DNA of 64,000 nt from Leptotrichia sp. oral taxon 218. Its GTDB lineage: Bacteria > Fusobacteriota > Fusobacteriia > Fusobacteriales > Leptotrichiaceae. The translations under genes were made by a program, and so were the position numbers. Below, one piece after another: positions 1 through 64,000 of the stretch. The notes beneath the pieces are model-generated. The model was not told the origin of the DNA. It saw only the letters and a list, made by a program, of their open reading frames with translations, and ran no database searches. Location: contig NZ_CP072377.1 in NCBI RefSeq assembly GCF_018128225.1, positions 1,550,001 to 1,614,000 of the forward strand, read 5' to 3'. Position 1 is the first letter of the stretch, and each line of letters begins with the position of its first letter.

Positions 1-1
1 A

Positions 2-571
2 AAAAGTACTGTCAGCCGAATTTTAAAAGATAAAGGGTTTTGTTTTATTGACTTAGACATAATTTCTCATGATGTTATTCAAGATTCAAAAATAAAAGCA
101 GAACTTTTTAAAAATTTTGGAAGTGAAATTTTTGACAAAGAAGAGATTTCAAGAAAAAAATTGGGAAAAGTCGTCTTTGAGGATAAAAATAAATTGGAGA
201 GATTAAATTCTATTATGCATCCTGAAATTTTAAAAAGAATGCGAAAAAAAATTGAAAAAATTAAAGAAAAAATTGTATTTGTGGAAATTCAGCTGCTTTT
301 TGAAGTTGGATGGGAGCGTGAATTTGACTTAATTTTACTTGTTTGGTCTGATAAAAATACCCAAATTAAGAGAGTTTTGGCTAGAGATAAGCGGAGTGAA
401 AATGAAACAAAAAATATAATAAATTCTCAAATTTCTTTAGACGAAAAAATAAAAAAAAGCGATTATGTCATTGAAAATAACAACGATAATTTAGAAGATT
501 TAAAAAATAAAATAGATAATTTTATTAATTTTTTAGAAACTAAACTAAATTTTGAAAAAAAAGAGGTGTAA
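2..571 (+). CDS. coaE: Dephospho-CoA kinase, 5' end outside the window
   Basis: CoaE phosphorylates the 3'-hydroxyl of dephospho-CoA, the last step of coenzyme A synthesis in the cytoplasm. The frame is open from base 2 and enters inside the P-loop (K-S-T-V-S), followed by the FIDLDIISHDV segment that matches the CoaE substrate-binding region, and then by a lid-like stretch (RVLARDKRSENET). A TTG at 161 is only an internal codon; homology continues upstream to the window edge, so the true start is missing. The stop is one base before the next gene's ATG, so the two are probably co-transcribed. Confidence 0.9.
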   Translation, partial: KSTVSRILKDKGFCFIDLDIISHDVIQDSKIKAELFKNFGSEIFDKEEISRKKLGKVVFEDKNKLERLNSIMHPEILKRMRKKIEKIKEKIVFVEIQLLFEVGWEREFDLILLVWSDKNTQIKRVLARDKRSENETKNIINSQISLDEKIKKSDYVIENNNDNLEDLKNKIDNFINFLETKLNFEKKEV

Positions 572-572
572 A

Positions 573-1382
573 ATGAAAAAAACAATATTATTAATTACTT
601 TGGCTATTGTAGCTAGTCTAGCTGGTCTTATAGCTTGGCTTTCTGTACCGTTTAATATTCTTATAATTGGAAGTGACGCTTATGCAAATCAACCAACAAA
701 AGGTTCAAGAAGTGACGGATTAATTCTTGTTAGAGTTGTACCACTTACAGCTCAAATTAAAATGGTTTCAATTCCCAGAGATTCTTACGCTGAGATTCCT
801 TGCGAAAATTATAAAATGGACAAAATTACGCACTCTCACGCTTTTGGAGGAACTCCTTGTACTGTGGAAGCTGTAGAAAAATTGCTTGATGTAAAAGTTG
901 ATTACCATATTTTATTTAGATTTGAAAATGTTATGGATATCACAACAATGATTGGCGGAGTTGATGTTGTTGCAAATCACACATTTAACCAAGATTATTT
1001 TGATCAGGAAGTTTTTCACTTTAACAAAGGACAAGTTTATAACTTAAAGGGACGACAAGCACTTGCTTATACAAGACATAGAAAAAGTGATACGGCTTTT
1101 AAGCGGGATGAAAGACAGCGACAAGTTATACAAGGAATTGTGCAAAAACTTTCAACTCCTTCAGGATGGAAATATATTCCAAAAGTTTTGGATTACGCCA
1201 AAAAAAATATGGAAATTCAAGTAAATCCTATAAAAGCTCTAAGTGCTGCACCTGCAATTTTATTACATCATCCAATTGAACAACATGAACTGCAAGGAGA
1301 CGGACGAATGATTAATGGTGTTTATTACTATATCTTAAACGATAATTCACTAAACGACATAATTTATGATTTTCAAAATTAA
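573..1382 (+). CDS. LytR-CpsA-Psr (LCP) family cell-envelope protein
   Basis: LCP proteins are membrane-anchored enzymes that transfer polyprenyl-linked glycopolymers to the cell wall or act in related envelope reactions. The N-terminus has one hydrophobic segment (about residues 4-24) with the rest outside. LCP hallmarks follow: FNILIIGSDA, a GSRSDGLILVRV block, VSIPRDSY with the conserved Arg/Asp, and a late QALAYTRHRKSDTAFKRDERQRQ block with the Arg residues that contact the phosphate groups. ATG 573 is preferred over the in-frame TTG 552 because AGAGGTG lies directly before it. It follows coaE by one base. The glycopolymer substrate cannot be read from sequence. Confidence 0.9.
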   Translation: MKKTILLITLAIVASLAGLIAWLSVPFNILIIGSDAYANQPTKGSRSDGLILVRVVPLTAQIKMVSIPRDSYAEIPCENYKMDKITHSHAFGGTPCTVEAVEKLLDVKVDYHILFRFENVMDITTMIGGVDVVANHTFNQDYFDQEVFHFNKGQVYNLKGRQALAYTRHRKSDTAFKRDERQRQVIQGIVQKLSTPSGWKYIPKVLDYAKKNMEIQVNPIKALSAAPAILLHHPIEQHELQGDGRMINGVYYYILNDNSLNDIIYDFQN

Positions 1383-1409
1383 ACAAAATTTTTTAAATTA
1401 TTTTTTTAT

Positions 1410-1900
1410 TAAATAGTACAAGAACACTCGCAACTTTATTCGTGAGATGAATTGCACGAAAATTTTAGTAAGCATATAGAGAAACTTGTATGTAGACACG
1501 GAGCAAAACCGTACAACAAAGAAACTGAACTGCTGGGAACTCTTAAAGCTAGTATAACCACAACATAATATCTAGGTAATAATATATGGTATAAGTGTGA
1601 TGGTGGCGAAAGCAGAAAAAATATACTAGATGGTGCAAGGTTAAATCCTAAACATTATGATAATAGACAATCAGCAGCTAAGCCTGAAAAGGAAAGTTCA
1701 ACGACTATCCCTCGTGAGGGGAGTACAATACAAGCGATTGGTATTGGAAGTGGTTTCGCCTAAGTCCTTGAAATAGGATATGGATAAGATATAGTCTGTG
1801 CTTGTTAGAGATAACAAGAAGTTCATGAGAGAACTGCATAAGTAGTTAGCGTACTTATGTGAACGACGCTTCCCGCTGCTGCGGGGTTTTAAAAACTTTA
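1410..1900 (+). ncRNA. Group I intron ribozyme region of IStron copy 1
   Basis: The four classical conserved group I segments appear in order: P-like (GATGGTGCAAGGTTAAATCC, about 1628-1647), Q (AATCAGCAGC, 1669-1678), R (GTTCAACGACTA, 1696-1707) and S (AAGATATAGTC, 1786-1796). R and S form a perfect P7 helix (GACTAT/ATAGTC). A GC hairpin (CCCTCGTGAGGG) follows R. The 5' splice site would be at the element's first base. The 3' splice site would be at the element's right end, more than a kilobase away, with tnpB lying in a peripheral loop. The catalytic fold is inferred from these motifs; no full folding was done. Confidence 0.8.
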
Positions 1901-1984
1901 AAAATATTTAAAAAATATTACTTTTTAATAGATAAAATGTAGGATATATAGTATAATATCTCTGATGAAAAGGAGGTGATATCT

Positions 1985-3232
1985 ATGTATTTAACTTTAA
2001 AACAACAGGTAAAACATCTTAGTAAAAAGGAGTTTAGAAATTTAAAATATTTGTGCCATATAGCTAAAAATTTAAAGAATCAAGCTATATATAATGTTAG
2101 ACAATACTATTTTAAAAATAAAAAGTATTTAAGTTATAACGAAAACTATAAAATGCTTAAAAACAGTGAGAACTATAAGAAGTTAAATTCTAATATGGCT
2201 CAACAAATTCTAAAAGAAGTAGACGGAAGTTTCAAATCATTTTTTGGACTTTTAAAACTTGCTAAAAATGGTCAATACGATAATAAAAAAATAAAATTAC
2301 CTAAATATCTTGCTAAAGATGGATTTACTACTCTTGTTATAGGTTTTGTTAGATTAAAAGATGATATTCTGAGAGTTCCTTATTCAAATTCGTTTAAGAA
2401 AATTCATCAGGAAGTTAAAATTAAGTTACCACCAGTATTAAAAGACAAGAAGATAAAAGAAATTAGAATAATACCAAAACAATATTCTAGGTACTTTGAA
2501 ATTCAATATACTTATGAGGTAGAAGAAGTTCAAAGGGAATTAAATGAAAACAATGCACTAGGAATTGATTTAGGCATAGACAATCTATGTACTTGTGTAA
2601 CTAATAATGGAGCATCATTCATAATAGATGGTAGAAAATTAAAGTCAATTAATCAATACTATAATAAGATAAATGCAAAATTACAAAGTATAAAAGATAA
2701 GCAAAAGACCTCCCGCACAACATTAAGGCAAAAGAGAATAGCTAGAAAGAGAAATAATCGTATAGAAGATTATCTTTCAAAAGCAGCAAGAATAATTGTA
2801 AATTATTGTCTTAATAATGATATAGGAAAAATAATTTTAGGATATAATGAAGATTTTCAAAGAAAATCAAATATTGGAAGTATAAATAATCAAAACTTTG
2901 TAAGTATACCATATGGAAAATTAAGAGATAAATTAATATACCTATGTAAACTATACGGAATAGAATTTAAACTGCAAGAAGAGAGTTATACATCAAAAGC
3001 AAGTTTCTTTGATGGAGATGAAATTCCAATATATGATAAAGAAAATCAAAAAGAATATATATTCAGTGGAAAAAGAATAAAAAGAGGACTATATCAAACA
3101 AGTGCAGGTAAACTCATAAATGCAGATTGTAATGGAGCATTAAATATTTTAAGAAAAAGTAAAGTTGTGGACTTAAGCGTCCTATACAATAGAGGTGAGC
3201 TGGACATGCCTAAAAGAATAAGGGTAGTGTAA
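1985..3232 (+). CDS. tnpB: TnpB (IS605 OrfB) RNA-guided nuclease of IStron copy 1
   Basis: TnpB proteins are RuvC-type nucleases guided by an omega RNA made from the element's right end. The split RuvC site is visible: [10 protein letters not shown] (Asp), ILGYNED (Glu) and [11 protein letters not shown] (Asp). The usual four-cysteine zinc finger between the second and third motifs is absent. In its place is a SYTSKASF…[12 protein letters not shown] stretch, known from a zinc-less TnpB branch. ATG 1985 is chosen over GTG 1976 because AGGAGG sits eight bases before it and the second copy starts at the same residue. A TATAAT box at 1952 could be its promoter. The 415-residue protein is nearly identical to the copy at 59925-61172. 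Confidence 0.92.
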   Translation: MYLTLKQQVKHLSKKEFRNLKYLCHIAKNLKNQAIYNVRQYYFKNKKYLSYNENYKMLKNSENYKKLNSNMAQQILKEVDGSFKSFFGLLKLAKNGQYDNKKIKLPKYLAKDGFTTLVIGFVRLKDDILRVPYSNSFKKIHQEVKIKLPPVLKDKKIKEIRIIPKQYSRYFEIQYTYEVEEVQRELNENNALGIDLGIDNLCTCVTNNGASFIIDGRKLKSINQYYNKINAKLQSIKDKQKTSRTTLRQKRIARKRNNRIEDYLSKAARIIVNYCLNNDIGKIILGYNEDFQRKSNIGSINNQNFVSIPYGKLRDKLIYLCKLYGIEFKLQEESYTSKASFFDGDEIPIYDKENQKEYIFSGKRIKRGLYQTSAGKLINADCNGALNILRKSKVVDLSVLYNRGELDMPKRIRVV

Positions 3233-3375
3233 AGCTATCAAACTTCTTAGAAAATTTTTAAATATTTTTAGAGATTTTAGAACCCTGCGACTTTAGTTGT
3301 GGGAGGTTCAGGATATAATAATTATTAATAAAAAAAAATAATAAATTTTTATAAATAATTAAAGAAAGGAGAAAA

Positions 3376-3966
3376 ATGGAAATAAAAAAAGCTGAATTTA
3401 TAAAATCCGCTGTCTACTCAAATGAATATCCAAAATCCAACAATTTTACAGAATTTTCTTTCATTGGACGCTCAAATGTTGGAAAATCTTCGTTGATAAA
3501 TTCTTTGACAAAGCGGAAAAACCTTGCCAGAACAAGTAAGACTCCTGGAAGAACACAATTAATTAACTATTTTTTGATAAATGATAAAATTCATTTTGTC
3601 GATTTGCCTGGTTACGGATTTGCAAAAGTTCCTCAAGCTGTTAAAAAAAATTGGGGAAAAATTATAGAAGATTATTTAACTTCAGATAGAAAAAAAATTG
3701 TGTTTTTACTTTTGGATTTGAGAAGAATTCCGTCAAATGAAGATATGGAGATGTTAAAGTGGCTGGAACACTTTGAAATAGAATATTATATAATTTTTAC
3801 AAAATCTGATAAATTGTCGAATAACGAAAAATTTAAGCAGTTAAAAGAAATTAAGAAAAAACTTGTCTTTGACAACGAAGATGTATTTTTTTATTCGTCA
3901 CTAAAAAATACTGGACGAGAAGAACTTCTTAAATTTATTGAAGAAAAAACTCAAAATTATGAATAA
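3376..3966 (+). CDS. engB: Ribosome biogenesis GTP-binding protein EngB/YsxC
   Basis: EngB is a small essential GTPase needed for assembly of the large ribosomal subunit. All G motifs are present: GRSNVGKSS (G1, about residues 31-39), a conserved TPGRTQ switch region (G2), DLPGYG (G3), TKSD (G4) and a SSLKN-type G5. Its 196 residues match the family length. AAAGGAG precedes the ATG. The gene stands alone between the IStron and a strong hairpin terminator shared with the convergent nagB. Confidence 0.95.
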   Translation: MEIKKAEFIKSAVYSNEYPKSNNFTEFSFIGRSNVGKSSLINSLTKRKNLARTSKTPGRTQLINYFLINDKIHFVDLPGYGFAKVPQAVKKNWGKIIEDYLTSDRKKIVFLLLDLRRIPSNEDMEMLKWLEHFEIEYYIIFTKSDKLSNNEKFKQLKEIKKKLVFDNEDVFFYSSLKNTGREELLKFIEEKTQNYE

Positions 3967-3978
3967 AAAATTTCAAAA

Positions 3979-4016
3979 AAAATATTTCTCTAAAATCCGG
4001 GAGAAATATTTTTTAT
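3979..4016. terminator. Bidirectional terminator between engB and nagB
   Basis: A 12-bp perfect stem (AAAATATTTCTC / GAGAAATATTTT) closes a 10-base loop, with T-rich tails on both strands. It lies between two convergent genes and can serve both. Confidence 0.85.
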
Positions 4017-4018
4017 TT

Positions 4019-4858
4019 TTAACTATTTTTTGACAATTTTATTATTTCATCTTCACATCTTTTCAAATTGGAACTTTCTTTTCCGATTTCTTTAAAATAC
4101 CTATAAGTTTTCACTTTTATATCAGAAGCCGCCTCTTCATCGATAACTAATACAGAATTTTTATGCAACTGCAATGCTGAAATTGTCCAAAGATGATTTA
4201 CTCCACCTTCTATTCCATGATAAACTGCTCTTGATTTTTTATACCCATCTGCAAGTATTATAACTTCATCAGAGTCAGTTAATGTGCCAACTCCAATTGT
4301 AAGTGCAGCATTTGGAACTTTTTTTACATCATTTTCAAAAAATCTAGAATTTGCCAAAATTGTGTCATAAGTCAAATCTTTTTTTCTAGTTCTGGAAGAA
4401 AGCGAAGAACCTGGCTCATTAAAGGCTATGTGACCATCTTCACCAACTCCACCTAAAAATAAATTAATTCCTCCGACTTTTTTTATTTTTTCTTCATATT
4501 CTCGGCATTCTTTTTCCACATCTTGTGCCATTCCGTCCAAAATATTAATATTTTCTTTTTTTATATCAATATATTTAAAAAAATTTTCATTCATAAAATA
4601 ATGATAACTATTTTTATGATTTGCACTTAATCCAACATATTCGTCCATATTAAAAGTTATCACATTTTGAAATGAAATTATTTTCTTTTCATTTAATTCT
4701 ATTAACTTTTTATAAGTTTTAAGAGGTGTCGCTCCAGTTGGAAGTCCTAGTACAAAAGGCTTTTCCTTTGTTGGACTGAATTTTAAAATTCTTTTTGCTA
4801 TTTTATAAGCAGTCCAATTTCCTATTTCTTCTCTATTTTTCAAAATTATAACTTTCAT
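4019..4858 (-). CDS. nagB: Glucosamine-6-phosphate deaminase
   Basis: NagB converts glucosamine-6-phosphate to fructose-6-phosphate and ammonia, feeding amino sugars into glycolysis. Family motifs are clear: [10 protein letters not shown] near the N-terminus, [27 protein letters not shown] with the catalytic Asp/His region, and LTIGVGTL. The ATG at 4858 is taken as the start because GAGGTG lies nine bases upstream; the GTG at 4870 is part of that ribosome site. No nagA or transporter is adjacent, so it appears as a single gene here. Confidence 0.95.
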
Positions 4859-4912
4859 CTTTTTTTTCACCTCAACTTTATTTTTATTATTTTAAAACTA
4901 AATAAAGATTAG

Positions 4913-4964
4913 AAAAAAACCGTACCTTTAATCTTATATTTCTCAAGAATTCTGGTACAGTTTT
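4913..4964 (-). terminator. Terminator downstream of rpsT
   Basis: On the minus strand AAACTGTACC pairs with GGTACGGTTT across an AT-rich loop and is followed by a run of T. It sits downstream of rpsT and upstream of nagB, so it should separate the two. Confidence 0.65.
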
Positions 4965-5049
4965 ATATAAAGTAATTTTTATACTCAAATTTTTTAAGTT
5001 TATTATCAAAGTATAATTTAAAAAAAATTTTTTTTTAAACTAATAATAA

Positions 5050-5316
5050 TTAGTTAGCTAATTTGTTGACTTTTAATGCAAGTCTTGATTTTTTTCTTGA
5101 AGCAGTATTTTTTTTGATTACACCTTTAGTTACAGCTTTGTCTAGTTCTTTATAAGCTGCTTGTAATGCTGATTTAGCTTCGTCGACATTTTTAGCTTCC
5201 ACAGCTTTTACAACTTTTTTTACAAAAGTTCTTGTTCTACTTTTAATTGCTTGGTTTCTAAGTGCATTTCTTTCTCCTATAAATACTCTTTTTTTAGATG
5301 CTTTAGAATTTGCCAT
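5050..5316 (-). CDS. rpsT: 30S ribosomal protein S20
   Basis: S20 is a primary 16S rRNA-binding protein of the small subunit. The 88-residue protein starts MANSKASKKRV and is rich in Lys, Arg and Ala, with the typical helical body (RNQAIKSRTRTFVKKV, NTASRKKSRLA). The start at 5316 has AAAGGAGTGAAGAA before it; the frame stays open upstream to 5400 but that part is not S20-like. A promoter about 150 bases upstream implies a long leader. Confidence 0.96.
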   Translation of the reverse strand: MANSKASKKRVFIGERNALRNQAIKSRTRTFVKKVVKAVEAKNVDEAKSALQAAYKELDKAVTKGVIKKNTASRKKSRLALKVNKLAN

Positions 5317-5467
5317 TTCTTCACTCCTTTCGACAAAATTTATATTTTTGCTTAATATGCAGTCAAACAATTTTAAAAAGACATAGCGCCGAATATCCAT
5401 TGTTTGGCTAAACTATTTTTTTTCTTTTTAAATTTGCAATTACTATGAATATCATAATTCACATAAT

Positions 5468-5496
5468 ATACTATCATTTTTTTCAATAAAAATCAA
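5468..5496 (-). promoter_or_regulatory. Predicted promoter of rpsT
   Basis: On the minus strand TTGATT is separated by 17 bases from TAGTAT. It is the best sigma-70-like pair upstream of rpsT and would give a leader of roughly 145 bases. Confidence 0.5.
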
Positions 5497-5531
5497 GTAA
5501 TTTGCACTAAAAAATTTTTTTCAAATTATAG

Positions 5532-5560
5532 TTGAGAATTATCAAAAAAAGTAGTATAAT
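5532..5560 (+). promoter_or_regulatory. Predicted promoter of the YueI-like gene and murA
   Basis: TTGAGA and TATAAT are spaced by exactly 17 bases, a near-consensus sigma-70 promoter about 100 bases upstream of the first gene. It is divergent to the rpsT promoter. The gene-free stretch 5317-5661 holds these two promoters and the leader hairpin, and nothing else recognisable. Confidence 0.7.
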
Positions 5561-5611
5561 GTAAAAATAAGTTAAAAGTCTGAATATTTTTAGATTTTTT
5601 TATTTTGATAA

Positions 5612-5643
5612 AAAAATAACTTGATTTTGAGTTATTTTATTTA
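5612..5643 (+). promoter_or_regulatory. Leader hairpin upstream of the YueI-like gene
   Basis: AAATAACT and AGTTATTT form an 8-bp stem with loop TGATTTTG, followed by TTATTT, ending nine bases before the ribosome site. It could be a weak intrinsic terminator or attenuator in the leader of the murA operon. Confidence 0.35.
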
Positions 5644-5661
5644 GATGAATTGGAGAAAAAA

Positions 5662-6243
5662 ATGAAATACAATGATACAGATTTTATGAGAGATGTAGAA
5701 AAAGTTGCAGATAGAGCGCATAATGCAAAAATTGAATGTAGTTTATATTTGGGAGAATACAAAGAAAGAGTGATAAAGGCTTTGACATTTGATGAAGTTA
5801 ACGAAAAAGGTATTTATTATGAAATCGAAAAAGCTATGGAAGACAAAAATGCCTACAAGCTATTAATTTCTCACCAAGCTGATTTTGTCAATATAAAAAA
5901 ATATATTGAAATTGCTAAGAAAAAAGGAATGTCATACAAAATGATTGACAGTTTAGAATACTCAGGAGATGTCGCTCTTGTCGTCGCAGCTAAAGATGCA
6001 ATTGAACACGGTGAAAATGACAATATTTTAGTACAACCTAAATTGGAAGTTATAAAGCAGAAAAATTTACCGGAAATTTATTATAAATCAATGGAAAAAT
6101 GTATTTGTGAATTTCATTTAGATATAGTTCGGCAAGAATTGCCAAATTACACGAAAAATTATAAAGAAATGGGATTTTTGGACAAATTATTCGGTTCAAA
6201 ATGTCCAATATGTCAAAAATTAGGAGGAAAAAAGCGTGGTTGA
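5662..6243 (+). CDS. YueI-like DUF1694 family protein
   Basis: The function is unknown. The sequence resembles Bacillus YueI-type DUF1694 proteins: a YLGEYKERVIKALT block near the N-terminus, then a predicted alpha/beta body with KLLISHQADF, YIEIAKKKGMSYKMIDS and GDVALVVAAKDAIEH. An unusual C-terminal tail carries cysteines (CICEFH, then CPICQ), a possible metal site. ATG 5662 is preferred over TTG 5650, whose bases lie in the GGAG ribosome site. Its last eight bases overlap murA, so the two genes are translationally coupled. Confidence 0.7.
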   Translation: MKYNDTDFMRDVEKVADRAHNAKIECSLYLGEYKERVIKALTFDEVNEKGIYYEIEKAMEDKNAYKLLISHQADFVNIKKYIEIAKKKGMSYKMIDSLEYSGDVALVVAAKDAIEHGENDNILVQPKLEVIKQKNLPEIYYKSMEKCICEFHLDIVRQELPNYTKNYKEMGFLDKLFGSKCPICQKLGGKKRG

Positions 6244-7504
6244 TGGATTTAAAATAAAAGGAAAAAATAGTTTGAATGGAACTATAAAAGTGAGCGGAGC
6301 TAAAAATGCAGCTCTTCCAATCCTTATTGGAACACTTGTTGCAGAAGGTGAGTATATTTTAAAAAATGTACCAAATTTAAGAGATATTAGAGTTACAATG
6401 AAACTTTTAGAAGATTTGGGAATGAAAACTGAAAAATTGGATGAAACTACTTACAAAATAGTTAATGAAGGATTTGTAAGAAACGAAGCCAGCTATGAAA
6501 TTGTAAAGCAAATGAGAGCTTCATTTTTAGTAATGGGACCTATGATTGCCAATCTTGATGAAACAGTTGTTTCACTTCCTGGAGGATGTGCAATTGGTTC
6601 AAGACCTGTTGACTTGCATTTAAAAGGATTTGAGCTTTTGGGTGCGGAAATTACTAGAATTCATGGATATGTCCATGCAAAATCAGATAATTTAAAAGGA
6701 GCAGAAATTCCATTAGGTTTTCCAAGCGTTGGTGCAACTCAAAACATTATGATGGCTGCAGTAAAAATTCCAGGAAAAACTATCATTTCAAACGCTGCAA
6801 GAGAGCCTGAAATAGTAGATTTAGGAAACTTTTTAACAAAAATGGGAGCTAAAATTAAAGGACTTGGAACTACTAGAATCGAAATTGAAGGAGTAAAAGA
6901 TTTACATGCCGTTGAATATTCAATTATGCCAGATAGAATTGAAGCTGGAACTTATGTAATTGCTTCTTTAATCACTGAAGGAGATTTAAAAATTCAAGAC
7001 GCTAGACTTGACGATTTAGGAGCTTTCAAATCTGACCTTGAAAAAATGGGAGTTAAATTTAAAGAAGAAGGAAACATTTTAACTGTGGAAGGAAATTTAA
7101 AAGAACTAAAACCTTGTAATGTTAAAACTCTTCCACATCCAGGATTTCCAACAGATATGCAGCCACAAATGATGTTACTTCAAACATTGGTAAATGGAAC
7201 TAGCACAATGGAAGAGACTGTATTTGAAAACAGATTTATGCATGTGCCAGAATTTAACAGAATGGGTGCTGACATTATGATAAAAAGAGGAATTGCCGTT
7301 ATAAATGGAGGTGTTTCATTAACTGGTGCCGCTGTTATGTCTTCAGATTTAAGAGCTGGAGCTGCACTTGTACTTGCTGGACTTGCTGCTGAAGGGGAAA
7401 CTATCGTAAACAGAGTTTATCACATTGATCGTGGATACGATAGACTAGAAGCTAAATTAAACGCTGTCGGTGCTGATATTCAAAGAATTAAACTTGATAT
7501 TTAA
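6236..7504 (+). CDS. murA: UDP-N-acetylglucosamine 1-carboxyvinyltransferase
   Basis: MurA transfers enolpyruvate from PEP to UDP-GlcNAc, the first committed step of peptidoglycan synthesis. The N-terminal IKVSGAKNAALPIL motif (Lys/Asn of the active site) is intact. The fosfomycin-target cysteine is present in LPGGCAIGSRPVDLHL, so the enzyme should be of the fosfomycin-sensitive type. The protein is 422 residues, normal for the family. It starts with GTG inside the end of the preceding gene and is followed by a terminator hairpin. Confidence 0.96.
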   Translation: MVDGFKIKGKNSLNGTIKVSGAKNAALPILIGTLVAEGEYILKNVPNLRDIRVTMKLLEDLGMKTEKLDETTYKIVNEGFVRNEASYEIVKQMRASFLVMGPMIANLDETVVSLPGGCAIGSRPVDLHLKGFELLGAEITRIHGYVHAKSDNLKGAEIPLGFPSVGATQNIMMAAVKIPGKTIISNAAREPEIVDLGNFLTKMGAKIKGLGTTRIEIEGVKDLHAVEYSIMPDRIEAGTYVIASLITEGDLKIQDARLDDLGAFKSDLEKMGVKFKEEGNILTVEGNLKELKPCNVKTLPHPGFPTDMQPQMMLLQTLVNGTSTMEETVFENRFMHVPEFNRMGADIMIKRGIAVINGGVSLTGAAVMSSDLRAGAALVLAGLAAEGETIVNRVYHIDRGYDRLEAKLNAVGADIQRIKLDI

Positions 7505-7545
7505 TAATTTTTCTAAATTAAATATTTAATTTAATTAATTTATAA

Positions 7546-7584
7546 AAAATTGACTTTTGTATAAAACAAGAGCCAATTTTTTTA
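7546..7584 (+). terminator. Terminator after murA
   Basis: AAATTG…CAATTT closes an imperfect hairpin (CTTTTGT / ACAAGAG inside) followed by a run of seven T, about 45 bases after the murA stop. Confidence 0.75.
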
Positions 7585-7674
7585 TTTGTTAAAATTTTTT
7601 CTAAAAATATTTTTTTTATAAATAAATTAAAAAAATAAAAGTCCTAAAAAAGAACTTCTATTAATTATATTTTT

Positions 7675-10230
7675 TTATTTTTTATTTTTTCTAAATGAAT
7701 CAAACATATTTTTAGCATTGCTGTAAAGAATTTTTACTTCATAAGGTTTTACATCCACTTGTATTTTTCTCTCAGAAATTGCATAATTTTCTTTTGGATT
7801 TAATTGATTTTTATAAAATCCAAACATTTTTGGAACATTTAAGTTTAGTGGATAACTGTCGGTGCTGTTGTTTACCAAAACTATGATTGATTCATTTCCT
7901 AAGGAAATTTCATAGGAAATAAAATCCGTATTTGGTTTTGGTGGTGTGTAGTCACGACCTTGATATAATTTTGCTCTTCTTGTCTGATCAGCTAAATATG
8001 CTGCAATTTCAGCATCAACTCTACCTTTCGTCTTCCCATCACTATAAACTTCTAATATTCTAAGTTTTCCATTTTTAAACAAATTTTTGTGCTCTTTTCT
8101 TATTTTTAGTAAACTTCTATAATGATTTTCAATTTCTTTGTTGCTTGTAACTGGATAAGAAATAAATTTTTGCACTTCATTTACTTCCACTGAATCTGGC
8201 AAACTTCTAAGTACTTTTTTATATTTACTTATATCATCAGTTTCATTATCATATGGTTCGTAATCATCCCATAACATAGGTTTTCTATTTCTAGGAGAAT
8301 CCGCTCCCCACATTCCCTTTTCATCTCCATAATAAATAATAGGAGTTGCAGGTAACATCATTTGCATCGAAACCACTCTTTTTAATTTACTTATTGCAGT
8401 TCCATCATATAAATCAGGTCTTATGTTTAAATACTGATTTGACTGATTATTTCTGTCATAAACACGGTTTGTGTTTATCATTCCACTAAAAATTCTATCT
8501 GTGTCCAGTGAACCTATAAAAAGCTGCGTCATATTAAATCTGTCAGATGAATATCTATTATAAATTTCATTTAATTTTGAAGCAAATTCTACTCCATTTA
8601 TACGATAATTAGGATTTGTATTTACGGTGTATTTAATTATATTATTTATAATATTATAATCCGCTCCACTGTCATAAACTCCATCATCTATATCTTTTGT
8701 AAAACTATTAGAAAACTCTCCAGTTATTAATAAATCTGGCTTATACTGCTTTAAATTTTCCGTGATATCAGCTATATATTCTTTATTTCTATCGTCATAA
8801 TATACATATCTAATTCCATCAATTCCATCATCATAAATATTTTTCTTAAAAGTTTGGTCTGGTCCTAAAATCCATTTTTTCATCGAATTTTCAAAATAAT
8901 TTTGAACTTCTTTGTTGCTCAAATCAAGCACTGTATCTTTTAAATACCAATCTTTAAACTCTTTATTTTCTCTTGCAAAAAAAGCTCCCGAAGTCACATC
9001 TGGCGCAACTTCCAAAACAACTTTTAACCCTTTCTGATGCGCCTTTTTTACAAGACTTGCAAGAACCAAGTCAGAATCAGTCCAAACCCAGCTATTTATA
9101 TTTCTCAAATCTTCCCCAAGCAAATTTTTATCAGTTGTCGGATTAAAAACTAATAAATTTAATTCTTTGTCACCATTGACATTGTGAACAGGTGCTTTTA
9201 TATCAAGCGCCTTTATTGTCCCAGTCTGCTCAATAACTCCAAAATATGGATCTACATGATTAAAATAAATCGTATCATATTTATGATTTGACAACGAATA
9301 AAAAGGTGAAGATAAAATTATATATTCCACTCCTAAATTTTTCAAATAATCTAGTTTTTCTTCAACACCTTTTAAATCTCCACCATAATAACGGGTGTAA
9401 TTTTGCACTTCATTTAACGCACTTTCTTCCCACTCATTTTTTTCTTCATAATTACTGTTCCATTCATTTAATGAAAATTGCGGTTTGCTTCCATCTCCCC
9501 ATTCAGCTAAAAGTAATTCTCTTTTTGTAGTTCCCGAACGAATTTCTCCAGTTGGTGCAGAAAAGTCATCAGTTCCAAATTCATTAAAGATCGCATCGTT
9601 GTCAACATCTCCATTTCTAAATGAATCAATGTAAATTTGGTAACCAACAGAACCTTTTGCCCAATCTGGAATTTGTGTCAATTTTTTTGAATTTGTATAT
9701 TCAAATGGAATTACCGAACTTCTATTTTTTGTTAAATTTCTTCCCATAAAATATTTTGTCTTGGCGTCAGTTATTTCAAAAAAATAATCTTTAATCGTGT
9801 CTGGAACTTCTGCTAAAAATGTTTCGTTTCCACCATAATTTCCAATTCCACGCATCATTTTTTTTCCATTTTTATAAATTACTTCCACTGAATAAACATC
9901 GTTGTTTTTCGTTTTCATAAGTATTTTTACATTTTTCCCATCTTTTACACGATATTCAGAATTTTCTTCGTGTTTTAACGAATTTACATCTATTATTCCG
10001 TCATTTCTCTGACTGTATTTCAAATTTTCATTCGTACTTTTATTTTCTTGGTCGTCTATAATTTCTTCATCTATTTTTGAACTGTCATCTATAATTTCTT
10101 GCGTTGATTCGTCCAGATGCTCCATATTTGTATCTGCATTGTTCACTTTGTCACTTTTTTCTTTTGAAAAAGAAAGAGTTGTACCAATTATAAATAACAG
10201 AACTATAATTTTTAATTTTAATTTACTCAT
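7675..10230 (-). CDS. Secreted GH13 alpha-amylase-like protein with a degenerate active site
   Basis: The protein has a signal peptide (hydrophobic residues about 6-21), an Asp/Glu/Asn-rich linker, an N-terminal beta domain and a GH13 barrel related to neopullulanase/cyclomaltodextrinase (YYGGDLKGVEEKLDYLKNLG, YYGDEKGMWGADSPRNRKPM). The catalytic regions are altered. Region I reads LEVAPDVTS where DxxxNH is expected (about residue 405). Region II reads GIRYVYYDD, so the nucleophile Asp is Val (about 473). The general acid Glu remains (LITGEF, about 504). Region IV reads GSLDTDRI, keeping Asp but losing His (about 574). Normal hydrolysis is therefore unlikely; a glycan-binding role is possible. 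Its ATG overlaps the comF stop by four bases, so it is last in the yraN operon. Confidence 0.85.
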   Translation of the reverse strand: MSKLKLKIIVLLFIIGTTLSFSKEKSDKVNNADTNMEHLDESTQEIIDDSSKIDEEIIDDQENKSTNENLKYSQRNDGIIDVNSLKHEENSEYRVKDGKNVKILMKTKNNDVYSVEVIYKNGKKMMRGIGNYGGNETFLAEVPDTIKDYFFEITDAKTKYFMGRNLTKNRSSVIPFEYTNSKKLTQIPDWAKGSVGYQIYIDSFRNGDVDNDAIFNEFGTDDFSAPTGEIRSGTTKRELLLAEWGDGSKPQFSLNEWNSNYEEKNEWEESALNEVQNYTRYYGGDLKGVEEKLDYLKNLGVEYIILSSPFYSLSNHKYDTIYFNHVDPYFGVIEQTGTIKALDIKAPVHNVNGDKELNLLVFNPTTDKNLLGEDLRNINSWVWTDSDLVLASLVKKAHQKGLKVVLEVAPDVTSGAFFARENKEFKDWYLKDTVLDLSNKEVQNYFENSMKKWILGPDQTFKKNIYDDGIDGIRYVYYDDRNKEYIADITENLKQYKPDLLITGEFSNSFTKDIDDGVYDSGADYNIINNIIKYTVNTNPNYRINGVEFASKLNEIYNRYSSDRFNMTQLFIGSLDTDRIFSGMINTNRVYDRNNQSNQYLNIRPDLYDGTAISKLKRVVSMQMMLPATPIIYYGDEKGMWGADSPRNRKPMLWDDYEPYDNETDDISKYKKVLRSLPDSVEVNEVQKFISYPVTSNKEIENHYRSLLKIRKEHKNLFKNGKLRILEVYSDGKTKGRVDAEIAAYLADQTRRAKLYQGRDYTPPKPNTDFISYEISLGNESIIVLVNNSTDSYPLNLNVPKMFGFYKNQLNPKENYAISERKIQVDVKPYEVKILYSNAKNMFDSFRKNKK

Positions 10231-10958
10231 ATTTCTCCTTTATCTTTTTTAATTTCTTTTGCCGCTGCAAGACAAAAAACGATAATATTTAAATTTTTAA
10301 TTTTAGAACTTTGTAAAATTTCATTTTTTATTTCTTTTAAAGTCGCTCCTGTCGTAACAATGTCGTCAACAATCAAAATATTTTTATTACTAAAATCAAT
10401 TCCCCCTGAAATTTCAAATGCACCTTTTATATTTTTTTTCCTTTTTTCCTCATCCAAAATTGACGCCATTTTTTTAGTATTTTTTGTCCTTTTAATTTTA
10501 CAATATTTTATTTCTAAATAATTTAGAATCTCGTCAACTTGATTAAAACCCCGTTCACTTTTTCTCTTTTTACTTACAGGCACACTTACAACAATATCTA
10601 TTTTTTCTTTTTTCAAGATAAAATAAAATTCTTTTTTTATAAGTCCTGAAATAAATTTTGCCAAAATTTTTTTCTTGTTATATTTATAAGCATAAATCAA
10701 TCTTTTAAATTCATTGTTATAATCCCATAAATAATAAATATTATTAAGTTTTCGCAATTTTTTTAAATCATTAAAAATTTTTTTAGTCTTTTTTGAAACT
10801 ATTTCGCACTCAACTAATTCCTCCCCAGAAATTATATCTTTATTTCTAAAAAAAATTCCTTTAAAGTTAAAAATCTCGCTTTTTAATTTATCAATAATTT
10901 TTAACTGGGTCTTTGACTTTTTCAAGTACTTTAGTTGAGTACATTTCTGTATATCCAC
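10227..10958 (-). CDS. ComF-like phosphoribosyltransferase-fold protein
   Basis: ComF-family proteins share the type I phosphoribosyltransferase fold and act in DNA uptake or amidophosphoribosyl chemistry. The diagnostic parts are VPVSKKRKSERGFNQ and the PRPP loop ILIVDDIVTTGATL near the C-terminus. The start is uncertain: the GTG at 10958 overlaps the zinc-ribbon gene by 68 bases, and no ATG with a ribosome site lies nearer. The zinc finger often found at the ComF N-terminus is missing and may be supplied by the separate zinc-ribbon protein upstream. The stop overlaps the next gene's ATG. Confidence 0.8.
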   Translation of the reverse strand: MDIQKCTQLKYLKKSKTQLKIIDKLKSEIFNFKGIFFRNKDIISGEELVECEIVSKKTKKIFNDLKKLRKLNNIYYLWDYNNEFKRLIYAYKYNKKKILAKFISGLIKKEFYFILKKEKIDIVVSVPVSKKRKSERGFNQVDEILNYLEIKYCKIKRTKNTKKMASILDEEKRKKNIKGAFEISGGIDFSNKNILIVDDIVTTGATLKEIKNEILQSSKIKNLNIIVFCLAAAKEIKKDKGEI

Positions 10959-11091
10959 AATTTTGACATATTTTTAAATAAAACATATCTATTCCAATTT
11001 TCGCTTTTGTCGTTTTTGTTGTCGGCACTGCTATTTTTTTTATTTCAAATGTTTTTTCACCACATTTCAAGCATCTTTCATTATTTCTCAT
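10891..11091 (-). CDS. Small zinc-ribbon protein
   Basis: This 66-residue protein has two CxxC knuckles (CLKCG near residue 8 and CQNCG near residue 43), a classic four-cysteine zinc ribbon, ending CGYTEMYSTKVLEK. It resembles small bacterial nucleic-acid-binding zinc-ribbon proteins of the DUF2082 type. The ribosome site GAGGTG overlaps the end of yraN eight bases upstream. Its 3' end overlaps the comF frame, suggesting coupled translation. Confidence 0.75.
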   Translation of the reverse strand: MRNNERCLKCGEKTFEIKKIAVPTTKTTKAKIGIDMFYLKICQNCGYTEMYSTKVLEKVKDPVKNY

Positions 11092-11099
11092 ATTTCACC

Positions 11100-11462
11100 T
11101 CAAAACGCATTTTTTATCCATTCAATATTATTAGAAAAACTGTCTATTCCAATAATATCATACCTTACGCCACTATTCCATTTATTTTTTAATATATAAA
11201 CCTGTGAAGTTGCCAAAATTTTTTTTTGCTTTCTTTGTGTAACCATTTCAACGGCTTTCCCAAAAAAATCATTTTTTCTATATTTAACTTCCACAAACAC
11301 AAGTGTTTCGTCATTTTCAAAATCTTTAAAAATCAAGTCAATCTCCCCATACCTGCTAGAAAAATTTCTTTCAACAAAAACAAGTCCCTTTAAAGTTAAA
11401 TACTCTTTTGCAATCTCTTCATATTCAAACCCAATTTTTCTCTTATTTCTCAATTTTCCCAT
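11100..11462 (-). CDS. YraN family (UPF0102) nuclease-fold protein
   Basis: YraN proteins have a PD-(D/E)XK endonuclease-like fold; their exact role is unsettled, with links to DNA processing and cell division. The conserved core is present: G-x-x-Y-E near the N-terminus, RNFSSRYGEIDLIF (Glu/Asp), VFVEVKYRK (E-x-K) and KILATSQVYI. Its 120 residues are typical. It heads the minus-strand operon with the zinc ribbon, comF and the GH13-like gene. Confidence 0.88.
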   Translation of the reverse strand: MGKLRNKRKIGFEYEEIAKEYLTLKGLVFVERNFSSRYGEIDLIFKDFENDETLVFVEVKYRKNDFFGKAVEMVTQRKQKKILATSQVYILKNKWNSGVRYDIIGIDSFSNNIEWIKNAF

Positions 11463-11612
11463 TTTAATCCAATTCCCTTTTTTATTTTTCTAAAAATATT
11501 TTATCACATTTGAAGCGAAAAAACAAAATTTTCATTTTTTACAATTTTTATAAATTTATATCTTATTTTTTAACTAACAAACAAAAATATAAGATTATAC
11601 TAATCAAAAAAT

Positions 11613-11670
11613 CATAATAAAAAGGTACAATTTTAATGTGAAGAAAAAACTTATGTATCTTTTTATTATG
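11613..11670. repeat. Long inverted repeat in the yraN / 11709 intergenic region
   Basis: Arms 11613-11629 and 11654-11670 match at 16 of 17 positions around a 24-base loop. The arm contains AATAAAAAGGTACA. It lies 40 bases before a ribosome site, so it would form in the leader of the secreted-protein gene. It could be a terminator, an attenuator or a small mobile palindrome. Confidence 0.5.
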
Positions 11671-11708
11671 TAAAAAATTATAAAAATAAAAAAAGGAAGT
11701 GATCTTTT

Positions 11709-12062
11709 ATGAAAAAAGTACTAATTCTAATGTTATTATTAGGTAGTTTTGCTTTTGGTGAAAGCATGTCGATTGAAACTAGAAAATCAGATAGATGTGT
11801 TCCAGCAAATTATAGCCTTGATTATCAAGGAATAGATTCTTTCAATGATGGATATTATGCTCACATGTATGAATATGCTAATTGCAAAATAGGTGGTCAT
11901 TATTTTCACAATGTACGATTAGCAATAATTACAAAAAGCAGTAATGAATTTACAGATACTCTTTCATCTTTAACATTTTATCCTAAAAAGACCGTATACT
12001 ATTACCCAAATGAAAATAAAATTTCATTTAACATAAATAAAGTGGTATCATGGAAACATTAA
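11709..12062 (+). CDS. Secreted hypothetical protein
   Basis: I do not recognise a family. The 117-residue protein has a clear signal peptide (MKKVLILMLLLGSFAFG, cleavage likely after Gly or Ala about 17-19). The mature part has two cysteines (RCVPAN and NCKIGG) that could form a disulfide, and many aromatic residues in short beta-like segments. AAAGGAAGTGATC precedes the ATG. It is a single gene with its own terminator. Confidence 0.7.
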   Translation: MKKVLILMLLLGSFAFGESMSIETRKSDRCVPANYSLDYQGIDSFNDGYYAHMYEYANCKIGGHYFHNVRLAIITKSSNEFTDTLSSLTFYPKKTVYYYPNENKISFNINKVVSWKH

Positions 12063-12086
12063 ACAACAATTTAAAAATTTTCGTTC

Positions 12087-12140
12087 AAACCTCTGAATAA
12101 TGTATAATAAAATAATTATACATATTTGGAGGTTTTTATT
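12087..12140 (+). terminator. Terminator after the 11709 gene
   Basis: AAACCTC pairs with GAGGTTT, and an inner stem ATGTATAAT / ATTATACAT stabilises the hairpin; TTTTTATTTT follows. Confidence 0.8.
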
Positions 12141-12219
12141 TTGGGTAATATAAATTAAAAAATTGCAAAAAAATATGATATAATTTAAAAAAAATAAAAA
12201 AAAGGAGATAAAAATAAAA

Positions 12220-12882
12220 ATGAATAAAAAATTTAACTACAAACCATTAATTGAATACACAAATTATGAAGGGAAAAAATATGTAAAACCTGAAAAAGCT
12301 GGAGATTTAAAGGAAGATATGGAGCTTTTTAGAAAAAATGGACAAAATGCTAGAAAAGTTTTTACGGAAATTGCAAAGGCTTTGGAAGAAAAGACTGATG
12401 GATTTCATTTGCAGAAAGTTAGTAGCTGGATGAATCAGGCTCAGATTGCAAGACCTTATCTTTGGGTATTTTTGCGACAAGATGGGGATAGTGATACTGA
12501 ATCAGGGATTGCTTTGAGAGTTTTTAAAAATGGGAAGACTAAGAAAATTGGGATTTCGCTTGAAGTGAGTTTTGTTGAAAGAAAAATTGGGGAAAATACG
12601 CTTGAAAATCAGAATAAAGTTTTAGAAGTGCCGATTAATGAACCGCTTTATTATTTTGTGCAATTTGCGAAAAGTAAGGAAAACTGTGCTTTGGATAGAT
12701 TTGAAGGTAATGAAAGTAATAGAGAAAAATTTCTTAAAGAGTGGAAAAATGGGGGAATTAGGAAAGTTTTGGTTAAGTTTGATGTGGAAGAGATTGAAAG
12801 ATTTGAGAGTTTGGATGAGCTTGTTGAGGAATTTTTGGAAGGAATCAGATTGCTTATGCCATTTTATGTTGCTACTCACTAA
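12220..12882 (+). CDS. Hypothetical protein, 220 residues
   Basis: I do not recognise a family. The protein has no signal peptide or membrane segment and is predicted to be a mixed alpha/beta cytosolic protein. A helical N-terminal third (MELFRKNGQNARKVFTEIAKALEEK) is followed by a beta-rich middle (PYLWVFLRQDGDSDTESGIALRVF). The C-terminus is acidic and helical (ESLDELVEEFLEGIRLLMPFY). AAAGGAG lies before the ATG with a long spacer. It is monocistronic between a terminator and a small mobile palindrome. Confidence 0.65.
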   Translation: MNKKFNYKPLIEYTNYEGKKYVKPEKAGDLKEDMELFRKNGQNARKVFTEIAKALEEKTDGFHLQKVSSWMNQAQIARPYLWVFLRQDGDSDTESGIALRVFKNGKTKKIGISLEVSFVERKIGENTLENQNKVLEVPINEPLYYFVQFAKSKENCALDRFEGNESNREKFLKEWKNGGIRKVLVKFDVEEIERFESLDELVEEFLEGIRLLMPFYVATH

Positions 12883-12976
12883 CTAGTAAAATTATTTAAA
12901 TTTAAAGGAATTTACTACTATTGAATAAAAGACTAAAAAATTTGTTGTAAAATAAATAAAATATTATTTTTATATT

Positions 12977-13073
12977 AGACTTGTTCAATAACTATATAAA
13001 TTTAGGATTTGACAAAATAAATATTTAAAAACTAGAGGTTATTCCTTGTAAACTTAGGTTATCGAACATATCT
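12977..13073. mobile_element. Putative MITE with imperfect terminal inverted repeats
   Basis: The ends AGACTTGTTCAATAACT and AGATATGTTCGATAACC (right end read on the minus strand) match at about 13 of 17 positions around a 63-base AT-rich centre, with ATT on both outer sides as a possible short target duplication. It encodes nothing. The family is not identified; other copies in the genome would confirm it. Confidence 0.4.
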
Positions 13074-13109
13074 ATTCTATTATTTGAGAAAAAATTAGGA
13101 GTGATGATT

Positions 13110-14420
13110 TTGAATTTTGATGAAGCGTTTAAAATACTGGAAATAGAGCCGACAAATGATAAGAAGAAAATAAAAATTGCATATTCTAAAATGTTGAAAA
13201 AATATCATCCTGAGGAGTTTCCTGAGATGTTTATGAAGATTAATGAAGCGTATAGGGTTGCTTTGGAGTTTGAAAAATTTGATTTTAATGAAATTAATTT
13301 TAATAAAGGGAATTTTAGAAATAAAAATTTTTTTGAAATTGAACAAAAGTCGGAAAAAGATGGATATGAGGAAGTTTCTTTTGGAAATGATATTCAAAAG
13401 TCAGAGATTGAAAATGAAGAATTTTCTGATATTTTTAATGGGAAATATGAATGGATGGAAAAAAATTTCAAATCTTGGATAAAAGAAATTCGTAGGATTT
13501 TAAATGGCGAAAAAGTTTCTTTTATTTACTTAAAAGTTTTTTTGAAAAGATTTGATAAGTTTTCAGATGATGAAAAGTCTAGGATTAGGGATATTTTAGG
13601 ATTGGAAAATAATGATTTTGAAGATAATTTGATTTTAAAATCAGAGAATCTTTTTGAATTTGAAAAAGAATACATTATTTCCTGTTTGTCAAATAATAAA
13701 AATGAATTTGGGGAAATAAAGGGGCTTTATAACAGTAAAGAGAAAAAAGATAATGATAAGGCTCTAGAAAATTTTGTAGAAAGATATTTTAATGTGAAAA
13801 AGTTGAATATTTTTGGATTTTTTATATTTTGGAATATTTATCGTGGAAATTATAAATATTTTGATATAAAAATAAATAAAAGAATTCACAATTTGTTTTT
13901 TAATTCAGCAAATAATTTCTTTTTTAAAAGAATAGTTTACAGTTATAAGAAAATAAAGAATATATTTTATCATTTGGAAATTACTTGCGAAGACGATATT
14001 GGAGAAGATGACGCTTTTATACACACTCTAATATTTCTTCTTAGTTGTATTGCGCTAATTTTTATTTGCATATTTAGTTTACCAGCAATAATAAATACAA
14101 AGGAAATAGATTATAGAAATGTCGTGAAAAGTTTTGAATTAGTGAGAATTTATTGGATTGTACTTACAGTTACAAGAATTTATTTAGATTTTTCACTTGC
14201 AAAACGTGGAAACAATTTAAACATGGCAAGTATGTTGAATATACAGATAATTTTGCTTGGAAGTTATTTAATTTCTATTTATTTTAATTATAAAATTAAA
14301 GATTTTCTATTGTTTGGAATATTAATATGGATGCTTATAAAATTAATAATTGTAAATAGAATAAAATATTTAAGATTGAAAAATTATGCAAAAAAAATTT
14401 TAGATAAAATATATAATTAA
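13110..14420 (+). CDS. Membrane-anchored J-like protein, probable partner of the adjacent HscC-type Hsp70
   Basis: The first 50 residues form a J-like domain (FDEAFKILEIEPTNDKKKIK, then YSKMLKKYHPEEFPEMFMKINEAYRVAL). The essential HPD loop reads HPE, which may weaken or change Hsp70 stimulation. An acidic linker and a helical middle follow, then about four hydrophobic segments in the last third (IFLLSCIALIFICIF, IYWIVLTV, IQIILLGSYLISIYF, LLFGILIWMLIKLII). TTG 13110 is preferred because AGGAG sits eight bases before it; ATG 13104 and GTG 13101 are too close. E. coli hscC is also linked to membrane J proteins (DjlB/DjlC), which supports the pairing. Confidence 0.75.
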   Translation: MNFDEAFKILEIEPTNDKKKIKIAYSKMLKKYHPEEFPEMFMKINEAYRVALEFEKFDFNEINFNKGNFRNKNFFEIEQKSEKDGYEEVSFGNDIQKSEIENEEFSDIFNGKYEWMEKNFKSWIKEIRRILNGEKVSFIYLKVFLKRFDKFSDDEKSRIRDILGLENNDFEDNLILKSENLFEFEKEYIISCLSNNKNEFGEIKGLYNSKEKKDNDKALENFVERYFNVKKLNIFGFFIFWNIYRGNYKYFDIKINKRIHNLFFNSANNFFFKRIVYSYKKIKNIFYHLEITCEDDIGEDDAFIHTLIFLLSCIALIFICIFSLPAIINTKEIDYRNVVKSFELVRIYWIVLTVTRIYLDFSLAKRGNNLNMASMLNIQIILLGSYLISIYFNYKIKDFLLFGILIWMLIKLIIVNRIKYLRLKNYAKKILDKIYN

Positions 14421-14583
14421 AAAAATTACAGTTAATAAAAATAAAATTATTAAAAATTAAAGAATTGAGACTATTTATCAAAAAGTAATAAAATATAAAA
14501 AATAAAAATTGAAAAATGCTATATTAGAAAATTTTCTAAACTTTTATAAATGACCAAAATATTATTAAAGGAGAAAAATAAAA

Positions 14584-16203
14584 ATGGGAAGAATGATTGG
14601 AATTGATCTGGGAACAACGAATAGCCTAGCTACATATATTGACGATAATGGGAAAATAGAGTTTATAAAAAATGAATATGGAAATATTTTGATTCCGTCT
14701 GTTGTGGGAATTGATGAAAATGATGATATTATTGTAGGGGAATTAGCAAAAGAAAGAAGAATGATGAATGCTGGGGAAACTGCGAGTAATTTTAAAAGAA
14801 GAATGGGAACAGATGCAAAAATTAAAGTTAAAAATAGAACTTTTGATGCACAAATGTTATCTTCATTTGTTTTGAAACATTTAAAGGAAAATGCTGAAAA
14901 ACAGTTAAATGAAAAAATAAATAGGGCGATAATAAGTGTACCTGCATATTTTAATGATAAACAGCGAAGAGATACAAAAATGGCAGCAGAATTGGCAGGA
15001 CTTACAGTAGAAAGACTTATAAATGAACCAACGGCTGCGGCATTGTCACTTGGAAGCAATATTTTAAATCAAAATTTAAAGTTTATTGTTCTTGATTTGG
15101 GTGGTGGGACATTTGATGTTACTTTGCTTGAAACATTTGAAAATATTATGGATGTGATTTCTATAAGCGGGGATACGATGCTTGGTGGAGAAGATTTTAC
15201 TACTAAAATTTGTGAAATTTTTCTAAAGAATATTAAATTAGCAATAACAGATTTGAGCCGTGATGAAAGAACAAAATTGTATACAAAGGCAGATAGAGCG
15301 AAAAAATTAATAAGTTTAAAAGATATTGAAATTGAGCTAGAAATTAAAGGAAAAAATTATAAATCAGAAATTACACAAAAGGATTTTAGAGAAACTGTAA
15401 AACCGTTGCTTGTGAAAATGAAAGCTGCAATTGACAAGGCTTTGCAGGATGGAAATACAGATGCCAGAGAAATTGAAAAGGTTGTTTTGGTTGGAGGAGC
15501 TGTAAAATTAGGGATTATTGAAGAATTTACAGAAAAATATTTTCATAAAATGCGTGGAGAAAAAATATATTTTAGTAGCGAGAATTTTATTGAAAATAAT
15601 AAACTCGTGTCAATAGTGGCAAATCCTGATACAGTTGTAGCTTACGGTGTTGGAGTTGCAGTTGGAATGAAAGAAAGAAACAAAATGTTTAAGGAGAGAA
15701 TTTTAACTGATGTTTGTCCATTTACTTTAGGAACAGAACTCGTAGGAAAACGATTTGCACCAATTATTCCTAGAAATACAACTGTTCCAACAAGTAAATC
15801 TGAATATTTTTACACAATAGATGACTATCAGGATAAAGTGAATGTTGGAATTTATCAAGGAGAAAGCCTGAATATAGATGACAATTTATTTTTGGGAAAT
15901 TTTTTGATAGATGTGCCACGAAATATAGCAGGAAAGGAAGCTATAAATGTCAGATTTACTTATGATATAAACGGTATTCTGGAAGTGGAAGCGACAGTTG
16001 TGAGTACAGGACTTAAAAAAAGTAAATTGATTGTAAATGGAGATTTATCTGAAGAAGAAAAAAACGAGAAAATAAAAATGCTGGAAGAAATAAAAATTCA
16101 GTCTGAAAATAAAAATAAGGATAAACTGCTGCTTGAGAGAGCAAATAGAATTTATGCTGAGATAGTAAATACAGAAATAAGAAATCATATTTCTGGTTAT
16201 TAA
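14584..16203 (+). CDS. hscC: HscC-type Hsp70 chaperone, C-terminal tail lost by frameshift
   Basis: The nucleotide-binding domain is intact: IGIDLGTTNSLA (phosphate 1), VPAYFNDKQRRDT, LINEPTAAALSLG, LDLGGGTFDV (phosphate 2) and VVLVGGAVKLG (adenosine). The segment FKRRMGTD…TFDAQMLSSFVLKHLKE and the overall size match HscC rather than DnaK. A substrate-binding beta domain follows. The frame stops after NTEIRNHISGY, but the next bases encode a conserved acidic tail in another frame. A duplicate of this region at 17783 reads through in frame, so a net one-base loss near 16200 removed about 66 residues here. The J-like gene ends 163 bases upstream. Confidence 0.85.
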   Translation: MGRMIGIDLGTTNSLATYIDDNGKIEFIKNEYGNILIPSVVGIDENDDIIVGELAKERRMMNAGETASNFKRRMGTDAKIKVKNRTFDAQMLSSFVLKHLKENAEKQLNEKINRAIISVPAYFNDKQRRDTKMAAELAGLTVERLINEPTAAALSLGSNILNQNLKFIVLDLGGGTFDVTLLETFENIMDVISISGDTMLGGEDFTTKICEIFLKNIKLAITDLSRDERTKLYTKADRAKKLISLKDIEIELEIKGKNYKSEITQKDFRETVKPLLVKMKAAIDKALQDGNTDAREIEKVVLVGGAVKLGIIEEFTEKYFHKMRGEKIYFSSENFIENNKLVSIVANPDTVVAYGVGVAVGMKERNKMFKERILTDVCPFTLGTELVGKRFAPIIPRNTTVPTSKSEYFYTIDDYQDKVNVGIYQGESLNIDDNLFLGNFLIDVPRNIAGKEAINVRFTYDINGILEVEATVVSTGLKKSKLIVNGDLSEEEKNEKIKMLEEIKIQSENKNKDKLLLERANRIYAEIVNTEIRNHISGY

Positions 16204-16489
16204 AAAAATATCAAATGGTTGTAGCAACAGGCGATAGAATTCGTATTCAAAAGGCGAAAGAAAGTTTCTCACAGTTTCTTGATAAAATTGATCCTGAAAT
16301 TAATGATATGAGTATAGAAGATATTTTGAAAGATTTTGAAGATGAAACGGAAGAGGAAGATATGAAAGAAGAAGATGAACTAAAATTTTGGAATTAAAAA
16401 ATAATTCTTAATTATGAAGAAAAATAATTAAATATTTAAATTTTAATGATTTTGAAATTATGAAAAATGAGGTAAAATATATTAAGAAA
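16175..16489 (+). repeat. Direct repeat, original copy (hscC 3' end and downstream)
   Basis: This stretch of about 315 bases recurs at 17781-18096 with few differences. It covers the end of hscC and the intergenic region including GAGGTAAAATATATTAAGAAA. Confidence 0.85.
16204..16397 (+). pseudogene. Detached C-terminal tail of hscC
   Basis: After the premature stop, a shifted frame encodes YQMVVATGDRIRIQKAKESF and then an acidic end (FEDETEEEDMKEEDELKFWN). It is the lid/tail of the preceding Hsp70, not an independent gene, although an ATG at 16215 could allow a 60-residue product. No ribosome site precedes that ATG. Confidence 0.75.
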
Positions 16490-16559
16490 CTGAAAATAAA
16501 TAATAAATTAAAGTAAAATAAATTTGTTTGACAACTTTTTTAAAAGGAGTGAGATGGTT

Positions 16560-17474
16560 ATGAAAAGAAAAAATTTATTGAAAATATTGGGATTATTGAT
16601 CTTAGTAGGAAATGTTGCAAATGCTGAATATTCTGGGAAATTTGAGAAAACTTATTCTAAAAATTCAGATTATAAAATGAAAATTACGAGTGTTAAAAGT
16701 GGAAAAAGTAAGAGAAATGTTTCAAAAATATTAAGTAATCAAGAAATTGATTTGAAACTTATTGAAAAAATTGGGGATTCAAATTATTTTAGAAATAAAA
16801 ATGGGATTTATTATAAAAGTGGAGAAAAAGTTTTGAAATTGGATGGAGTTGATAAAGATAGTTTTGAAGTTATGAAATTTGGAAATTATGGGAAAGATAA
16901 GAATAGTGTTTTTTATCATAATAGAAAATTGGATGGTGTTAAACCAATTGGATTTGAGGAACTGGATGAAAGATTTGCGACATATGAAGGTGTTCTTTTT
17001 AATAATGGAAAAAAAGTTGAGGGAGTGAGAAGAATTGAGAGTGGCGATATGGATATGAATGGTCTTGAAAGAATTAGAATTTCTGATCATTGGGATCTAG
17101 GGTACTCAAATTATTTCAAAAATAAAGATGGAATTTATTATGCGGGGAAAAGTAAATTTCTTAAATTGAACGGTGCAGATAAAGATAGCTTTAGTGTGAC
17201 TTTTAAAGGAAAATATGGAAAAGATAAAAACAGTGTCTATTATCAAGATAAAAAAATGGACGGTGTAAAACCAAGTGAATTTATAGAGTTAAATGATATT
17301 TTTGCAAAAGATCGAAATAATATTTATATTGATGGGAAAAAACTCGAGAATTTTGAGGCAAGAGATTTTTTGATTTTGGATGAAAAGAGATTCGAGTATA
17401 AAAATAAGAAATATTATTATGATAAAAAAAGTAAAACTGTTAAAGAAGATAAAGAAATTGGAAAAAGTTTTTAA
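16560..17474 (+). CDS. Secreted DKNYY-repeat protein (short paralogue)
   Basis: The protein has a signal peptide (KRKNLLKILGLLILVGNVANA) and about seven imperfect repeats built on K-D-K-N-x-V-Y-Y followed by G-x-K-L-x-G-V, the signature of the DKNYY family. The family function is unknown; the repeats suggest an extended beta structure outside the cytoplasm. ATG 16560 is preferred over 16554 by its ten-base distance from AAGGAG and by alignment with the paralogues at 17561 and 19202. It is the first of four related loci on this strand. Confidence 0.8.
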   Translation: MKRKNLLKILGLLILVGNVANAEYSGKFEKTYSKNSDYKMKITSVKSGKSKRNVSKILSNQEIDLKLIEKIGDSNYFRNKNGIYYKSGEKVLKLDGVDKDSFEVMKFGNYGKDKNSVFYHNRKLDGVKPIGFEELDERFATYEGVLFNNGKKVEGVRRIESGDMDMNGLERIRISDHWDLGYSNYFKNKDGIYYAGKSKFLKLNGADKDSFSVTFKGKYGKDKNSVYYQDKKMDGVKPSEFIELNDIFAKDRNNIYIDGKKLENFEARDFLILDEKRFEYKNKKYYYDKKSKTVKEDKEIGKSF

Positions 17475-17560
17475 AGTTATCAGACAGAACTAATTAAAGG
17501 ATCTTGAATAAATTTACCATTTTAAATAGAAAAAAAATTAAAAATGACAAGGAGCAAAAT

Positions 17561-18004
17561 ATGAAAAGAAAAAATTTATTAAAAATATTGATTTTATTTA
17601 TTTTAGCGGGAACTATTGCAAATGCTGAATATTTTAAGGAAAATGGAGAAGTTTATTATAAGATGCCATATTTTGAAATCAAGTCGAAAGTGAAAGGTGC
17701 AGATGCGAAGACTTTGGAGAATGTTGGAGAAGATAATATGGAAATAGCCGGCTATTTTGGGAAAGATAGCAAGAATACTTAAATAAGAAATCATATTTCT
17801 GGTTATTTAAAAAATTATCAAATGGTTGTAGCAACAGGCGATAGAATCTGTATTCAAAAGGCGAAAAAAAGTTTCTCACAGTTTCTTGATAAAATTGATC
17901 CTGAAATTAATGACATGAATATAGAAGATATTTTGAAAGATTTTGAAGATGAAATGGAAGAGGAAGATATGAAAGAAGAAGATGAACTGGAATTTTGGAA
18001 TTAA
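17561..18004 (+). pseudogene. Chimeric pseudogene: DKNYY N-terminus joined to a copy of the hscC tail
   Basis: Bases 17561-17780 nearly duplicate the first 220 bases of the gene at 19202 (signal peptide and first repeat). At 17781 the sequence switches to a copy of the hscC 3' end. A TAA lies at the junction (17780-17782). Beyond it the same frame stays open for 74 codons (IRNHISGYLKNYQMVVATGD…) to 18004, showing what the intact hscC tail looks like. AAGGAG precedes the ATG at 17561, so a 73-residue secreted fragment could be made. Confidence 0.8.
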
Positions 18005-18096
18005 AAAATAATTCTTAATTATGAAGAAAAATAATTAAATATTGAAATTTTAATAATTTTGAAATTACAAAAAATGAGGTAAAATATATTAAGAAA
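17781..18096 (+). repeat. Direct repeat, duplicate copy of 16175-16489
   Basis: The second copy of the hscC 3' end plus intergenic region. Its left edge is a sharp junction with DKNYY sequence, marking a recombination point. It keeps the un-shifted hscC frame. Confidence 0.85.
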
Positions 18097-18130
18097 AAAT
18101 AAAAATATTTAAAAAGAGGGAGTAATAAAA

Positions 18131-19108
18131 ATGTCAAATTTGAATAAAGAGATTGTTAATGAGATTTTAGAAAGAATAAAAGGGGATTTTTTGAAAGAAA
18201 TTAAAGAAAATAATGTGGAACTTAATATTAAGCCACTTCGTCATGCAAAACTTTTGGATAGAGAAGAAATTTCCTTGACAGAGAGTAAAGTGGGAGGATT
18301 TCCGTATATTCCGATTGGAGAAAGAGCACCGATGTTTTATGATGCGTTTTCAGATTGTGAAGATGATGAGGATGACGATGAAGATGGAAATGAAACAATG
18401 GCTCTGTTTGCTCAAATTAATTGTGAGGATTTAAAAGGACTTGAAAATTTTCCTGAAAAGGGGCTTATTCAAATTTATATGCAAGGGGATACAGATTTTG
18501 AAGTTTACAATGAAGATGACTTGAAAGTGATTTATTATGAAAATATTGGGGAACATTATAGCGAAGAAGAATTGAAGGAGATTTATAATCCAAAATTTGA
18601 TTGTGGAGATTTTCCTTTTGGAGAAACGCTTGGAAGAGAGATTGGGTATGCATTGGAATTTTCTTCGATGTACAATATTTCAGAAATAAGTGAAGAAAAA
18701 CAGAAAAAATATCTTGAGACAACTTTGGAAAAAATGAATTTAAAATTGTCGGAAAAAGAAAAGGAAGATATATTTTTAAAGGTAGAAGATGACATATTCT
18801 ATAATTTTAAGTGGAATGAGTATATTGATAAAAATATGGAAATAGTAGATGAAAAGGCGTGTGGAATTGATTCAAGAACGCATTGTGGCGGATATCCTGA
18901 TTTTTTTCAAGGATACGACCCTAGAGAAAAGGAAGGAGAAAAAGAAAAATACGATACGGTTCTTTTTCAGTTAGGAAGTGATTTGTCTAAAGATGGAGAT
19001 TGGAGAGCTTTAATTTTTGATGCTGGATTTGTGAACTTTTTTATTAACAGTGAAAAATTGAAAAATAAAGATTTTTCAGATATTTTTGTTGATGTTCAAT
19101 GTGGTTGA
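18131..19108 (+). CDS. YwqG-like DUF1963 family protein
   Basis: DUF1963 proteins are cytosolic and of unknown function. The hallmarks are SKVGGFPYIPIGERAP, the LFAQINCEDLKGLENFPEKGLIQIY block, DFPFGETLG, HCGGYPDFFQGYDPR and a closing LFQLGSD…WRALIFDAGFVNFFI. A strongly acidic stretch (SDCEDDEDDDEDGNE, about residues 76-90) sits between the first motifs. GAGGGAG precedes the ATG. It lies between two DKNYY loci. Confidence 0.8.
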   Translation: MSNLNKEIVNEILERIKGDFLKEIKENNVELNIKPLRHAKLLDREEISLTESKVGGFPYIPIGERAPMFYDAFSDCEDDEDDDEDGNETMALFAQINCEDLKGLENFPEKGLIQIYMQGDTDFEVYNEDDLKVIYYENIGEHYSEEELKEIYNPKFDCGDFPFGETLGREIGYALEFSSMYNISEISEEKQKKYLETTLEKMNLKLSEKEKEDIFLKVEDDIFYNFKWNEYIDKNMEIVDEKACGIDSRTHCGGYPDFFQGYDPREKEGEKEKYDTVLFQLGSDLSKDGDWRALIFDAGFVNFFINSEKLKNKDFSDIFVDVQCG

Positions 19109-19201
19109 TATTTTTGAATAACAAGGGAAATATGAGCATTTATCAAAAAGGATTTAGATAAATCTAACATTAAAATGAAAAATTAAAAATAAGGAGCGAA
19201 T

Positions 19202-22200
19202 ATGAAAACAAAAAATCTATTAAAAATATTGATTTTATTTATTTTAGCGGAAACTATTGCAAATGCTGAATATTTTAAGGAAAATGGAGAAGTTTATTAT
19301 AAGATGCCATATTTTGAAATTAAGTCAAAAGTGAAAGGTGCGGATGCGAAGACTTTGGAGAATGTTGGAGAAGATAATATGGAAATGGCTGGCTTTTTTG
19401 GAAAAGATAGCAAGAATACTTATTTTATTGGGAAAAAGATAAAAGATGTTTCACCTAAAGGATTTGAGATTTTGGATACAAAATATGTAAAAGATGATAA
19501 AAACTTGTATAAATTTGAAACTGATTCGCTTTCTTATTTTTCAAGTAATGAAATAAAAACGAAAAAAGTTTCGATTGATGGACTTGATGTGAAAAGTTTT
19601 AAGGTTTTAGAGAATAATAAAGATTCCTACTTCGACTATTATGTAGATAAAAGCAATGTTTATATTGATAAAGATAATTTGGAAAAAATAACAGGAGCGG
19701 ATAGAAATTCTTTTGAAATTTTAGGGTATTCTATTGCTAGAGATAAAAATAATGTCTATAAAAAAGGGGAAAAATTAGGAAATATAGATATTGCGAGTTT
19801 TAAATATTTTGATAATGGGATAGCGAAAGATAAGAATAGAGTTTTTTATATGGATGAGCGTAAAGATATTAAAAATGCGGATGCGAAAACTTTTGAGAGA
19901 ATGGGAGAAAGCTATTATTTTAGGGATAAAAATAATGTTTTTGCTTTAAAAAATGATTATCCTGACTCTAGTTATAATTTGGTTTTGGAAATGTCGAAAA
20001 ATATTGATAGAAGTAGTTTTGATATTTTGAATGCTGAATTTGGGAAAGATAAAAATGGCGTTTATCATTTTGGAGAAAAAATAGATGGAATTTCTTCGAA
20101 TAATGCTAAAGTTGTTGAAGAATTAGGAGATTACGATTATATTTTTCAAAGTGGCAATGATCATTACTTGGTAACTGTAAATGAAGGAAATTCATATGAC
20201 AAGTCAGATGATAATACAAAAGAAAAATTTAAAATAAAGAAAATAAATGGCTTGAATATTGATTATGACACATTTAAATATTTTGAAATATACGATTTGT
20301 ATAAAGATAAAAATAATTTTTATTATCATTCAGATAATGACTTGAAAAAAATTAAAAGTGATATTGATGTTAAAAGTGCTGAAAAAATGATTGAGTTGCG
20401 TGATTTTATAAAGGACAAAAATAATATTTATCATTTTTCTGATGGAAAACTTGAGAAAATTAATTTGAAAATTGATGTAAATAATTTAGAATATTTGGAT
20501 GATGGAAATTCTGTTTTTAGTAGTTATTTGAGAGATGGGAAAAATGTTTACTTTGTGAATGATGAAGATGGGAAAATAAAAATTGTGAAAAATGTTGATA
20601 AAAACACATTTAAAGTTGTAAACGGAAATTATGGAGTGGATAGTAAAAATGTTTATTATTTGGGAGAAAAACTGGATTTTATAGGATTAGATGGACTTAA
20701 AATTTTTAATGAGGGTTATTTGAAAGATAAGAAAAATGTTTATGAAATTTCTGTAAATGATAATGATAAAGTGAAAGTAAAACCGATTAAAAATCTTAAT
20801 ATTGATGTGGCAACTTTTGAAGATATTTTCGGCGGATTAAATTACAAAGATAAAAATTCAGTTTATTATGTTGATGAAAATAATGGAGAAGTTTCTTTGA
20901 AAATATTAAAAGGAGCAGATCCGGCTACATTTGAGTTTGGAGTTATTTCTAAAGATAAAAATAGTGTTTTTGTTGATAATCAGAAATTGGAAGGTGTGAG
21001 TTCTAAAGGATTTGAAGTATTGGCTGATTTGTTTAATTTTGTGAAGGATTATAAGAATGTTTATTATTTGGATAGAGAAAGTGATGGGATTACTTATAAA
21101 GTAAAAGTTTTAGATACAAAAGGAATTGATATTCCGAGTTTTGAATTTTTTGGATATTCTTATAACAAATATTTTAAAGATAAAGATAATATATATTTTT
21201 TGAATGATAAAGATGATAAAATGGAATTTGAAAAATTGGATGGTGCGAATCCGAAAACATTTGAAATTGTTGACGATTATTTTGCAAGAGATGATAAAAA
21301 TGTTTATATTTTGGGATATAAAGTAGATGGAATTGATCCAAAGACATTCGAAGCATTAAATTATGAAATGATAAAAGATAAAAATGGAGTGTATTTTTTG
21401 GAAAATATTTCAGAAGAAAATGAAAATTCAGAAATAAAAACTAAAAAGTTGAACTTAAAAGGATTGGATTTGAGAAGTTTTAAAAAAATTGATGATAGTG
21501 ATTATTATTTTAAAGATAAAAATAGTATTTACTACGAGGATTCTGGAAATTTACATAAAATAGAAAATGCTGACTTAAAAACATTCAAAGACTTGGATTA
21601 TAATTTTGCGAAAGATAAAAATAATATTTATTATAAAAATAAAAAATTGGATGGAATCGATGCTGCAAGTTTTGAAAAAATAGAATTTAATTTTATAAAA
21701 GATAAAAATGGACTTTATAAAATTGACGAAGATGAAGAAAAAAATGAGATAAAATTAATTCCACTCAATGAAAAAGTCAATCTTGAAAATTTTGAAGAAA
21801 TAGGTGGAAATTATTATAAAGACGATAAAAATCTCTATTATTTTGGAGAAAATGAGTTTAAGAAAATAGATGGATCAGATCCAAATTCATTTGAATATGA
21901 CAACGAAAATTATACTTTTATTGCAAAAGACAAAAATAATGTTTACTTTGACGGAGAAAAAGTAAAAGGAATAGATGTTAAGAGTGCTGAAGGAATAGAC
22001 GGGCTTTGGATAAAAGATAAAAATAGTGTGTTTTATCGAGGGAAGAAATTGGAGAAAATCAGTTCAAATAACTTTAACTATTTTGATGGCGGAATGTCGT
22101 ATGATATAATTTTAGTTGACAAAAACGGAGCTTACAAATTGTTGGAAAATGAAAATCAAAAAGATAAAATAATCCCACTTGATAGCAAAAATATTGACTT

Positions 22201-22438
22201 AAAAACTCTTGAAAGAATTGAATCTCCAATGGATAGTTCCAATTATTTTAAAGATAAAAATGGGGTTTATTTTTTGAATGGAGAAAAATTCGTGAAAATA
22301 AATGGAGCGGATATAGATACTTTTGAAGTGACAATGAGTGGAAAATATGGAAAAGATAGGAATAATGTTTATTTTGAAGGGAAGAAAATGGAAGGGGAGA
22401 ATCCGAAGAAGTTTGAGGAGGAGATGGAGATTAAATAA
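19202..22438 (+). CDS. Large secreted DKNYY-repeat protein
   Basis: The 1078-residue protein has a signal peptide (LLKILILFILAETIANA) followed by about 27 repeats of roughly 35-45 residues centred on K-D-K-N-x-V-Y-Y, alternating with I-D-x-x-S/T-F-E and G-E-K-I/L-x-G-I elements. This architecture belongs to the DKNYY family (function unknown). No membrane anchor or sorting signal is visible at the C-terminus, so it is probably periplasmic or released. AAGGAG precedes the ATG. Its first 220 bases are duplicated at 17561, and the repeats invite recombination. Confidence 0.85.
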   Translation: MKTKNLLKILILFILAETIANAEYFKENGEVYYKMPYFEIKSKVKGADAKTLENVGEDNMEMAGFFGKDSKNTYFIGKKIKDVSPKGFEILDTKYVKDDKNLYKFETDSLSYFSSNEIKTKKVSIDGLDVKSFKVLENNKDSYFDYYVDKSNVYIDKDNLEKITGADRNSFEILGYSIARDKNNVYKKGEKLGNIDIASFKYFDNGIAKDKNRVFYMDERKDIKNADAKTFERMGESYYFRDKNNVFALKNDYPDSSYNLVLEMSKNIDRSSFDILNAEFGKDKNGVYHFGEKIDGISSNNAKVVEELGDYDYIFQSGNDHYLVTVNEGNSYDKSDDNTKEKFKIKKINGLNIDYDTFKYFEIYDLYKDKNNFYYHSDNDLKKIKSDIDVKSAEKMIELRDFIKDKNNIYHFSDGKLEKINLKIDVNNLEYLDDGNSVFSSYLRDGKNVYFVNDEDGKIKIVKNVDKNTFKVVNGNYGVDSKNVYYLGEKLDFIGLDGLKIFNEGYLKDKKNVYEISVNDNDKVKVKPIKNLNIDVATFEDIFGGLNYKDKNSVYYVDENNGEVSLKILKGADPATFEFGVISKDKNSVFVDNQKLEGVSSKGFEVLADLFNFVKDYKNVYYLDRESDGITYKVKVLDTKGIDIPSFEFFGYSYNKYFKDKDNIYFLNDKDDKMEFEKLDGANPKTFEIVDDYFARDDKNVYILGYKVDGIDPKTFEALNYEMIKDKNGVYFLENISEENENSEIKTKKLNLKGLDLRSFKKIDDSDYYFKDKNSIYYEDSGNLHKIENADLKTFKDLDYNFAKDKNNIYYKNKKLDGIDAASFEKIEFNFIKDKNGLYKIDEDEEKNEIKLIPLNEKVNLENFEEIGGNYYKDDKNLYYFGENEFKKIDGSDPNSFEYDNENYTFIAKDKNNVYFDGEKVKGIDVKSAEGIDGLWIKDKNSVFYRGKKLEKISSNNFNYFDGGMSYDIILVDKNGAYKLLENENQKDKIIPLDSKNIDLKTLERIESPMDSSNYFKDKNGVYFLNGEKFVKINGADIDTFEVTMSGKYGKDRNNVYFEGKKMEGENPKKFEEEMEIK

Positions 22439-22492
22439 TAGGAATTGCTTTGTTTGAATTGCTAAATTTTGGAATAAAAAAGGAGAGTTATT

Positions 22493-24289
22493 GTGAACAT
22501 TAAAAGATATTTGTTAAAAATTCTGCTTTTACTTGTTTTGGTAGGGAGTGTTGCGAATGCAGATATTCTTGTGGTGCCTTTTTATGAAATTCATGAAAAA
22601 AGTGTGTACTATAGAACAGAAAATGGATTAGAAAAGTTGCAAAATGCAGATGCGAAAACTTTTGAAATTTTTAAAGAAAGCAGATCTTTTGGAAGGGATA
22701 AAAATAATGTTTACTATTTGGGAGATAAACTGAATAAAATAGATCCAAAAACTTTTGAAGTAGTTGAAGGATACTATATTACAATGTTCAAAGATAAAAA
22801 TGGAATTTATACTTTTGGAAAAAATTATGATAAATTAAAAATTATAAATTTTAAAGAAAATGGGATTGATATAGATTTTAATGATTTTAAAGTAATTTCA
22901 AGCGAAAATCCAACCATTTATAGAAATAAGAATGATGTTTATTTCCAAAAAGGCGGGAAAATTTATCCAATAAAAAATGTGGATGCGAAAACTTTTGAAA
23001 AAATAAACGGTCGTAGTTATCTTGATAATAAATATTATCGAGATAAAAATGATGTCTACTATTTTTCTAGTGACAAAATATTGAAACTAGAAAATGCAGA
23101 TAGAAACAGTGTTAATGAATTAAGTAAAAATATTTTAAGAGATAAAAATAATGTCTATTTTGAAAATCAACAAATAAAAGGTTTGGATGTTAATAGTTTT
23201 AAAGTTATTTATGAAAATAGAATATCAGAACCTGAAAATTTGATAAAAGATAAAAATGGTGTCTATTATATTGATGAAAATAAAAAAACTTTAATAAAAT
23301 TTAAAAATAATGAGATAGATATAGAAAGTTTTGGAATAGCAAATAAAATGTTGGATGATTATTTCAAGGATAAAAATAATGTCTATTATTTGGAGGATTA
23401 TAAACTTCATAGGTTAGATGATTTGGATATTGAGACTTATCAAAATATTTTTATGACAAGATACAAAAAGGATAAAAATAATTTGTACTTTAAATGGAAA
23501 AAAGTAAAAAATGTTAATCCCAATGATGTTGAAATAATTGAAAATGACTTCATTAAAATAAAAGATACATTATATGAAATTTCTAATTTTGAAGAAAAAG
23601 AAGTTGAAATATTACCTTTAGCAGTTGATGTAAAAAGCTTTGAATATATTGATAACAAGTACTATAAGGACAAAACTAACATTTATTATAATAAAAATGG
23701 AAAATTAAAAAAAATAGAAGATGTAAATTTCAAAAGTTTTGGAATACTAGAAGAAAATTCTTATTTTGGAAAAGATAAAAATAATATTTATTATAAAGGA
23801 GATAAATTAGAAAAAATAGATAGAAATAGTTTTAGAGTATTAAATGAATCTTACGATAATTCTATAATAAAAGATAAAAATGGAATTTACATATTAACTA
23901 AAGAGAGTAGCATAAAAATAATTAAAATTGATAAAAATATTAAGAATATTGATTTTAATAATTTTGAAGAAATTACAAATTATCCTTATGTTTTTAAAGA
24001 TAAAAATTCTGTTTATACTTTGAATACAGATGATGATAAAACAGTTACGGTTTTTAGTTTTGAAAAAAATGATTATAAACTAAATAAATTAAATAATATA
24101 AATCCTAAAAAATTTGATATGATAGAATTTAATTATTTTAAAGATGATAAAAATATTTTCTATTTTTCAGATAAAGAAAAAATAATGAAAAAAATTGAAA
24201 ATGCTGATGTTGAAAGTTTTGAAGTGCTAGATGACGATTATTCGAAAGATAAAAATAGTAAATATTATCATGGAGAAAGAATTAAGTAA
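22493..24289 (+). CDS. Secreted DKNYY-repeat protein (mid-size paralogue)
   Basis: The 598-residue protein has a signal peptide (MNIKRYLLKILLLLVLVGSV, ending in Ala-Asn-Ala) and about 14-15 DKNYY-type repeats (RDKNNVYYLG, KDKNGVYYID, KDKTNIYYNK). It starts with GTG, seven bases after AAAGGAGAG. It follows the large paralogue by 54 bases, so the two are likely co-transcribed tandem duplicates. Confidence 0.82.
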   Translation: MNIKRYLLKILLLLVLVGSVANADILVVPFYEIHEKSVYYRTENGLEKLQNADAKTFEIFKESRSFGRDKNNVYYLGDKLNKIDPKTFEVVEGYYITMFKDKNGIYTFGKNYDKLKIINFKENGIDIDFNDFKVISSENPTIYRNKNDVYFQKGGKIYPIKNVDAKTFEKINGRSYLDNKYYRDKNDVYYFSSDKILKLENADRNSVNELSKNILRDKNNVYFENQQIKGLDVNSFKVIYENRISEPENLIKDKNGVYYIDENKKTLIKFKNNEIDIESFGIANKMLDDYFKDKNNVYYLEDYKLHRLDDLDIETYQNIFMTRYKKDKNNLYFKWKKVKNVNPNDVEIIENDFIKIKDTLYEISNFEEKEVEILPLAVDVKSFEYIDNKYYKDKTNIYYNKNGKLKKIEDVNFKSFGILEENSYFGKDKNNIYYKGDKLEKIDRNSFRVLNESYDNSIIKDKNGIYILTKESSIKIIKIDKNIKNIDFNNFEEITNYPYVFKDKNSVYTLNTDDDKTVTVFSFEKNDYKLNKLNNINPKKFDMIEFNYFKDDKNIFYFSDKEKIMKKIENADVESFEVLDDDYSKDKNSKYYHGERIK

Positions 24290-24343
24290 AAATAGATATT
24301 AAAATTATTCAGATAACAAAATAAGAAGAAAGGAGAACCCGAT

Positions 24344-26038
24344 ATGAAGAACAGCAAAAAAACAAAACTGCCAATCGGAGTATCTAATTTTAAAGACATT
24401 ATTGAAAAAAATTACTATTATTTTGATAAAACAAAATTTATAGAAAATATTTTAGAAGATGGCTCTCAGGTGAAATTGTTTACTCGTCCTAGAAGATTTG
24501 GGAAAACATTGAATATGTCGATGCTTAAATACTTTTTTGATGTTAAGAATAAAGATGAGAACAGGAAACTGTTTGAAGGGCTGAATATTTCTAAAAGTGA
24601 GTATTTTGACATACAAGGGAATTTTCCTGTGATTTCGGTTTCGTTTAAGAAATATCAGGAAAAAGATTGGAAAAATGGATTTGATATGATTAAAGATATT
24701 ATTTCTGGCTTGTATGATGAATTTGAGTTTGTGAAGGAAAAACTCAGTGCAAGAAAAAAGAAAAAGTTTGATTCGATTTTGATGGAGGAAGCTAATCTTG
24801 CTAATTGGAAAAATTCGTTGGCAGATTTGTCAAATTATTTGTATGATTTTTATGGAAAAAAAGTGATTGTTTTAATAGATGAATATGACCAGCCGATAAT
24901 AAATTCCTATATTGAGGGATATTACGATGAAACTATTGATTTTTTCAAAAGTTTTTATGGTGCTGTTTTGAAGGATAATGAGTATCTTGAAATGGGAGTT
25001 ATGACTGGGATTTTGAGGGTTGCTAAGGAAAATATTTTTTCTGGGTTGAATAATTTAGAAGTTCATACAATTTTAGATGATGAGTTTACAGAATATTTTG
25101 GGATTATGGAAAACGAAGTGGAAAAATCAGTCGAAGATTTTGGTTTGGAGTATGAATTGAAAGATGTCCAAAAATGGTATAATGGTTATTTATTTGGAAA
25201 TAGACAAGTTTATAATCCGTGGTCTATTATCAATTTTTTAAAAAATGGAAAATTGAAACCTTATTGGGTAAACACAAGTGGAAATGGTCTTATTAAATTG
25301 TATTTGAAAAAGTTAAGAGACAGCATTTTTGATGATTTTACGAAACTTCTGGATAAAAAAAATATCTTAAAAATTATTAATGATAATATGACTTTTGGTA
25401 ATTTGGAAGCAAATTTTGAAAAAAATATTTGGAATTTATTTTTTCATAGCGGTTACTTGACTTTAGCAGAAAAATACAATGGAAATGATGTTTGTTTAAA
25501 AATACCAAATGAAGAGATATTAAAAATGTTTTCAGAAATGTTTATAGAAGTATACTTTGATAGTTATGAAAAATTTTTATATATGTCAGATTCTTTAAGA
25601 AATGGCGATATTTCAAATTTCAAAAAATATCTAAAAGAAATTTTATTGGAAAATACTGGAATATTTGATGTGAGTGGAACTTACAAAGAGCAATTTTATC
25701 ACGGATTGATGTTAGGATTAATTTTAATTTTGAAAAATGAATACGAAATTACATCGAATAATTTTGCGGGAAAAGGAAGATACGATTTACTTTTAAAACC
25801 TAAAAATATTTTGGAAGGAAAAGAAGGAATTATTATTGAATTGAAAATTATTAATGGGACAGAAAATTTAAGTAATAATAAAATTCATGAAAAACTTGAA
25901 AAGGAATGTGAAGTTGCGTTGAATCAAATTGATGAGAAAGGATATAGTTCTGTTTTGAAAAATGCTGGGATTGAGAAAGTTTTGAAAATTGGGATTGCAT
26001 TTTTGGGGAAAGAATTTGAGATGAAGTTTGAAAAATAG
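24344..26038 (+). CDS. AAA-ATPase-like protein with a PDDEXK-type C-terminal domain
   Basis: The N-terminal domain matches the AAA-ATPase-like family common in host-associated anaerobes: LPIGVSNFKDIIEKNYYYFDKT, then a P-loop variant FTRPRRFGKTLNMSML, then a Walker-B-like VIVLIDEYDQPII. The C-terminal 100 residues carry a nuclease-like core (GRYDLLLKP, then GIIIELKI, i.e. D…E-x-K). The cellular role is unknown. AAAGGAG precedes the ATG. A fragment of its 3' end recurs at 26536. Confidence 0.85.
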   Translation: MKNSKKTKLPIGVSNFKDIIEKNYYYFDKTKFIENILEDGSQVKLFTRPRRFGKTLNMSMLKYFFDVKNKDENRKLFEGLNISKSEYFDIQGNFPVISVSFKKYQEKDWKNGFDMIKDIISGLYDEFEFVKEKLSARKKKKFDSILMEEANLANWKNSLADLSNYLYDFYGKKVIVLIDEYDQPIINSYIEGYYDETIDFFKSFYGAVLKDNEYLEMGVMTGILRVAKENIFSGLNNLEVHTILDDEFTEYFGIMENEVEKSVEDFGLEYELKDVQKWYNGYLFGNRQVYNPWSIINFLKNGKLKPYWVNTSGNGLIKLYLKKLRDSIFDDFTKLLDKKNILKIINDNMTFGNLEANFEKNIWNLFFHSGYLTLAEKYNGNDVCLKIPNEEILKMFSEMFIEVYFDSYEKFLYMSDSLRNGDISNFKKYLKEILLENTGIFDVSGTYKEQFYHGLMLGLILILKNEYEITSNNFAGKGRYDLLLKPKNILEGKEGIIIELKIINGTENLSNNKIHEKLEKECEVALNQIDEKGYSSVLKNAGIEKVLKIGIAFLGKEFEMKFEK

Positions 26039-26141
26039 TTAAAAAATATAATATTATTGCTTTTCATAAAAAAATATTGTATAATTAACTTAATAAATGA
26101 AATAAAAAAACTTATATTCATTGTTAAAAAAAGGCCAATTT

Positions 26142-26172
26142 AAAGAGAGTTTTAAAGCTCTCTTTGTTTTTT
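26142..26172 (+). terminator. Terminator downstream of the AAA-ATPase-like gene
   Basis: AAAGAGAG and CTCTCTTT form an 8-bp stem with loop TTTTAAAG, followed by GTTTTTTAT. It is about 100 bases after the stop codon. Confidence 0.8.
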
Positions 26173-26373
26173 ATAAAATATAATTATTAATTTTCTTTTT
26201 AACCATAATAAAAATCTCCAAATATCATATATTTTATCATATATTATTTAGAGATTTACATAAAAAATTTTTTATACATCCTTTTAATAATGATATTTGA
26301 ATTCAAAATTAAATATCAATAAGTCTGTTTTATCAATTCAAATATTTCTCAAAATCCATTCAAATTTCTTTTC

Positions 26374-26488
26374 ATACTATTCCCCGTTTAAAAAGCGAAT
26401 ATTTATTTTCAAATAATTAAAATAAATATCAAGTTTAATCTGCTAAAAAGATTTACAACATATTCGTTATTTAAATGGGGTTTAGTAT
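26374..26488. repeat. 115-bp long palindromic element
   Basis: Two arms of about 28 bases (26374-26401 and 26461-26488) are near-complementary: ATACTA-tt-CCCC-g-TTTAAA-…-GAATA against TATTC-…-TTTAAA-t-GGGG-ttt-AGTAT. The centre is about 60 bases of AT-rich sequence. It could be a MITE or encode a long hairpin RNA. The rest of the gene-free stretch 26039-26600 shows only the terminator and the gene debris at 26536. Confidence 0.5.
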
Positions 26489-26535
26489 TACATTTGCTCC
26501 CTCTTTAATTTTAAATGATAAAATCCATAAAAATT

Positions 26536-26600
26536 TTGAAAATTGGGATTGCATTTTTTAAGGAAAAATGACGATTTTGCGAGGGATAAAAATAAAAAAA
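26536..26600 (+). pseudogene. Debris of AAA-ATPase-like and DKNYY genes
   Basis: TTTTGAAAATTGGGATTGCA copies the end of the 24344 gene (about 25981-26003). The nearby GCGAGGGATAAAAATAA resembles the F-A-R-D-K-N part of a DKNYY repeat. Neither has an open frame, so this is recombination debris. Confidence 0.45.
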
Positions 26601-26617
26601 TGATCTTTATTTCAGGA

Positions 26618-26645
26618 TTGACTTTTTTTGAAAATATGATATAAT
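26618..26645 (+). promoter_or_regulatory. Predicted promoter of the small-RNA/peptide unit
   Basis: TTGACT and a perfect TATAAT are spaced by 16 bases. Transcription would start near 26652, just before the CCCTAAGGG element. Confidence 0.65.
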
Positions 26646-26651
26646 TAAATT

Positions 26652-26732
26652 GTTAAAAACCCTAAGGGAAAAAACTTTGTATTAAAGTAAAAAAATATTG
26701 GCAAATTAAACTGGAGTTTTCCAGTTTTTTTT
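26652..26732 (+). ncRNA. Candidate ~80-nt small RNA upstream of a 21-residue peptide gene
   Basis: A promoter at 26618 and a strong terminator ending at 26732 bound a non-coding stretch. Bases 26675-26688 are perfectly complementary (14 nt) to 26767-26780, directly at the ribosome site of the peptide gene. CCCTAAGGG (26660-26668) is complementary to CCCTTAGGG (26892-26900) after the peptide gene. This fits an antitoxin-like RNA or, if transcription reads through, a self-sequestering leader. The pairing is seen; the function is inferred. Confidence 0.55.
26708..26732 (+). terminator. Terminator or attenuator inside the small-RNA/peptide unit
   Basis: AAACTGGA and TCCAGTTT form a perfect 8-bp stem with a four-base loop, and the T run reaches eight. 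It should end most transcripts from the 26618 promoter before the peptide gene. Confidence 0.85.
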
Positions 26733-26740
26733 GTTATAAT
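26732..26740 (+). promoter_or_regulatory. Extended -10 promoter of the peptide gene
   Basis: TGTTATAAT is a perfect extended -10 box (TGnTATAAT) directly after the terminator, with no good -35. It would start a separate peptide mRNA near 26747. Confidence 0.5.
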
Positions 26741-26793
26741 AATTTTAATGAGTTCCAATAACTCATACTTTAATACAAAGGAGGTTTAGAGCA

Positions 26794-26859
26794 GTGAACA
26801 GCGATGAACTTATTAGACTTCTAGTTATTATGTATATTGTTTACAGATTGACTAGATAG
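26794..26859 (+). CDS. 21-residue hydrophobic peptide, possible type I toxin
   Basis: An unusually strong ribosome site, AAAGGAGG (26777-26784), precedes a GTG start by nine bases. The peptide begins MNSDELIRLL, has a hydrophobic centre (LLVIMYIVY) and ends RLTR: one short membrane-spanning helix with a basic tail, the shape of type I toxins and small membrane peptides. The first four bases of the ribosome site lie in the arm complementary to the upstream small RNA. I know no homologue; the call rests on architecture. Confidence 0.55.
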   Translation: MNSDELIRLLVIMYIVYRLTR

Positions 26860-26926
26860 TCGAAAAATATCGAATTTCACCTCTGCCTCTACCCTTAGGG
26901 GAGTTAAATTATTTAAATTATTAAAA

Positions 26927-27625
26927 TTAACAATTTTTTGTAATCCAGACAAATCCTTTTCCTATTCGCACATCCGAATCCCTAAAATGATTCCCCTCAT
27001 TCCATTCCAAGACACATTTTTCCAAATCTTTAGAATTTCTCAAAATCTCAAAATATTCTCTTATATTATCCCCAATCTTCGATAAAACCTGATGTTTAGT
27101 CTTTTCCTCCAAATCTCCAAGACTCAAATAAACATTTTTTGCCAAAATTTCATTATTTTTCACAAACTTAATCCAATCCTTATACCAAACTGATGGCGAA
27201 ACTCCAACAACTCCAGCAAAAATGTCTGTCTGATACCCACACCACAACGAAAACAATCCCGCAAGTGAATATCCTCCTAAAACATATTTCACATTATTTT
27301 CTTGAATATTCACAAGTTTTACCAAATTTGGAATCAATTTTTCCTTTATAAATTCTAATGTTTTACCAGCTCCATCGCCAAAATTCCCTTTTCCACGAAG
27401 AAGTGGCATTTCCCAAGGTGTCAGCTCACTATTCCAGTCTTCTATTTTGAAAGCTGCCAAGCTAAAACTTTTATCTGTATTTTCAGAAATATATTTCACT
27501 TCATTATCTAAAAGTTGCATATCATGCTCATCAACAGGCTGTATTAAAATATATTCTGTCTTTTTATTTTCATTTGTATATAAAATACATTCTTTTTCTT
27601 CTATTTTGAAATTTAATTTTTTCAT
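26927..27625 (-). CDS. Alpha/beta-hydrolase esterase, enterochelin-esterase-like
   Basis: The nucleophile elbow GGYSLAGLF (Ser about residue 120) and the following GVVGVSPSVWY are typical of the IroE/Fes-type esterase fold. A late EGNHFRDS supplies the likely catalytic His, and an LSLGDLEEKT segment the supporting acid. There is no signal peptide, so it is cytosolic. The substrate is unknown; no siderophore genes are near. AAAGGAGCAAAT precedes the ATG. Confidence 0.75.
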   Translation of the reverse strand: MKKLNFKIEEKECILYTNENKKTEYILIQPVDEHDMQLLDNEVKYISENTDKSFSLAAFKIEDWNSELTPWEMPLLRGKGNFGDGAGKTLEFIKEKLIPNLVKLVNIQENNVKYVLGGYSLAGLFSLWCGYQTDIFAGVVGVSPSVWYKDWIKFVKNNEILAKNVYLSLGDLEEKTKHQVLSKIGDNIREYFEILRNSKDLEKCVLEWNEGNHFRDSDVRIGKGFVWITKNC

Positions 27626-28037
27626 ATTTGCTCCTTTTTTAATATTTTTTGAATATTGAATTTATTTTAAATAAATTTTGATTAATATAATTAATTATAG
27701 CATATGTTTTTAAAAAATATAAAATATTTTAAATTCATTTTTGGTATCTGTTATAATATTTTCTTGTTTACTAAATTATATTATTTTTTATTTATTATAT
27801 TTAAAAAAATTTGTATTTTCTATCATTCTAATATAAATATAATGGTAACCAAAGTAAAAAAAAAAAAAAACAGGATATAATAACTGAAGAAAGATATTTT
27901 AAATAATCTTTTTGAGGATAAAAAGTTAGATTTTTACATTATAGAAAGGTTAATTTATTTTGATTTTGGATTGATTGAACGAAAGTTTGATTTAACTTTT
28001 TTTAATAATATTGAAAGAAGATAATAAAAAATATTTT

Positions 28038-28145
28038 ATGAGATATATTTTTTCAAATATTGATATAGCAGTTAAAAGAGCTGTTTTAATATTTATTTTA
28101 GTTTTAATAGCGATTTTTTGTCAACTTACTGACTTAGATTTCAAT
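28038..28145 (+). CDS. Possible 36-residue membrane peptide
   Basis: The frame runs ATG to TAA and encodes one hydrophobic helix (AVLIFILVLIAIFCQL) with a short polar start (MRYIFSNIDIAVKR). No convincing ribosome site precedes it, so it may be chance or a gene remnant. The surrounding stretch 27626-28205 contains an A run of about 15 at 27855 and a short broken frame (DILNNLFEDKKLDFYIIERL near 27892), and is otherwise empty. Confidence 0.25.
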
Positions 28146-28205
28146 TAAAAAAAGTGGAACAAAAATAGAAACATTAGAATAAAAAAAGACTAAGGAGTAA
28201 TAAAA

Positions 28206-28421
28206 ATGAAAAAGATATTAATATTATTAGTATTATTGGGAACATTACAAGGATGCTCTTTTGTAGATTATGTGACACAGCCCCAGAGATTTTATGGATG
28301 GAAACCTGAAGGTGAGTTAAAAGATGAATGGGAAAAAGAAGGTTATCCTCATTGGCCTATGACTTGTTATACCGATAAATGGGGTGACAGATGGTGCAAA
28401 TGGGGGTATGATTCAGATTAG
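28206..28421 (+). CDS. Small lipoprotein, hypothetical
   Basis: The 71-residue protein has a lipoprotein signal (KKILILLVLLGTLQGC) with lipobox L-Q-G-C; the cysteine at residue 16 would be lipidated. The mature part of about 55 residues is rich in Trp, Pro and Lys and has two more cysteines (MTCYTDKWGDRWCKWG). AAGGAG precedes the ATG. The function is unknown. A terminator follows. Confidence 0.7.
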   Translation: MKKILILLVLLGTLQGCSFVDYVTQPQRFYGWKPEGELKDEWEKEGYPHWPMTCYTDKWGDRWCKWGYDSD

Positions 28422-28490
28422 TAAAATTAAGAGCCATTTTGCTCTCAATTCAAAGTGAAGATTTTGATAAGGATTGTTATAAAAATTTTA

Positions 28491-28534
28491 AAAAAGCTGT
28501 ATCATAAAGTTAATTTATGAATCGGCTTTTTTAT
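28491..28534 (+). terminator. Terminator after the small lipoprotein gene
   Basis: AAAAGC pairs with GCTTTT, with an inner ATAAA/TTTAT stem, followed by TTTTTTATTTT. Confidence 0.75.
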
Positions 28535-28638
28535 TTTGTCTTTTCAACTCAAAATATTTGATTATCTTGAAAATCGTGGTAAAATTAAAATAAAATATTA
28601 TAAAATTTGATATAAATAAAAAATACGGAGGATAAAAA

Positions 28639-29568
28639 ATGAGTATAAGTTTTTATGTGAAAAACAAGAAAAAATTTTTAGGTTATAAAGCCGTTTTAAA
28701 TGTTGAAACTGCATTAAGTTTGCTGGATAAGGAGCTTTACAGCTACAATACTGGAAATGTTGATATTAATGATTTGCTGTTATCTCCAGTTTCTAATTAT
28801 CAGTGTCTTTTAATAGGAGATGGCAAGGAAAGTTCAAGAGGATTTGAGCTATCTTATGACACAAAATATAATAATTATATTGTAAGAATTTTTACGCCGT
28901 CATCTAGGGAAGATTGGCTTTTGGCGTTGGAATATATAAAAGCATTGGCTAAAAAATTTGATTCAAAAATTATAAGTGAAACGGGAGAAGAATATACAGT
29001 TGACAATATTGATAAATTTGACTATGAAGGTGATATACTTTATGGAATAGAAGGAATTTCATCACGAGTTAAAGGTGAAGATTCGACTCTTTACAGTATT
29101 TTTGGAATAAATAGAATAGTTTCCTTTAATCAGGAAATGATTGATAGAATAGAAAATTCAGATAGCCCTATTGATACTTTTTCTAATATGGTAAAGGAAA
29201 TACAATATTTAGATGCCTTCTCGGCAAATCAGCGATTTTTCAGAAATAAGGAAGACGGGAAAATAATAGGAACTTATACTCTTACACAAAATCTTAGAAC
29301 GATACTTCCTTATAAACCTAGTGTTGAATTTGAAAATTCAGATATGGTTAAAAATGAAGATATTGCTTTCTGGAATATTGGACTGGTAACTATTGACGGA
29401 GATGAAAATGATCCAAACAGTTATCAAGTTATTGGTCAATTAGATTATAATGATTTTATAAAAAAATTACCAAAAGATAAGTATCGTTTTATTGACGCTT
29501 CATACATTCTTGTTGAGCCGTTAAGTAAAGAAGAAATTTTAGGATTTTTGGAAATATCTGTTAATTAG
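28639..29568 (+). CDS. DUF4299-like protein
   Basis: The 309-residue protein opens MSISFYVKNKKKFLGYKAVL and has a long mixed alpha/beta body without membrane segments (NYQCLLIGDGKESSRGFELS, SSREDWLLALEYIKALAKKF). It resembles DUF4299 proteins found in streptococci and fusobacteria; the function is unknown. The ribosome site is CGGAGG. The family name is from memory of its general form and is moderately certain. Confidence 0.6.
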   Translation: MSISFYVKNKKKFLGYKAVLNVETALSLLDKELYSYNTGNVDINDLLLSPVSNYQCLLIGDGKESSRGFELSYDTKYNNYIVRIFTPSSREDWLLALEYIKALAKKFDSKIISETGEEYTVDNIDKFDYEGDILYGIEGISSRVKGEDSTLYSIFGINRIVSFNQEMIDRIENSDSPIDTFSNMVKEIQYLDAFSANQRFFRNKEDGKIIGTYTLTQNLRTILPYKPSVEFENSDMVKNEDIAFWNIGLVTIDGDENDPNSYQVIGQLDYNDFIKKLPKDKYRFIDASYILVEPLSKEEILGFLEISVN

Positions 29569-29608
29569 AATAAAATGACTTTAAAATACTAAAATTAGGA
29601 GGCATAAA

Positions 29609-30382
29609 ATGGATAAAAATCGTAAAAGATGGGGTTATATCTTTGATGAAAAATTAGATATGTTGATTCCTAATATTCCAAGACAGAAAAAATTTGTAAA
29701 AATATTTTTGATTTTATCGTTACTATTTTTTATCATTGCTCTAATGCAATTATATTTTTTAGATAAAACTTCCCCAAAACAAATAATATTTTTGATTTAT
29801 AGTGGAGGTTCAGTTTTTTTTCTTTTATTTTTGGCTATTATTATAAAAGTAAATATTTCTTTCATCGAAAGAAAATTGAAACAACTTGAAGAAATGACAT
29901 TGCCATATGAATTTGAAATTCATCCACTAAAAGATAATTCATATATTTTTTTGTGTATTATATTATTTATTATGTTTATTACAATACTCTATTTTAAATT
30001 AAATGAATTGTTAAAAAATTTTACATCAAAAGATATTTTTTTCGTTATTTTTATGATTATAACGATTGCCGTCAATTTTAGCTTTTTTTTGGAAAATCTC
30101 AAAAAAAGAAAATATTCTTTAATTATAAGTGGAAGAATTATAAAATTATTATATGAAAACAATGAAATAGAATTTATAGAAATTGATAATATCCGTTATG
30201 CCAAATTTTATGCGGCTAATGCTGGAAAAGGCAGAAAAGAAAGAAATCCCACTTTTCAAATTTTTGATAAAGAAGAGAAAAAATTTGTTGAAATGTCTAT
30301 CAAGCCAACTGATTATTGTTTGCTGAAAAAATATTTTACAAAATATAATGTGATGATTGCTGATTTATATGATTATTTCTAA
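29609..30382 (+). CDS. Membrane protein with a PH-like C-terminal domain, hypothetical
   Basis: Four hydrophobic segments (about residues 31-53, 58-83, 113-130 and 143-161) are followed by a soluble end of about 90 residues (YSLIISGRIIKLLYENNEIEF…). The end has the alternating beta pattern of bacterial PH-like domains. No known family is recognised. TAGGAGG precedes the ATG. It lies in a run of three genes with similar layout (29609, 30452, 31115), perhaps old duplicates. Confidence 0.6.
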   Translation: MDKNRKRWGYIFDEKLDMLIPNIPRQKKFVKIFLILSLLFFIIALMQLYFLDKTSPKQIIFLIYSGGSVFFLLFLAIIIKVNISFIERKLKQLEEMTLPYEFEIHPLKDNSYIFLCIILFIMFITILYFKLNELLKNFTSKDIFFVIFMIITIAVNFSFFLENLKKRKYSLIISGRIIKLLYENNEIEFIEIDNIRYAKFYAANAGKGRKERNPTFQIFDKEEKKFVEMSIKPTDYCLLKKYFTKYNVMIADLYDYF

Positions 30383-30451
30383 GAGTCTATATGATTTTAG
30401 AAATAAAAATTTTTTTTAATTACAAAATTAAAAAATAAGGAGAAAAATATA

Positions 30452-30826
30452 ATGTTTATTTTTATGTTGATATTGCAATTGGTAATACTTATTACTAGTA
30501 TCACAACTATTATCTATTTAATAACAAGAAAAAATACAATGGAATGTTTTTACATAGAAAATGAAATTTTATGCCTAAACTCTATGCCTACAAAAAAGAT
30601 TCCACTTTCTGATATTGATTACATAGAATTTTATTGCAGTCGTTTTCGTAACAGTTGCAGAGGATTGATAAAGATTCATACGATAAATTCAAAAGTAGTC
30701 AAACGATTTTTTCAAACAAGTAAATTTACATTTTTTGTTACTGAACAAATAGTTTTAGATGAAATTAATAAATTGACACCTATTTTGAAGGAATATTTGA
30801 TACCGTACACTATTAATTATAAGTGA
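30452..30826 (+). CDS. Small membrane protein with a PH-like domain, possibly truncated
   Basis: One N-terminal hydrophobic helix (about residues 1-26) precedes a beta-rich domain (MECFYIENEILCLNSMPTKK, then LSDIDYIEFYCSRF). Its stop codon lies inside AGTGAACTA, the left edge of an IS200/IS605-derived element, so the natural C-terminus may have been replaced by the insertion. The function is unknown. Confidence 0.55.
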   Translation: MFIFMLILQLVILITSITTIIYLITRKNTMECFYIENEILCLNSMPTKKIPLSDIDYIEFYCSRFRNSCRGLIKIHTINSKVVKRFFQTSKFTFFVTEQIVLDEINKLTPILKEYLIPYTINYK

Positions 30827-30999
30827 ACTACTCCAGCTTTTAGAAGTGGGAGCTTCTTGGGAAGTATCTGCTTCTGTTAGCCAAACATATTTACCAAGCT
30901 CTTCGGGCAGTCCCTGCCCTGATGTACGAGTATTATACCATATAATAATTATTATTTCAAGTTATCTCCCTCTTGTAGAAGAGGGAAACTTCTTGCTAG
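30822..30999. mobile_element. Non-autonomous IS200/IS605-derived element (palindrome-associated)
   Basis: Two imperfect palindromes of IS200/IS605 end type bound the element: CTCCAGCTTTTAGAAGTGGGAG at the left and CCCTCTTGTAGAAGAGGG at the right, each followed by CTTCTTG. A GC hairpin (GGGCAGTCCCTGCCC) lies between. The start AGTGAACTA and the first palindrome recur in short form at 55599. There is no open frame, so it is a deletion derivative or a solitary guide-RNA-like remnant. It is different from the IStron family. Confidence 0.6.
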
Positions 31000-31114
31000 A
31001 TATTGTTAAATTTTGAATATTATTGTTATAGAATTTTAAGAAATTTAGTTCTATTTTATTTATTCAAAATTTATTCAAAATAACAAATTTTATACTAAAA
31101 AGGAAGTGTTTTAA

Positions 31115-31876
31115 ATGGGAATATATGAAATAATTATAGGAACAATGTTTATACCATTTTTATTTATTTTATCAATATTTTTTTCTTTATCATTAAGAAA
31201 AAGAAACATTCAAAAAATTATATCCGCTGAAATTAGTGACGACTTAAAAGACTTAAAACCACGAGAATTTTTTTATAATTTATTAAAAATGGAAAGAACA
31301 GCAAAACCAGTTTACTATGCAGAAATTTTTTTGTTGACAATAGATACCATTTATATCTTATTCGGCGGGTATGCTGAATATCTAAAAGAGTTAAAATTTG
31401 CACAAGAGTTTCCTGATTTTCCAATAAATCCTATGTTATTTGTATTCATTAAATTTGGTATCCCAATTTTCTTATGGTTTACTATACTTTTTCTATTATT
31501 ATTTGCATTATTTATGAAAAAGAAAGAAAATAAAAGATTAGCCGACATGCTAGATAACTTAGAAAAATACAGATTTTTAAATTATGCAAAAGAAGATTTT
31601 ATCAACTCTGAGAAAATAGTTAAAACTGGAATGGTCGCACAAAGTGATTTAAAAATTGGAAGCAGATATTTATTTTCTGTCTATCCAGCATACATAATTC
31701 CTTATTCTTGGATTTCTGACATAACAATTGATAGAGTTTATAATCGTGGAGGAAGTTATTCATCTTTAACTTTTATTTTTACTAAATCTTTTAAATCTGA
31801 GAAATTATTTTTTGCTAAAAAGGAAGTTGCTGAAAAGGTTAGGGATTTTATTTTAAATGATAAAAATTTTCACTAA
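31115..31876 (+). CDS. Membrane protein, hypothetical
   Basis: Three hydrophobic segments (about residues 3-27, 67-92 and 106-134) precede a soluble C-terminal part of about 110 residues (KIGSRYLFSVYPAYIIPYSW, then a strand-rich end). No family is recognised, but layout and location resemble the 29609 gene. AAGGAAGTG precedes the ATG. Its stop directly precedes a 69-base direct repeat that acts as terminator. Confidence 0.6.
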   Translation: MGIYEIIIGTMFIPFLFILSIFFSLSLRKRNIQKIISAEISDDLKDLKPREFFYNLLKMERTAKPVYYAEIFLLTIDTIYILFGGYAEYLKELKFAQEFPDFPINPMLFVFIKFGIPIFLWFTILFLLLFALFMKKKENKRLADMLDNLEKYRFLNYAKEDFINSEKIVKTGMVAQSDLKIGSRYLFSVYPAYIIPYSWISDITIDRVYNRGGSYSSLTFIFTKSFKSEKLFFAKKEVAEKVRDFILNDKNFH

Positions 31877-31943
31877 ATTGTGCCAAAAACTTTTGAAATA
31901 TCAAAAATTTAAGACACAATTTAATACAATTTATAAGTTAATA
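31875..31943. repeat. Direct repeat / bidirectional terminator, copy 1
   Basis: AAATTGTG and CACAATTT pair across an AT-rich loop, giving a hairpin usable on both strands between two convergent genes. The same 69-base sequence recurs at 32781-32850 on the other side of the TPR gene. Confidence 0.7.
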
Positions 31944-31944
31944 T

Positions 31945-32751
31945 TTAAAAACCATGTTCTTCTAATATCAATATAGTATTATATTCTACTTCCGCTTCTC
32001 GTGAACCTCTATCCATTGCCATTTTATAATACTTTTTAGCATTGCTATAATCTTTTTCATCTCGATAAATTGCTCCCACATTCATCATCGCATCTACTTT
32101 ACCTTTTTGAGCAAGCGGTATCAAATATTTTTTAGCTTGTGCGAATTTTCTTTGAATTTTATATAAAATTCCTAAATTATATTCAGGATCATCGTTATTT
32201 CCAAGTTCTATTGCCTTCAAAAAATACTTTTCTGCTTCATCGTATTTTTTTTGATAGTAGCAAGAAATTCCTAAATTATAGAAAACTTCGCTTTCTTGAT
32301 ATTTTTCTTTCAACAATCGCTTATAAAATTCATCAGCTTTCTGATAATTTCCTTCTTGCCTGTAAATAATTGCCAACTGAAATATTGCATCATTTTGATT
32401 TTTTGCAGCCAATTTTTCTAAATAAAATTTTTCTTTATCATAATTCTTTTGTCTATCATAAAACATTGCCAAATTAAACATCGCATCATCGTATCCCATA
32501 TCAGCAGCCATTTTATAATACTTTTCGCCTTCTATTATTTTTCCTTGCTCCATATAAAGATAACCTAAATTATATATCGCATGAACATCTTTCTTTTTAG
32601 CCAATTCCAAATATATCTTTTCAGCTTTGACATATTCTTTCTGTTCCAAATATGATTTTGCCAATTTAAATTTCTCATTAGAATTTGGAGTTGAAAAAAC
32701 ATTAAAAGAGAGCATAAAGATTGAAAAAATTAATACTATTTTACTTTTCAT
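31945..32751 (-). CDS. Secreted TPR/Sel1-like repeat protein
   Basis: A signal peptide (KSKIVLIFSIFMLSFNVFST) is followed by about seven 34-36-residue helical repeats (AIYNLGYLYMEQGKIIEGEKYYKMAADMG-type), a TPR/Sel1 solenoid for protein-protein contacts in the periplasm. AAGGAGTGAAGTA precedes the ATG. Near-identical 69-base repeats flank the gene, and a small piece of a related gene lies at 43039, so this locus has been copied or moved. Confidence 0.82.
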   Translation of the reverse strand: MKSKIVLIFSIFMLSFNVFSTPNSNEKFKLAKSYLEQKEYVKAEKIYLELAKKKDVHAIYNLGYLYMEQGKIIEGEKYYKMAADMGYDDAMFNLAMFYDRQKNYDKEKFYLEKLAAKNQNDAIFQLAIIYRQEGNYQKADEFYKRLLKEKYQESEVFYNLGISCYYQKKYDEAEKYFLKAIELGNNDDPEYNLGILYKIQRKFAQAKKYLIPLAQKGKVDAMMNVGAIYRDEKDYSNAKKYYKMAMDRGSREAEVEYNTILILEEHGF

Positions 32752-32780
32752 TACTTCACTCCTTTTTTATCAGTATAATT

Positions 32781-32850
32781 AAATTGTGCCCAAAACTTTT
32801 AAAATACAAAAATTTAAGACACAATTTAATACAATTTATAAATTAATAAT
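32781..32850. repeat. Direct repeat / terminator hairpin, copy 2
   Basis: This is a close copy of 31875-31943, with the AAATTGTG/CACAATTT stem. It lies between the TPR gene start and the leader-distal end of the CRISPR array, where it could stop array transcription. Confidence 0.7.
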
Positions 32851-32865
32851 TAAATTTTTATTCAA

Positions 32866-34290
32866 GTTTCAATTCACACTCTCGTAAAGAGAGTGACTTT
32901 GTTTTTTTTCTTTTGATTACTTTTCCATTATTATTTCAATTCACACTCTCGTAAAGAGAGTGACTCTTGCCCTTCATCACATTGTAGCTTTCCCTTATAT
33001 TTCAATTCACACTCTCGTAAAGAGAGTGACAAGATAAATGTTAATTTATAAAAAAGGATTGATGATTTCAATTCACACTCTCGTAAAGAGAGTGACAGAC
33101 TGGGAGTATTACGAAGAATTTGTCTACAGTATTTCAATTCACACTCTCGTAAAGAGAGTGACTGCGTAATATACACATAATACACAAGCGACTAATGATT
33201 TCAATTCACACTCTCGTAAAGAGAGTGACGAACTTATTTTTAGATTATCAAAAAGACTTTATAATTTCAATTCACACTCTCGTAAAGAGAGTGACAATCA
33301 TTTTTTGCTTTTTTATGCATAAATTTTTTATTTCAATTCACACTCTCGTAAAGAGAGTGACATTTTATGTTATTACACATTTTCAGTTACTATTTATTTC
33401 AATTCACACTCTCGTAAAGAGAGTGACTTATGTGTCTGTTGGTACAATAACATATAACGAGATTTCAATTCACACTCTCGTAAAGAGAGTGACCATTTAT
33501 TATAAAATTGGCTGCGTTGACAATGACCATTTCAATTCACACTCTCGTAAAGAGAGTGACTCCCCCCTCGCATTTTCGTCATTCGGATCACTCAAATTTC
33601 AATTCACACTCTCGTAAAGAGAGTGACACCGTTTTGAATTTATCGAAAGCAGCAACAAAAAATTTCAATTCACACTCTCGTAAAGAGAGTGACTCTTGGC
33701 TAAAGAATAACACATTTTCCAATCATAATTTCAATTCACACTCTCGTAAAGAGAGTGACTTCCATACCAATGGAGTGTATGCTTGAAAATTATTATTTCA
33801 ATTCACACTCTCGTAAAGAGAGTGACAATACGATTATAACAGATATTAGGAGTTCAAACAATTTCAATTCACACTCTCGTAAAGAGAGTGACAGTAATTG
33901 TTATTGTCTCTTTACAAATGTCGATAATTTCAATTCACACTCTCGTAAAGAGAGTGACCACAACAATGGATTCCGATGGACTTCCAAGCATTATTTCAAT
34001 TCACACTCTCGTAAAGAGAGTGACCCGAAAATATCATAAAAGGCGATTATCTTAAACAATTTCAATTCACACTCTCGTAAAGAGAGTGACGTTGTGAATT
34101 AGACGAAAATGGTATGTTTGACTTAATTTCAATTCACACTCTCGTAAAGAGAGTGACTATGTGGAGGTAAAAAAAAATGAGATATGTGAGTATTTCAATT
34201 CACACTCTCGTAAAGAGAGTGACACTTTAAAAAAAATGTTGCTATGATAATAATAACAATTTCAATTCACACTCTCGTAAAGAGAGTGAC
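32866..34290 (-). CRISPR. Type I-C CRISPR array, 22 repeats and 21 spacers
   Basis: I count 22 repeats of 32 bases and 21 spacers of 34-35 bases. Read on the minus strand the repeat starts GTCACTCTC, has a CACTCTC/GAGAGTG stem and ends ATTGAAAT, the usual 3' handle of type I-C. Transcription should run from the cas2 side (high coordinates) downward, so the newest spacers are near 34258. Repeats are identical except the leader-distal one (32866-32897), whose last base differs, as expected for the terminal repeat. No spacer shows an obvious match elsewhere in the window. Confidence 0.97.
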
Positions 34291-34447
34291 TGCACTATAG
34301 TGCGATTTTTAGATATTTTACTACAACAAATATATAATTGAATTATAAAATAATTATTTTAAAAATATAAAAAATATATTTTTTTCTTTTTTATAGTAAT
34401 TTTAAGTGCGAACATTTGACCTTTTTTTGTGTAATAATGATTCGCAA
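34291..34447 (-). promoter_or_regulatory. CRISPR leader
   Basis: This AT-rich stretch lies between cas2 and the leader-proximal repeat. Directly next to the first repeat is the perfect palindrome GCACTATAGTGC (34292-34303), a possible anchor for integration or a transcription signal. Array transcription would start here on the minus strand. Confidence 0.6.
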
Positions 34448-34741
34448 TCAAAATATTAATACTTCTTTGTCTGGATTGTATGAATTATTTTTACCTATTG
34501 TTTCTACTCTAATTTCCCAATTTTTACCTAATTTATAAAATCTTAAACTATCTTTTTCATGATTTATAATTTTTGAAAGCTTATGTTTTATTTCTACGAA
34601 CTTAGCTGGATCAACACTACACTCAAAAACTGAATTTTGAACTCTTTGACCATAATCAACACAAACTTTTGTAACCTGTCTTAATCTTCTTACTCCATCT
34701 AACTCTGTAGTATTTACATCATAAGTAACTAATATCATCAT
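34448..34741 (-). CDS. cas2: CRISPR-associated endonuclease Cas2 (type I-C)
   Basis: Cas2 pairs with Cas1 in spacer integration. The 97-residue protein begins MMILVTYDVNT, with the Asp of the ferredoxin-fold metal site, followed by VDYGQRVQNSVFEC and DSLRFYKLGKNW, all typical of I-C Cas2. It is last in the cas operon, 15 bases after cas1. Confidence 0.95.
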   Translation of the reverse strand: MMILVTYDVNTTELDGVRRLRQVTKVCVDYGQRVQNSVFECSVDPAKFVEIKHKLSKIINHEKDSLRFYKLGKNWEIRVETIGKNNSYNPDKEVLIF

Positions 34742-34756
34742 TTTTTTCTCCTTGTA

Positions 34757-35786
34757 TTATAACAGAAATGGAGGATATTCATTAATATCTCCTCTAATAT
34801 ATCTAGCCAATAGTTGTGCCTGTACATAAGGCAATAAACCTATACTTATTTTTTCTTCAATGTACGGATGTATTATTTCTTCTTGTTTCTTCTTTTGCCA
34901 GGCTTCAATTACAATATTTCTCCCTTTCTCATTCAATAAAACACTCTCATTTTCTTTTTCCTCAAATCCTCTTGAATCAATTTGTTTTCTATTGATTAAT
35001 GTAATTGCAAGTCTATCAACCATATATGCTCTCAGTTCTTCCATCATATCCAGTGCCATTCCAGCTCGTCCAGGTCTATCTGTATGAAAAAAACCAACAT
35101 AACTATCTAATCCTACACTTTCTAATGCAGATTGAACTTCATATGTCAGTAAGCTATACAAAAAAGATAATAACGCATTTACTCTATCTTTAGGAGGTCT
35201 TTTATTTCTTTCATTAAAAATAAAATGTTCTTTTTGTGAAAGTATCATTTCACTAAAATTTGAAAAATAATTTCTTGCCGATTCACCTTCAATTCCTCTT
35301 AAGGAATCTTTATTATTGACTGTTTGAATTTTTTTTATTTGCTCCATTAAATTATCTATTGTTTTTTTGCACTTTTTCACTATTTATTTTTTCTTTATGA
35401 TCTCTTATTAATCTCATTAATATTTTTCTAGAATTATTTAACTTTCCAATAATAAAATTTTTAGAAACTTTGAGTGATTTTTCTTCATCATCCGCAATTC
35501 TATATTGTTCACGCCTTAAATAAACATTTCCATTCGTTTTTCCTATAAATCTTCCACAAAATTTACCATAAGGTGTTAAAATAGCAATTGATATATGATT
35601 TTCATTACATAATCTTATAACGCCTGGACTTATTCCATTGTAATTAAAACAAATTACTCCTTCTAAAATATGTATTGGAAATCTTTTTACTTCTTTATCA
35701 TCTATTGTTATTACTATATTTTCTCTATCTTTTGATAAATAACACAATTCATTTGTAATGTATAGTGTATTCAATAATTTTCTCAT
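34757..35786 (-). pseudogene. cas1: Cas1 integrase (type I-C), interrupted by a one-base frameshift
   Basis: Cas1 catalyses spacer integration. The N-terminal part (LNTLYITNELCYLSKDREN…GKFCGRFIGKTNGNVYLR) stops after 144 codons (…KVQKNNR). The C-terminal part continues in another frame (KKTIDNLMEQIKK…, GIEGESARNYF, NALLSFLYSLL, VGFFHTDRPGR, DLMEELRAYMVDR) and contains the catalytic residues. The frames meet at a run of seven A (35362-35368); six A would give one protein of about 342 residues, the normal I-C length. It is broken, slips at the run, or reflects a sequencing error. Its ATG overlaps the cas4 stop. Confidence 0.9.
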
Positions 35787-36460
35787 TCTAAATCACCATA
35801 TATCTTTGAGTTCATATAATTTAAAACATTCTTTTTTTTCTTTGTAATTTTTGGTATACAAATATCATATAAGGAACATTTTGTACAATTTTTGTAATTC
35901 TCTGCATTAGCACTTTTCTTTAATTTATAATATTCATGCATCTCTAAAGATAACTTTTCTACTAAGTTTCTTAATTCTTGAGTTATTTCAATTTTTTTTC
36001 TTTTTTTAGTCATATCATAAAAAAGAAAAGCCTCTTTTATTTCTACATTTAATGTTTCTTCTAAACATATAACTTCTGCAACTAATTGAACTATATCTCT
36101 TAAATCCTTTTTTTCTTTTCCTCTCTTGTATTCTACTATTTTAGGAATCCAATATCCATTTTTCCCAAATATTTTTATTCCTTCATTTTTATTGCTTTTC
36201 CTAAATTCAACAACATCAAGTATTCCATTTAGTCCAAGTTTCTTAGATGAAATTGGAATACTTCTCGAAAAAAATACATCTTGTCTACTTTCCTTTAAAA
36301 AGGGATTGTCTGCATTTTCATGCAAATATTCACCCTCTTTTGTTGCTTCATTATCATCCCACTGTTGTTCAATATGAATTAAACACCATTGCCTTTTACA
36401 AAAATAAAAATGTTGTATTCCAGATAACATTAGATACTCGTCTTCTCTAAATTCCTTCAA
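35783..36460 (-). CDS. cas4: CRISPR-associated exonuclease Cas4
   Basis: Cas4 trims prespacers and helps select the PAM during adaptation. One Cys of the Fe-S cluster is near the N-terminus (FYFCKRQWC) and three are near the C-terminus (NCTKCSLYDIC). A RecB-like nuclease core lies between (GILDVVEF, PKIVEYKRGK). The start is TTG at 36460, inside the end of cas7; the stop overlaps the cas1 ATG by four bases. Confidence 0.93.
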   Translation of the reverse strand: MKEFREDEYLMLSGIQHFYFCKRQWCLIHIEQQWDDNEATKEGEYLHENADNPFLKESRQDVFFSRSIPISSKKLGLNGILDVVEFRKSNKNEGIKIFGKNGYWIPKIVEYKRGKEKKDLRDIVQLVAEVICLEETLNVEIKEAFLFYDMTKKRKKIEITQELRNLVEKLSLEMHEYYKLKKSANAENYKNCTKCSLYDICIPKITKKKKNVLNYMNSKIYGDLE

Positions 36461-37361
36461 TTCTCTCTACCATACAACTGTCTTCATTTTTTTCACTGTC
36501 ATCTCCTTCTATTTTTTTATATACAATGTTATATTCTTTCATTTTTTCTTCATCCAATCTAATGTTATAATCCGAATATTTAGTAAACATTCCCATATTT
36601 TCTTCTTTATTGTATTTCAATAATTCATATATTTTTGCTGCAGAAACTTTTCCTAATTTTGAATTATGCTCAAACCAAAATAATTCTTTAACACTCATAC
36701 TTCCTTCAGGTCTTGCTGAAGAAGCATCATTAACAAATAATGTTTTTAAAGCTTCCTTTAAATCTTTTACATCTTCTTCTGTAAATCCTGTTTTTTCAGC
36801 AAAGAAACAATTTACACTACCTTTTACTATATACACTCCATATTCTACAAAATGTTTGTTTCCCATAGTATCAGAAGATTTTCCGTCTTTTTCCATACCA
36901 TTAGTACTTCTTGTTATTTGCATTGTTTGGATAGTTACTGGTGATAGACTTTTTGCTAGTGAAATAGATATAGGTCCTCTTACTCCTATTGATTTTTTTT
37001 GAAAAGTAATTACTTGTCCAAATCCTCTTACATCTAGCCATTTTTCACAAGATTCTCTATAAATTTCTTCATCTTTTTTTTCTTTTGAAAGTTTTCCAAA
37101 TTTATTTTCAAACCTTTTTTCCAATGACCTCATTCCATCATCAATTCTGTCATTTGATTTAACAAATATTTCTTTTCCCATATCTTGCCATCTATTTCTT
37201 ATTTTTCTTTTTATTGCCACATCAGATATTTCTCCATATCCATCATAGTCTGCTCTCGGCATATTTCCATTTAAAGGATCCCCATTTGGATTAGCATTTC
37301 TAACTTCTATTGTCAACATAAAATCTATTTTTTTATTCAAAACTTTTTTATTTTCTTCCAT
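36447..37361 (-). CDS. cas7: Cascade backbone protein Cas7 (Csd2, type I-C)
   Basis: Cas7 coats the crRNA in the I-C Cascade complex. It begins with the diagnostic FMLTIEVRNANPNGDPLNGN and RADYDGYGEISDVAIKRKIR, and contains the VRGPISISLAKSLSP and QITRSTNG segments. TTGGAGG precedes the ATG. The 142-base gap upstream is the longest inside the operon and may hold an internal promoter. Confidence 0.95.
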   Translation of the reverse strand: MEENKKVLNKKIDFMLTIEVRNANPNGDPLNGNMPRADYDGYGEISDVAIKRKIRNRWQDMGKEIFVKSNDRIDDGMRSLEKRFENKFGKLSKEKKDEEIYRESCEKWLDVRGFGQVITFQKKSIGVRGPISISLAKSLSPVTIQTMQITRSTNGMEKDGKSSDTMGNKHFVEYGVYIVKGSVNCFFAEKTGFTEEDVKDLKEALKTLFVNDASSARPEGSMSVKELFWFEHNSKLGKVSAAKIYELLKYNKEENMGMFTKYSDYNIRLDEEKMKEYNIVYKKIEGDDSEKNEDSCMVERIEGI

Positions 37362-37423
37362 TTTTTATTTCCTCCAAATTCTATTTCATACTAAATATTT
37401 AATAAAAATTTTTTTCTACTTTC

Positions 37424-37432
37424 AGTATATCA
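37424..37432 (-). promoter_or_regulatory. Possible internal promoter for cas7-cas4-cas1-cas2
   Basis: On the minus strand TGATATACT matches the extended -10 form, about 60 bases before the cas7 start; no clear -35 lies at the right distance. It could allow expression of the downstream genes without cas3-cas5-cas8c. Confidence 0.3.
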
Positions 37433-37503
37433 CAATTTTATAAATATTTTCACTAAGTACTAGTATTTTTTATTTAAAGCAATCATCAAATTTTATTTTT
37501 TTA

Positions 37504-39435
37504 TTAATCTTCATCCTTTTTAGATTTAAAAATTTCATTCAATTGATAATAATACCCAAAAATGAAATTTTCTCTTAATTTTTTATTTTTATTATTTTCA
37601 AAATTATCTGTTTTCATCAAATTTTCCATTATTTCTTGAGTTTTCTTTTCAAATGTAATGTACAATCCTCTTTTAGAATTTTCAAGTTTTCTTTTATATG
37701 GTTGTAATTTATCAAATAAAATGTTCATAGTCTTTCCAGGATTATTTACATAAGCAGACCATAACCTTTGTGCATTAGTTGTTCTTTTTTCATCATCAAA
37801 AGTTGCTGCTTCCATTTTTTCAAATATCGCAAGTAATCGTCCATACAAAAAATCTCTATCATTATTATCAAACATCTTTTCATTTACCTCCTTATTTTTA
37901 TAATCTATATTATATTTTTTAAATATAGAACATGCCATATCAACAATCAAATTCCATTTTTTATCATATTTTTGTCGGTTTGATACATTAAAATACATTT
38001 TTTTTACTATATTTAAAGGTATTTTTTTACCATCAATCATAGTAGTAATTAATGATTCCATTAGATCTCTTTTGTATCCTTTTTGATCAAATTCTATTTT
38101 TCCATCTTTTTTTTCAATTCCATAAGTATAGTCAATAATCTTATATATTCCAGGATACTTTTTCCATTTTTTCTTTTCTTTATAATTATATTTTATCCAA
38201 CCAATTGTATCATACCATCTTGATACTCTTTCATAAAATTCAGATTTTGGAAGTTCTCTAAAATATTTTATTGATACTCTTCCTTTATTAAAGTTATTTA
38301 CAATCATTATATAGTACCGACTTTTACTATTTATTTTTTCATGATTTCCCGACAAGTATTTTATGATATTTTCATTATACATATCTGCCATATCTACCTT
38401 TTCTTCAAAAATTTCTTGATCAAATATATCCAAGTAATCACTTGCATCTCTTGTTACAGAAATATTTTCAAAATTATTAATGTCATCTGAAAACCAATTT
38501 ACTAAATATGAGTTTTCACCTAAAGAAATAGAACTTTTTTTGTTTTCCAATAAATATTTAATCATATTATGAATTTTTTGTGATGTTTCATATCCTATTG
38601 ATATTATTTCCTCTCCTTTTTTTAATCTTCCAAAATATGTTTCACTATGATTACTCACTGAGATTAATTTAGAATTACCAAATAGTCCCCTATGTTTTGA
38701 AGAACAATATATTTTCTTTCCAGAAATATTACATAATTTTTTAGTATATTTTTCATTTGCATTATTTGTATACTTAATATAATCTTTATGAAGTTGTTTA
38801 TAATTTGTAATAGAATAATCTTTTAAATCATCAAATAGATTTTGAATCTTAAAAGTAATAAATATTTTATTTACATTTTTGATTTTCTCTTTTTCATTAT
38901 TATCCAAATATTTTACTTCTATTATTAAATCCATCTTTCCTTTACTTTTTCTTTCTTCTATTATCGAAAATGAACAAAATCTATCTTTATAGCATTTTTT
39001 AAAAATTTCTTCTAGAAAATTTTTTTGATTTAGAAAATTTTTTATGATTTTTAAAAAAGAATAACTTTTTTGATTATTTTCTTTCGAAAAATTTATCCAT
39101 TCATCTAAATTTTTTATATATTCTTCATTTTTATTTTTTTCTACAAAATAAGAAACTTCTTCTGCTAATGGATGTGGAGCAATTCCCGAAGATCTGCTTA
39201 TAGAATCTTCTGTTACAGGAAATATAATTTTCTTATTTTTTTCCAAATAATCTGCAAAAATTATTTCAGCATTTTTATCCAATGTAACTTCGATTATATC
39301 TTCATCTCTTGACTCTTTATTACTGTGATAGATTGGAAGTAAAACTGTTTCAAAATCAATTTTTTCACTTCTATCAACAAAACCATTTTCTTCGCAATAT
39401 TCGTAGGACTTATACAATGCTGTCAGAACGCTCAT
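37504..39435 (-). CDS. cas8c: Cascade large subunit Cas8c (Csd1, type I-C)
   Basis: Cas8c recognises the PAM and recruits Cas3. The opening MSVLTALYKSYEYCEENG is typical of Csd1, as is the late ATFDDEKRTTNAQRLWSAYV segment. At 643 residues it is somewhat longer than many family members. Its ATG lies within the last 26 bases of cas5. Confidence 0.92.
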   Translation of the reverse strand: MSVLTALYKSYEYCEENGFVDRSEKIDFETVLLPIYHSNKESRDEDIIEVTLDKNAEIIFADYLEKNKKIIFPVTEDSISRSSGIAPHPLAEEVSYFVEKNKNEEYIKNLDEWINFSKENNQKSYSFLKIIKNFLNQKNFLEEIFKKCYKDRFCSFSIIEERKSKGKMDLIIEVKYLDNNEKEKIKNVNKIFITFKIQNLFDDLKDYSITNYKQLHKDYIKYTNNANEKYTKKLCNISGKKIYCSSKHRGLFGNSKLISVSNHSETYFGRLKKGEEIISIGYETSQKIHNMIKYLLENKKSSISLGENSYLVNWFSDDINNFENISVTRDASDYLDIFDQEIFEEKVDMADMYNENIIKYLSGNHEKINSKSRYYIMIVNNFNKGRVSIKYFRELPKSEFYERVSRWYDTIGWIKYNYKEKKKWKKYPGIYKIIDYTYGIEKKDGKIEFDQKGYKRDLMESLITTMIDGKKIPLNIVKKMYFNVSNRQKYDKKWNLIVDMACSIFKKYNIDYKNKEVNEKMFDNNDRDFLYGRLLAIFEKMEAATFDDEKRTTNAQRLWSAYVNNPGKTMNILFDKLQPYKRKLENSKRGLYITFEKKTQEIMENLMKTDNFENNKNKKLRENFIFGYYYQLNEIFKSKKDED

Positions 39436-40183
39436 CTATTTCACCTTCTTTTTTATAATCCAAAATTTCTTTATCAATGTCTTTCATATTTTTATCATAT
39501 TCAAATTTGCTTATTGTATAATTTCCAAGTTCACTTTTTATTTGACACTCTTCGGGTCTTATAAATTTAATTTCACCATTTTCCATTTGTATTTGTGCAA
39601 ATGTCGATTGTAACTTTTCTATTTTTTCTTCTGTTTCATTTGGATAAATAAAAGAATGAAACATTATTCCAAAATTTAAATTTTCTCCTTCGTAATAACT
39701 TTTTGTTTTTTCATATTCTTCTTTTGTAATTCTTTCGACTTCTGCAACACATTCTCTACTTCCTAAAAATACATCTCTTCTCCCACCTTTTTCCAATGAT
39801 CTTAAAAGTATTTGCTGATGTTTTATTTCCTGTCTATCTTGTTTCAAATTTTCATATTTTAAATTCCATTCAAAATATACTTTCACTAAATATTCAACAT
39901 TTTTAAGATAAGTATAATAACTTAAATCATTTGAGCCATCTTTAAATATTGTTCTAATTCCTTTTGTTTCAGTAGTTATTTTATTAATAATTTTAACACT
40001 GGAAATATAATATATTAAAGTAGGTTTCCAATAAATAGCTTCTGTAATACCTTTTAAAGCTTGATATGTAGGAACTTGATAAGTAAACTTCTCCCCTCCA
40101 CCTTTTGTTACAGGATCAGTAAATAAAGCATATTCTCCTTTAACTTTGTAGTAAAATGGTTTTGACTGAAATTTTCTTTCCAT
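39410..40183 (-). CDS. cas5: Cas5c (Cas5d) crRNA-processing endoribonuclease
   Basis: In type I-C, which lacks Cas6, Cas5c cuts the repeat and stays bound to the crRNA 5' handle. Diagnostic features are YALFTDPVTKGGGEKFTYQVPT and YQALKGITEAIYWKPT near the N-terminus and the ECVAEV region. AAAGGAG precedes the ATG; cas8c overlaps its end. No cas6 is present in the locus, which agrees with the I-C assignment. Confidence 0.93.
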   Translation of the reverse strand: MERKFQSKPFYYKVKGEYALFTDPVTKGGGEKFTYQVPTYQALKGITEAIYWKPTLIYYISSVKIINKITTETKGIRTIFKDGSNDLSYYTYLKNVEYLVKVYFEWNLKYENLKQDRQEIKHQQILLRSLEKGGRRDVFLGSRECVAEVERITKEEYEKTKSYYEGENLNFGIMFHSFIYPNETEEKIEKLQSTFAQIQMENGEIKFIRPEECQIKSELGNYTISKFEYDKNMKDIDKEILDYKKEGEIDERSDSIV

Positions 40184-40229
40184 CTTTTCTCCTTTTTTTT
40201 AATATTTATAAAATACTAGTTTCTTAATT

Positions 40230-42721
40230 CTAAATTATTAATGTACTCAATTCTTCTTTTTCAATTCCTGTTTCCCCATAATATTCATCTAAAAGTATAT
40301 GAATTCCATATTCTTTATATTGTTCTAAATATTCCTTCATATTTTCTATATTATAAGCATTTACAGTATATCTCTGTAATTTTTTTAATATTTTTTTTAT
40401 ATCAGCAATTTCATATTGTTTTATTGCTTCTCTCAATTTTTTTATCAATTCATCACTATATTTATCATAATTTACTATAATAGAATCCGTTTCATTATCT
40501 ATCAAATTAAATTTTAATGCAGCCGTTTTAAATGATTGTGCAATTTGATAATTATTATATGATCTTCCATATCTTTTTTTATATTCACTACGAGAAACAG
40601 TATTTTTGGAAAGAATTGAAAGTAAATCATCACTACCAATTTTATATCTTAATTCTTCTAAATTATTTATATAATATCCACTATAATAATTATCTCTCAA
40701 CTTTTCTATATTGTCAATTTCTTCTTCTAAAATTTTTGAAGTAGCTTCTATCGAATTTTTTATTTCTTTCAAATATTTAAAATTTTCTTCTGAATAGTTT
40801 ACTATATAAAATTTTCCTTTGTCTAATTTTCCTTCTCGGTTACATCTTCCTATAGATTGAATTATAGAGTCTATCCCTTTAATACTTCTTATAACGACAT
40901 TAAAATCCACATCTACTCCAGCCTCTATCAATTGAGTACTTACACATATTATTTTTTATTTTCAGATAATTTTTGTTTTATTTCTTTAATCTTTTCAAGC
41001 CTGTGAGTAGCACACATATTTGTACTTAAGTAATGTAAATTCCCCTCGTAATTTTCTAATTTTTCTTTCAAATTATCATAAATTTTTTTAACTGCTTTTT
41101 TTGTATTTAAAATAACTAAGATGCTCTCATTTTCTTCATATTTTTCAATTATAAAATTCGAAATTTGCTCAGTTTCCAAAGTTTTTATGCCATTTTTACC
41201 TGCTAAATTATATACTTTTACTCTTTCAAAAACATTTCTTTCTTTTTTATTCATTTTAACTATATCTGTGTTTTTTCCATTTTTATTTCCATAAATAACT
41301 CTATGTTCTAAAATATCTTTATCAAAACTTGGTTGAGTTGCAGTACAATGAATAATCGTACAATTCATAAAATATTTTAAAAAATTTGTCATTAAATTCG
41401 AAATATAAATTGCTTTTTTTGGCAAACTTTGTACTTCATCAACTATTATTACTGAATTTATAAGTTTTGAGAATCTTCTTATATTTGAAGATTTATCTTT
41501 AAATAAAGTATTATAAAATTGAACCATTGTAGTAAGAATCACAGGACTATCCCAACTATTTAAAAGATACTGTCTTTTTAGAAGCTCTTTATATTTTTCA
41601 TAATTTTCTGTTTCTTTTGAATCATTACCTTCTTGTGTTATGTTTGAATGGTGTTCCAATACATAATCATCGTTTTTCACAAGTCTTTTTATTTCTTCAG
41701 CATTCTGTTCTAAAACTGATAAAAATGCTGTAATATAAATAATCCTGTCTTTTTTTTGAAACTTTGCTTGTTCTATAGCATATCTAAAAGAGGTCAGCGT
41801 TTTCCCAGATCCTGTTGGTAATTCCAGTTTATAAACTCCAGATGTATCTATTTTCCCTCTTTTTCTTGCATTTTCTGACAAACTTTTTCTCAATTCATTT
41901 ATTTTTGTTTTTTTAGAATTTTTTTCAAAACTTTCATATTTTTCATTTATATTATTTCCTATTTTATCCCACAATTCTAAAATTTCTTTTTCACTAAATT
42001 TTTCAATATTTTCTTCTTGAAAAAAATTTTCAGTGTCATTTATATCCGCTTCTTTTAAAATTGACAAGATTAATCTTACAATACAAGAATAATAAAAGAA
42101 TCTTTTCTCCTCTTCTATTTCTTTGATATTTTTTTCACTTAATTTTTGATCCAATTTTTCTTCTTTTATTATATCATTAATCTTTTTAAATATTATTTCA
42201 AATTCCTCAAAAGCTTCTGATATGTATTTATTAAAATCAACATTCTCATCAACCTCAAGATCTTTTATATATTTTTTTACATCTTCTTCATAATAATATT
42301 TTCTTTTGTCATCTTTTTCTTTATCATAATTTCGTCTTTTTATTGTTCTACTTTCACCTTCACTAGAAATTACATCGTACAAACCATGATGTGAAAATAT
42401 GACATATTCCATAATTTCTAAAAATAAAAGCCAATCTTTTTTTAATTTTAAATTTTTTTCAACAAAATATCTAACTTTTTCAAACAAAAATCTTGCACCT
42501 GCTGATGAATGGTTTATTTTTTCATTTGTTCCATTATAAATATAATTCTGAAAATTTCTATCTGATTTTCCTAAATCATGAAGTAAAGAAACTAAAATTG
42601 TAATTTTTTCTATTCCTATTTTTTTGCCTATTTTTCTTACTTTTCCTGCAACTTGAAATAAATGTTCTTTTAATGTTTGAATATTTTCATTATTTTTATG
42701 AGCTATTATTTTTTTTATCAT
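40230..42721 (-). pseudogene. cas3: Cas3 helicase-nuclease (type I-C), interrupted by a one-base frameshift
   Basis: Cas3 unwinds and degrades target DNA. The HD nuclease domain (LVSLLHDLGKSD, HSSAGARF), Walker A (LPTGSGKT) and DEVQ box (VIIVDEVQSLP) are in the first frame, which ends …IKQKLSENKK after 590 codons. A second frame continues with ICVSTQLIEAGVDVDF and the QSIGRCNREG motif VI. They meet at a run of six A (40952-40957); a seventh would rejoin them. With motifs V-VI cut off, the product should lack helicase activity unless slippage restores it. A degenerate IStron lies 12 bases before the ATG. Confidence 0.9.
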
Positions 42722-42733
42722 ATTTTTTACTCC

Positions 42734-43042
42734 CTGAACCTCCCACGACTAAAGTCACAGGGTTCTAAAATCTTTAAAAGTATTTAAAAATCTTCTAAGA
42801 AGTTTGATAGCACAACAACTATCCTTATTCTTTTAGGCATGTTCAGCTCATCCCTATTGTATAGGACAACATTTAAGTCCACAACTTTACTTTTCTTTAG
42901 AATATTTAATACTCCATTACAGTCTTCAATCAAAGATGTTATATCATATATTCTATATTTTATCTACTAAAATTTTTCCATATGCTTACTAAATTTTCGT
43001 GCAATTCATCTCACAACTAAAGTTGCGAGTGTTCTAACTATT
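42734..43042 (-). mobile_element. IStron deletion derivative upstream of cas3
   Basis: Read on the minus strand it keeps the IStron left end (AGAACACTCGCAAC, then TAGTTGTGAGATGAATTGCA), the region before tnpB with a degenerate -10 (TGATATAAC), and the last part of tnpB (GACTGTAATGGAGTATTAAA onward) through GGAGGTTCAG. The ribozyme core and nearly all of tnpB are deleted, and the left edge has lost TAAAT. It sits between a TPR-gene fragment and cas3, so the cas operon promoter probably lies inside or beyond it. Confidence 0.8.
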
Positions 43043-43072
43043 GCCAAATTAAACATCGCATCATCATACCCC
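43039..43072 (-). pseudogene. Fragment of a TPR/Sel1-like gene
   Basis: ATTGCCAAATTAAACATCGC and the next bases match 32468-32500 in the TPR gene at about 30 positions with two changes. It directly abuts the IStron remnant, so a second TPR gene was probably destroyed here. Confidence 0.5.
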
Positions 43073-43132
43073 CTCATTTTTTCTAATTCTGATTACTTAT
43101 ATTTAATACTTTTTAAAATTTTATTTTTTTAC

Positions 43133-44422
43133 TTAAATACTTTTACACAACTTTTTATAATCATTATTTATCCAATTTCTATAATTTATCCAAATTGCAT
43201 CATAAAGCGGTTCGCCTATCAGTTTTTGAACATATAATTTTCCTTCTGGAAAATATTTTTTATTATGGACTTGAATCGTAGTAACAACCTGATAAATATC
43301 ATCGTGTGGAATAGTTTTATAGTCTTTCGTTGACAGCAAAGGAAGTAAATAGCACTCATTATCAAAATCATACACCCAATCATCCATTAATCTGACATTA
43401 TAACCACAATGTATCATTTTATCAAACAAAACTTCAGCCATCGTAAAGGCAAAATCTCCTTCGTGTCCTCTATCCATTTCCTTCAAATTACCAAAATTTT
43501 CTTCCATTTTTTTCCAAGAAGGTTTTTCAACATATTTTAGCTTAATTTTAGGCAAAAATTCAAATTCTGGTATTTTTAACCACTCACTTTTCTCGAATTT
43601 ATTGTCAAGTACGAAAAATGTTTGACTTTTACTATATTCATAATCCTTCCAGTTCTTTAGAATTTCTCTGTAATAAAGTTCAGTATTTCCTTCTGGGTTT
43701 AATTCATTACCGTATAAACGATTACCATCTATACGGCAATCTACATAAAAATCCCCTTTATCAAATTCTTCAAGATAGCTTCCATAATTATTGTATGGAT
43801 ATTTTAAAAGAGAAATATCAATCTTAGAATCTTTTAATGAAATTTTTTCTTTAATAAGTGAAAATATATTTGACAAAAAATTTTCTTCACTTTCTTTTCC
43901 TTGATATTTTTCTTCATCATAGTTATATATTATTTTTATATTTCCAGAAACAATGATTTTTTTCTTTCCATTAATTTCTATTCTTCTCAAATCTGTTTTA
44001 TCAGGATTTATTAACTTTAAATAGTTCAGTCTGTCATAATTGAACCAGTTTTCAAAAGCCTGTATCAAGGAATCTTTATAATTAAGGTTCATTTGAGATC
44101 CATTCCAATTTTTCATTCCTTCAGGAAAATATTTTTCGTGAAAAAGATGAATATTAATGCTCACTGACATTTTTTTATCAGTAGTTCCACCCCCGACAAA
44201 TAAAGGTAATAAGTAATATCCAGTTTCAATCTCATGAATATACTGATATTCTCCTATTTCCTTCAATTCTACTTTTATTCCTTTTTCTATCAAAAATTCA
44301 GAAAATACTTCTGCAATCTTCATTTTTTCTGGACTTTCATAATAATAATCCAAAAGCTGCTGTGTATCGTATTCTAATACACTAGGCAATTTGTTTTCAA
44401 ACTCGCTTAAATTCTTATTCAC
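43133..44422 (-). CDS. DUF6348-like protein with two related domains
   Basis: I recognise no biochemical function. Two similar modules occur: an N-terminal one (GYYLLPLFVGGGTTDKK…HEKYFPEG…FENWFNYDRLNYLKL) and a C-terminal one (CYLLPLLSTKDYKTIP…HNKKYFPEG…YRNWINNDYKKL). The shared YLLPL, KYFPEG and W-x-N-x-D pattern indicates internal duplication, and the form resembles DUF6348. It starts with GTG eight bases after TAGGAGG. It is cytosolic, with no signal or membrane segment. Confidence 0.6.
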   Translation of the reverse strand: MNKNLSEFENKLPSVLEYDTQQLLDYYYESPEKMKIAEVFSEFLIEKGIKVELKEIGEYQYIHEIETGYYLLPLFVGGGTTDKKMSVSINIHLFHEKYFPEGMKNWNGSQMNLNYKDSLIQAFENWFNYDRLNYLKLINPDKTDLRRIEINGKKKIIVSGNIKIIYNYDEEKYQGKESEENFLSNIFSLIKEKISLKDSKIDISLLKYPYNNYGSYLEEFDKGDFYVDCRIDGNRLYGNELNPEGNTELYYREILKNWKDYEYSKSQTFFVLDNKFEKSEWLKIPEFEFLPKIKLKYVEKPSWKKMEENFGNLKEMDRGHEGDFAFTMAEVLFDKMIHCGYNVRLMDDWVYDFDNECYLLPLLSTKDYKTIPHDDIYQVVTTIQVHNKKYFPEGKLYVQKLIGEPLYDAIWINYRNWINNDYKKLCKSI

Positions 44423-44495
44423 AAAAAATTCCTCCTAGTTTTTGTCAAATTATTTCAAAGCCATTTCAGTACAAATTAATCAAATTTCAATTATT

Positions 44496-44987
44496 TTATT
44501 GCATGCTTTCTTCTGCAATCTCCATCTGCACTGAAATATCCTTTTCTTCATAATTAAAGACTCTTTCAATTCTATCCTTCAGAATTTTCAAATATTTTTC
44601 CTTGTATTTTTCATTTCGCTGCATTTTATTAATTTCACATTCCCAAATCGTAATGACACTAATATCCATCTCAAAAAGCTTCTCACGAACCTCAATATCC
44701 CTCTCTACATTTCTCCTAAACTTCTTTTCCCAATATTCAGTATGTGTCTTAGGAAAAGTTGCAATTTTACAATTTTTATGCCTATGCCAGAAGCATCCGT
44801 TCACAAATATCGCAGTATTATATTTCAGAATAAAAATATCAGGTGTTCCTGGAAGCTGTGAATAGTTCACTCTGTACCTATATCCCATTTTATAAAGCAA
44901 TTTCCGAATATAAATCTCAGGTTTAGTGTTTTTAGATTTTATTCTTGCCATGTTCTGGCTTCTTGTGAGAGGTTTTTTCTTTTTCAT
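44496..44987 (-). CDS. vsr: Very short patch repair endonuclease (Vsr)
   Basis: Vsr nicks DNA next to T:G mismatches made by deamination of 5-methylcytosine. Diagnostic segments are RSQNMARIKSKNTKPE (catalytic helix), GTPDIFILKYNTAIFVNGCF (Asp of the active site), WHRHKNCK (zinc-binding His/Cys) and PKTHTEYWEKKFRRNVERD. At 163 residues it has an extra C-terminal tail (DISVQMEIAEESMQ). No cytosine methyltransferase lies next to it, so it is an orphan here. Confidence 0.92.
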   Translation of the reverse strand: MKKKKPLTRSQNMARIKSKNTKPEIYIRKLLYKMGYRYRVNYSQLPGTPDIFILKYNTAIFVNGCFWHRHKNCKIATFPKTHTEYWEKKFRRNVERDIEVREKLFEMDISVITIWECEINKMQRNEKYKEKYLKILKDRIERVFNYEEKDISVQMEIAEESMQ

Positions 44988-45077
44988 TTTTCCACATCCT
45001 TACGGACATTTACCCGGGATCAACTATACATGCTCTTCCTATTAGTGCTGTAAGTGTTAATATCGCTGTTCCCAGTA

Positions 45078-45155
45078 TTACTTACACAAAAAACTTAACA
45101 TTATAATGCAAAATATCAATAAAAATAGTAATTTCCATTTTTTTATAAATTTCAT
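45078..45155 (-). CDS. Possible 25-residue hydrophobic peptide
   Basis: ATG to TAA encodes a basic start (MKFIKKWK) and a hydrophobic helix (LLFLLIFCIIMLSFLC). A downstream stretch in a shifted frame (GTAILTLTALIGRACIVDPG) is also hydrophobic and may be the rest of a broken membrane gene. The ribosome site is weak. It could be a remnant or a small membrane peptide. Confidence 0.25.
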   Translation of the reverse strand: MKFIKKWKLLFLLIFCIIMLSFLCK

Positions 45156-45170
45156 AAAGTCATCTTTTAC

Positions 45171-45725
45171 TTATTTTTTAATTGCATCTAAAAACTCATC
45201 AAAACTATCAGAAATTGCGCAAAAAAAGAATAATTCATAAATATTAATATACACTTCTCCAGTTCTTCTTTCAATGAATAACATAAATTCTTCATCTTCT
45301 GCAATTGGAATCAAATCTTCTTTTTTAAACTCTTCAATTTCTGTTTCTCCAAATAACATTTTATACATTTGAAACCAATGTTTCTGCTCATTTTTTACTT
45401 CTTCATCTTCAAAAAACAATTTATTTGGAATGTCTATTTCCATTTCATCAATATTGTATTTTTCATTTAACAGTTCGCTAACTGCTTCCTTTTCTATTCC
45501 TGTAAGCATTGGCAAATATGAAAAACAGTAATCCTTTATTTCGTCAATTGTTTTTTTAGAAATTTTATATTTTGCACGATTTTTTATAGCTAAAGCATCA
45601 AATTTTTCAACTTCATCTTTATATTTTTTAATATTTATTTTATTCAAAAATTCTGAATTAAAATATTCTCTTTCTTCATTTTTCCTTTTCCAAGAATTTT
45701 CATAATCAATTATATTATTTTTCAT
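45171..45725 (-). CDS. Hypothetical protein coupled to purB
   Basis: No family is firmly recognised. The 184-residue acidic, helical protein ends with VYINIYELFFFCAISDSFDEFLDAIK, which resembles the end of SMI1/KNR4 (SUKH)-type domains. Its ATG overlaps the purB stop by one base (TAATG), so it is translated from the purB mRNA. There is no signal peptide. Confidence 0.6.
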   Translation of the reverse strand: MKNNIIDYENSWKRKNEEREYFNSEFLNKINIKKYKDEVEKFDALAIKNRAKYKISKKTIDEIKDYCFSYLPMLTGIEKEAVSELLNEKYNIDEMEIDIPNKLFFEDEEVKNEQKHWFQMYKMLFGETEIEEFKKEDLIPIAEDEEFMLFIERRTGEVYINIYELFFFCAISDSFDEFLDAIKK

Positions 45726-47167
45726 TAAACCCTCAATTCCTCCCTATCTTCAACAATCTCATCCTTATACTTATCCAGAATCGGATCAATCTCATTTTTC
45801 ACAAAATCCTCAGTCTGCTGCCCAGCAAATCCAGTATAATTAGCAGAAACTAAAATCCCTTCCATATCTTCCGCTTTAAGTCCCAATCTACCATCTTTTA
45901 TAATTCTGTCAATCAATCTGTTAGGATTTCCATTTAATTTAATTTCCTTTGTTTCTTCCATCGAAAGTTCTCTAATAATTTCGTGAACTTCTTGTCTGTC
46001 CATTCCTTTTTTAACTGATTCCATAATAATATTTTCAGTCGCCATAAATGGTAATTCCTTTTGAATATTAGCTTCAATTACTTTTGGATAAACAACAACT
46101 CCATCCATGATGTTAAGCCAAATAATTAAGATTGCATCAACTGCCAAAAATGCTTGTGGAATAGACAATCTCTTACTTGCAGAATCGTCCAATGTTCTTT
46201 CAAACCATTGTGTTGCAAAAACTAGCGCACCTGTTTGTGAGCTTGAAATTACATATTTTGCAAGTGATGAAATTCTTTCACTTCTCATTGGATTTCTCTT
46301 GTATGCCATCGCACTTGACCCAATTTGATTTTTTTCAAATGGTTCTTCCAATTCTTTCAAATGTTGTAACAATCTAAAATCATTTGTAAATTTATGTGAA
46401 GACTGAGCAATATTTGACAATAAATTCAAGATTTGTGCGTCCACTTTTCTATCATAAGTTTGTCCTGAAACACCTTGTTTTTTACCAAATCCAGCTTTTT
46501 CAGTAACCAATTCATCCAACTGTTTTACTTTTTCAAAATCTCCTTCAAACAATTCTTTAAAACTAGCCTGAGTCCCAGTAGTCCCTTTAACTCCTCTAAA
46601 TCTCAAGTTTTCTAATCTAAATTCCAATTCTTCAAAATCAAGAAGTAACGAATGAAGCCACAAAGTCGCTCTTTTTCCAACAGTAGTAAGCTGTGCTGCT
46701 TGGAAATGAGTAAATCCTAAAGTTGGCAAATCTTTGTATTGTAACGCAAAATCTCTCATTTTTTCAATTAAGACAAGCAGTCTTTTTCTAATAACTAAAA
46801 GCCCTTCCTTAATTTGAATCAAATCAGTATTATCTCCAACATACGCACTTGTCGCTCCTAAATGAATAATTTTTCTTGCATTTTTAGCTTGTTCCCCATA
46901 AGTATGCACATGAGCCATAACATCATGTCTCAATTTTTTCTCGAATTCAGCCGCAACTTCAAAGTCAACATCATCTTTATATTTTTTTAGTTCCTCAATT
47001 TGTTCATCAGTAATAAAATCAAGCCCAAGCTCTTTTTCCGCCTCCGCCAAATTTATCCACAATTTTCTCCAAGTTATAAATTTAAACTCTGGTGAAAAAA
47101 TATGCAACATTTCCTTACTTGAATATCTCTCCGCCAACGGATTTGAATATATGCTCATATCTGCCAT
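45725..47167 (-). CDS. purB: Adenylosuccinate lyase
   Basis: PurB removes fumarate from adenylosuccinate (AMP synthesis) and from SAICAR (IMP synthesis). The 480-residue protein has the superfamily signature GSSAMAYKRNPMRSERISSL, the catalytic-His regions DVMAHVHTYG and LGFTHFQAAQ, and IHLGATSAYVGDN. GGAGGAATTAGAA precedes the ATG. Together with purA upstream on the same strand it covers both IMP-to-AMP steps, although a 162-residue secreted protein gene lies between them. Confidence 0.96.
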   Translation of the reverse strand: MADMSIYSNPLAERYSSKEMLHIFSPEFKFITWRKLWINLAEAEKELGLDFITDEQIEELKKYKDDVDFEVAAEFEKKLRHDVMAHVHTYGEQAKNARKIIHLGATSAYVGDNTDLIQIKEGLLVIRKRLLVLIEKMRDFALQYKDLPTLGFTHFQAAQLTTVGKRATLWLHSLLLDFEELEFRLENLRFRGVKGTTGTQASFKELFEGDFEKVKQLDELVTEKAGFGKKQGVSGQTYDRKVDAQILNLLSNIAQSSHKFTNDFRLLQHLKELEEPFEKNQIGSSAMAYKRNPMRSERISSLAKYVISSSQTGALVFATQWFERTLDDSASKRLSIPQAFLAVDAILIIWLNIMDGVVVYPKVIEANIQKELPFMATENIIMESVKKGMDRQEVHEIIRELSMEETKEIKLNGNPNRLIDRIIKDGRLGLKAEDMEGILVSANYTGFAGQQTEDFVKNEIDPILDKYKDEIVEDREELRV

Positions 47168-47431
47168 TTCTAATTCCTCCTAATTATTATTTTTTATAAA
47201 TTTATACTCTGAACCTAAATCCCAATTAAATTCAGTCCCTAATTTATCCCAATCAAACTTTTTATTTTTTATTCTTAAATTTTTATGATAACAATTTTCA
47301 CAACATGTTATTATTTGAAATTTAAAAGAATATGATAAAATTCCTAAAACTAATAATTAATTATAATTTTATTTATACTTATTATTCCTTTTTGTATAAA
47401 CAAAATCTCTATTTACAAAATTTTCTGTTGA

Positions 47432-47920
47432 CTAATTATCCCAAATATAAATTACTCCATCCTTAAAATAAATTTTCTTTACCCAATCTTGATTTTCAGT
47501 AAATTTAACATCAAATGGTTTATATCTAATTCCTTTATCTCTTTCATTAGTTTCGTCTAAAAATCCAATTACTTGTATTTCTTCATCGCTTTCAATAAAA
47601 TTTCTTATCATTTTAGTAGAAACTATTTTACTTATCATAATTTTTGGATTTTTACCATTTACTTGAAAATCTTTTTCTGTATAAACTTTTTTATTTTTTC
47701 CAATTGCCTTAAAATTTTCATATTCTAATTCTATCTTATTTTCATCATCTTTCGACAATCCTTGTCCGACTAATTTTAAAGTAATTGTATCAAAAGATAA
47801 ATTTTGTGCAATATTTTCTTTTGAAGATTTTTCAACTTTAGATTTTCCAACATTTTGTGCTTTAGCTGAAAATGAAATTGCTCCTATAACTAACATCAAT
47901 ACTAATAATAATTTTTTCAT
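47432..47920 (-). CDS. Secreted hypothetical protein, 162 residues
   Basis: The signal peptide (KKLLLVLMLVIGAISFSAKA) is clear. The mature part is rich in Lys and Asp, with short beta segments (LSFDTITLKLVGQGL, IQVIGFLDETNERDKG) and a C-terminal IYFKDGVIYIWDN. No family is recognised. It is probably periplasmic and independent of purA and purB in function. Confidence 0.65.
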   Translation of the reverse strand: MKKLLLVLMLVIGAISFSAKAQNVGKSKVEKSSKENIAQNLSFDTITLKLVGQGLSKDDENKIELEYENFKAIGKNKKVYTEKDFQVNGKNPKIMISKIVSTKMIRNFIESDEEIQVIGFLDETNERDKGIRYKPFDVKFTENQDWVKKIYFKDGVIYIWDN

Positions 47921-48015
47921 TAATCATTCCTTTCTTTAAAGTTAATTTCAAAAAATATCTTTTATTCTCTTTTATTCTCTTATATTTTTATAGATTTCAA
48001 TTAATTCAAAAATTT

Positions 48016-49317
<1,302 letters not shown>

Positions 49318-49486
49318 TCATTCCTCCAAAATTTTTAGAATTTTCTTACTTTATTTTAAAAACTGAACCATAAAAACCTAAAAAATCTACCTTACTAAAA
49401 TTTTATCTTTTTACTATTTATTTTACTATATTTATTAGTTTTTTTCAATTAATTTAAATCTTTTGAAAAAAGAATTTTTACAAAAG

Positions 49487-49524
49487 AATAGAAGTTATCC
49501 TATTTTTCCAAAATAACTTCTATT
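49487..49524 (-). terminator. Terminator after the carA-carB-GT2-HAD gene run
   Basis: AATAGAAGTTAT and ATAACTTCTATT form a perfect 12-bp stem with a 14-base loop. It lies just downstream of the HAD gene stop. The 49315-49552 gap holds nothing else recognisable. Confidence 0.75.
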
Positions 49525-49552
49525 AATCAATTTTCCATTTACTTTTTTGCAT

Positions 49553-50224
49553 TTATTGTTTTCCCTTAAAGTAGTCAAGCACTTCCAATAAATTATCAAA
49601 TTTTTTATAAACCAATTTTAAAATTTCCTCAGTCGGCTTCAATTTATCTGGTACCATAATGGGAAATGCTCCAGCTGCGTGCGCTGCCCTTATTCCGTTG
49701 AACGAATCTTCAAATACAACTGTTTTTTCACAAGAAACTCCAGCTTTTTCAGCACTTATTAAAAACACTTCTGGGTCGGGTTTACCGTGAACGACATCTT
49801 CCGCAGTTATCAAATGAGAAAAATATTTTCTTACATCTTTTCCTTCCGTCAACGCTTCTGCCAAATGTAACTCCGATGAAGTTGCCAAAATCATCTGTTT
49901 ATCATTCTTCTTCAAAAATTCAAGCAATTCCAATGCACCGAGTTTTAGCGGGACTTCCCCTTTTAGAGCTTTTTCCAGTATATAATTTTTAACCGTCCCC
50001 ATCATTTCATCATACGGGAAATCTTGTCCTAGTGCTTCCTTGAACAATATTCTTGCTTTATCATTTGTAACACCTGTTGTTTTTTCCACAATGTCTTTTG
50101 TTATTGTATATCCGTTTTCTTTAGCTACTTCACGCCCATATTCCACATAAATTGTCTCAGTATCAAACAATAATCCATCCATATCAAATAAAAATAATTC
50201 AATTTCGTCAAAAAATTTTCCCAT
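49553..50224 (-). CDS. HAD superfamily phosphatase/phosphomutase
   Basis: HAD motif I is LFDMDGLLFDTE with the two catalytic Asp residues, followed by a helical cap of the beta-phosphoglucomutase/phosphatase subclass (KTTGVTNDKARILF). Motif II is MILATSSE, the Lys motif is GKPDPEVFL and motif IV is VVFEDSFNGI. It is cytosolic; the sugar-phosphate substrate is not certain. ATG 50224 (MGKFF) is preferred because AGGAAGGA lies before it; the frame opens earlier at 50251 without support. Confidence 0.88.
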   Translation of the reverse strand: MGKFFDEIELFLFDMDGLLFDTETIYVEYGREVAKENGYTITKDIVEKTTGVTNDKARILFKEALGQDFPYDEMMGTVKNYILEKALKGEVPLKLGALELLEFLKKNDKQMILATSSELHLAEALTEGKDVRKYFSHLITAEDVVHGKPDPEVFLISAEKAGVSCEKTVVFEDSFNGIRAAHAAGAFPIMVPDKLKPTEEILKLVYKKFDNLLEVLDYFKGKQ

Positions 50225-50255
50225 AATTTCTTCCTTCCTATTTATTTTCAAAAAT

Positions 50256-51005
50256 TTATTTACTTTTTTTTAACGCAAAAAAAGCATATTGAATGAAATA
50301 GTAAATTGCACTAAAAAATGGTAATTTTTCTTCATTTCTATAAATTTCCCATCTGACTTTTGCTGTTTTAAATTTATTACTCGAGCGAGAATTATCCAAA
50401 ACTCTGTAAAATGCCAGATTTTCTTTAAGTCCATAAATTATTTTTACTTCTTTTACAATTTCCAGCCACAGCACATAATCTTCATTTTTATCTCTTTGCT
50501 TAAAATATCTTTTTCCCAACTTTTGTGCATCATAAATTACTGTAAGACATCCTAAATAGTTATTTTTTAGCATATCTTTGTAAGAAATTTTTTCTTTTAT
50601 GATAACTTCGTTTATTTTTGTTTCATCTTCTCTAACTCTCGTATATTCTGTGCAACTTATAGCCGCATCTCTTTCTTTCATAAAATTTATCTGCTTTTCC
50701 AATTTTTTTTCGTGCCAAAAGTCATCAGCGTCAAGAAAAGCAATATATTTCCCAGTTGCCTTTTCTATCAGCTGATTTCTTCCTCTCACAACTCCGACAT
50801 TTTGTTTTACATTTACAATTTTAATTCTGTCGTCTTTTTTTGCAAATTCACTCGCAATTTCAAAACTTTTATCTTTTGATTTATCATTTATTATAAGCAT
50901 CTCCCAGTTTTGATAAGTTTGTGAGCGCACACTTTCTATTGCTTTTGCGATAAATTTTTGTGCATTATACATTGGAGTTATAATTGAAACTTTATCTTTT
51001 TCCAT
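50256..51005 (-). CDS. Family 2 glycosyltransferase
   Basis: The GT-A fold starts VSIITPMYNAQKFIAKAIES. LIINDKSKDKS follows, and the DXD-type metal motif is FLDADDFW. A later NEDYVLWLEI (acceptor-side ED) is typical of small GT2 enzymes that extend lipooligosaccharide or capsule. No membrane helix is obvious apart from an amphipathic C-terminus (IYYFIQYAFFALKK). It lies between carB and the HAD gene; the acceptor is unknown. Confidence 0.88.
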   Translation of the reverse strand: MEKDKVSIITPMYNAQKFIAKAIESVRSQTYQNWEMLIINDKSKDKSFEIASEFAKKDDRIKIVNVKQNVGVVRGRNQLIEKATGKYIAFLDADDFWHEKKLEKQINFMKERDAAISCTEYTRVREDETKINEVIIKEKISYKDMLKNNYLGCLTVIYDAQKLGKRYFKQRDKNEDYVLWLEIVKEVKIIYGLKENLAFYRVLDNSRSSNKFKTAKVRWEIYRNEEKLPFFSAIYYFIQYAFFALKKSK

Positions 51006-51064
51006 TTTTTCTCCAAATTTTTTTATTTTTAAAAAATCTTTTTTAATATTTTTTTCGATTTATT

Positions 51065-54000
51065 TTATATTGATGTTACATTAAACGAAATAGATTCTAG
51101 CACTTTTAATAGCGCATCAGCTGTATCAAGTGAAGTTAAACACGCAATTTCTTGTTCACTTGCAGCTCTTCTAATTTTAAATCCATCTGTTGTTGCACTT
51201 TTTTTCTTAGCCGCAGTGTTTATAATCATATCCACATGACCTTTGTAAATTACATCAAGTACATTATGCTCATATTTACCTTCATTAATTTTTCCAACAG
51301 TTTCAACTCTAAGTCCTCTATCTCTAAAGTAATGCGCAGTTTTCTCAGTCGCCATCAAATTGTAACCTAAATTTGAAAATCTTTGAGCAAGTTTATACGC
51401 TTCTTCCTTTGCATTACCACTTATTGTAAATAGCACACTTCCTTGATCTTTTACTTTTATTCCTGCAGAAATTAATCCTTTGTAAAGTGATTTTTCAAGA
51501 CTTATATCACTTCCCATAACTTCTCCAGTTGATTTCATTTCAGGTCCAAGAGTTGTGTCTACATCTTTTAATTTTTGGAAACTAAATACTGGAACTTTTG
51601 TATAAACAGCATCTGCCATAGGTATTAGTCCAGTTTTATATCCTTTAGAAGCCAATGATTCTCCCAAAATTCCTTTCATAGCCAAGTTTGCCATCGGAAC
51701 TTTTGTTATTTTACTCAAGAATGGCACAGTTCTCGAACTTCTTGGATTTACTTCCAGAACAAAAACTTCTCCGTGACTGATTACATATTGAATATTAAGA
51801 AGTCCAACTATATTAAGTCCTTTTGCAAGTCTAACTGTATAATCAACTAATGTGTCAATATGCTCTTGTGACAAACTTTGTGGCGGATAAACAGCAATTG
51901 AATCTCCAGAGTGAACTCCCGCTCTTTCGATATGCTCCATTATTCCAGGAATTACAACAGTTTCTCCATCACAAATCGCATCTACTTCAATTTCTTTTCC
52001 AACTAAATATCTATCTGTCAAAACTGGATGATCAGGCGACACTTTTACAGCATTTTCCATATAATGTCTTAATTCTTCTTCCCTGTAAACGATTTCCATC
52101 GCACGACCTCCAAGTACATAAGACGGTCTTACTAACACAGGATAACCAATTTCCGCAGCATTTTTTACAGCTGTTTCTGTATCAAACGCAGTTTTCCCAA
52201 GCGGTTGCGGAATATTTAATTTATGAAGTAATGCTTCAAATTTATCTCTATTTTCAGCATTATCAATTTCTTCAAGTGCAGTTCCAAGTATTTTTACTCC
52301 GTGCTTAGCCAATTTTTCAGCAAGATTTATCGCAGTTTGTCCTCCAAATTGAACTACGACTCCTTCAGGCTGTTCTAATTCAATAATTGCCATAACATCT
52401 TCTTCTGTAAGTGGCTCAAAGTAAAGTTTATCCGAAATTGAAAAGTCAGTTGAAACTGTTTCAGGGTTATTATTTACAATAATTGCTTCATATCCGATTT
52501 CTTTTATCGCCTTTACAGCATGAACTGTCGCATAGTCAAATTCCACTCCTTGTCCAATTCTTATTGGACCTGATCCCAATACAACAATTTTTTTCTTATC
52601 TCCAATAATACTCTCGTTTTCATCTTCGTAGCTTGAATAAAAATAAGGTGTTTCTGACTTAAATTCTGCAGCACAAGTATCTACCATTTTAAAAACTGGC
52701 TTAATACTATATTCTTCACGAAGTTTATAAACTTCTTCTTCAGTCGTATTCCAACGATGCGCAATAACTTTGTCCGAAAATCCAAATTTTTTGGCAAATA
52801 AAAGTACATCAGGATTTCCCACATTTGCTTTTAATTCCACTTCAATATCAATAATATTTTTCATTTTATCAAGGAAAAACATATCTATTTTTGTCATTTC
52901 ATGAATATTTCCCGGTGTAACTCCTCTTCTTAGAGCTTCTCCAATGAAAAATAATCTTTCATCTCCAGCTTTTTGAATTCTTCGTAAAATATATTCCAAT
53001 GGAAACTCATCTCCATTTGGAAGTCCTAGATGATGAACTCCATATTCAAGCGAACGAATTGCTTTTAATAAACTTTCTTCGTAAGTTCTCCCAATTGCCA
53101 TAACTTCTCCAGTTGCTTTCATTTGAGTCCCCAAATGTCTATCAGCTTTTTCAAATTTATCAAATGGGAATCTTGGTATTTTACTTACAACATAATCTAG
53201 TGATGGCTCAAAACAAGCGTAAGAATTTTTTGTAACAGGATTTATAATTTCATCAAGTGTAAGTCCAACTGCGATTTTTGCTGCAATTTTTGCGATTGGA
53301 TAACCTGTAGCTTTTGAAGCTAGAGCTGATGAACGAGAAACTCTCGGATTTACTTCGATTATGTAATATTTAAATGAATTTGGGTCAAGTGCCAACTGCA
53401 CATTACATCCACCTTCAATTTTTAATGCTCTTATTATTTTTAGCGAAACATCTCTTAACATATGATATTCTCTGTCTGTCAATGTCTGTGACGGTGCCAC
53501 AACTATCGAATCCCCTGTATGAATACCAACTGGATCAATATTTTCCATGTTGCAGACTACAATTGCCGTATCTTTACTATCCCGCATAACTTCATACTCA
53601 ATTTCTTTATATCCCGCAATAGATTTTTCCAAAAGACATTGAGTTACTGGCGAATAACGAAGCCCATTACTTACAATATCTTCAAGTTCAGCATCGTTAT
53701 GACAAATTCCTCCACCTGTTCCACCCATCGTAAAAGCAGGTCTTACAATTACTGGATAACCAATTTTTGAAACAAATTCTCTAGCTTGTTCAAGATTATG
53801 AATGATATCCGATTCTGGTACAGGTTCGTTTAATTCATTCATCAAATCTCTAAAAAGTTCTCTGTCTTCCGCTTGTTTAATAGAAGAAAGTTTTGTCCCC
53901 AAAAGTTCTACTCCACACTCTGCTAAAACTCCTGAATTGTGAAGTTCCACCGCAAGATTTAGTCCAACTTGCCCACCAAGTGTAGGAAGCAATGCATCTG

Positions 54001-54247
54001 GTCTTTCTTTTCTAATAATTTTCGAAACAAATTCCACAGTTAAAGGCTCAATATAAACTTTGTCTGCGATTTCCTTATCCGTCATAATAGTCGCTGGATT
54101 TGAATTTACAAGTATTACTTTGTATCCTTCTTCTCGAAGTGACAAACAAGCCTGTGTCCCCGCATAGTCAAATTCCGCAGCTTGTCCTATTATTATTGGT
54201 CCTGAACCAATTACTAATATCGTTTCTATATCTTTTCGTTTTGGCAT
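51065..54247 (-). CDS. carB: Carbamoyl-phosphate synthase large subunit
   Basis: CarB makes carbamoyl phosphate from bicarbonate, ammonia (channelled from CarA) and two ATP, for pyrimidine and arginine synthesis. Two homologous ATP-grasp halves are visible: [19 protein letters not shown] and [18 protein letters not shown] open them, with [14 protein letters not shown] and [15 protein letters not shown] loops. The C-terminus is an MGS-like allosteric domain (about residue 935 on). At 1060 residues it is full length. It follows carA by about 100 bases. Confidence 0.97.
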
Positions 54248-54346
54248 TTTTTAACAACTCCTAATCTTTTAAAATAATAATTTTTATTTTATTAAAAAAT
54301 TTATCTCATAAATTTATTTTATCGAAAACTTTAAAAATTTTTATAC

Positions 54347-55429
54347 TTAATATTTAAATTTTTTCATATTTTCAATAAATTGATCAAACAAATAATTTGG
54401 ATCGTGTGGTCCTGGTGAAGCTTCTGGATGATATTGCACTGAAAATACTGAATATTTTTTGTGTCTAACACCTTCACAAGTTCCATCATTTACTGCAATG
54501 TGAGTAAGCTCCAAATCTGTATCTTTAAGCGAGTCAATATCAACTGCATATCCGTGATTTTGTGCTGTAATATCAACTTTTCCAGTAAGAAGATTTTTTA
54601 CCGGCTGATTAGCTCCTCTGTGTCCAAATTTCAATTTATATGTCTTTGCGCCACAAGCTAGCGAAATTAGCTGATGTCCCATACAAATTCCAAAAATTGG
54701 AACTTTTCCTATTAAATCTTTTATTGTACTAATTGTTTCTGGCACATCCACAGGATCTCCAGGTCCATTACTTAGCATTATTCCATCTGGTTTTTGTCTT
54801 AAAATTTCTTTCGCACTTGCATCGTGTGGCATAACAATAATATCACAGCCTCTCAAATTAAGCTCTCTCATAATTCCAGATTTCATTCCCAAATCAATCA
54901 ATACAACTCTTTTTCCAAGTCCTGAAGACAAAAACGCCTTTTTTGTCGACACTTGTTCAATTTGATTAGTTGGCAAATTATTTTTTCTCAAATTTTCTGC
55001 CACTTCCTGCGCATCTTTTTCAATTCCTGTAATAATTCCTTTTATCGTTCCATGCTCTCTAATTTTTTTAGTCAGACTTCTCGTATCAATTCCAGAAATT
55101 CCAGGAATATTTAAGTCTTTTAGCACTTCATCCAAAGTAAATTCTTTTCTAAAATTAGAAGGTTTTCTGCATATTTCACGGGTAACTATTCCTTTTATGC
55201 TAGGATTAATAGTTTCATAATCATCTCTATTTATACCATAATTTCCGATAAGTGGATATGTAAATGTGATAATTTGACCATTATACGACGGATCTGAAAG
55301 TGTTTCCTGATACCCCGTCATCGCTGTGTTAAATACAACTTCTCCTGCCATTTCCACATCTGCACCAATTCCATACCCTTTATACACGCTACCATCTTCT
55401 AAAACCAGCTGTTTATCCAATGTGTACAT
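54347..55429 (-). CDS. carA: Carbamoyl-phosphate synthase small subunit
   Basis: CarA hydrolyses glutamine and passes ammonia to CarB. The class I amidotransferase triad is present: [14 protein letters not shown] (Cys) and [13 protein letters not shown] (His/Glu). The N-terminal domain reads [18 protein letters not shown] and YGINRDDYE. At 360 residues it is normal. GGAGGTAA precedes the ATG at close spacing. The leader (55430-55550) is AT-rich with no clear attenuator. Confidence 0.97.
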
Positions 55430-55598
55430 AATTTACCTCCATATTTTTTAATTTTTTTTTAATGATATTTTTCACAAAATTTTTTTATCAATTCATTTAT
55501 ATGATTTTCAGAAATTGAACTTCTTTAATCTATTAATTATACTATATTTTTTTAATTTTATCAATATTTTCAATTTTTTAAAAATAAGAAGTTTTTTT

Positions 55599-55640
55599 AG
55601 TGAACTATTCCCGCTTGTAGAAAGTCTACGACTTCTTGTT
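55599..55640. mobile_element. Short IS200/IS605-type end remnant
   Basis: AGTGAACTATTCCCGCTTGT followed by AGAAAGTCTACGACTTCTTG matches the start and first palindrome of the element at 30822. Only the end is left. The rest of the gene-free stretch 55430-55758 holds the carA leader and the promoter at 55685. Confidence 0.4.
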
Positions 55641-55684
55641 ATCTTTTTGTTAAAATATTTTTATTACTGAAATTTAACCTAAAA

Positions 55685-55713
55685 TTGTATTTTACTTGCA
55701 AATATGATAGAAT
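55685..55713 (+). promoter_or_regulatory. Predicted promoter of the class I amidotransferase-like gene
   Basis: TTGTAT and TAGAAT are spaced by 17 bases, about 45 bases before the ATG at 55759. Confidence 0.5.
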
Positions 55714-55758
55714 TAAGTTACAAATTAAATATACATAACATAAAAAGAGGAGAAAAAA

Positions 55759-56508
55759 ATGAAAAAACCACTCATAGGTATTTCAGGAAGTACAATGCAT
55801 CTTGAAAATGGTCTTTTTGCAGGATATAAACGCAGTTCTCTGGATCAGAGCTACATTGATTCTGTCATTCGTGCTGGAGGAGTTCCATATGTTTTGCCAT
55901 TTAACACAGATGACGAGATTATTGAAGAAATGGTAAAAAATGTCGATGCCATTATTTTGTCTGGAGGAAATGATGTATTTCCACTGCTTTACGGAGAAGA
56001 ACCCAAAGAAAAGCTAGGAGAAATTTTTCCTGATAGAGATCACTTCGATACAGTTTTGATTAAAACTGCAGAAAAATTAAAAAAGCCTATTTTAGGAATT
56101 TGTCGTGGACATCAGCTGATAAATGTTGTATTTGGAGGAACACTGCACCAAGATTTATCATATGCAGAAAATATTTCGATTAAACATTTTCAAAAAGCTA
56201 AATGGAATGTTTTTACTCATTCAATTTCTATTGATAAAAATAGTTTCTTAAACAATATTTTTGAGAGCGGAATTGGATTTGTAAACAGCTTTCATCATCA
56301 AATTATAAATAAAATAGCACCTGGATTTAAGCCGATTGCTAAAAGCAGCGACGGAGTTATTGAAGCAATTGAAAATTTGAGTACGCAAAATCTTATTTTA
56401 GGAATCCAGTGGCATCCTGAAATGATGACAGCTACAGATGAATATGCTCACAAAATATTTTTAAAATTTATTGATTATGTAAAAGATAAGTCAAAAGAAG
56501 ATATATAA
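55759..56508 (+). CDS. Gamma-glutamyl-gamma-aminobutyrate hydrolase-like peptidase C26
   Basis: The fold is a class I glutamine amidotransferase used as a hydrolase of gamma-glutamyl bonds (PuuD-like). Cys lies in GICRGHQLINVVFGG, and His/Glu in GIQWHPEMM. Other family features are PLIGISGS at the start, SGGNDVFPLLYGEEP and the VNSFHHQ loop. It is cytosolic, 249 residues, monocistronic with its own terminator. No other putrescine or GABA genes are near, so the substrate is open. Confidence 0.88.
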   Translation: MKKPLIGISGSTMHLENGLFAGYKRSSLDQSYIDSVIRAGGVPYVLPFNTDDEIIEEMVKNVDAIILSGGNDVFPLLYGEEPKEKLGEIFPDRDHFDTVLIKTAEKLKKPILGICRGHQLINVVFGGTLHQDLSYAENISIKHFQKAKWNVFTHSISIDKNSFLNNIFESGIGFVNSFHHQIINKIAPGFKPIAKSSDGVIEAIENLSTQNLILGIQWHPEMMTATDEYAHKIFLKFIDYVKDKSKEDI

Positions 56509-56525
56509 AAAAATTAATTTAAAAA

Positions 56526-56558
56526 AAAGATTGCCTTAAATTTTGTGCAATCTTTTTT
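56526..56558. terminator. Terminator between the peptidase C26 gene and the cyclophilin gene
   Basis: AAAGATTGC and GCAATCTTT form a 9-bp stem with a 12-base loop and T/A tails on both sides, so it can act on both convergent genes. Confidence 0.8.
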
Positions 56559-56588
56559 ATTTGTTTTATTTACTTTGATTTACTTTAT

Positions 56589-57230
56589 TTAATTATTTTG
56601 CATCTTACTTTCCCATTCAGCTGTTTCCACAGAAAAATAGCTCAAAAAGTCATCAACTTTTTTCCCTTTTATATCAATGCTCTTAATTTTATCCCCTTGT
56701 CTTATAATTTTTGCAACTGCTAAATCAGTACCACTTTTTAGTCCACCAATTATAGTGTGCACTCCATTAAGAGATGGAATTTTTTGAAGCGATATAAAAA
56801 ATTGACTTCCATTTGTATTCTTTCCTGAATTTGCCATAGCTAACATTCCACTATTATTAAAGTTTAACCAGTTTACAAATTCATCATCGACATAATATCC
56901 AGCACTTCCAGTTCCGTCTCCTTTTGGATCTCCACCTTGCACAATTCCATTTGTAATAACTCTGTGAAAAGTAAGTCCGTCATAAAATCCTTTTTTTGCC
57001 AAAAATACAAAATTTGCCACATTTACAGGAGCTGCTTCAGGATATAAAAATACATTAATATCCCCTTTTGTTGTGTGAATTGTAGCTTCCAATTCAAATT
57101 TTTTCATTATTTTTTCAAATTTTTTCTCTTCTTTTGTTTTTTCAACAATTTTAATATTTTTTGCATTTATTATGTTAAATACAAACAACATCATTATACT
57201 AGCTAACAATGTCAATTTTTTTGATCTCAT
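56589..57230 (-). CDS. Secreted cyclophilin-type peptidyl-prolyl isomerase
   Basis: The enzyme catalyses cis-trans isomerisation of prolyl bonds during folding of exported proteins. The signal peptide (KKLTLLASIMMLFVFNIINA) is followed by the cyclophilin domain: ATIHTTKGDINVFLYPEAAP, GFYDGLTFHRVI (catalytic Arg), IVQGGDPKGDGTG and LAMANSGKNTNGSQFFI. It is periplasmic. AGGAGGATTC precedes the ATG. Confidence 0.92.
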   Translation of the reverse strand: MRSKKLTLLASIMMLFVFNIINAKNIKIVEKTKEEKKFEKIMKKFELEATIHTTKGDINVFLYPEAAPVNVANFVFLAKKGFYDGLTFHRVITNGIVQGGDPKGDGTGSAGYYVDDEFVNWLNFNNSGMLAMANSGKNTNGSQFFISLQKIPSLNGVHTIIGGLKSGTDLAVAKIIRQGDKIKSIDIKGKKVDDFLSYFSVETAEWESKMQNN

Positions 57231-57249
57231 GAATCCTCCTTTTTAAAAT

Positions 57250-57597
57250 TTAACCTTTAATACTTTCGATAATTTTTTCCATCTCAATTTTGCTGTTAAA
57301 ATTTAAGTCCAAAATTCTAAAATTAATACTTTCAATATCTAAATCATATTTTAAAAGCTCTTTCTCCGTCAAAATATTATCATAAATTACAAGCACCGAA
57401 AAAATATTTTCAAAACTATCAACCAACTCAATAATATTAATAACTCTATCTTTTTTTATGTTCAAAATTTCTTTTAATTTCGAATTAGCTATTTTTTTAT
57501 TTTTTATTTCTTTATAAAGTTCTGATACAATTTCAGGCATTTTTACCGCAAAAAGTATCTTTAACTCTTCTCTTTTTTTTAATTTAACTATTGCCAT
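57250..57597 (-). CDS. Hypothetical protein, 115 residues
   Basis: No family is recognised. It is a small cytosolic protein, highly charged, with a helical start (KKREELKILFAVKMPEIVSEL) and alternating Ile/Leu strands later (FSVLVIYDN, FRILDLNF). It lies between ppaC (24 bases upstream) and the cyclophilin gene (20 bases downstream), so the three are likely one operon. Confidence 0.6.
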   Translation of the reverse strand: MAIVKLKKREELKILFAVKMPEIVSELYKEIKNKKIANSKLKEILNIKKDRVINIIELVDSFENIFSVLVIYDNILTEKELLKYDLDIESINFRILDLNFNSKIEMEKIIESIKG

Positions 57598-57621
57598 TTT
57601 TTCTATTTCCCGTCTTAAAAT

Positions 57622-58542
57622 TTAATCTTGAATAGCTTTTGTCAAAGGTGGAACGATTTGTTTCTTACGAGAAACTACTCCTTTTAAAACAACTTCATTA
57701 TCTTCCACTTTTTGTCCAAACGCTTTTTCAATAACTGCATCTCCATTTCCTTCAACAATTGCAACAGAATCATTTGATAAAATATTTGTAATTACAAACA
57801 TGAAAAATTTCAAGTTTTCTTTAGAAATAATGTTATTAATTTCATCTAACAAAGCTTTTTTATTTTCTAATAATTCTTCTTCATTAACAGTGTTTACTTG
57901 TGCCACACCAATTTTTTGTCCATCAATTTCAAAAATTTTCATATCCATTGTAAGTAATTCAGCTTCTGTTTTATCTCCTAGTGCAGTTCCAGCTTTTAAC
58001 ATTTCAAGTCCATATTCATTTGGATTAACTCCAGCAATTTTTGCTAACGCAAGTCCCGCATTTGTATCTTGTGGAGTACAAGTTGGTGATTTGAATAGCA
58101 ATGTATCTGAAATAATTGCGCTTAACATAAGTCCTGCCACTTCTTTTGACGGCATTAAATTATTTTCCTTAAATAATTTTAAAATTATTGTTGCGGTACA
58201 TCCAACTGGCTCAACTCTTGCATAAAGCGGTTCGTCCACATTAAAGTTAGAAATTCTGTGATGGTCAATCAATTCCAAAACTCTTGCTTCTTCAAATCCA
58301 TCCGCTGTCTGAGTTCTTTCGTTGTGATCCACCAAAATAATTTCTTTTCCTGCAACATTTGTTACAAGTTCAGGTTTTTCAACTTTAAAATAGTCCAAAG
58401 CAAATTTTGTTTCTTCGTTAAGTTCTCCCAATCTAACAGGTTTTACATCTTTTCCTAGTTTGTTTTTTAATTCAGCGTAAGCAAGTGCTGAACAAATTGT
58501 ATCCGTATCTGGATTTTTATGTCCAAAAACTAATATTGACAT
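57622..58542 (-). CDS. ppaC: Manganese-dependent inorganic pyrophosphatase (family II)
   Basis: PpaC hydrolyses pyrophosphate to drive biosynthesis. The DHH phosphoesterase motifs are complete: GHKNPDTDTICSA, VDHNERTQ, ELIDHHRISNF (DHH), VGCTATII, LLFKSPTCTPQD, and the DHHA2 domain end GVVSRKKQIVPPL. The length of 306 residues is typical. The ribosome site is AGGAGG. Confidence 0.96.
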   Translation of the reverse strand: MSILVFGHKNPDTDTICSALAYAELKNKLGKDVKPVRLGELNEETKFALDYFKVEKPELVTNVAGKEIILVDHNERTQTADGFEEARVLELIDHHRISNFNVDEPLYARVEPVGCTATIILKLFKENNLMPSKEVAGLMLSAIISDTLLFKSPTCTPQDTNAGLALAKIAGVNPNEYGLEMLKAGTALGDKTEAELLTMDMKIFEIDGQKIGVAQVNTVNEEELLENKKALLDEINNIISKENLKFFMFVITNILSNDSVAIVEGNGDAVIEKAFGQKVEDNEVVLKGVVSRKKQIVPPLTKAIQD

Positions 58543-58828
58543 TATTTTTCCTCCTAATTTTTTATTAAAATTTTTTTACTTTTATTCTTTTATATTATAA
58601 CCTATTTCTCTTATTTTTAAAATAGAATTTTTTAAAATTTATTTTTTAGATTATTTTAATAAAATAAATAAATTTTTTTTCTTGCTAATAATTAATTTTT
58701 TTAGTATACTAATAAATATGTAGTATATTATTCAAATTTTTTTATATTTAATTTATTTTATAATTTGGAATAAATTATAAAATGATTATTATAAATTTGT
58801 TTTTTAAAGATAAGAAAGGAAAACTTTT

Positions 58829-59674
58829 ATGAAAAAGAAAAAAAGAATTATAATTCAGCAAAGCGCTAAATTATTTTATTATAAAGGATATTTAAATACT
58901 AAATTAACTGACATATTTCAAGAATGTAAAATTCCAAATGATTATTTTTACAAATTTTTTTCAACAAAAGAAGAAGTTTTATTTGAAGTTATAAAATATC
59001 ACACTGAAAATTTGATAAATTTTTTTAATACAATTGTAAATGATTTATCAATTTCAAAATTTAGAGATTTTTTTGAGAAATATTTTGAAAATATAAAAAA
59101 TAATAAATTTTACGGTGGAAGTCCACTTGGAAACTTGACGCTGGAACTTTCTGATATAAATAATCCAATTCGAGAAGAAATTATTAAATCCTACCAAAAA
59201 ATAGAATTACGATTTTCTTTTTTTATCACAACACTAAAATATTCTTCTTTGGAAACATTTTCTGAAATTCCTTCTGAAAGTTTAGCCAGAATTTTAATAG
59301 CGCTTTTTGAAGGAACAATTTTACTTTTAAAAACCGAAAAAGAAGAAAATGCGATAAATGATTTTTTTATTTTTTTTGACCAAACTTTTAAAATTAACGA
59401 AAAAAAAGAAAATATTAAAACTAATACGAAAATTAAAAAAAATAAAATTGAAATTGAAGTAAAAAATTCAAAAGCTGAAAATAATTTTTCAGAAGAAATT
59501 TCCATCGCCCAAAATTTTTCTGATAACTTGAAAAGCGTCAAAGAATCAGAAAAAATCGAAAAAAAAGATGAAAATTTCAAGGAGCCCAACATGGAAGAAA
59601 TAGAGGAAATGGAAAATTTAGGAAATGTTTTTAATGCTTTAAACAATCATTTTAAAAATACTTTTAAAAAATAA
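58829..59674 (+). CDS. TetR/AcrR-like regulator with an extended charged tail
   Basis: The N-terminal 50 residues form a TetR helix-turn-helix (IIQQSAKLFYYKGYLNTKLT, then FQECKIPNDYFYKFFSTKEE). The ligand-binding region is helical (to about residue 190). Unusually, about 85 more residues follow, very rich in Lys, Glu and Asn (NTKIKKNKIEIEVKNSKAEN…) and ending in a predicted helix (MEEIEEMENLGNVFNALNNH). Typical members end near 190-200. No target gene is adjacent on the same strand. AAGGAAAAC precedes the ATG. Confidence 0.75.
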   Translation: MKKKKRIIIQQSAKLFYYKGYLNTKLTDIFQECKIPNDYFYKFFSTKEEVLFEVIKYHTENLINFFNTIVNDLSISKFRDFFEKYFENIKNNKFYGGSPLGNLTLELSDINNPIREEIIKSYQKIELRFSFFITTLKYSSLETFSEIPSESLARILIALFEGTILLLKTEKEENAINDFFIFFDQTFKINEKKENIKTNTKIKKNKIEIEVKNSKAENNFSEEISIAQNFSDNLKSVKESEKIEKKDENFKEPNMEEIEEMENLGNVFNALNNHFKNTFKK

Positions 59675-59709
59675 AAAAATTATTTTGATTTTTAAAATTT
59701 TTAATTCGT

Positions 59710-59738
59710 TTGACAAATATTTACATATATGATATAAA
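59710..59738 (+). promoter_or_regulatory. Strong predicted promoter of an intergenic small RNA
   Basis: A perfect TTGACA and TATAAA are spaced by 17 bases, downstream of the TetR-like gene and pointing into a stretch with no open frame. Confidence 0.7.
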
Positions 59739-59744
59739 TAATTG

Positions 59745-59817
59745 TCTAAAAGAGACGCCCCATCTCTACATTTAGACTTCTTTCATACAAAAAAGACGAG
59801 CACACGGCTCGTTTTTT
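59745..59817 (+). ncRNA. Candidate ~73-nt small RNA with a C-rich hairpin loop
   Basis: After the promoter at 59710 comes a stem-loop: GTCTAAA/TTTAGAC and AGAGA/TCTCT with a three-base bulge and the loop CGCCCCA (59744-59777). A linker and the ACGAGC/GCTCGT terminator with six T follow. No coding frame is present. C-rich loops that can pair with ribosome sites are a known feature of several bacterial regulatory RNAs. The terminator also serves queA on the other strand, so it alone is not evidence. Confidence 0.55.
59796..59817. terminator. Bidirectional terminator shared by queA and the small RNA
   Basis: The stem ACGAGC/GCTCGT with a 5-base loop has T runs on both strands. On the minus strand it begins at the queA stop codon in the 3' exon. 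Confidence 0.85.
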
Positions 59818-59845
59818 AATATACAAACATCGAATCTCCAAAACT
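59816..59845 (-). CDS. queA: 3' exon of queA
   Basis: Directly after the IStron right end, the minus strand reads S-F-G-D-S-M-F-V-Y and stop. This is the conserved QueA C-terminus (typical form YRFFSFGDAM…). It continues exactly in phase from …RFY at 61793 once the element is removed. Confidence 0.88.
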   Translation of the reverse strand, partial: SFGDSMFVY

Positions 59846-59924
59846 CTGAACCTCCCACGACTAAAGTCGCAGAGTTCTAAAATCTTTAAAAATATTCAAA
59901 AATTTTCTAAGAAGTTTGATAGCT

Positions 59925-61172
59925 TTACACTACCCTTATTCTTTCAGGCGTGTCCAGCTCACCTCTATTGTATAGGACACTTAAGTCCACAACTTTACTT
60001 TTTCTTAATATGTTTAATGCTCCATTACAATCCGCATTTAATTGATAACCTTTACTTGTTTGATATAGTCCTCTTTTTATTCTTTTTCCACTGAATATAT
60101 ATTCTTTTTGATTTTCTTTATCATATATTGGAATTTCATCTCCATCAAAGAAACTTGCTTTTGATGTATAACTCTCTTCTTGCAGTTTAAATTCTATTCC
60201 ATATAGTTTACATAGATATATTAATTTATCTCTTAATTTTCCATATGGTATATTTGCAAAATTTTGATTATTTATACTTCCAATATTTGAATTTCTTTGA
60301 AAATCTTCATTATATCCTAGAACTATTTTCCCTATATCATTATTAAGACAATAATTTATTATTATTCTTGCTGCTTTTGAAAGATAATCTTCTATACGAT
60401 TATTTCTCTTTCTAGTTATTCTCTTTTGTCTTAATGTTGTGTGCTTAATCTTTTGCTTATCTTTTATACTTTGTAATTCTGCATTTATCTTATTATAGTA
60501 TTGATTTATTGATTTTAATTTTCTACCATCTATTATGAACGAAGCCCCAGTATTTGTAACACAAGTACACAGATTGTCTATACCTAAATCTATTCCTAGT
60601 ACATTTTCTTTATTTAATTCCCTTTGAACTTCTTCTACCTCATAAATGTATTGAATTTCAAAGTACCTAGAATGTTGTTTTGGTATTATTCTAATCTCTT
60701 TTATCTTCTTGCCTTTTAATACTGGTGGTAGTTTTATTGCGATTTCCTTATGTGTCTTTCTAAATGAATTTGAATAAGGAACTATCAGCATATCATCTTT
60801 TAATCTAACAAAACCTATAACAAGGGTAGTAAAACCATCTTTAGCAAGATATTTAGGTAATTTTATATCTTTAAAATTATATTGACCATTTTTAGCAAGT
60901 TTTAAAAGTCCAAAAAATGATTTGAAACTTCCGTCTACTTCCTTTAGAATTTGTTGAGCCATATTAGAATTTAACTTCTTATAGTTCTCACTATTTTTAA
61001 GCATTTTATAGTTTTCATTATAACTTAAATACTTTTTATTTTCAAAATAGTATTGTCTAACATTATATATAGCCTCATTAGTTAAGTTCTTGGCTATATG
61101 AGATAAATATTTTAAAATCCTAAACTCATTTTTACTAAGATGTTTTACCTGTTGTCTTAATGTTAAATACAT
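59925..61172 (-). CDS. tnpB: TnpB (IS605 OrfB) RNA-guided nuclease of IStron copy 2
   Basis: It has 415 residues with the same RuvC triad as copy 1 ([26 protein letters not shown]) and the same zinc-less segment (SYTSKASF…[10 protein letters not shown]). Differences from copy 1 are scattered substitutions with no stop, so both copies appear functional. The ribosome site is AAAGGAGGTGA. Its omega RNA would come from the 3' end of this gene and the element end. The guide would then be the queA 3' exon. Confidence 0.92.
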
Positions 61173-61289
61173 ATATAATCACCTCCTTTTCATCAGAGAT
61201 ATTATACCATGTATTCTACATTTTATCTGTCAAAAAAGTAATATTTTTATTTATTTTTAAATATTTTTAAAGTTTTTAAAACCCCACAA

Positions 61290-61792
61290 CAGTGGGAAGC
61301 GTCGTTCACATAAGTGCGCTACTACTTATGCAGTTCTCATGGCATATATACTCCTTAATAAATTAAGGAGATTAGCCTTGAACCTCTTGTTATCTCTAAC
61401 AAGCACAGACTATATCTTATCCATATCCTGTTTCAAGGACTTAGGCGAAACCACTTCCAATACCAGTCGCTTGTATTGTACTCCCCTCACGAGGGATAGT
61501 CGTTGAACTTTCCTTTTCAGGCTTAGCTGCTGATTGTCTATTATCATAATGTTTAGGATTTAACCTTGCACCATCTAGTATATTTTTTCTGCTTTCGCTA
61601 CCTTCACACTTATACCATATTTGAACGAAGGTATTATGTTGTGGTTATACCAGCTTTAAGAGTTCCCAGCAGTTCAGTTTCTTTGTTGCACGGTTTTGCT
61701 CCGTATCTACATACAAGTTTCCCTATATGCTTACTAAAATTTTCGTGCAATTCATCTCACGACTAAAGTTGTGAGTGTTCTTGCACTATTTA
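61290..61792 (-). ncRNA. Group I intron ribozyme region of IStron copy 2
   Basis: The conserved core is the same as in copy 1: Q (AATCAGCAGC), R (GTTCAACGACTA, 61498-61509) and S (AAGATATAGTC, 61408-61418), with a perfect R/S helix. After S this copy has an extra hairpin (CTCCTTAAT…ATTAAGGAG) that is missing in copy 1, a peripheral change that should not affect the core. The 5' splice site is at 61793/61792, within queA. Confidence 0.8.
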
Positions 61793-62800
61793 ATAAAATC
61801 TATACTTTTCTTCAATCGCTTTTTTATACGCCGAAAATACAAAATCTTTTCCAGCAAATGCCGAAACTAACATAACAAGCGTAGATTTTGGCAAATGAAA
61901 ATTAGTAATTATCGCATCAACAATTTTAAATTTATAATCTCCATAGATAAAAATATTTGTAGCTCCACTTTTTGGAAGAAGTTTGCCATTTTCATCAACA
62001 CAAGACTCCAATGTTCTCACAGAAGTTGTTCCAACCGCTATAACTCTGTTTCCATTTTCTTTAGCTTCATTCACAATTTTTGCAGTTTCTTCGGGAATCC
62101 AGTATTTTTCACTATGCATTTTATGCTCAGTCACATCTTCAACCTGCACAGGTCTAAAAGTCCCAAGTCCAACATCTAAAAATACTTCCGTCAAAATAAT
62201 ACCTTTTTTTTCTATTTTTTTAAGCAATTCTGTTGTAAAATGAAGTCCCGCAGTCGGTGCTGCAACCGATTCTCCTTTTTTTGCATAAACTGTCTGATAA
62301 CGATTTTTGTCTGAAAGTTTTTCAGTTATATAAGGTGGAAGTGGCATCTCTCCCAATTTATCCAATATTTCTTCAAAATTTCCTTCAAACTCAAATCTCA
62401 AAACTCTATTCCCATCTTCTTTAATCTCAATTAACTCCGCTTCTAAAAGACCTTTACTAAACACAATTTTCTGTCCTATTTTCAACTTTTTAGCAGGTTT
62501 TAGCAAAACTTCCCAAGTGTTTAAATCACATCTTTTTAATAAAAAGCACTCCATCAACGCTCCAATTTCTTCTCCATCCAACTTTTTATGTCCAAAAATT
62601 CTTGCAGGAATGACTTTTGTTCTATTTATGACAAGCACATCCCCTTTTTTTAAATAGTCGATTATATCAAAAAAATGTCTGTGTTCAAGTGTCTTTTCTT
62701 CTTTATTTAAAACTAAAAGTCTGGAACTATCTCTTGGCTCTGCCGCCTTTTGTGCAATTAATTCCTTTGGCAATTCAAAATCAAAATCTGATATTTTCAC
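61793..62800 (-). CDS. queA: tRNA preQ1(34) S-adenosylmethionine ribosyltransferase-isomerase, 5' exon
   Basis: QueA adds the cyclopentene ring precursor to preQ1 in tRNA during queuosine synthesis. Typical parts are FDFELPKELIAQKAAEPRDSSRL, VINRTKVIPARIFG, GEMPLPPYI, YAKKGESVAAPTAGLHFT, LDVGLGTFRPV and NFHLPKSTL. Unspliced, the frame ends …EEKYRFY then a TAA supplied by the IStron (61790-61792), giving 336 residues without the conserved FGD end. Splicing to the exon at 59816 gives 345 residues, the family norm. It starts with GTG after AAGGAG. Confidence 0.95.
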
Positions 62801-62837
62801 TTTTTTCTCCTTATTTTTAAAATTTTTTATGAATTAA

Positions 62838-62876
62838 AAAAGATGGCAGAAACTAAAAAAGTTCCTGCCAAAAAAA
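62838..62876 (-). terminator. Terminator after the lysozyme-like gene
   Basis: TGGCAG and CTGCCA pair, with inner GAACT/AGTTT, and T runs follow on the minus strand. Confidence 0.8.
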
Positions 62877-63881
62877 TTACAAACTACCTATTACAAATGT
62901 TTTATAAGTATCAACTCTGTTGTACCATCCTTGTAACCATCTGCTCTCATTTCTTGGTGCATTTTTTACTCTTCTTTGTAATACATATTTTGCAGAATTA
63001 CTGAATTCTTCTAAAGCACTTTGACCTGTAGCTGTCCCTTTCATATTTTCAAGTACTTGTCTTAGTCCCCAAGCAACATTGTTGTATGAAGAAACACCTG
63101 ACAATCCTTCTCCTTTAAAGTTGACATAATCAATCAAAGCGTAAAGTCCATTCGGAGTCTCAACCATTCTATTAAATTGATTTTTTAAGTTTTCTTTGTT
63201 TGAAGACGCATTTAACATTTTTCCCAATGAAGATTTCAATCTCTCATAGATGAACATCACTTGAATATCTCTTGTGTTATCAAAGAAAGAAATTAATTCT
63301 TGAATATCTTTATCTCCTCTGGATTTTTTGCTCATAAGCTCAGACTTACTTTGCCAAGGTGAAAATCTATTTTCTGCCAAAATTTTTGGCAATTTAATAC
63401 CTTTACTCTTAAAATAAGCGACCATATCAGGAAGACTATCTCCAAATCCGCTTCTTCCGCCACTAGCTTTAAACCAAGTAAAGTGACCTATTCCAAGCGA
63501 TGGGAAATTTTCTCCATCATTCCAGTCAACCAAATTATTTACTGAACCTCCAGTTTCATTTTGAAAAATTTTGTTCGCAACTGATAGCAATTGTTCTCTA
63601 GTCAATTTCAATTCAGGTATCCCATCTTGAGATTTTCCATTTGTTGTAGATACAAACTCTGTGTTACTTGGTTTTGTGTAACTTCCAGTTTGTTGCATAT
63701 TTTTTACGCTTCTATCCGTATTCAAATTGATATTCTGATTATTATATTGATTTTTTATTAAATTTTCTAATTGAGAATTCCCTTGCGCAGATTTTGCTTG
63801 TCCTCCAAACACTGATACTGATAATGTCAGTCCTAATAATAAAATTCCTGCTTTTTTCATGATCGTCCTGTCACAAATCAT
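62877..63881 (-). CDS. Secreted protein with a possible lysozyme-like domain
   Basis: A signal peptide (KKAGILLLGLTLSVSVFGGQ) and an Asn/Gln/Ser-rich linker precede a domain starting near residue 93 (LTREQLLSVANKIFQNETGG). The segment WNDGENFPSLGIGHFTWF has a Glu followed by G-I-G-H, reminiscent of lysozyme/transglycosylase folds. A peptidoglycan-active role is an inference. ATG 63881 has GAGGAG eight bases upstream; ATG 63860 (MKKAG) gives a cleaner signal peptide but a weaker site. Both are possible. Confidence 0.7.
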   Translation of the reverse strand: MICDRTIMKKAGILLLGLTLSVSVFGGQAKSAQGNSQLENLIKNQYNNQNINLNTDRSVKNMQQTGSYTKPSNTEFVSTTNGKSQDGIPELKLTREQLLSVANKIFQNETGGSVNNLVDWNDGENFPSLGIGHFTWFKASGGRSGFGDSLPDMVAYFKSKGIKLPKILAENRFSPWQSKSELMSKKSRGDKDIQELISFFDNTRDIQVMFIYERLKSSLGKMLNASSNKENLKNQFNRMVETPNGLYALIDYVNFKGEGLSGVSSYNNVAWGLRQVLENMKGTATGQSALEEFSNSAKYVLQRRVKNAPRNESRWLQGWYNRVDTYKTFVIGSL

Positions 63882-64000
63882 TAACTCATCTCCTCTTTTT
63901 TTATTTTTTATTTATTTTTTTGAAACTATTTTTTTATCACAAGATAAACGGCTTGTTTCTAAACCAAAATATTTATGAAATTTTTTGTCCAATTACAACT

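Follow-up and report, generated by a model that had tools for sequence, protein, structure and literature searches.

A predicted IStron in queA of Leptotrichia sp. oral taxon 218, whose exact excision would rejoin the reading frame

The queA gene of Leptotrichia sp. oral taxon 218 raises the question of how a gene can keep its product when a mobile element stops its reading frame. We analyzed a window of 64,000 nucleotides (NZ_CP072377.1, forward-strand positions 1,550,001 to 1,614,000), and the coordinates below are those of the window, in which queA and the element lie on the minus strand. Exon 1 of queA (61793..62800) comprises 336 codons to ...EEKYRFY and matches the profiles NF001140 (460.1 bits) and TIGR00113 (410.9 bits), both above cut-off, as well as PF02547. 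The 5' junction reads ...AAG TAT AGA TTT TAT followed by the element start TAAATAGTGC, and the 3' junction reads GGAGGTTCAG, the element end, followed by AGT TTT GGA GAT TCG ATG TTT GTA TAT TAA. The 1947-bp element between them (59846..61792, TAAATAG...GGTTCAG), the predicted intron, is inserted after TTTAT on the sense strand of queA; its ends are common to other copies, and relatives contain the empty site. Because the junction is in phase 0, the interrupted frame halts at the element's own TAA after 336 residues, as the initial annotation had described. Comparison with uninterrupted relatives assigns 59816..59845 as exon 2, which encodes SFGDSMFVY and a stop.

We compared queA 3' ends at 25 loci, with row G035 left out. 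Nine of the 12 same-genus relatives encode an uninterrupted QueA that ends in YRFYSFGDSMFVY or ...IY, which confirms the earlier claim that SFGDSMFVY is the conserved end of the protein, and the remaining three carry an IStron within queA. The empty-site DNA of G012, G002, G008, G007 and G009 reads TTTTAT-AGYTTTGG without interruption and matches the predicted junction base for base, and these exact empty sites indicate that insertion produced no target duplication. With the phase of 0 and a junction identical to the empty site, removal of 59846-61792 restores the frame as originally proposed, which supports the view that queA carries an IStron whose exact excision would rejoin the reading frame. 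Because exon 2 comprises only nine codons, the queA locus alone could represent a tolerated truncation. A plain, unspliced insertion near the gene end, with QueA functional or dispensable at 336 residues, would cost nine codons of a gene that is frequently dispensable. This explanation is nevertheless very unlikely, because the residues cut off are conserved in relatives, the first 549 nt of the element are identical to those of a copy that passes the Rfam cut-off (50.3 bits), and the same family splits genes mid-domain, dnaB included.

We consider it highly probable, from features read in the DNA, that the element is a group A IStron, which combines an IS200/IS605-type element and TnpB with a group IA2 intron, and that it lies in sense in queA and is spliced from the mRNA. 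Its layout is that of group A, with tnpB as ORF B (61172-59925) after P9.2 and behind a GAACGA motif (61307-61302) like the one at which the IS part of known IStrons starts (PMC4227781). Its ends also agree with this class, for which the targets are TTGAT, ATTAT or TTTAT and the 3' end is TCAG. Subterminal palindromes are present at both ends: a stem search placed the left-end hairpin at 61756..61775, within the P1 extension, and the right-end hairpin CGACTTTAGTCG was read at 59858..59869. The terminal TTCAG (59846..59850), the predicted 3' splice site, is shared by 64/64 copies of this 1.9-kb family. The pentamer TTTAT (61793..61797), which is the insertion target, the 5' exon end and the predicted TnpB TAM, directly precedes 63 of the 64 copies; the exception, L054, has TTTATT. 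The predicted P1 fold (z -4.9) places the internal guide sequence GUAAG at 61730..61734, where it pairs with exon UUUAU and forms a U-G pair at the splice site. GTAAG is kept in 63/64 copies, the region being deleted in L130. Copies of the TTGAT family have GTCAG or GTCAA instead, which matches the change of target (GUCAG with TTGAT). In the two families of one genome, target and intron guide thus vary in concert, a link between the DNA half of the element and its RNA half.

The proposed mechanism would operate at both levels. In the queA transcript, exon UUUAU would pair with the guide GUAAG, guanosine would attack 3' of the U-G pair, the released 5' exon would attack 3' of the element's final G, and the resulting mRNA would read ...RFYSFGDSMFVY. 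Ribosomes that enter the element would halt at its TAA, right at the boundary. In DNA, the same pentamer would serve as the transposon target and probably as the TnpB TAM. TnpB would take its guide from the flank past TTCAG, namely from the first ~20 nt of queA exon 2 according to the known TnpB mechanism, and would cut empty sites, so that the element would be preserved.

The reading depends on a ribozyme, and the initial annotation had recognized P, Q, R and S segments of a group I intron. The core (61386..61720) was identified by RF00028 and covariation, and the Rfam group I alignment runs through all four segments (CUGCUGGGAA, AAUCAGCAGCUAAG, GUUCAACGACUA and AAGAUAUAGUCU). The covariance search that had been proposed gave a divided outcome: 371 bases of the window copy matched RF00028 with E=2.5e-10, but the 44.6 bits lie below the gathering score of 50, which the copy with the identical first 549 nt exceeds. 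Rfam searches of the whole window and three loci at the gathering score returned no group I match, and neither did a search of 2.2 kb with E up to 10. A copy scoring 72.1 bits escaped this search as well, so we attribute these misses to a filter effect and do not count them against the ribozyme. In an alignment of 24 sequences, the strands of P3 (61675..61681 with 61447..61453) show changes on both sides at 4/7 pairs with pairing at 100%, and those of P7 (61497..61501 with 61408..61412), which forms a pseudoknot with P3, are invariant. Overall, 98.1% of 1504 cells are paired, compared with 33-41% when the alignment is slid, and two-sided changes occur at 25/66 pairs, a count that excludes P8 because the alignment is one column off there. 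Further pair types numbered 48, no more than in shuffles, whose mean was 49.5. The class IA2 features P3, P7, P7.1, P7.2, P9, P9.1 and P9.2 were found across the 24 sequences, with P9.1 letters in 14/24. Taken together, the RF00028 match, the sister copy above the gathering score and the compensatory changes, including those in P3, lead us to conclude that the predicted ribozyme of the queA element is real.

The DNA half of the element centers on tnpB (59925..61172), which encodes an intact protein of 415 aa that matches NF040570 (213.8 bits, cut-off 100), PF01385 and PF07282. TnpB is at least 400 aa long in 54/64 copies, and the median dN/dS is 0.17 (52 copies). Its structural model folds like Cas12f and TnpB (pLDDT 77, pTM 0.51), and a search by sequence for TnpB among solved structures gave no match. 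The canonical RuvC-II region reads IVLGYNEDF, its Glu is not conserved in L108, L110 and L111, and the zinc finger shows no CxxC pair, whereas the alternative E332/E333 is invariant in 52 copies. With the canonical Glu and the zinc finger missing, the predicted nuclease activity would rest on the alternative glutamate. Ealt TnpBs likewise lack the canonical Glu (PMC10711439), which places this protein in that subtype rather than outside TnpB. As in Ealt TnpBs and Fanzors, E333 precedes the position of the first zinc-finger cysteine by six residues, but here RuvC-I is DLG instead of DPG and the zinc-finger cysteines are gone (PMC10711439). A TnpB search of genome contigs, a set that may omit records close to the present genome, yielded four relatives. 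The element contains no TnpA gene, so transposition presumably occurs in trans, and four Y1 transposase genes are located elsewhere in the genome. Around two of the Y1 genes is an element that has right-end/tnpB-3' sequence in common with the TTGAT family, but its ends differ. This 2.17-Mb genome holds at least 28 dispersed copies of the TTTAT family, which together with the exact empty sites implies past movement; we infer that TnpB is active and that the element transposes.

Where the copies lie bears on whether they are spliced. Eight genomes contain 64 TTTAT-family copies, of which 40 interrupt a gene in sense and leave both exons open under a 30/9-codon rule for the exons on both sides, and 24 fail this rule. 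Of the 690 TTTAT sites within window ORFs, only 265 have the sense orientation. Four copies (L036, L040, L122 and L151) satisfy the rule in antisense, but in every case a longer sense frame lies opposite, and none was accepted as lying in an antisense host gene: L036, L040 and L122 satisfy it in sense too, where their frames are far longer, and L151 (95+14 codons), which fails in sense, faces a 190-codon sense frame whose start directly adjoins the element. When the requirement is raised to at least 40 codons on both sides, 33 copies pass in sense versus 1 in antisense, and at minima of 60 and 30 codons the counts are 29 versus 0. All six TTGAT-family IStrons of this genome pass in sense, and ribozyme-less elements do so in 0/17 cases, compared with 40/64 (Fisher p 1.9e-6). 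The 40 insertions fall in phases 0/1/2 as 14/3/23, whereas the TTTAT sites of window ORFs predict 50/21/29%; too few lie in phase 1 (p 0.02), and the enriched phase is 2, not 0. These copies lend weak support to the reported preference for the phase that places the element's TAA in frame (PMC4227781).

Two further explanations address this pattern. Genes could be repaired at the DNA level if TnpA excised the element precisely in part of the population. The exact empty sites and the four Y1 genes would agree with this, as would the precision with which IS200/IS605 elements are excised, but it leaves unexplained the compensatory pairs of the ribozyme, the sense bias and the examined ribozyme-less elements that stay outside genes, and we regard it as exceedingly unlikely. 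Alternatively, the sense bias could arise from replication, since the lagging-strand template is where IS200/IS605 elements insert and genes run in the direction of the fork. Assuming an origin at dnaA (2.061 Mb) and a terminus on the opposite side, we indeed find 25/28 copies to be fork-co-oriented. Of the window ORFs, however, only 29/50 occupy the strand expected to be co-oriented, so replication should not yield a bias of 40 to 4 or 29 to 0, and it also leaves the open downstream exons unexplained. Replication orientation may add to the sense bias, but that it replaces splicing is very improbable. Splicing of the IStron from the transcript within the cell is instead strongly suggested by covariation, the match of P1 and guide, the sense bias, the open exons, the ribozyme-less sisters outside genes and the interruption of dnaB and topA.

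The interrupted genes include some on which cells ordinarily depend and for which no second copy was found. In a relative (G003), the sole full replicative DnaB found is split by an IStron at profile 133|134, and in the present genome (G000) the sole type IA topoisomerase found, topA, is split as well. Replication, repair and recombination account for 9 of the 40 host genes, all distinct (recJ, mfd, dnaB, ruvB, mutL, recG, uvrB, topA and dprA). Within queA, the genus has three distinct IStron sites, of which codon 336 is occupied in both G000 and G004. These two copies are 95.2% identical, about as similar as copies at unrelated sites; copies at the nagB site (G002, G003 and G004) are 93.5-93.9% identical and those at the DUF956 site (G002 and G022) 91.6%. 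Same-site copies were therefore not accepted as orthologues; shared descent, parallel insertion and gene conversion would all fit. We offer only as a tentative and rather unlikely proposal that the IStrons of the genus persist preferentially in replication, repair and recombination genes and queA, despite their five-base target. If so, host-gene function rather than homing-site sequence would decide where self-splicing elements persist, perhaps because conditional splicing in such genes is tolerated or benefits the element. One genome carries at least 28 plus 6 IStrons and its relatives carry dozens, so the genus provides a natural experiment in which to ask why introns would favor DNA-repair genes and queA.

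Comparison with known systems corrects one implication of the initial annotation, that an IStron outside Clostridia would be new: a 2007 report described IStrons in Fusobacterium nucleatum (PMC1924603), and one from 2014 described them in Bacillus, Fusobacterium and Leptotrichia buccalis (PMC4227781). LbISt1 of L. buccalis (PMC4227781) is likewise a group A element with an IA2 intron, an IS200/IS605 ORF B and a truncated ORF A, but it measures 1760 bp, occurs in one copy and has an ORF B nearest ISBth17; by size alone it is closer to the 1780-bp TTGAT family than to the 1.9-kb TTTAT family. FnISt1 and FnISt2 of F. nucleatum (PMC1924603, PMC4227781) also represent two coexisting families of group A layout, but at 1-6 copies per strain compared with at least 28 plus 6 here; judged by description only, the TTTAT family may have its nearest relative in FnISt2, whose ORF B is closest to ISSoc6 (37%). 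CdISt1 of Clostridioides difficile, for which splicing was confirmed by others (as cited in PMC4227781), shares the group A layout, the T-rich target pentamer, the TCAG end and the IA2 intron, and differs in having ORF A in some copies and 9-24 copies per strain. Plasmid pFMC of Finegoldia magna and a plasmid of Paenibacillus larvae carry elements with a TnpB ~70% identical, and their DNA match reaches into the intron, from query 279 and 183 onward; the 5' part of the intron is unmatched and the annotation names TnpB only. The IS elements of Synergistales MAGs (L108 and L109) have a TnpB ~65% identical and similar end hairpins, but they are without an intron between the left end and tnpB; the flank of L108 is TTGAT. 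Against this background, what is newer here is modest, namely the copy number, the co-variation of target and guide, the three queA sites, the alternative-glutamate TnpB and the many insertions in DNA-repair genes.

The interrupted queA gene lies on the minus strand, where exon 1 (62800 to 61793) comprises 336 codons and is followed by the element start TAAATAGTGC. The IStron is 1947 bp long, has its right end at 59846 on the minus strand and terminates in ...GGAGGTTCAG, and directly past this end exon 2 reads AGT TTT GGA GAT TCG ATG TTT GTA TAT TAA on the same strand. NCBIfam identifies the protein encoded upstream of the element as QueA (460.1 bits, cut-off 324). The element coordinates and queA junction proposed in the initial annotation were exact, and comparison with uninterrupted queA gave the result it had anticipated: the SFGDSMFVY-type end is kept in nine same-genus relatives, in which the QueA C-terminus is YRFYSFGDSMFVY or ...IY, and the empty site is exact in the five relatives shown at the DNA level, with no bases gained or lost.

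Rfam at fast settings did not report a group I intron for the window copy. We discounted this miss as evidence against an intron and judged it a filter effect, because the same tool also misses L100, a copy that reaches 72.1 bits against the group I intron model RF00028 in a direct search or when only a short segment is submitted. Searching RF00028 against 371 bases of the window copy yielded a match to the full model (1-253; 44.6 bits, E 2.5e-10), which supports the group I assignment of the initial annotation but stays under the gathering score of 50. The first 549 nt of the window copy are identical to those of another copy, which scored 50.3 bits. We then considered covariation in 24 aligned introns, chosen by hand for diversity from 36 candidate sequences and representing both the window copy's family, which follows TTTAT, and a second family, which follows TTGAT. 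Standard pairs occupy 98.1% of 1504 cells across 66 named pairs, a percentage biased toward the window copy because the structure was drawn with its sequence in view, and pairing falls to 33-41% when the partner is slid. Two-sided changes occur in 25 pairs against a shuffled mean of 16.1, whereas further pair types, one of five covariation measures, show no excess (48 against 49.5 shuffled). Helices P3 and P7 define the group I core; P3 has two-sided changes in four of seven pairs, many of which split the two IStron families and therefore may represent few events, and P7 is invariant across the 24 introns. P1 together with the 5' exon folds with a z of -4.9 and places a U-G pair at the predicted splice site.

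The TTTAT family was represented by 64 copies, 28 from the window's genome (G000) and 36 from seven relatives, which are lower bounds per genome because scoring of candidates was incomplete; one G000 copy (L042) lacks most of tnpB and one relatives' copy (L134) lacks it entirely. TTTAT stands exactly upstream of 63 of the 64, the other (L054) having one extra T, and the guide GTAAG is in place in all except L130, in which the 5' part of the intron is deleted. The six TTGAT-family copies of G000 (1779-1783 bp, with a canonical-type TnpB where intact) all combine a TTGAT flank with GTCAG. Nine further, divergent copies in relatives have TTGATTAAA at the left end, assigned by eye, and their guide is either GTCAG (seven copies) or GTCAA (two), that of L175 being read separately. 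Thus, GUAAG is the partner of UUUAU, and UUGAU has GUCAG or GUCAA as its partner. Three TTGAT-family introns in G004, G003 and G002 (L173, L177 and L179) apparently share one insertion site in a homologous gene, with near-identical upstream sequences.

A copy was scored as intragenic when an upstream frame of at least 30 codons, counted from a start, and a downstream stretch of at least nine open codons shared one phase. Forty of the 64 copies passed in sense and four in antisense. Three of these four qualify in sense as well, with much longer frames, and the remaining one, L151 (95+14 codons), faces a sense frame of 190 codons. Requiring at least 40 codons on each side left 33 sense passes against one antisense, and at least 60 and 30 codons left 29 against none. 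One of the sense passes, L045 with 58+10 codons, could have arisen by chance. As some sites recur in several genomes (queA codon 336, nagB and a DUF956 gene), the 40 copies represent 36 sites. Among TTTAT sites within window ORFs, 265 of 690 are in sense. All six TTGAT-family copies of G000 pass in sense, two also having a shorter antisense frame. As a control, we used 24 short elements that resemble these copies at their ends but lack a ribozyme; seven of them were dropped for want of a recognisable right end. None of the remaining 17, two of which (L068 and L069) belong to a different end family, passes in sense (40/64 versus 0/17, Fisher p 1.9e-6); L069 has a marginal antisense pair (35+16 codons). 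Of the 24 non-passing copies, 14 are closely followed by a sense frame open for at least 60 codons and 10 fit neither category. A second full copy in the window (L053, 1410-3311, plus strand) has no reading frame open across its flanks. L130 (G003), whose deletion removes the guide and the 5' side of P3, fails the intragenic rule, and its upstream frame stops two codons past the element. Assuming an origin at dnaA (2.061 Mb) and a terminus opposite, 25 of the 28 G000 copies are co-oriented with replication.

When exon pieces of host genes were searched separately against profiles, they continued one profile (HIGH_NTase1 1-274 then 278-357; DnaB_C 1-133 then 134-255 for dnaB; DHH, then DHHA1 and OB for RecJ). 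DnaB is essential in bacteria, and the split dnaB is the only one found in G003, where the remaining match is weak (32.6 bits) and probably RadA; splicing or some equivalent must therefore happen there. The split topA of G000 is likewise its only type IA topoisomerase found, and TTGAT-family hosts in that genome (L060-L064) also include dprA and a GMP_PMI-like gene. queA carries an IStron in four of the eight genomes with IStrons, and the insertions fall at three different positions, codons 336 (G000, G004), 284 by window numbering (G003) and 87 (G005), all of which are empty and exact in G012; blastp among exon pieces found no second distinct site in any other of 34 host genes. In simulations with 36 sites, a triple hit on any gene had p of 0.005, 0.02 and 0.08 for 2000, 1000 and 500 permissive genes, so that this recurrence, found post hoc, is only suggestive of more than chance. 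Of the 40 distinct host genes (34 TTTAT-family and six TTGAT), nine act in DNA replication, repair or recombination; some of the 40 lack a name, and the searches covered all but L045. The excess has p of 0.0001, 0.0005 and 0.004 for assumed backgrounds of 5, 6 and 8%, the class having been picked after seeing the list.

The element's 415-aa protein matches guided_TnpB (213.8 bits, cut-off 100), and in 54 of the 64 copies the encoded protein is 400 aa or longer. Among 52 of these, median pairwise dN/dS is 0.17 and D195, E332, E333 and D381 are invariant. Neither the zinc-finger cysteines nor a canonical RuvC-II glutamate is present. PMC10711439 places an alternative glutamate six residues ahead of where the first zinc-finger cysteine would be, and E333 lies at this position. 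A structural model (pLDDT 77, pTM 0.51), of low confidence from residue 336 on, matches Cas12f and TnpB structures.

Sequence features alone were observed here, and the mechanism they suggest is that queA would be spliced through pairing of P1 and the guide, while the element's own TAA would end translation at the queA boundary. With exon 2 as the source of its guide, TnpB presumably cuts empty sites after TTTAT and so retains the element, and movement presumably proceeds via TnpA in trans. A 2024 paper reportedly sets IStron introns against guide RNAs. An intron-less IS of G000 (L104, L105) encodes both TnpA and TnpB, resembles the TTGAT IStron in the right-end/tnpB-3' region, and is a possible source of TnpA acting in trans. 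At about 42734-43046 (minus strand), the window also holds a 313-bp ribozyme-less mini-element with an IStron right end and an uncertain left boundary; eight of the 24 short elements are mini-elements of 302-320 bp. Because L065 and L067, aligned in detail, retain the left end, a stretch upstream of tnpB and the tnpB 3' end region, such elements may, judging from these sequences, provide TnpB with guide RNA in trans. Seven elements of 45 bp that follow TTTAT (L154, L155, L158, L159, L161, L162, L168), in which the left-end hairpin is fused to the right end (GGAGGTTCAG), could be solo remnants or, alternatively, minimal mobile units.

Plasmids of Finegoldia magna (pFMC, L181) and Paenibacillus larvae (L182), annotated for TnpB only, probably carry IStron relatives in Bacillota. 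In Synergistales MAGs (L108, L109), IS that have no intron encode a TnpB of about 65% identity and possess similar hairpins at their ends; they may show the IS half as it was before joining an intron. Among the literature matches listed, none mentions queA, and among those for Leptotrichia and group I introns only PMC4227781, by title, concerns IStrons. The novelty implied in the initial annotation for an IStron outside Clostridia gives way to earlier reports: PMC1924603 described IStrons in F. nucleatum in 2007, and PMC4227781 defined group A IStrons with hosts that include Fusobacterium and Leptotrichia buccalis. The window copy has all tested sequence features of that group as defined there. 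PMC4227781 describes IStrons in genes of diverse function, in contrast to group I introns that favour DNA-metabolism genes, a pattern from which the window's genus may differ. Its survey counts at most 24 copies per strain, whereas G000 has at least 28 plus six. Taken together, the window IStron belongs to a kind already described, and its host carries an unusually large number of copies.
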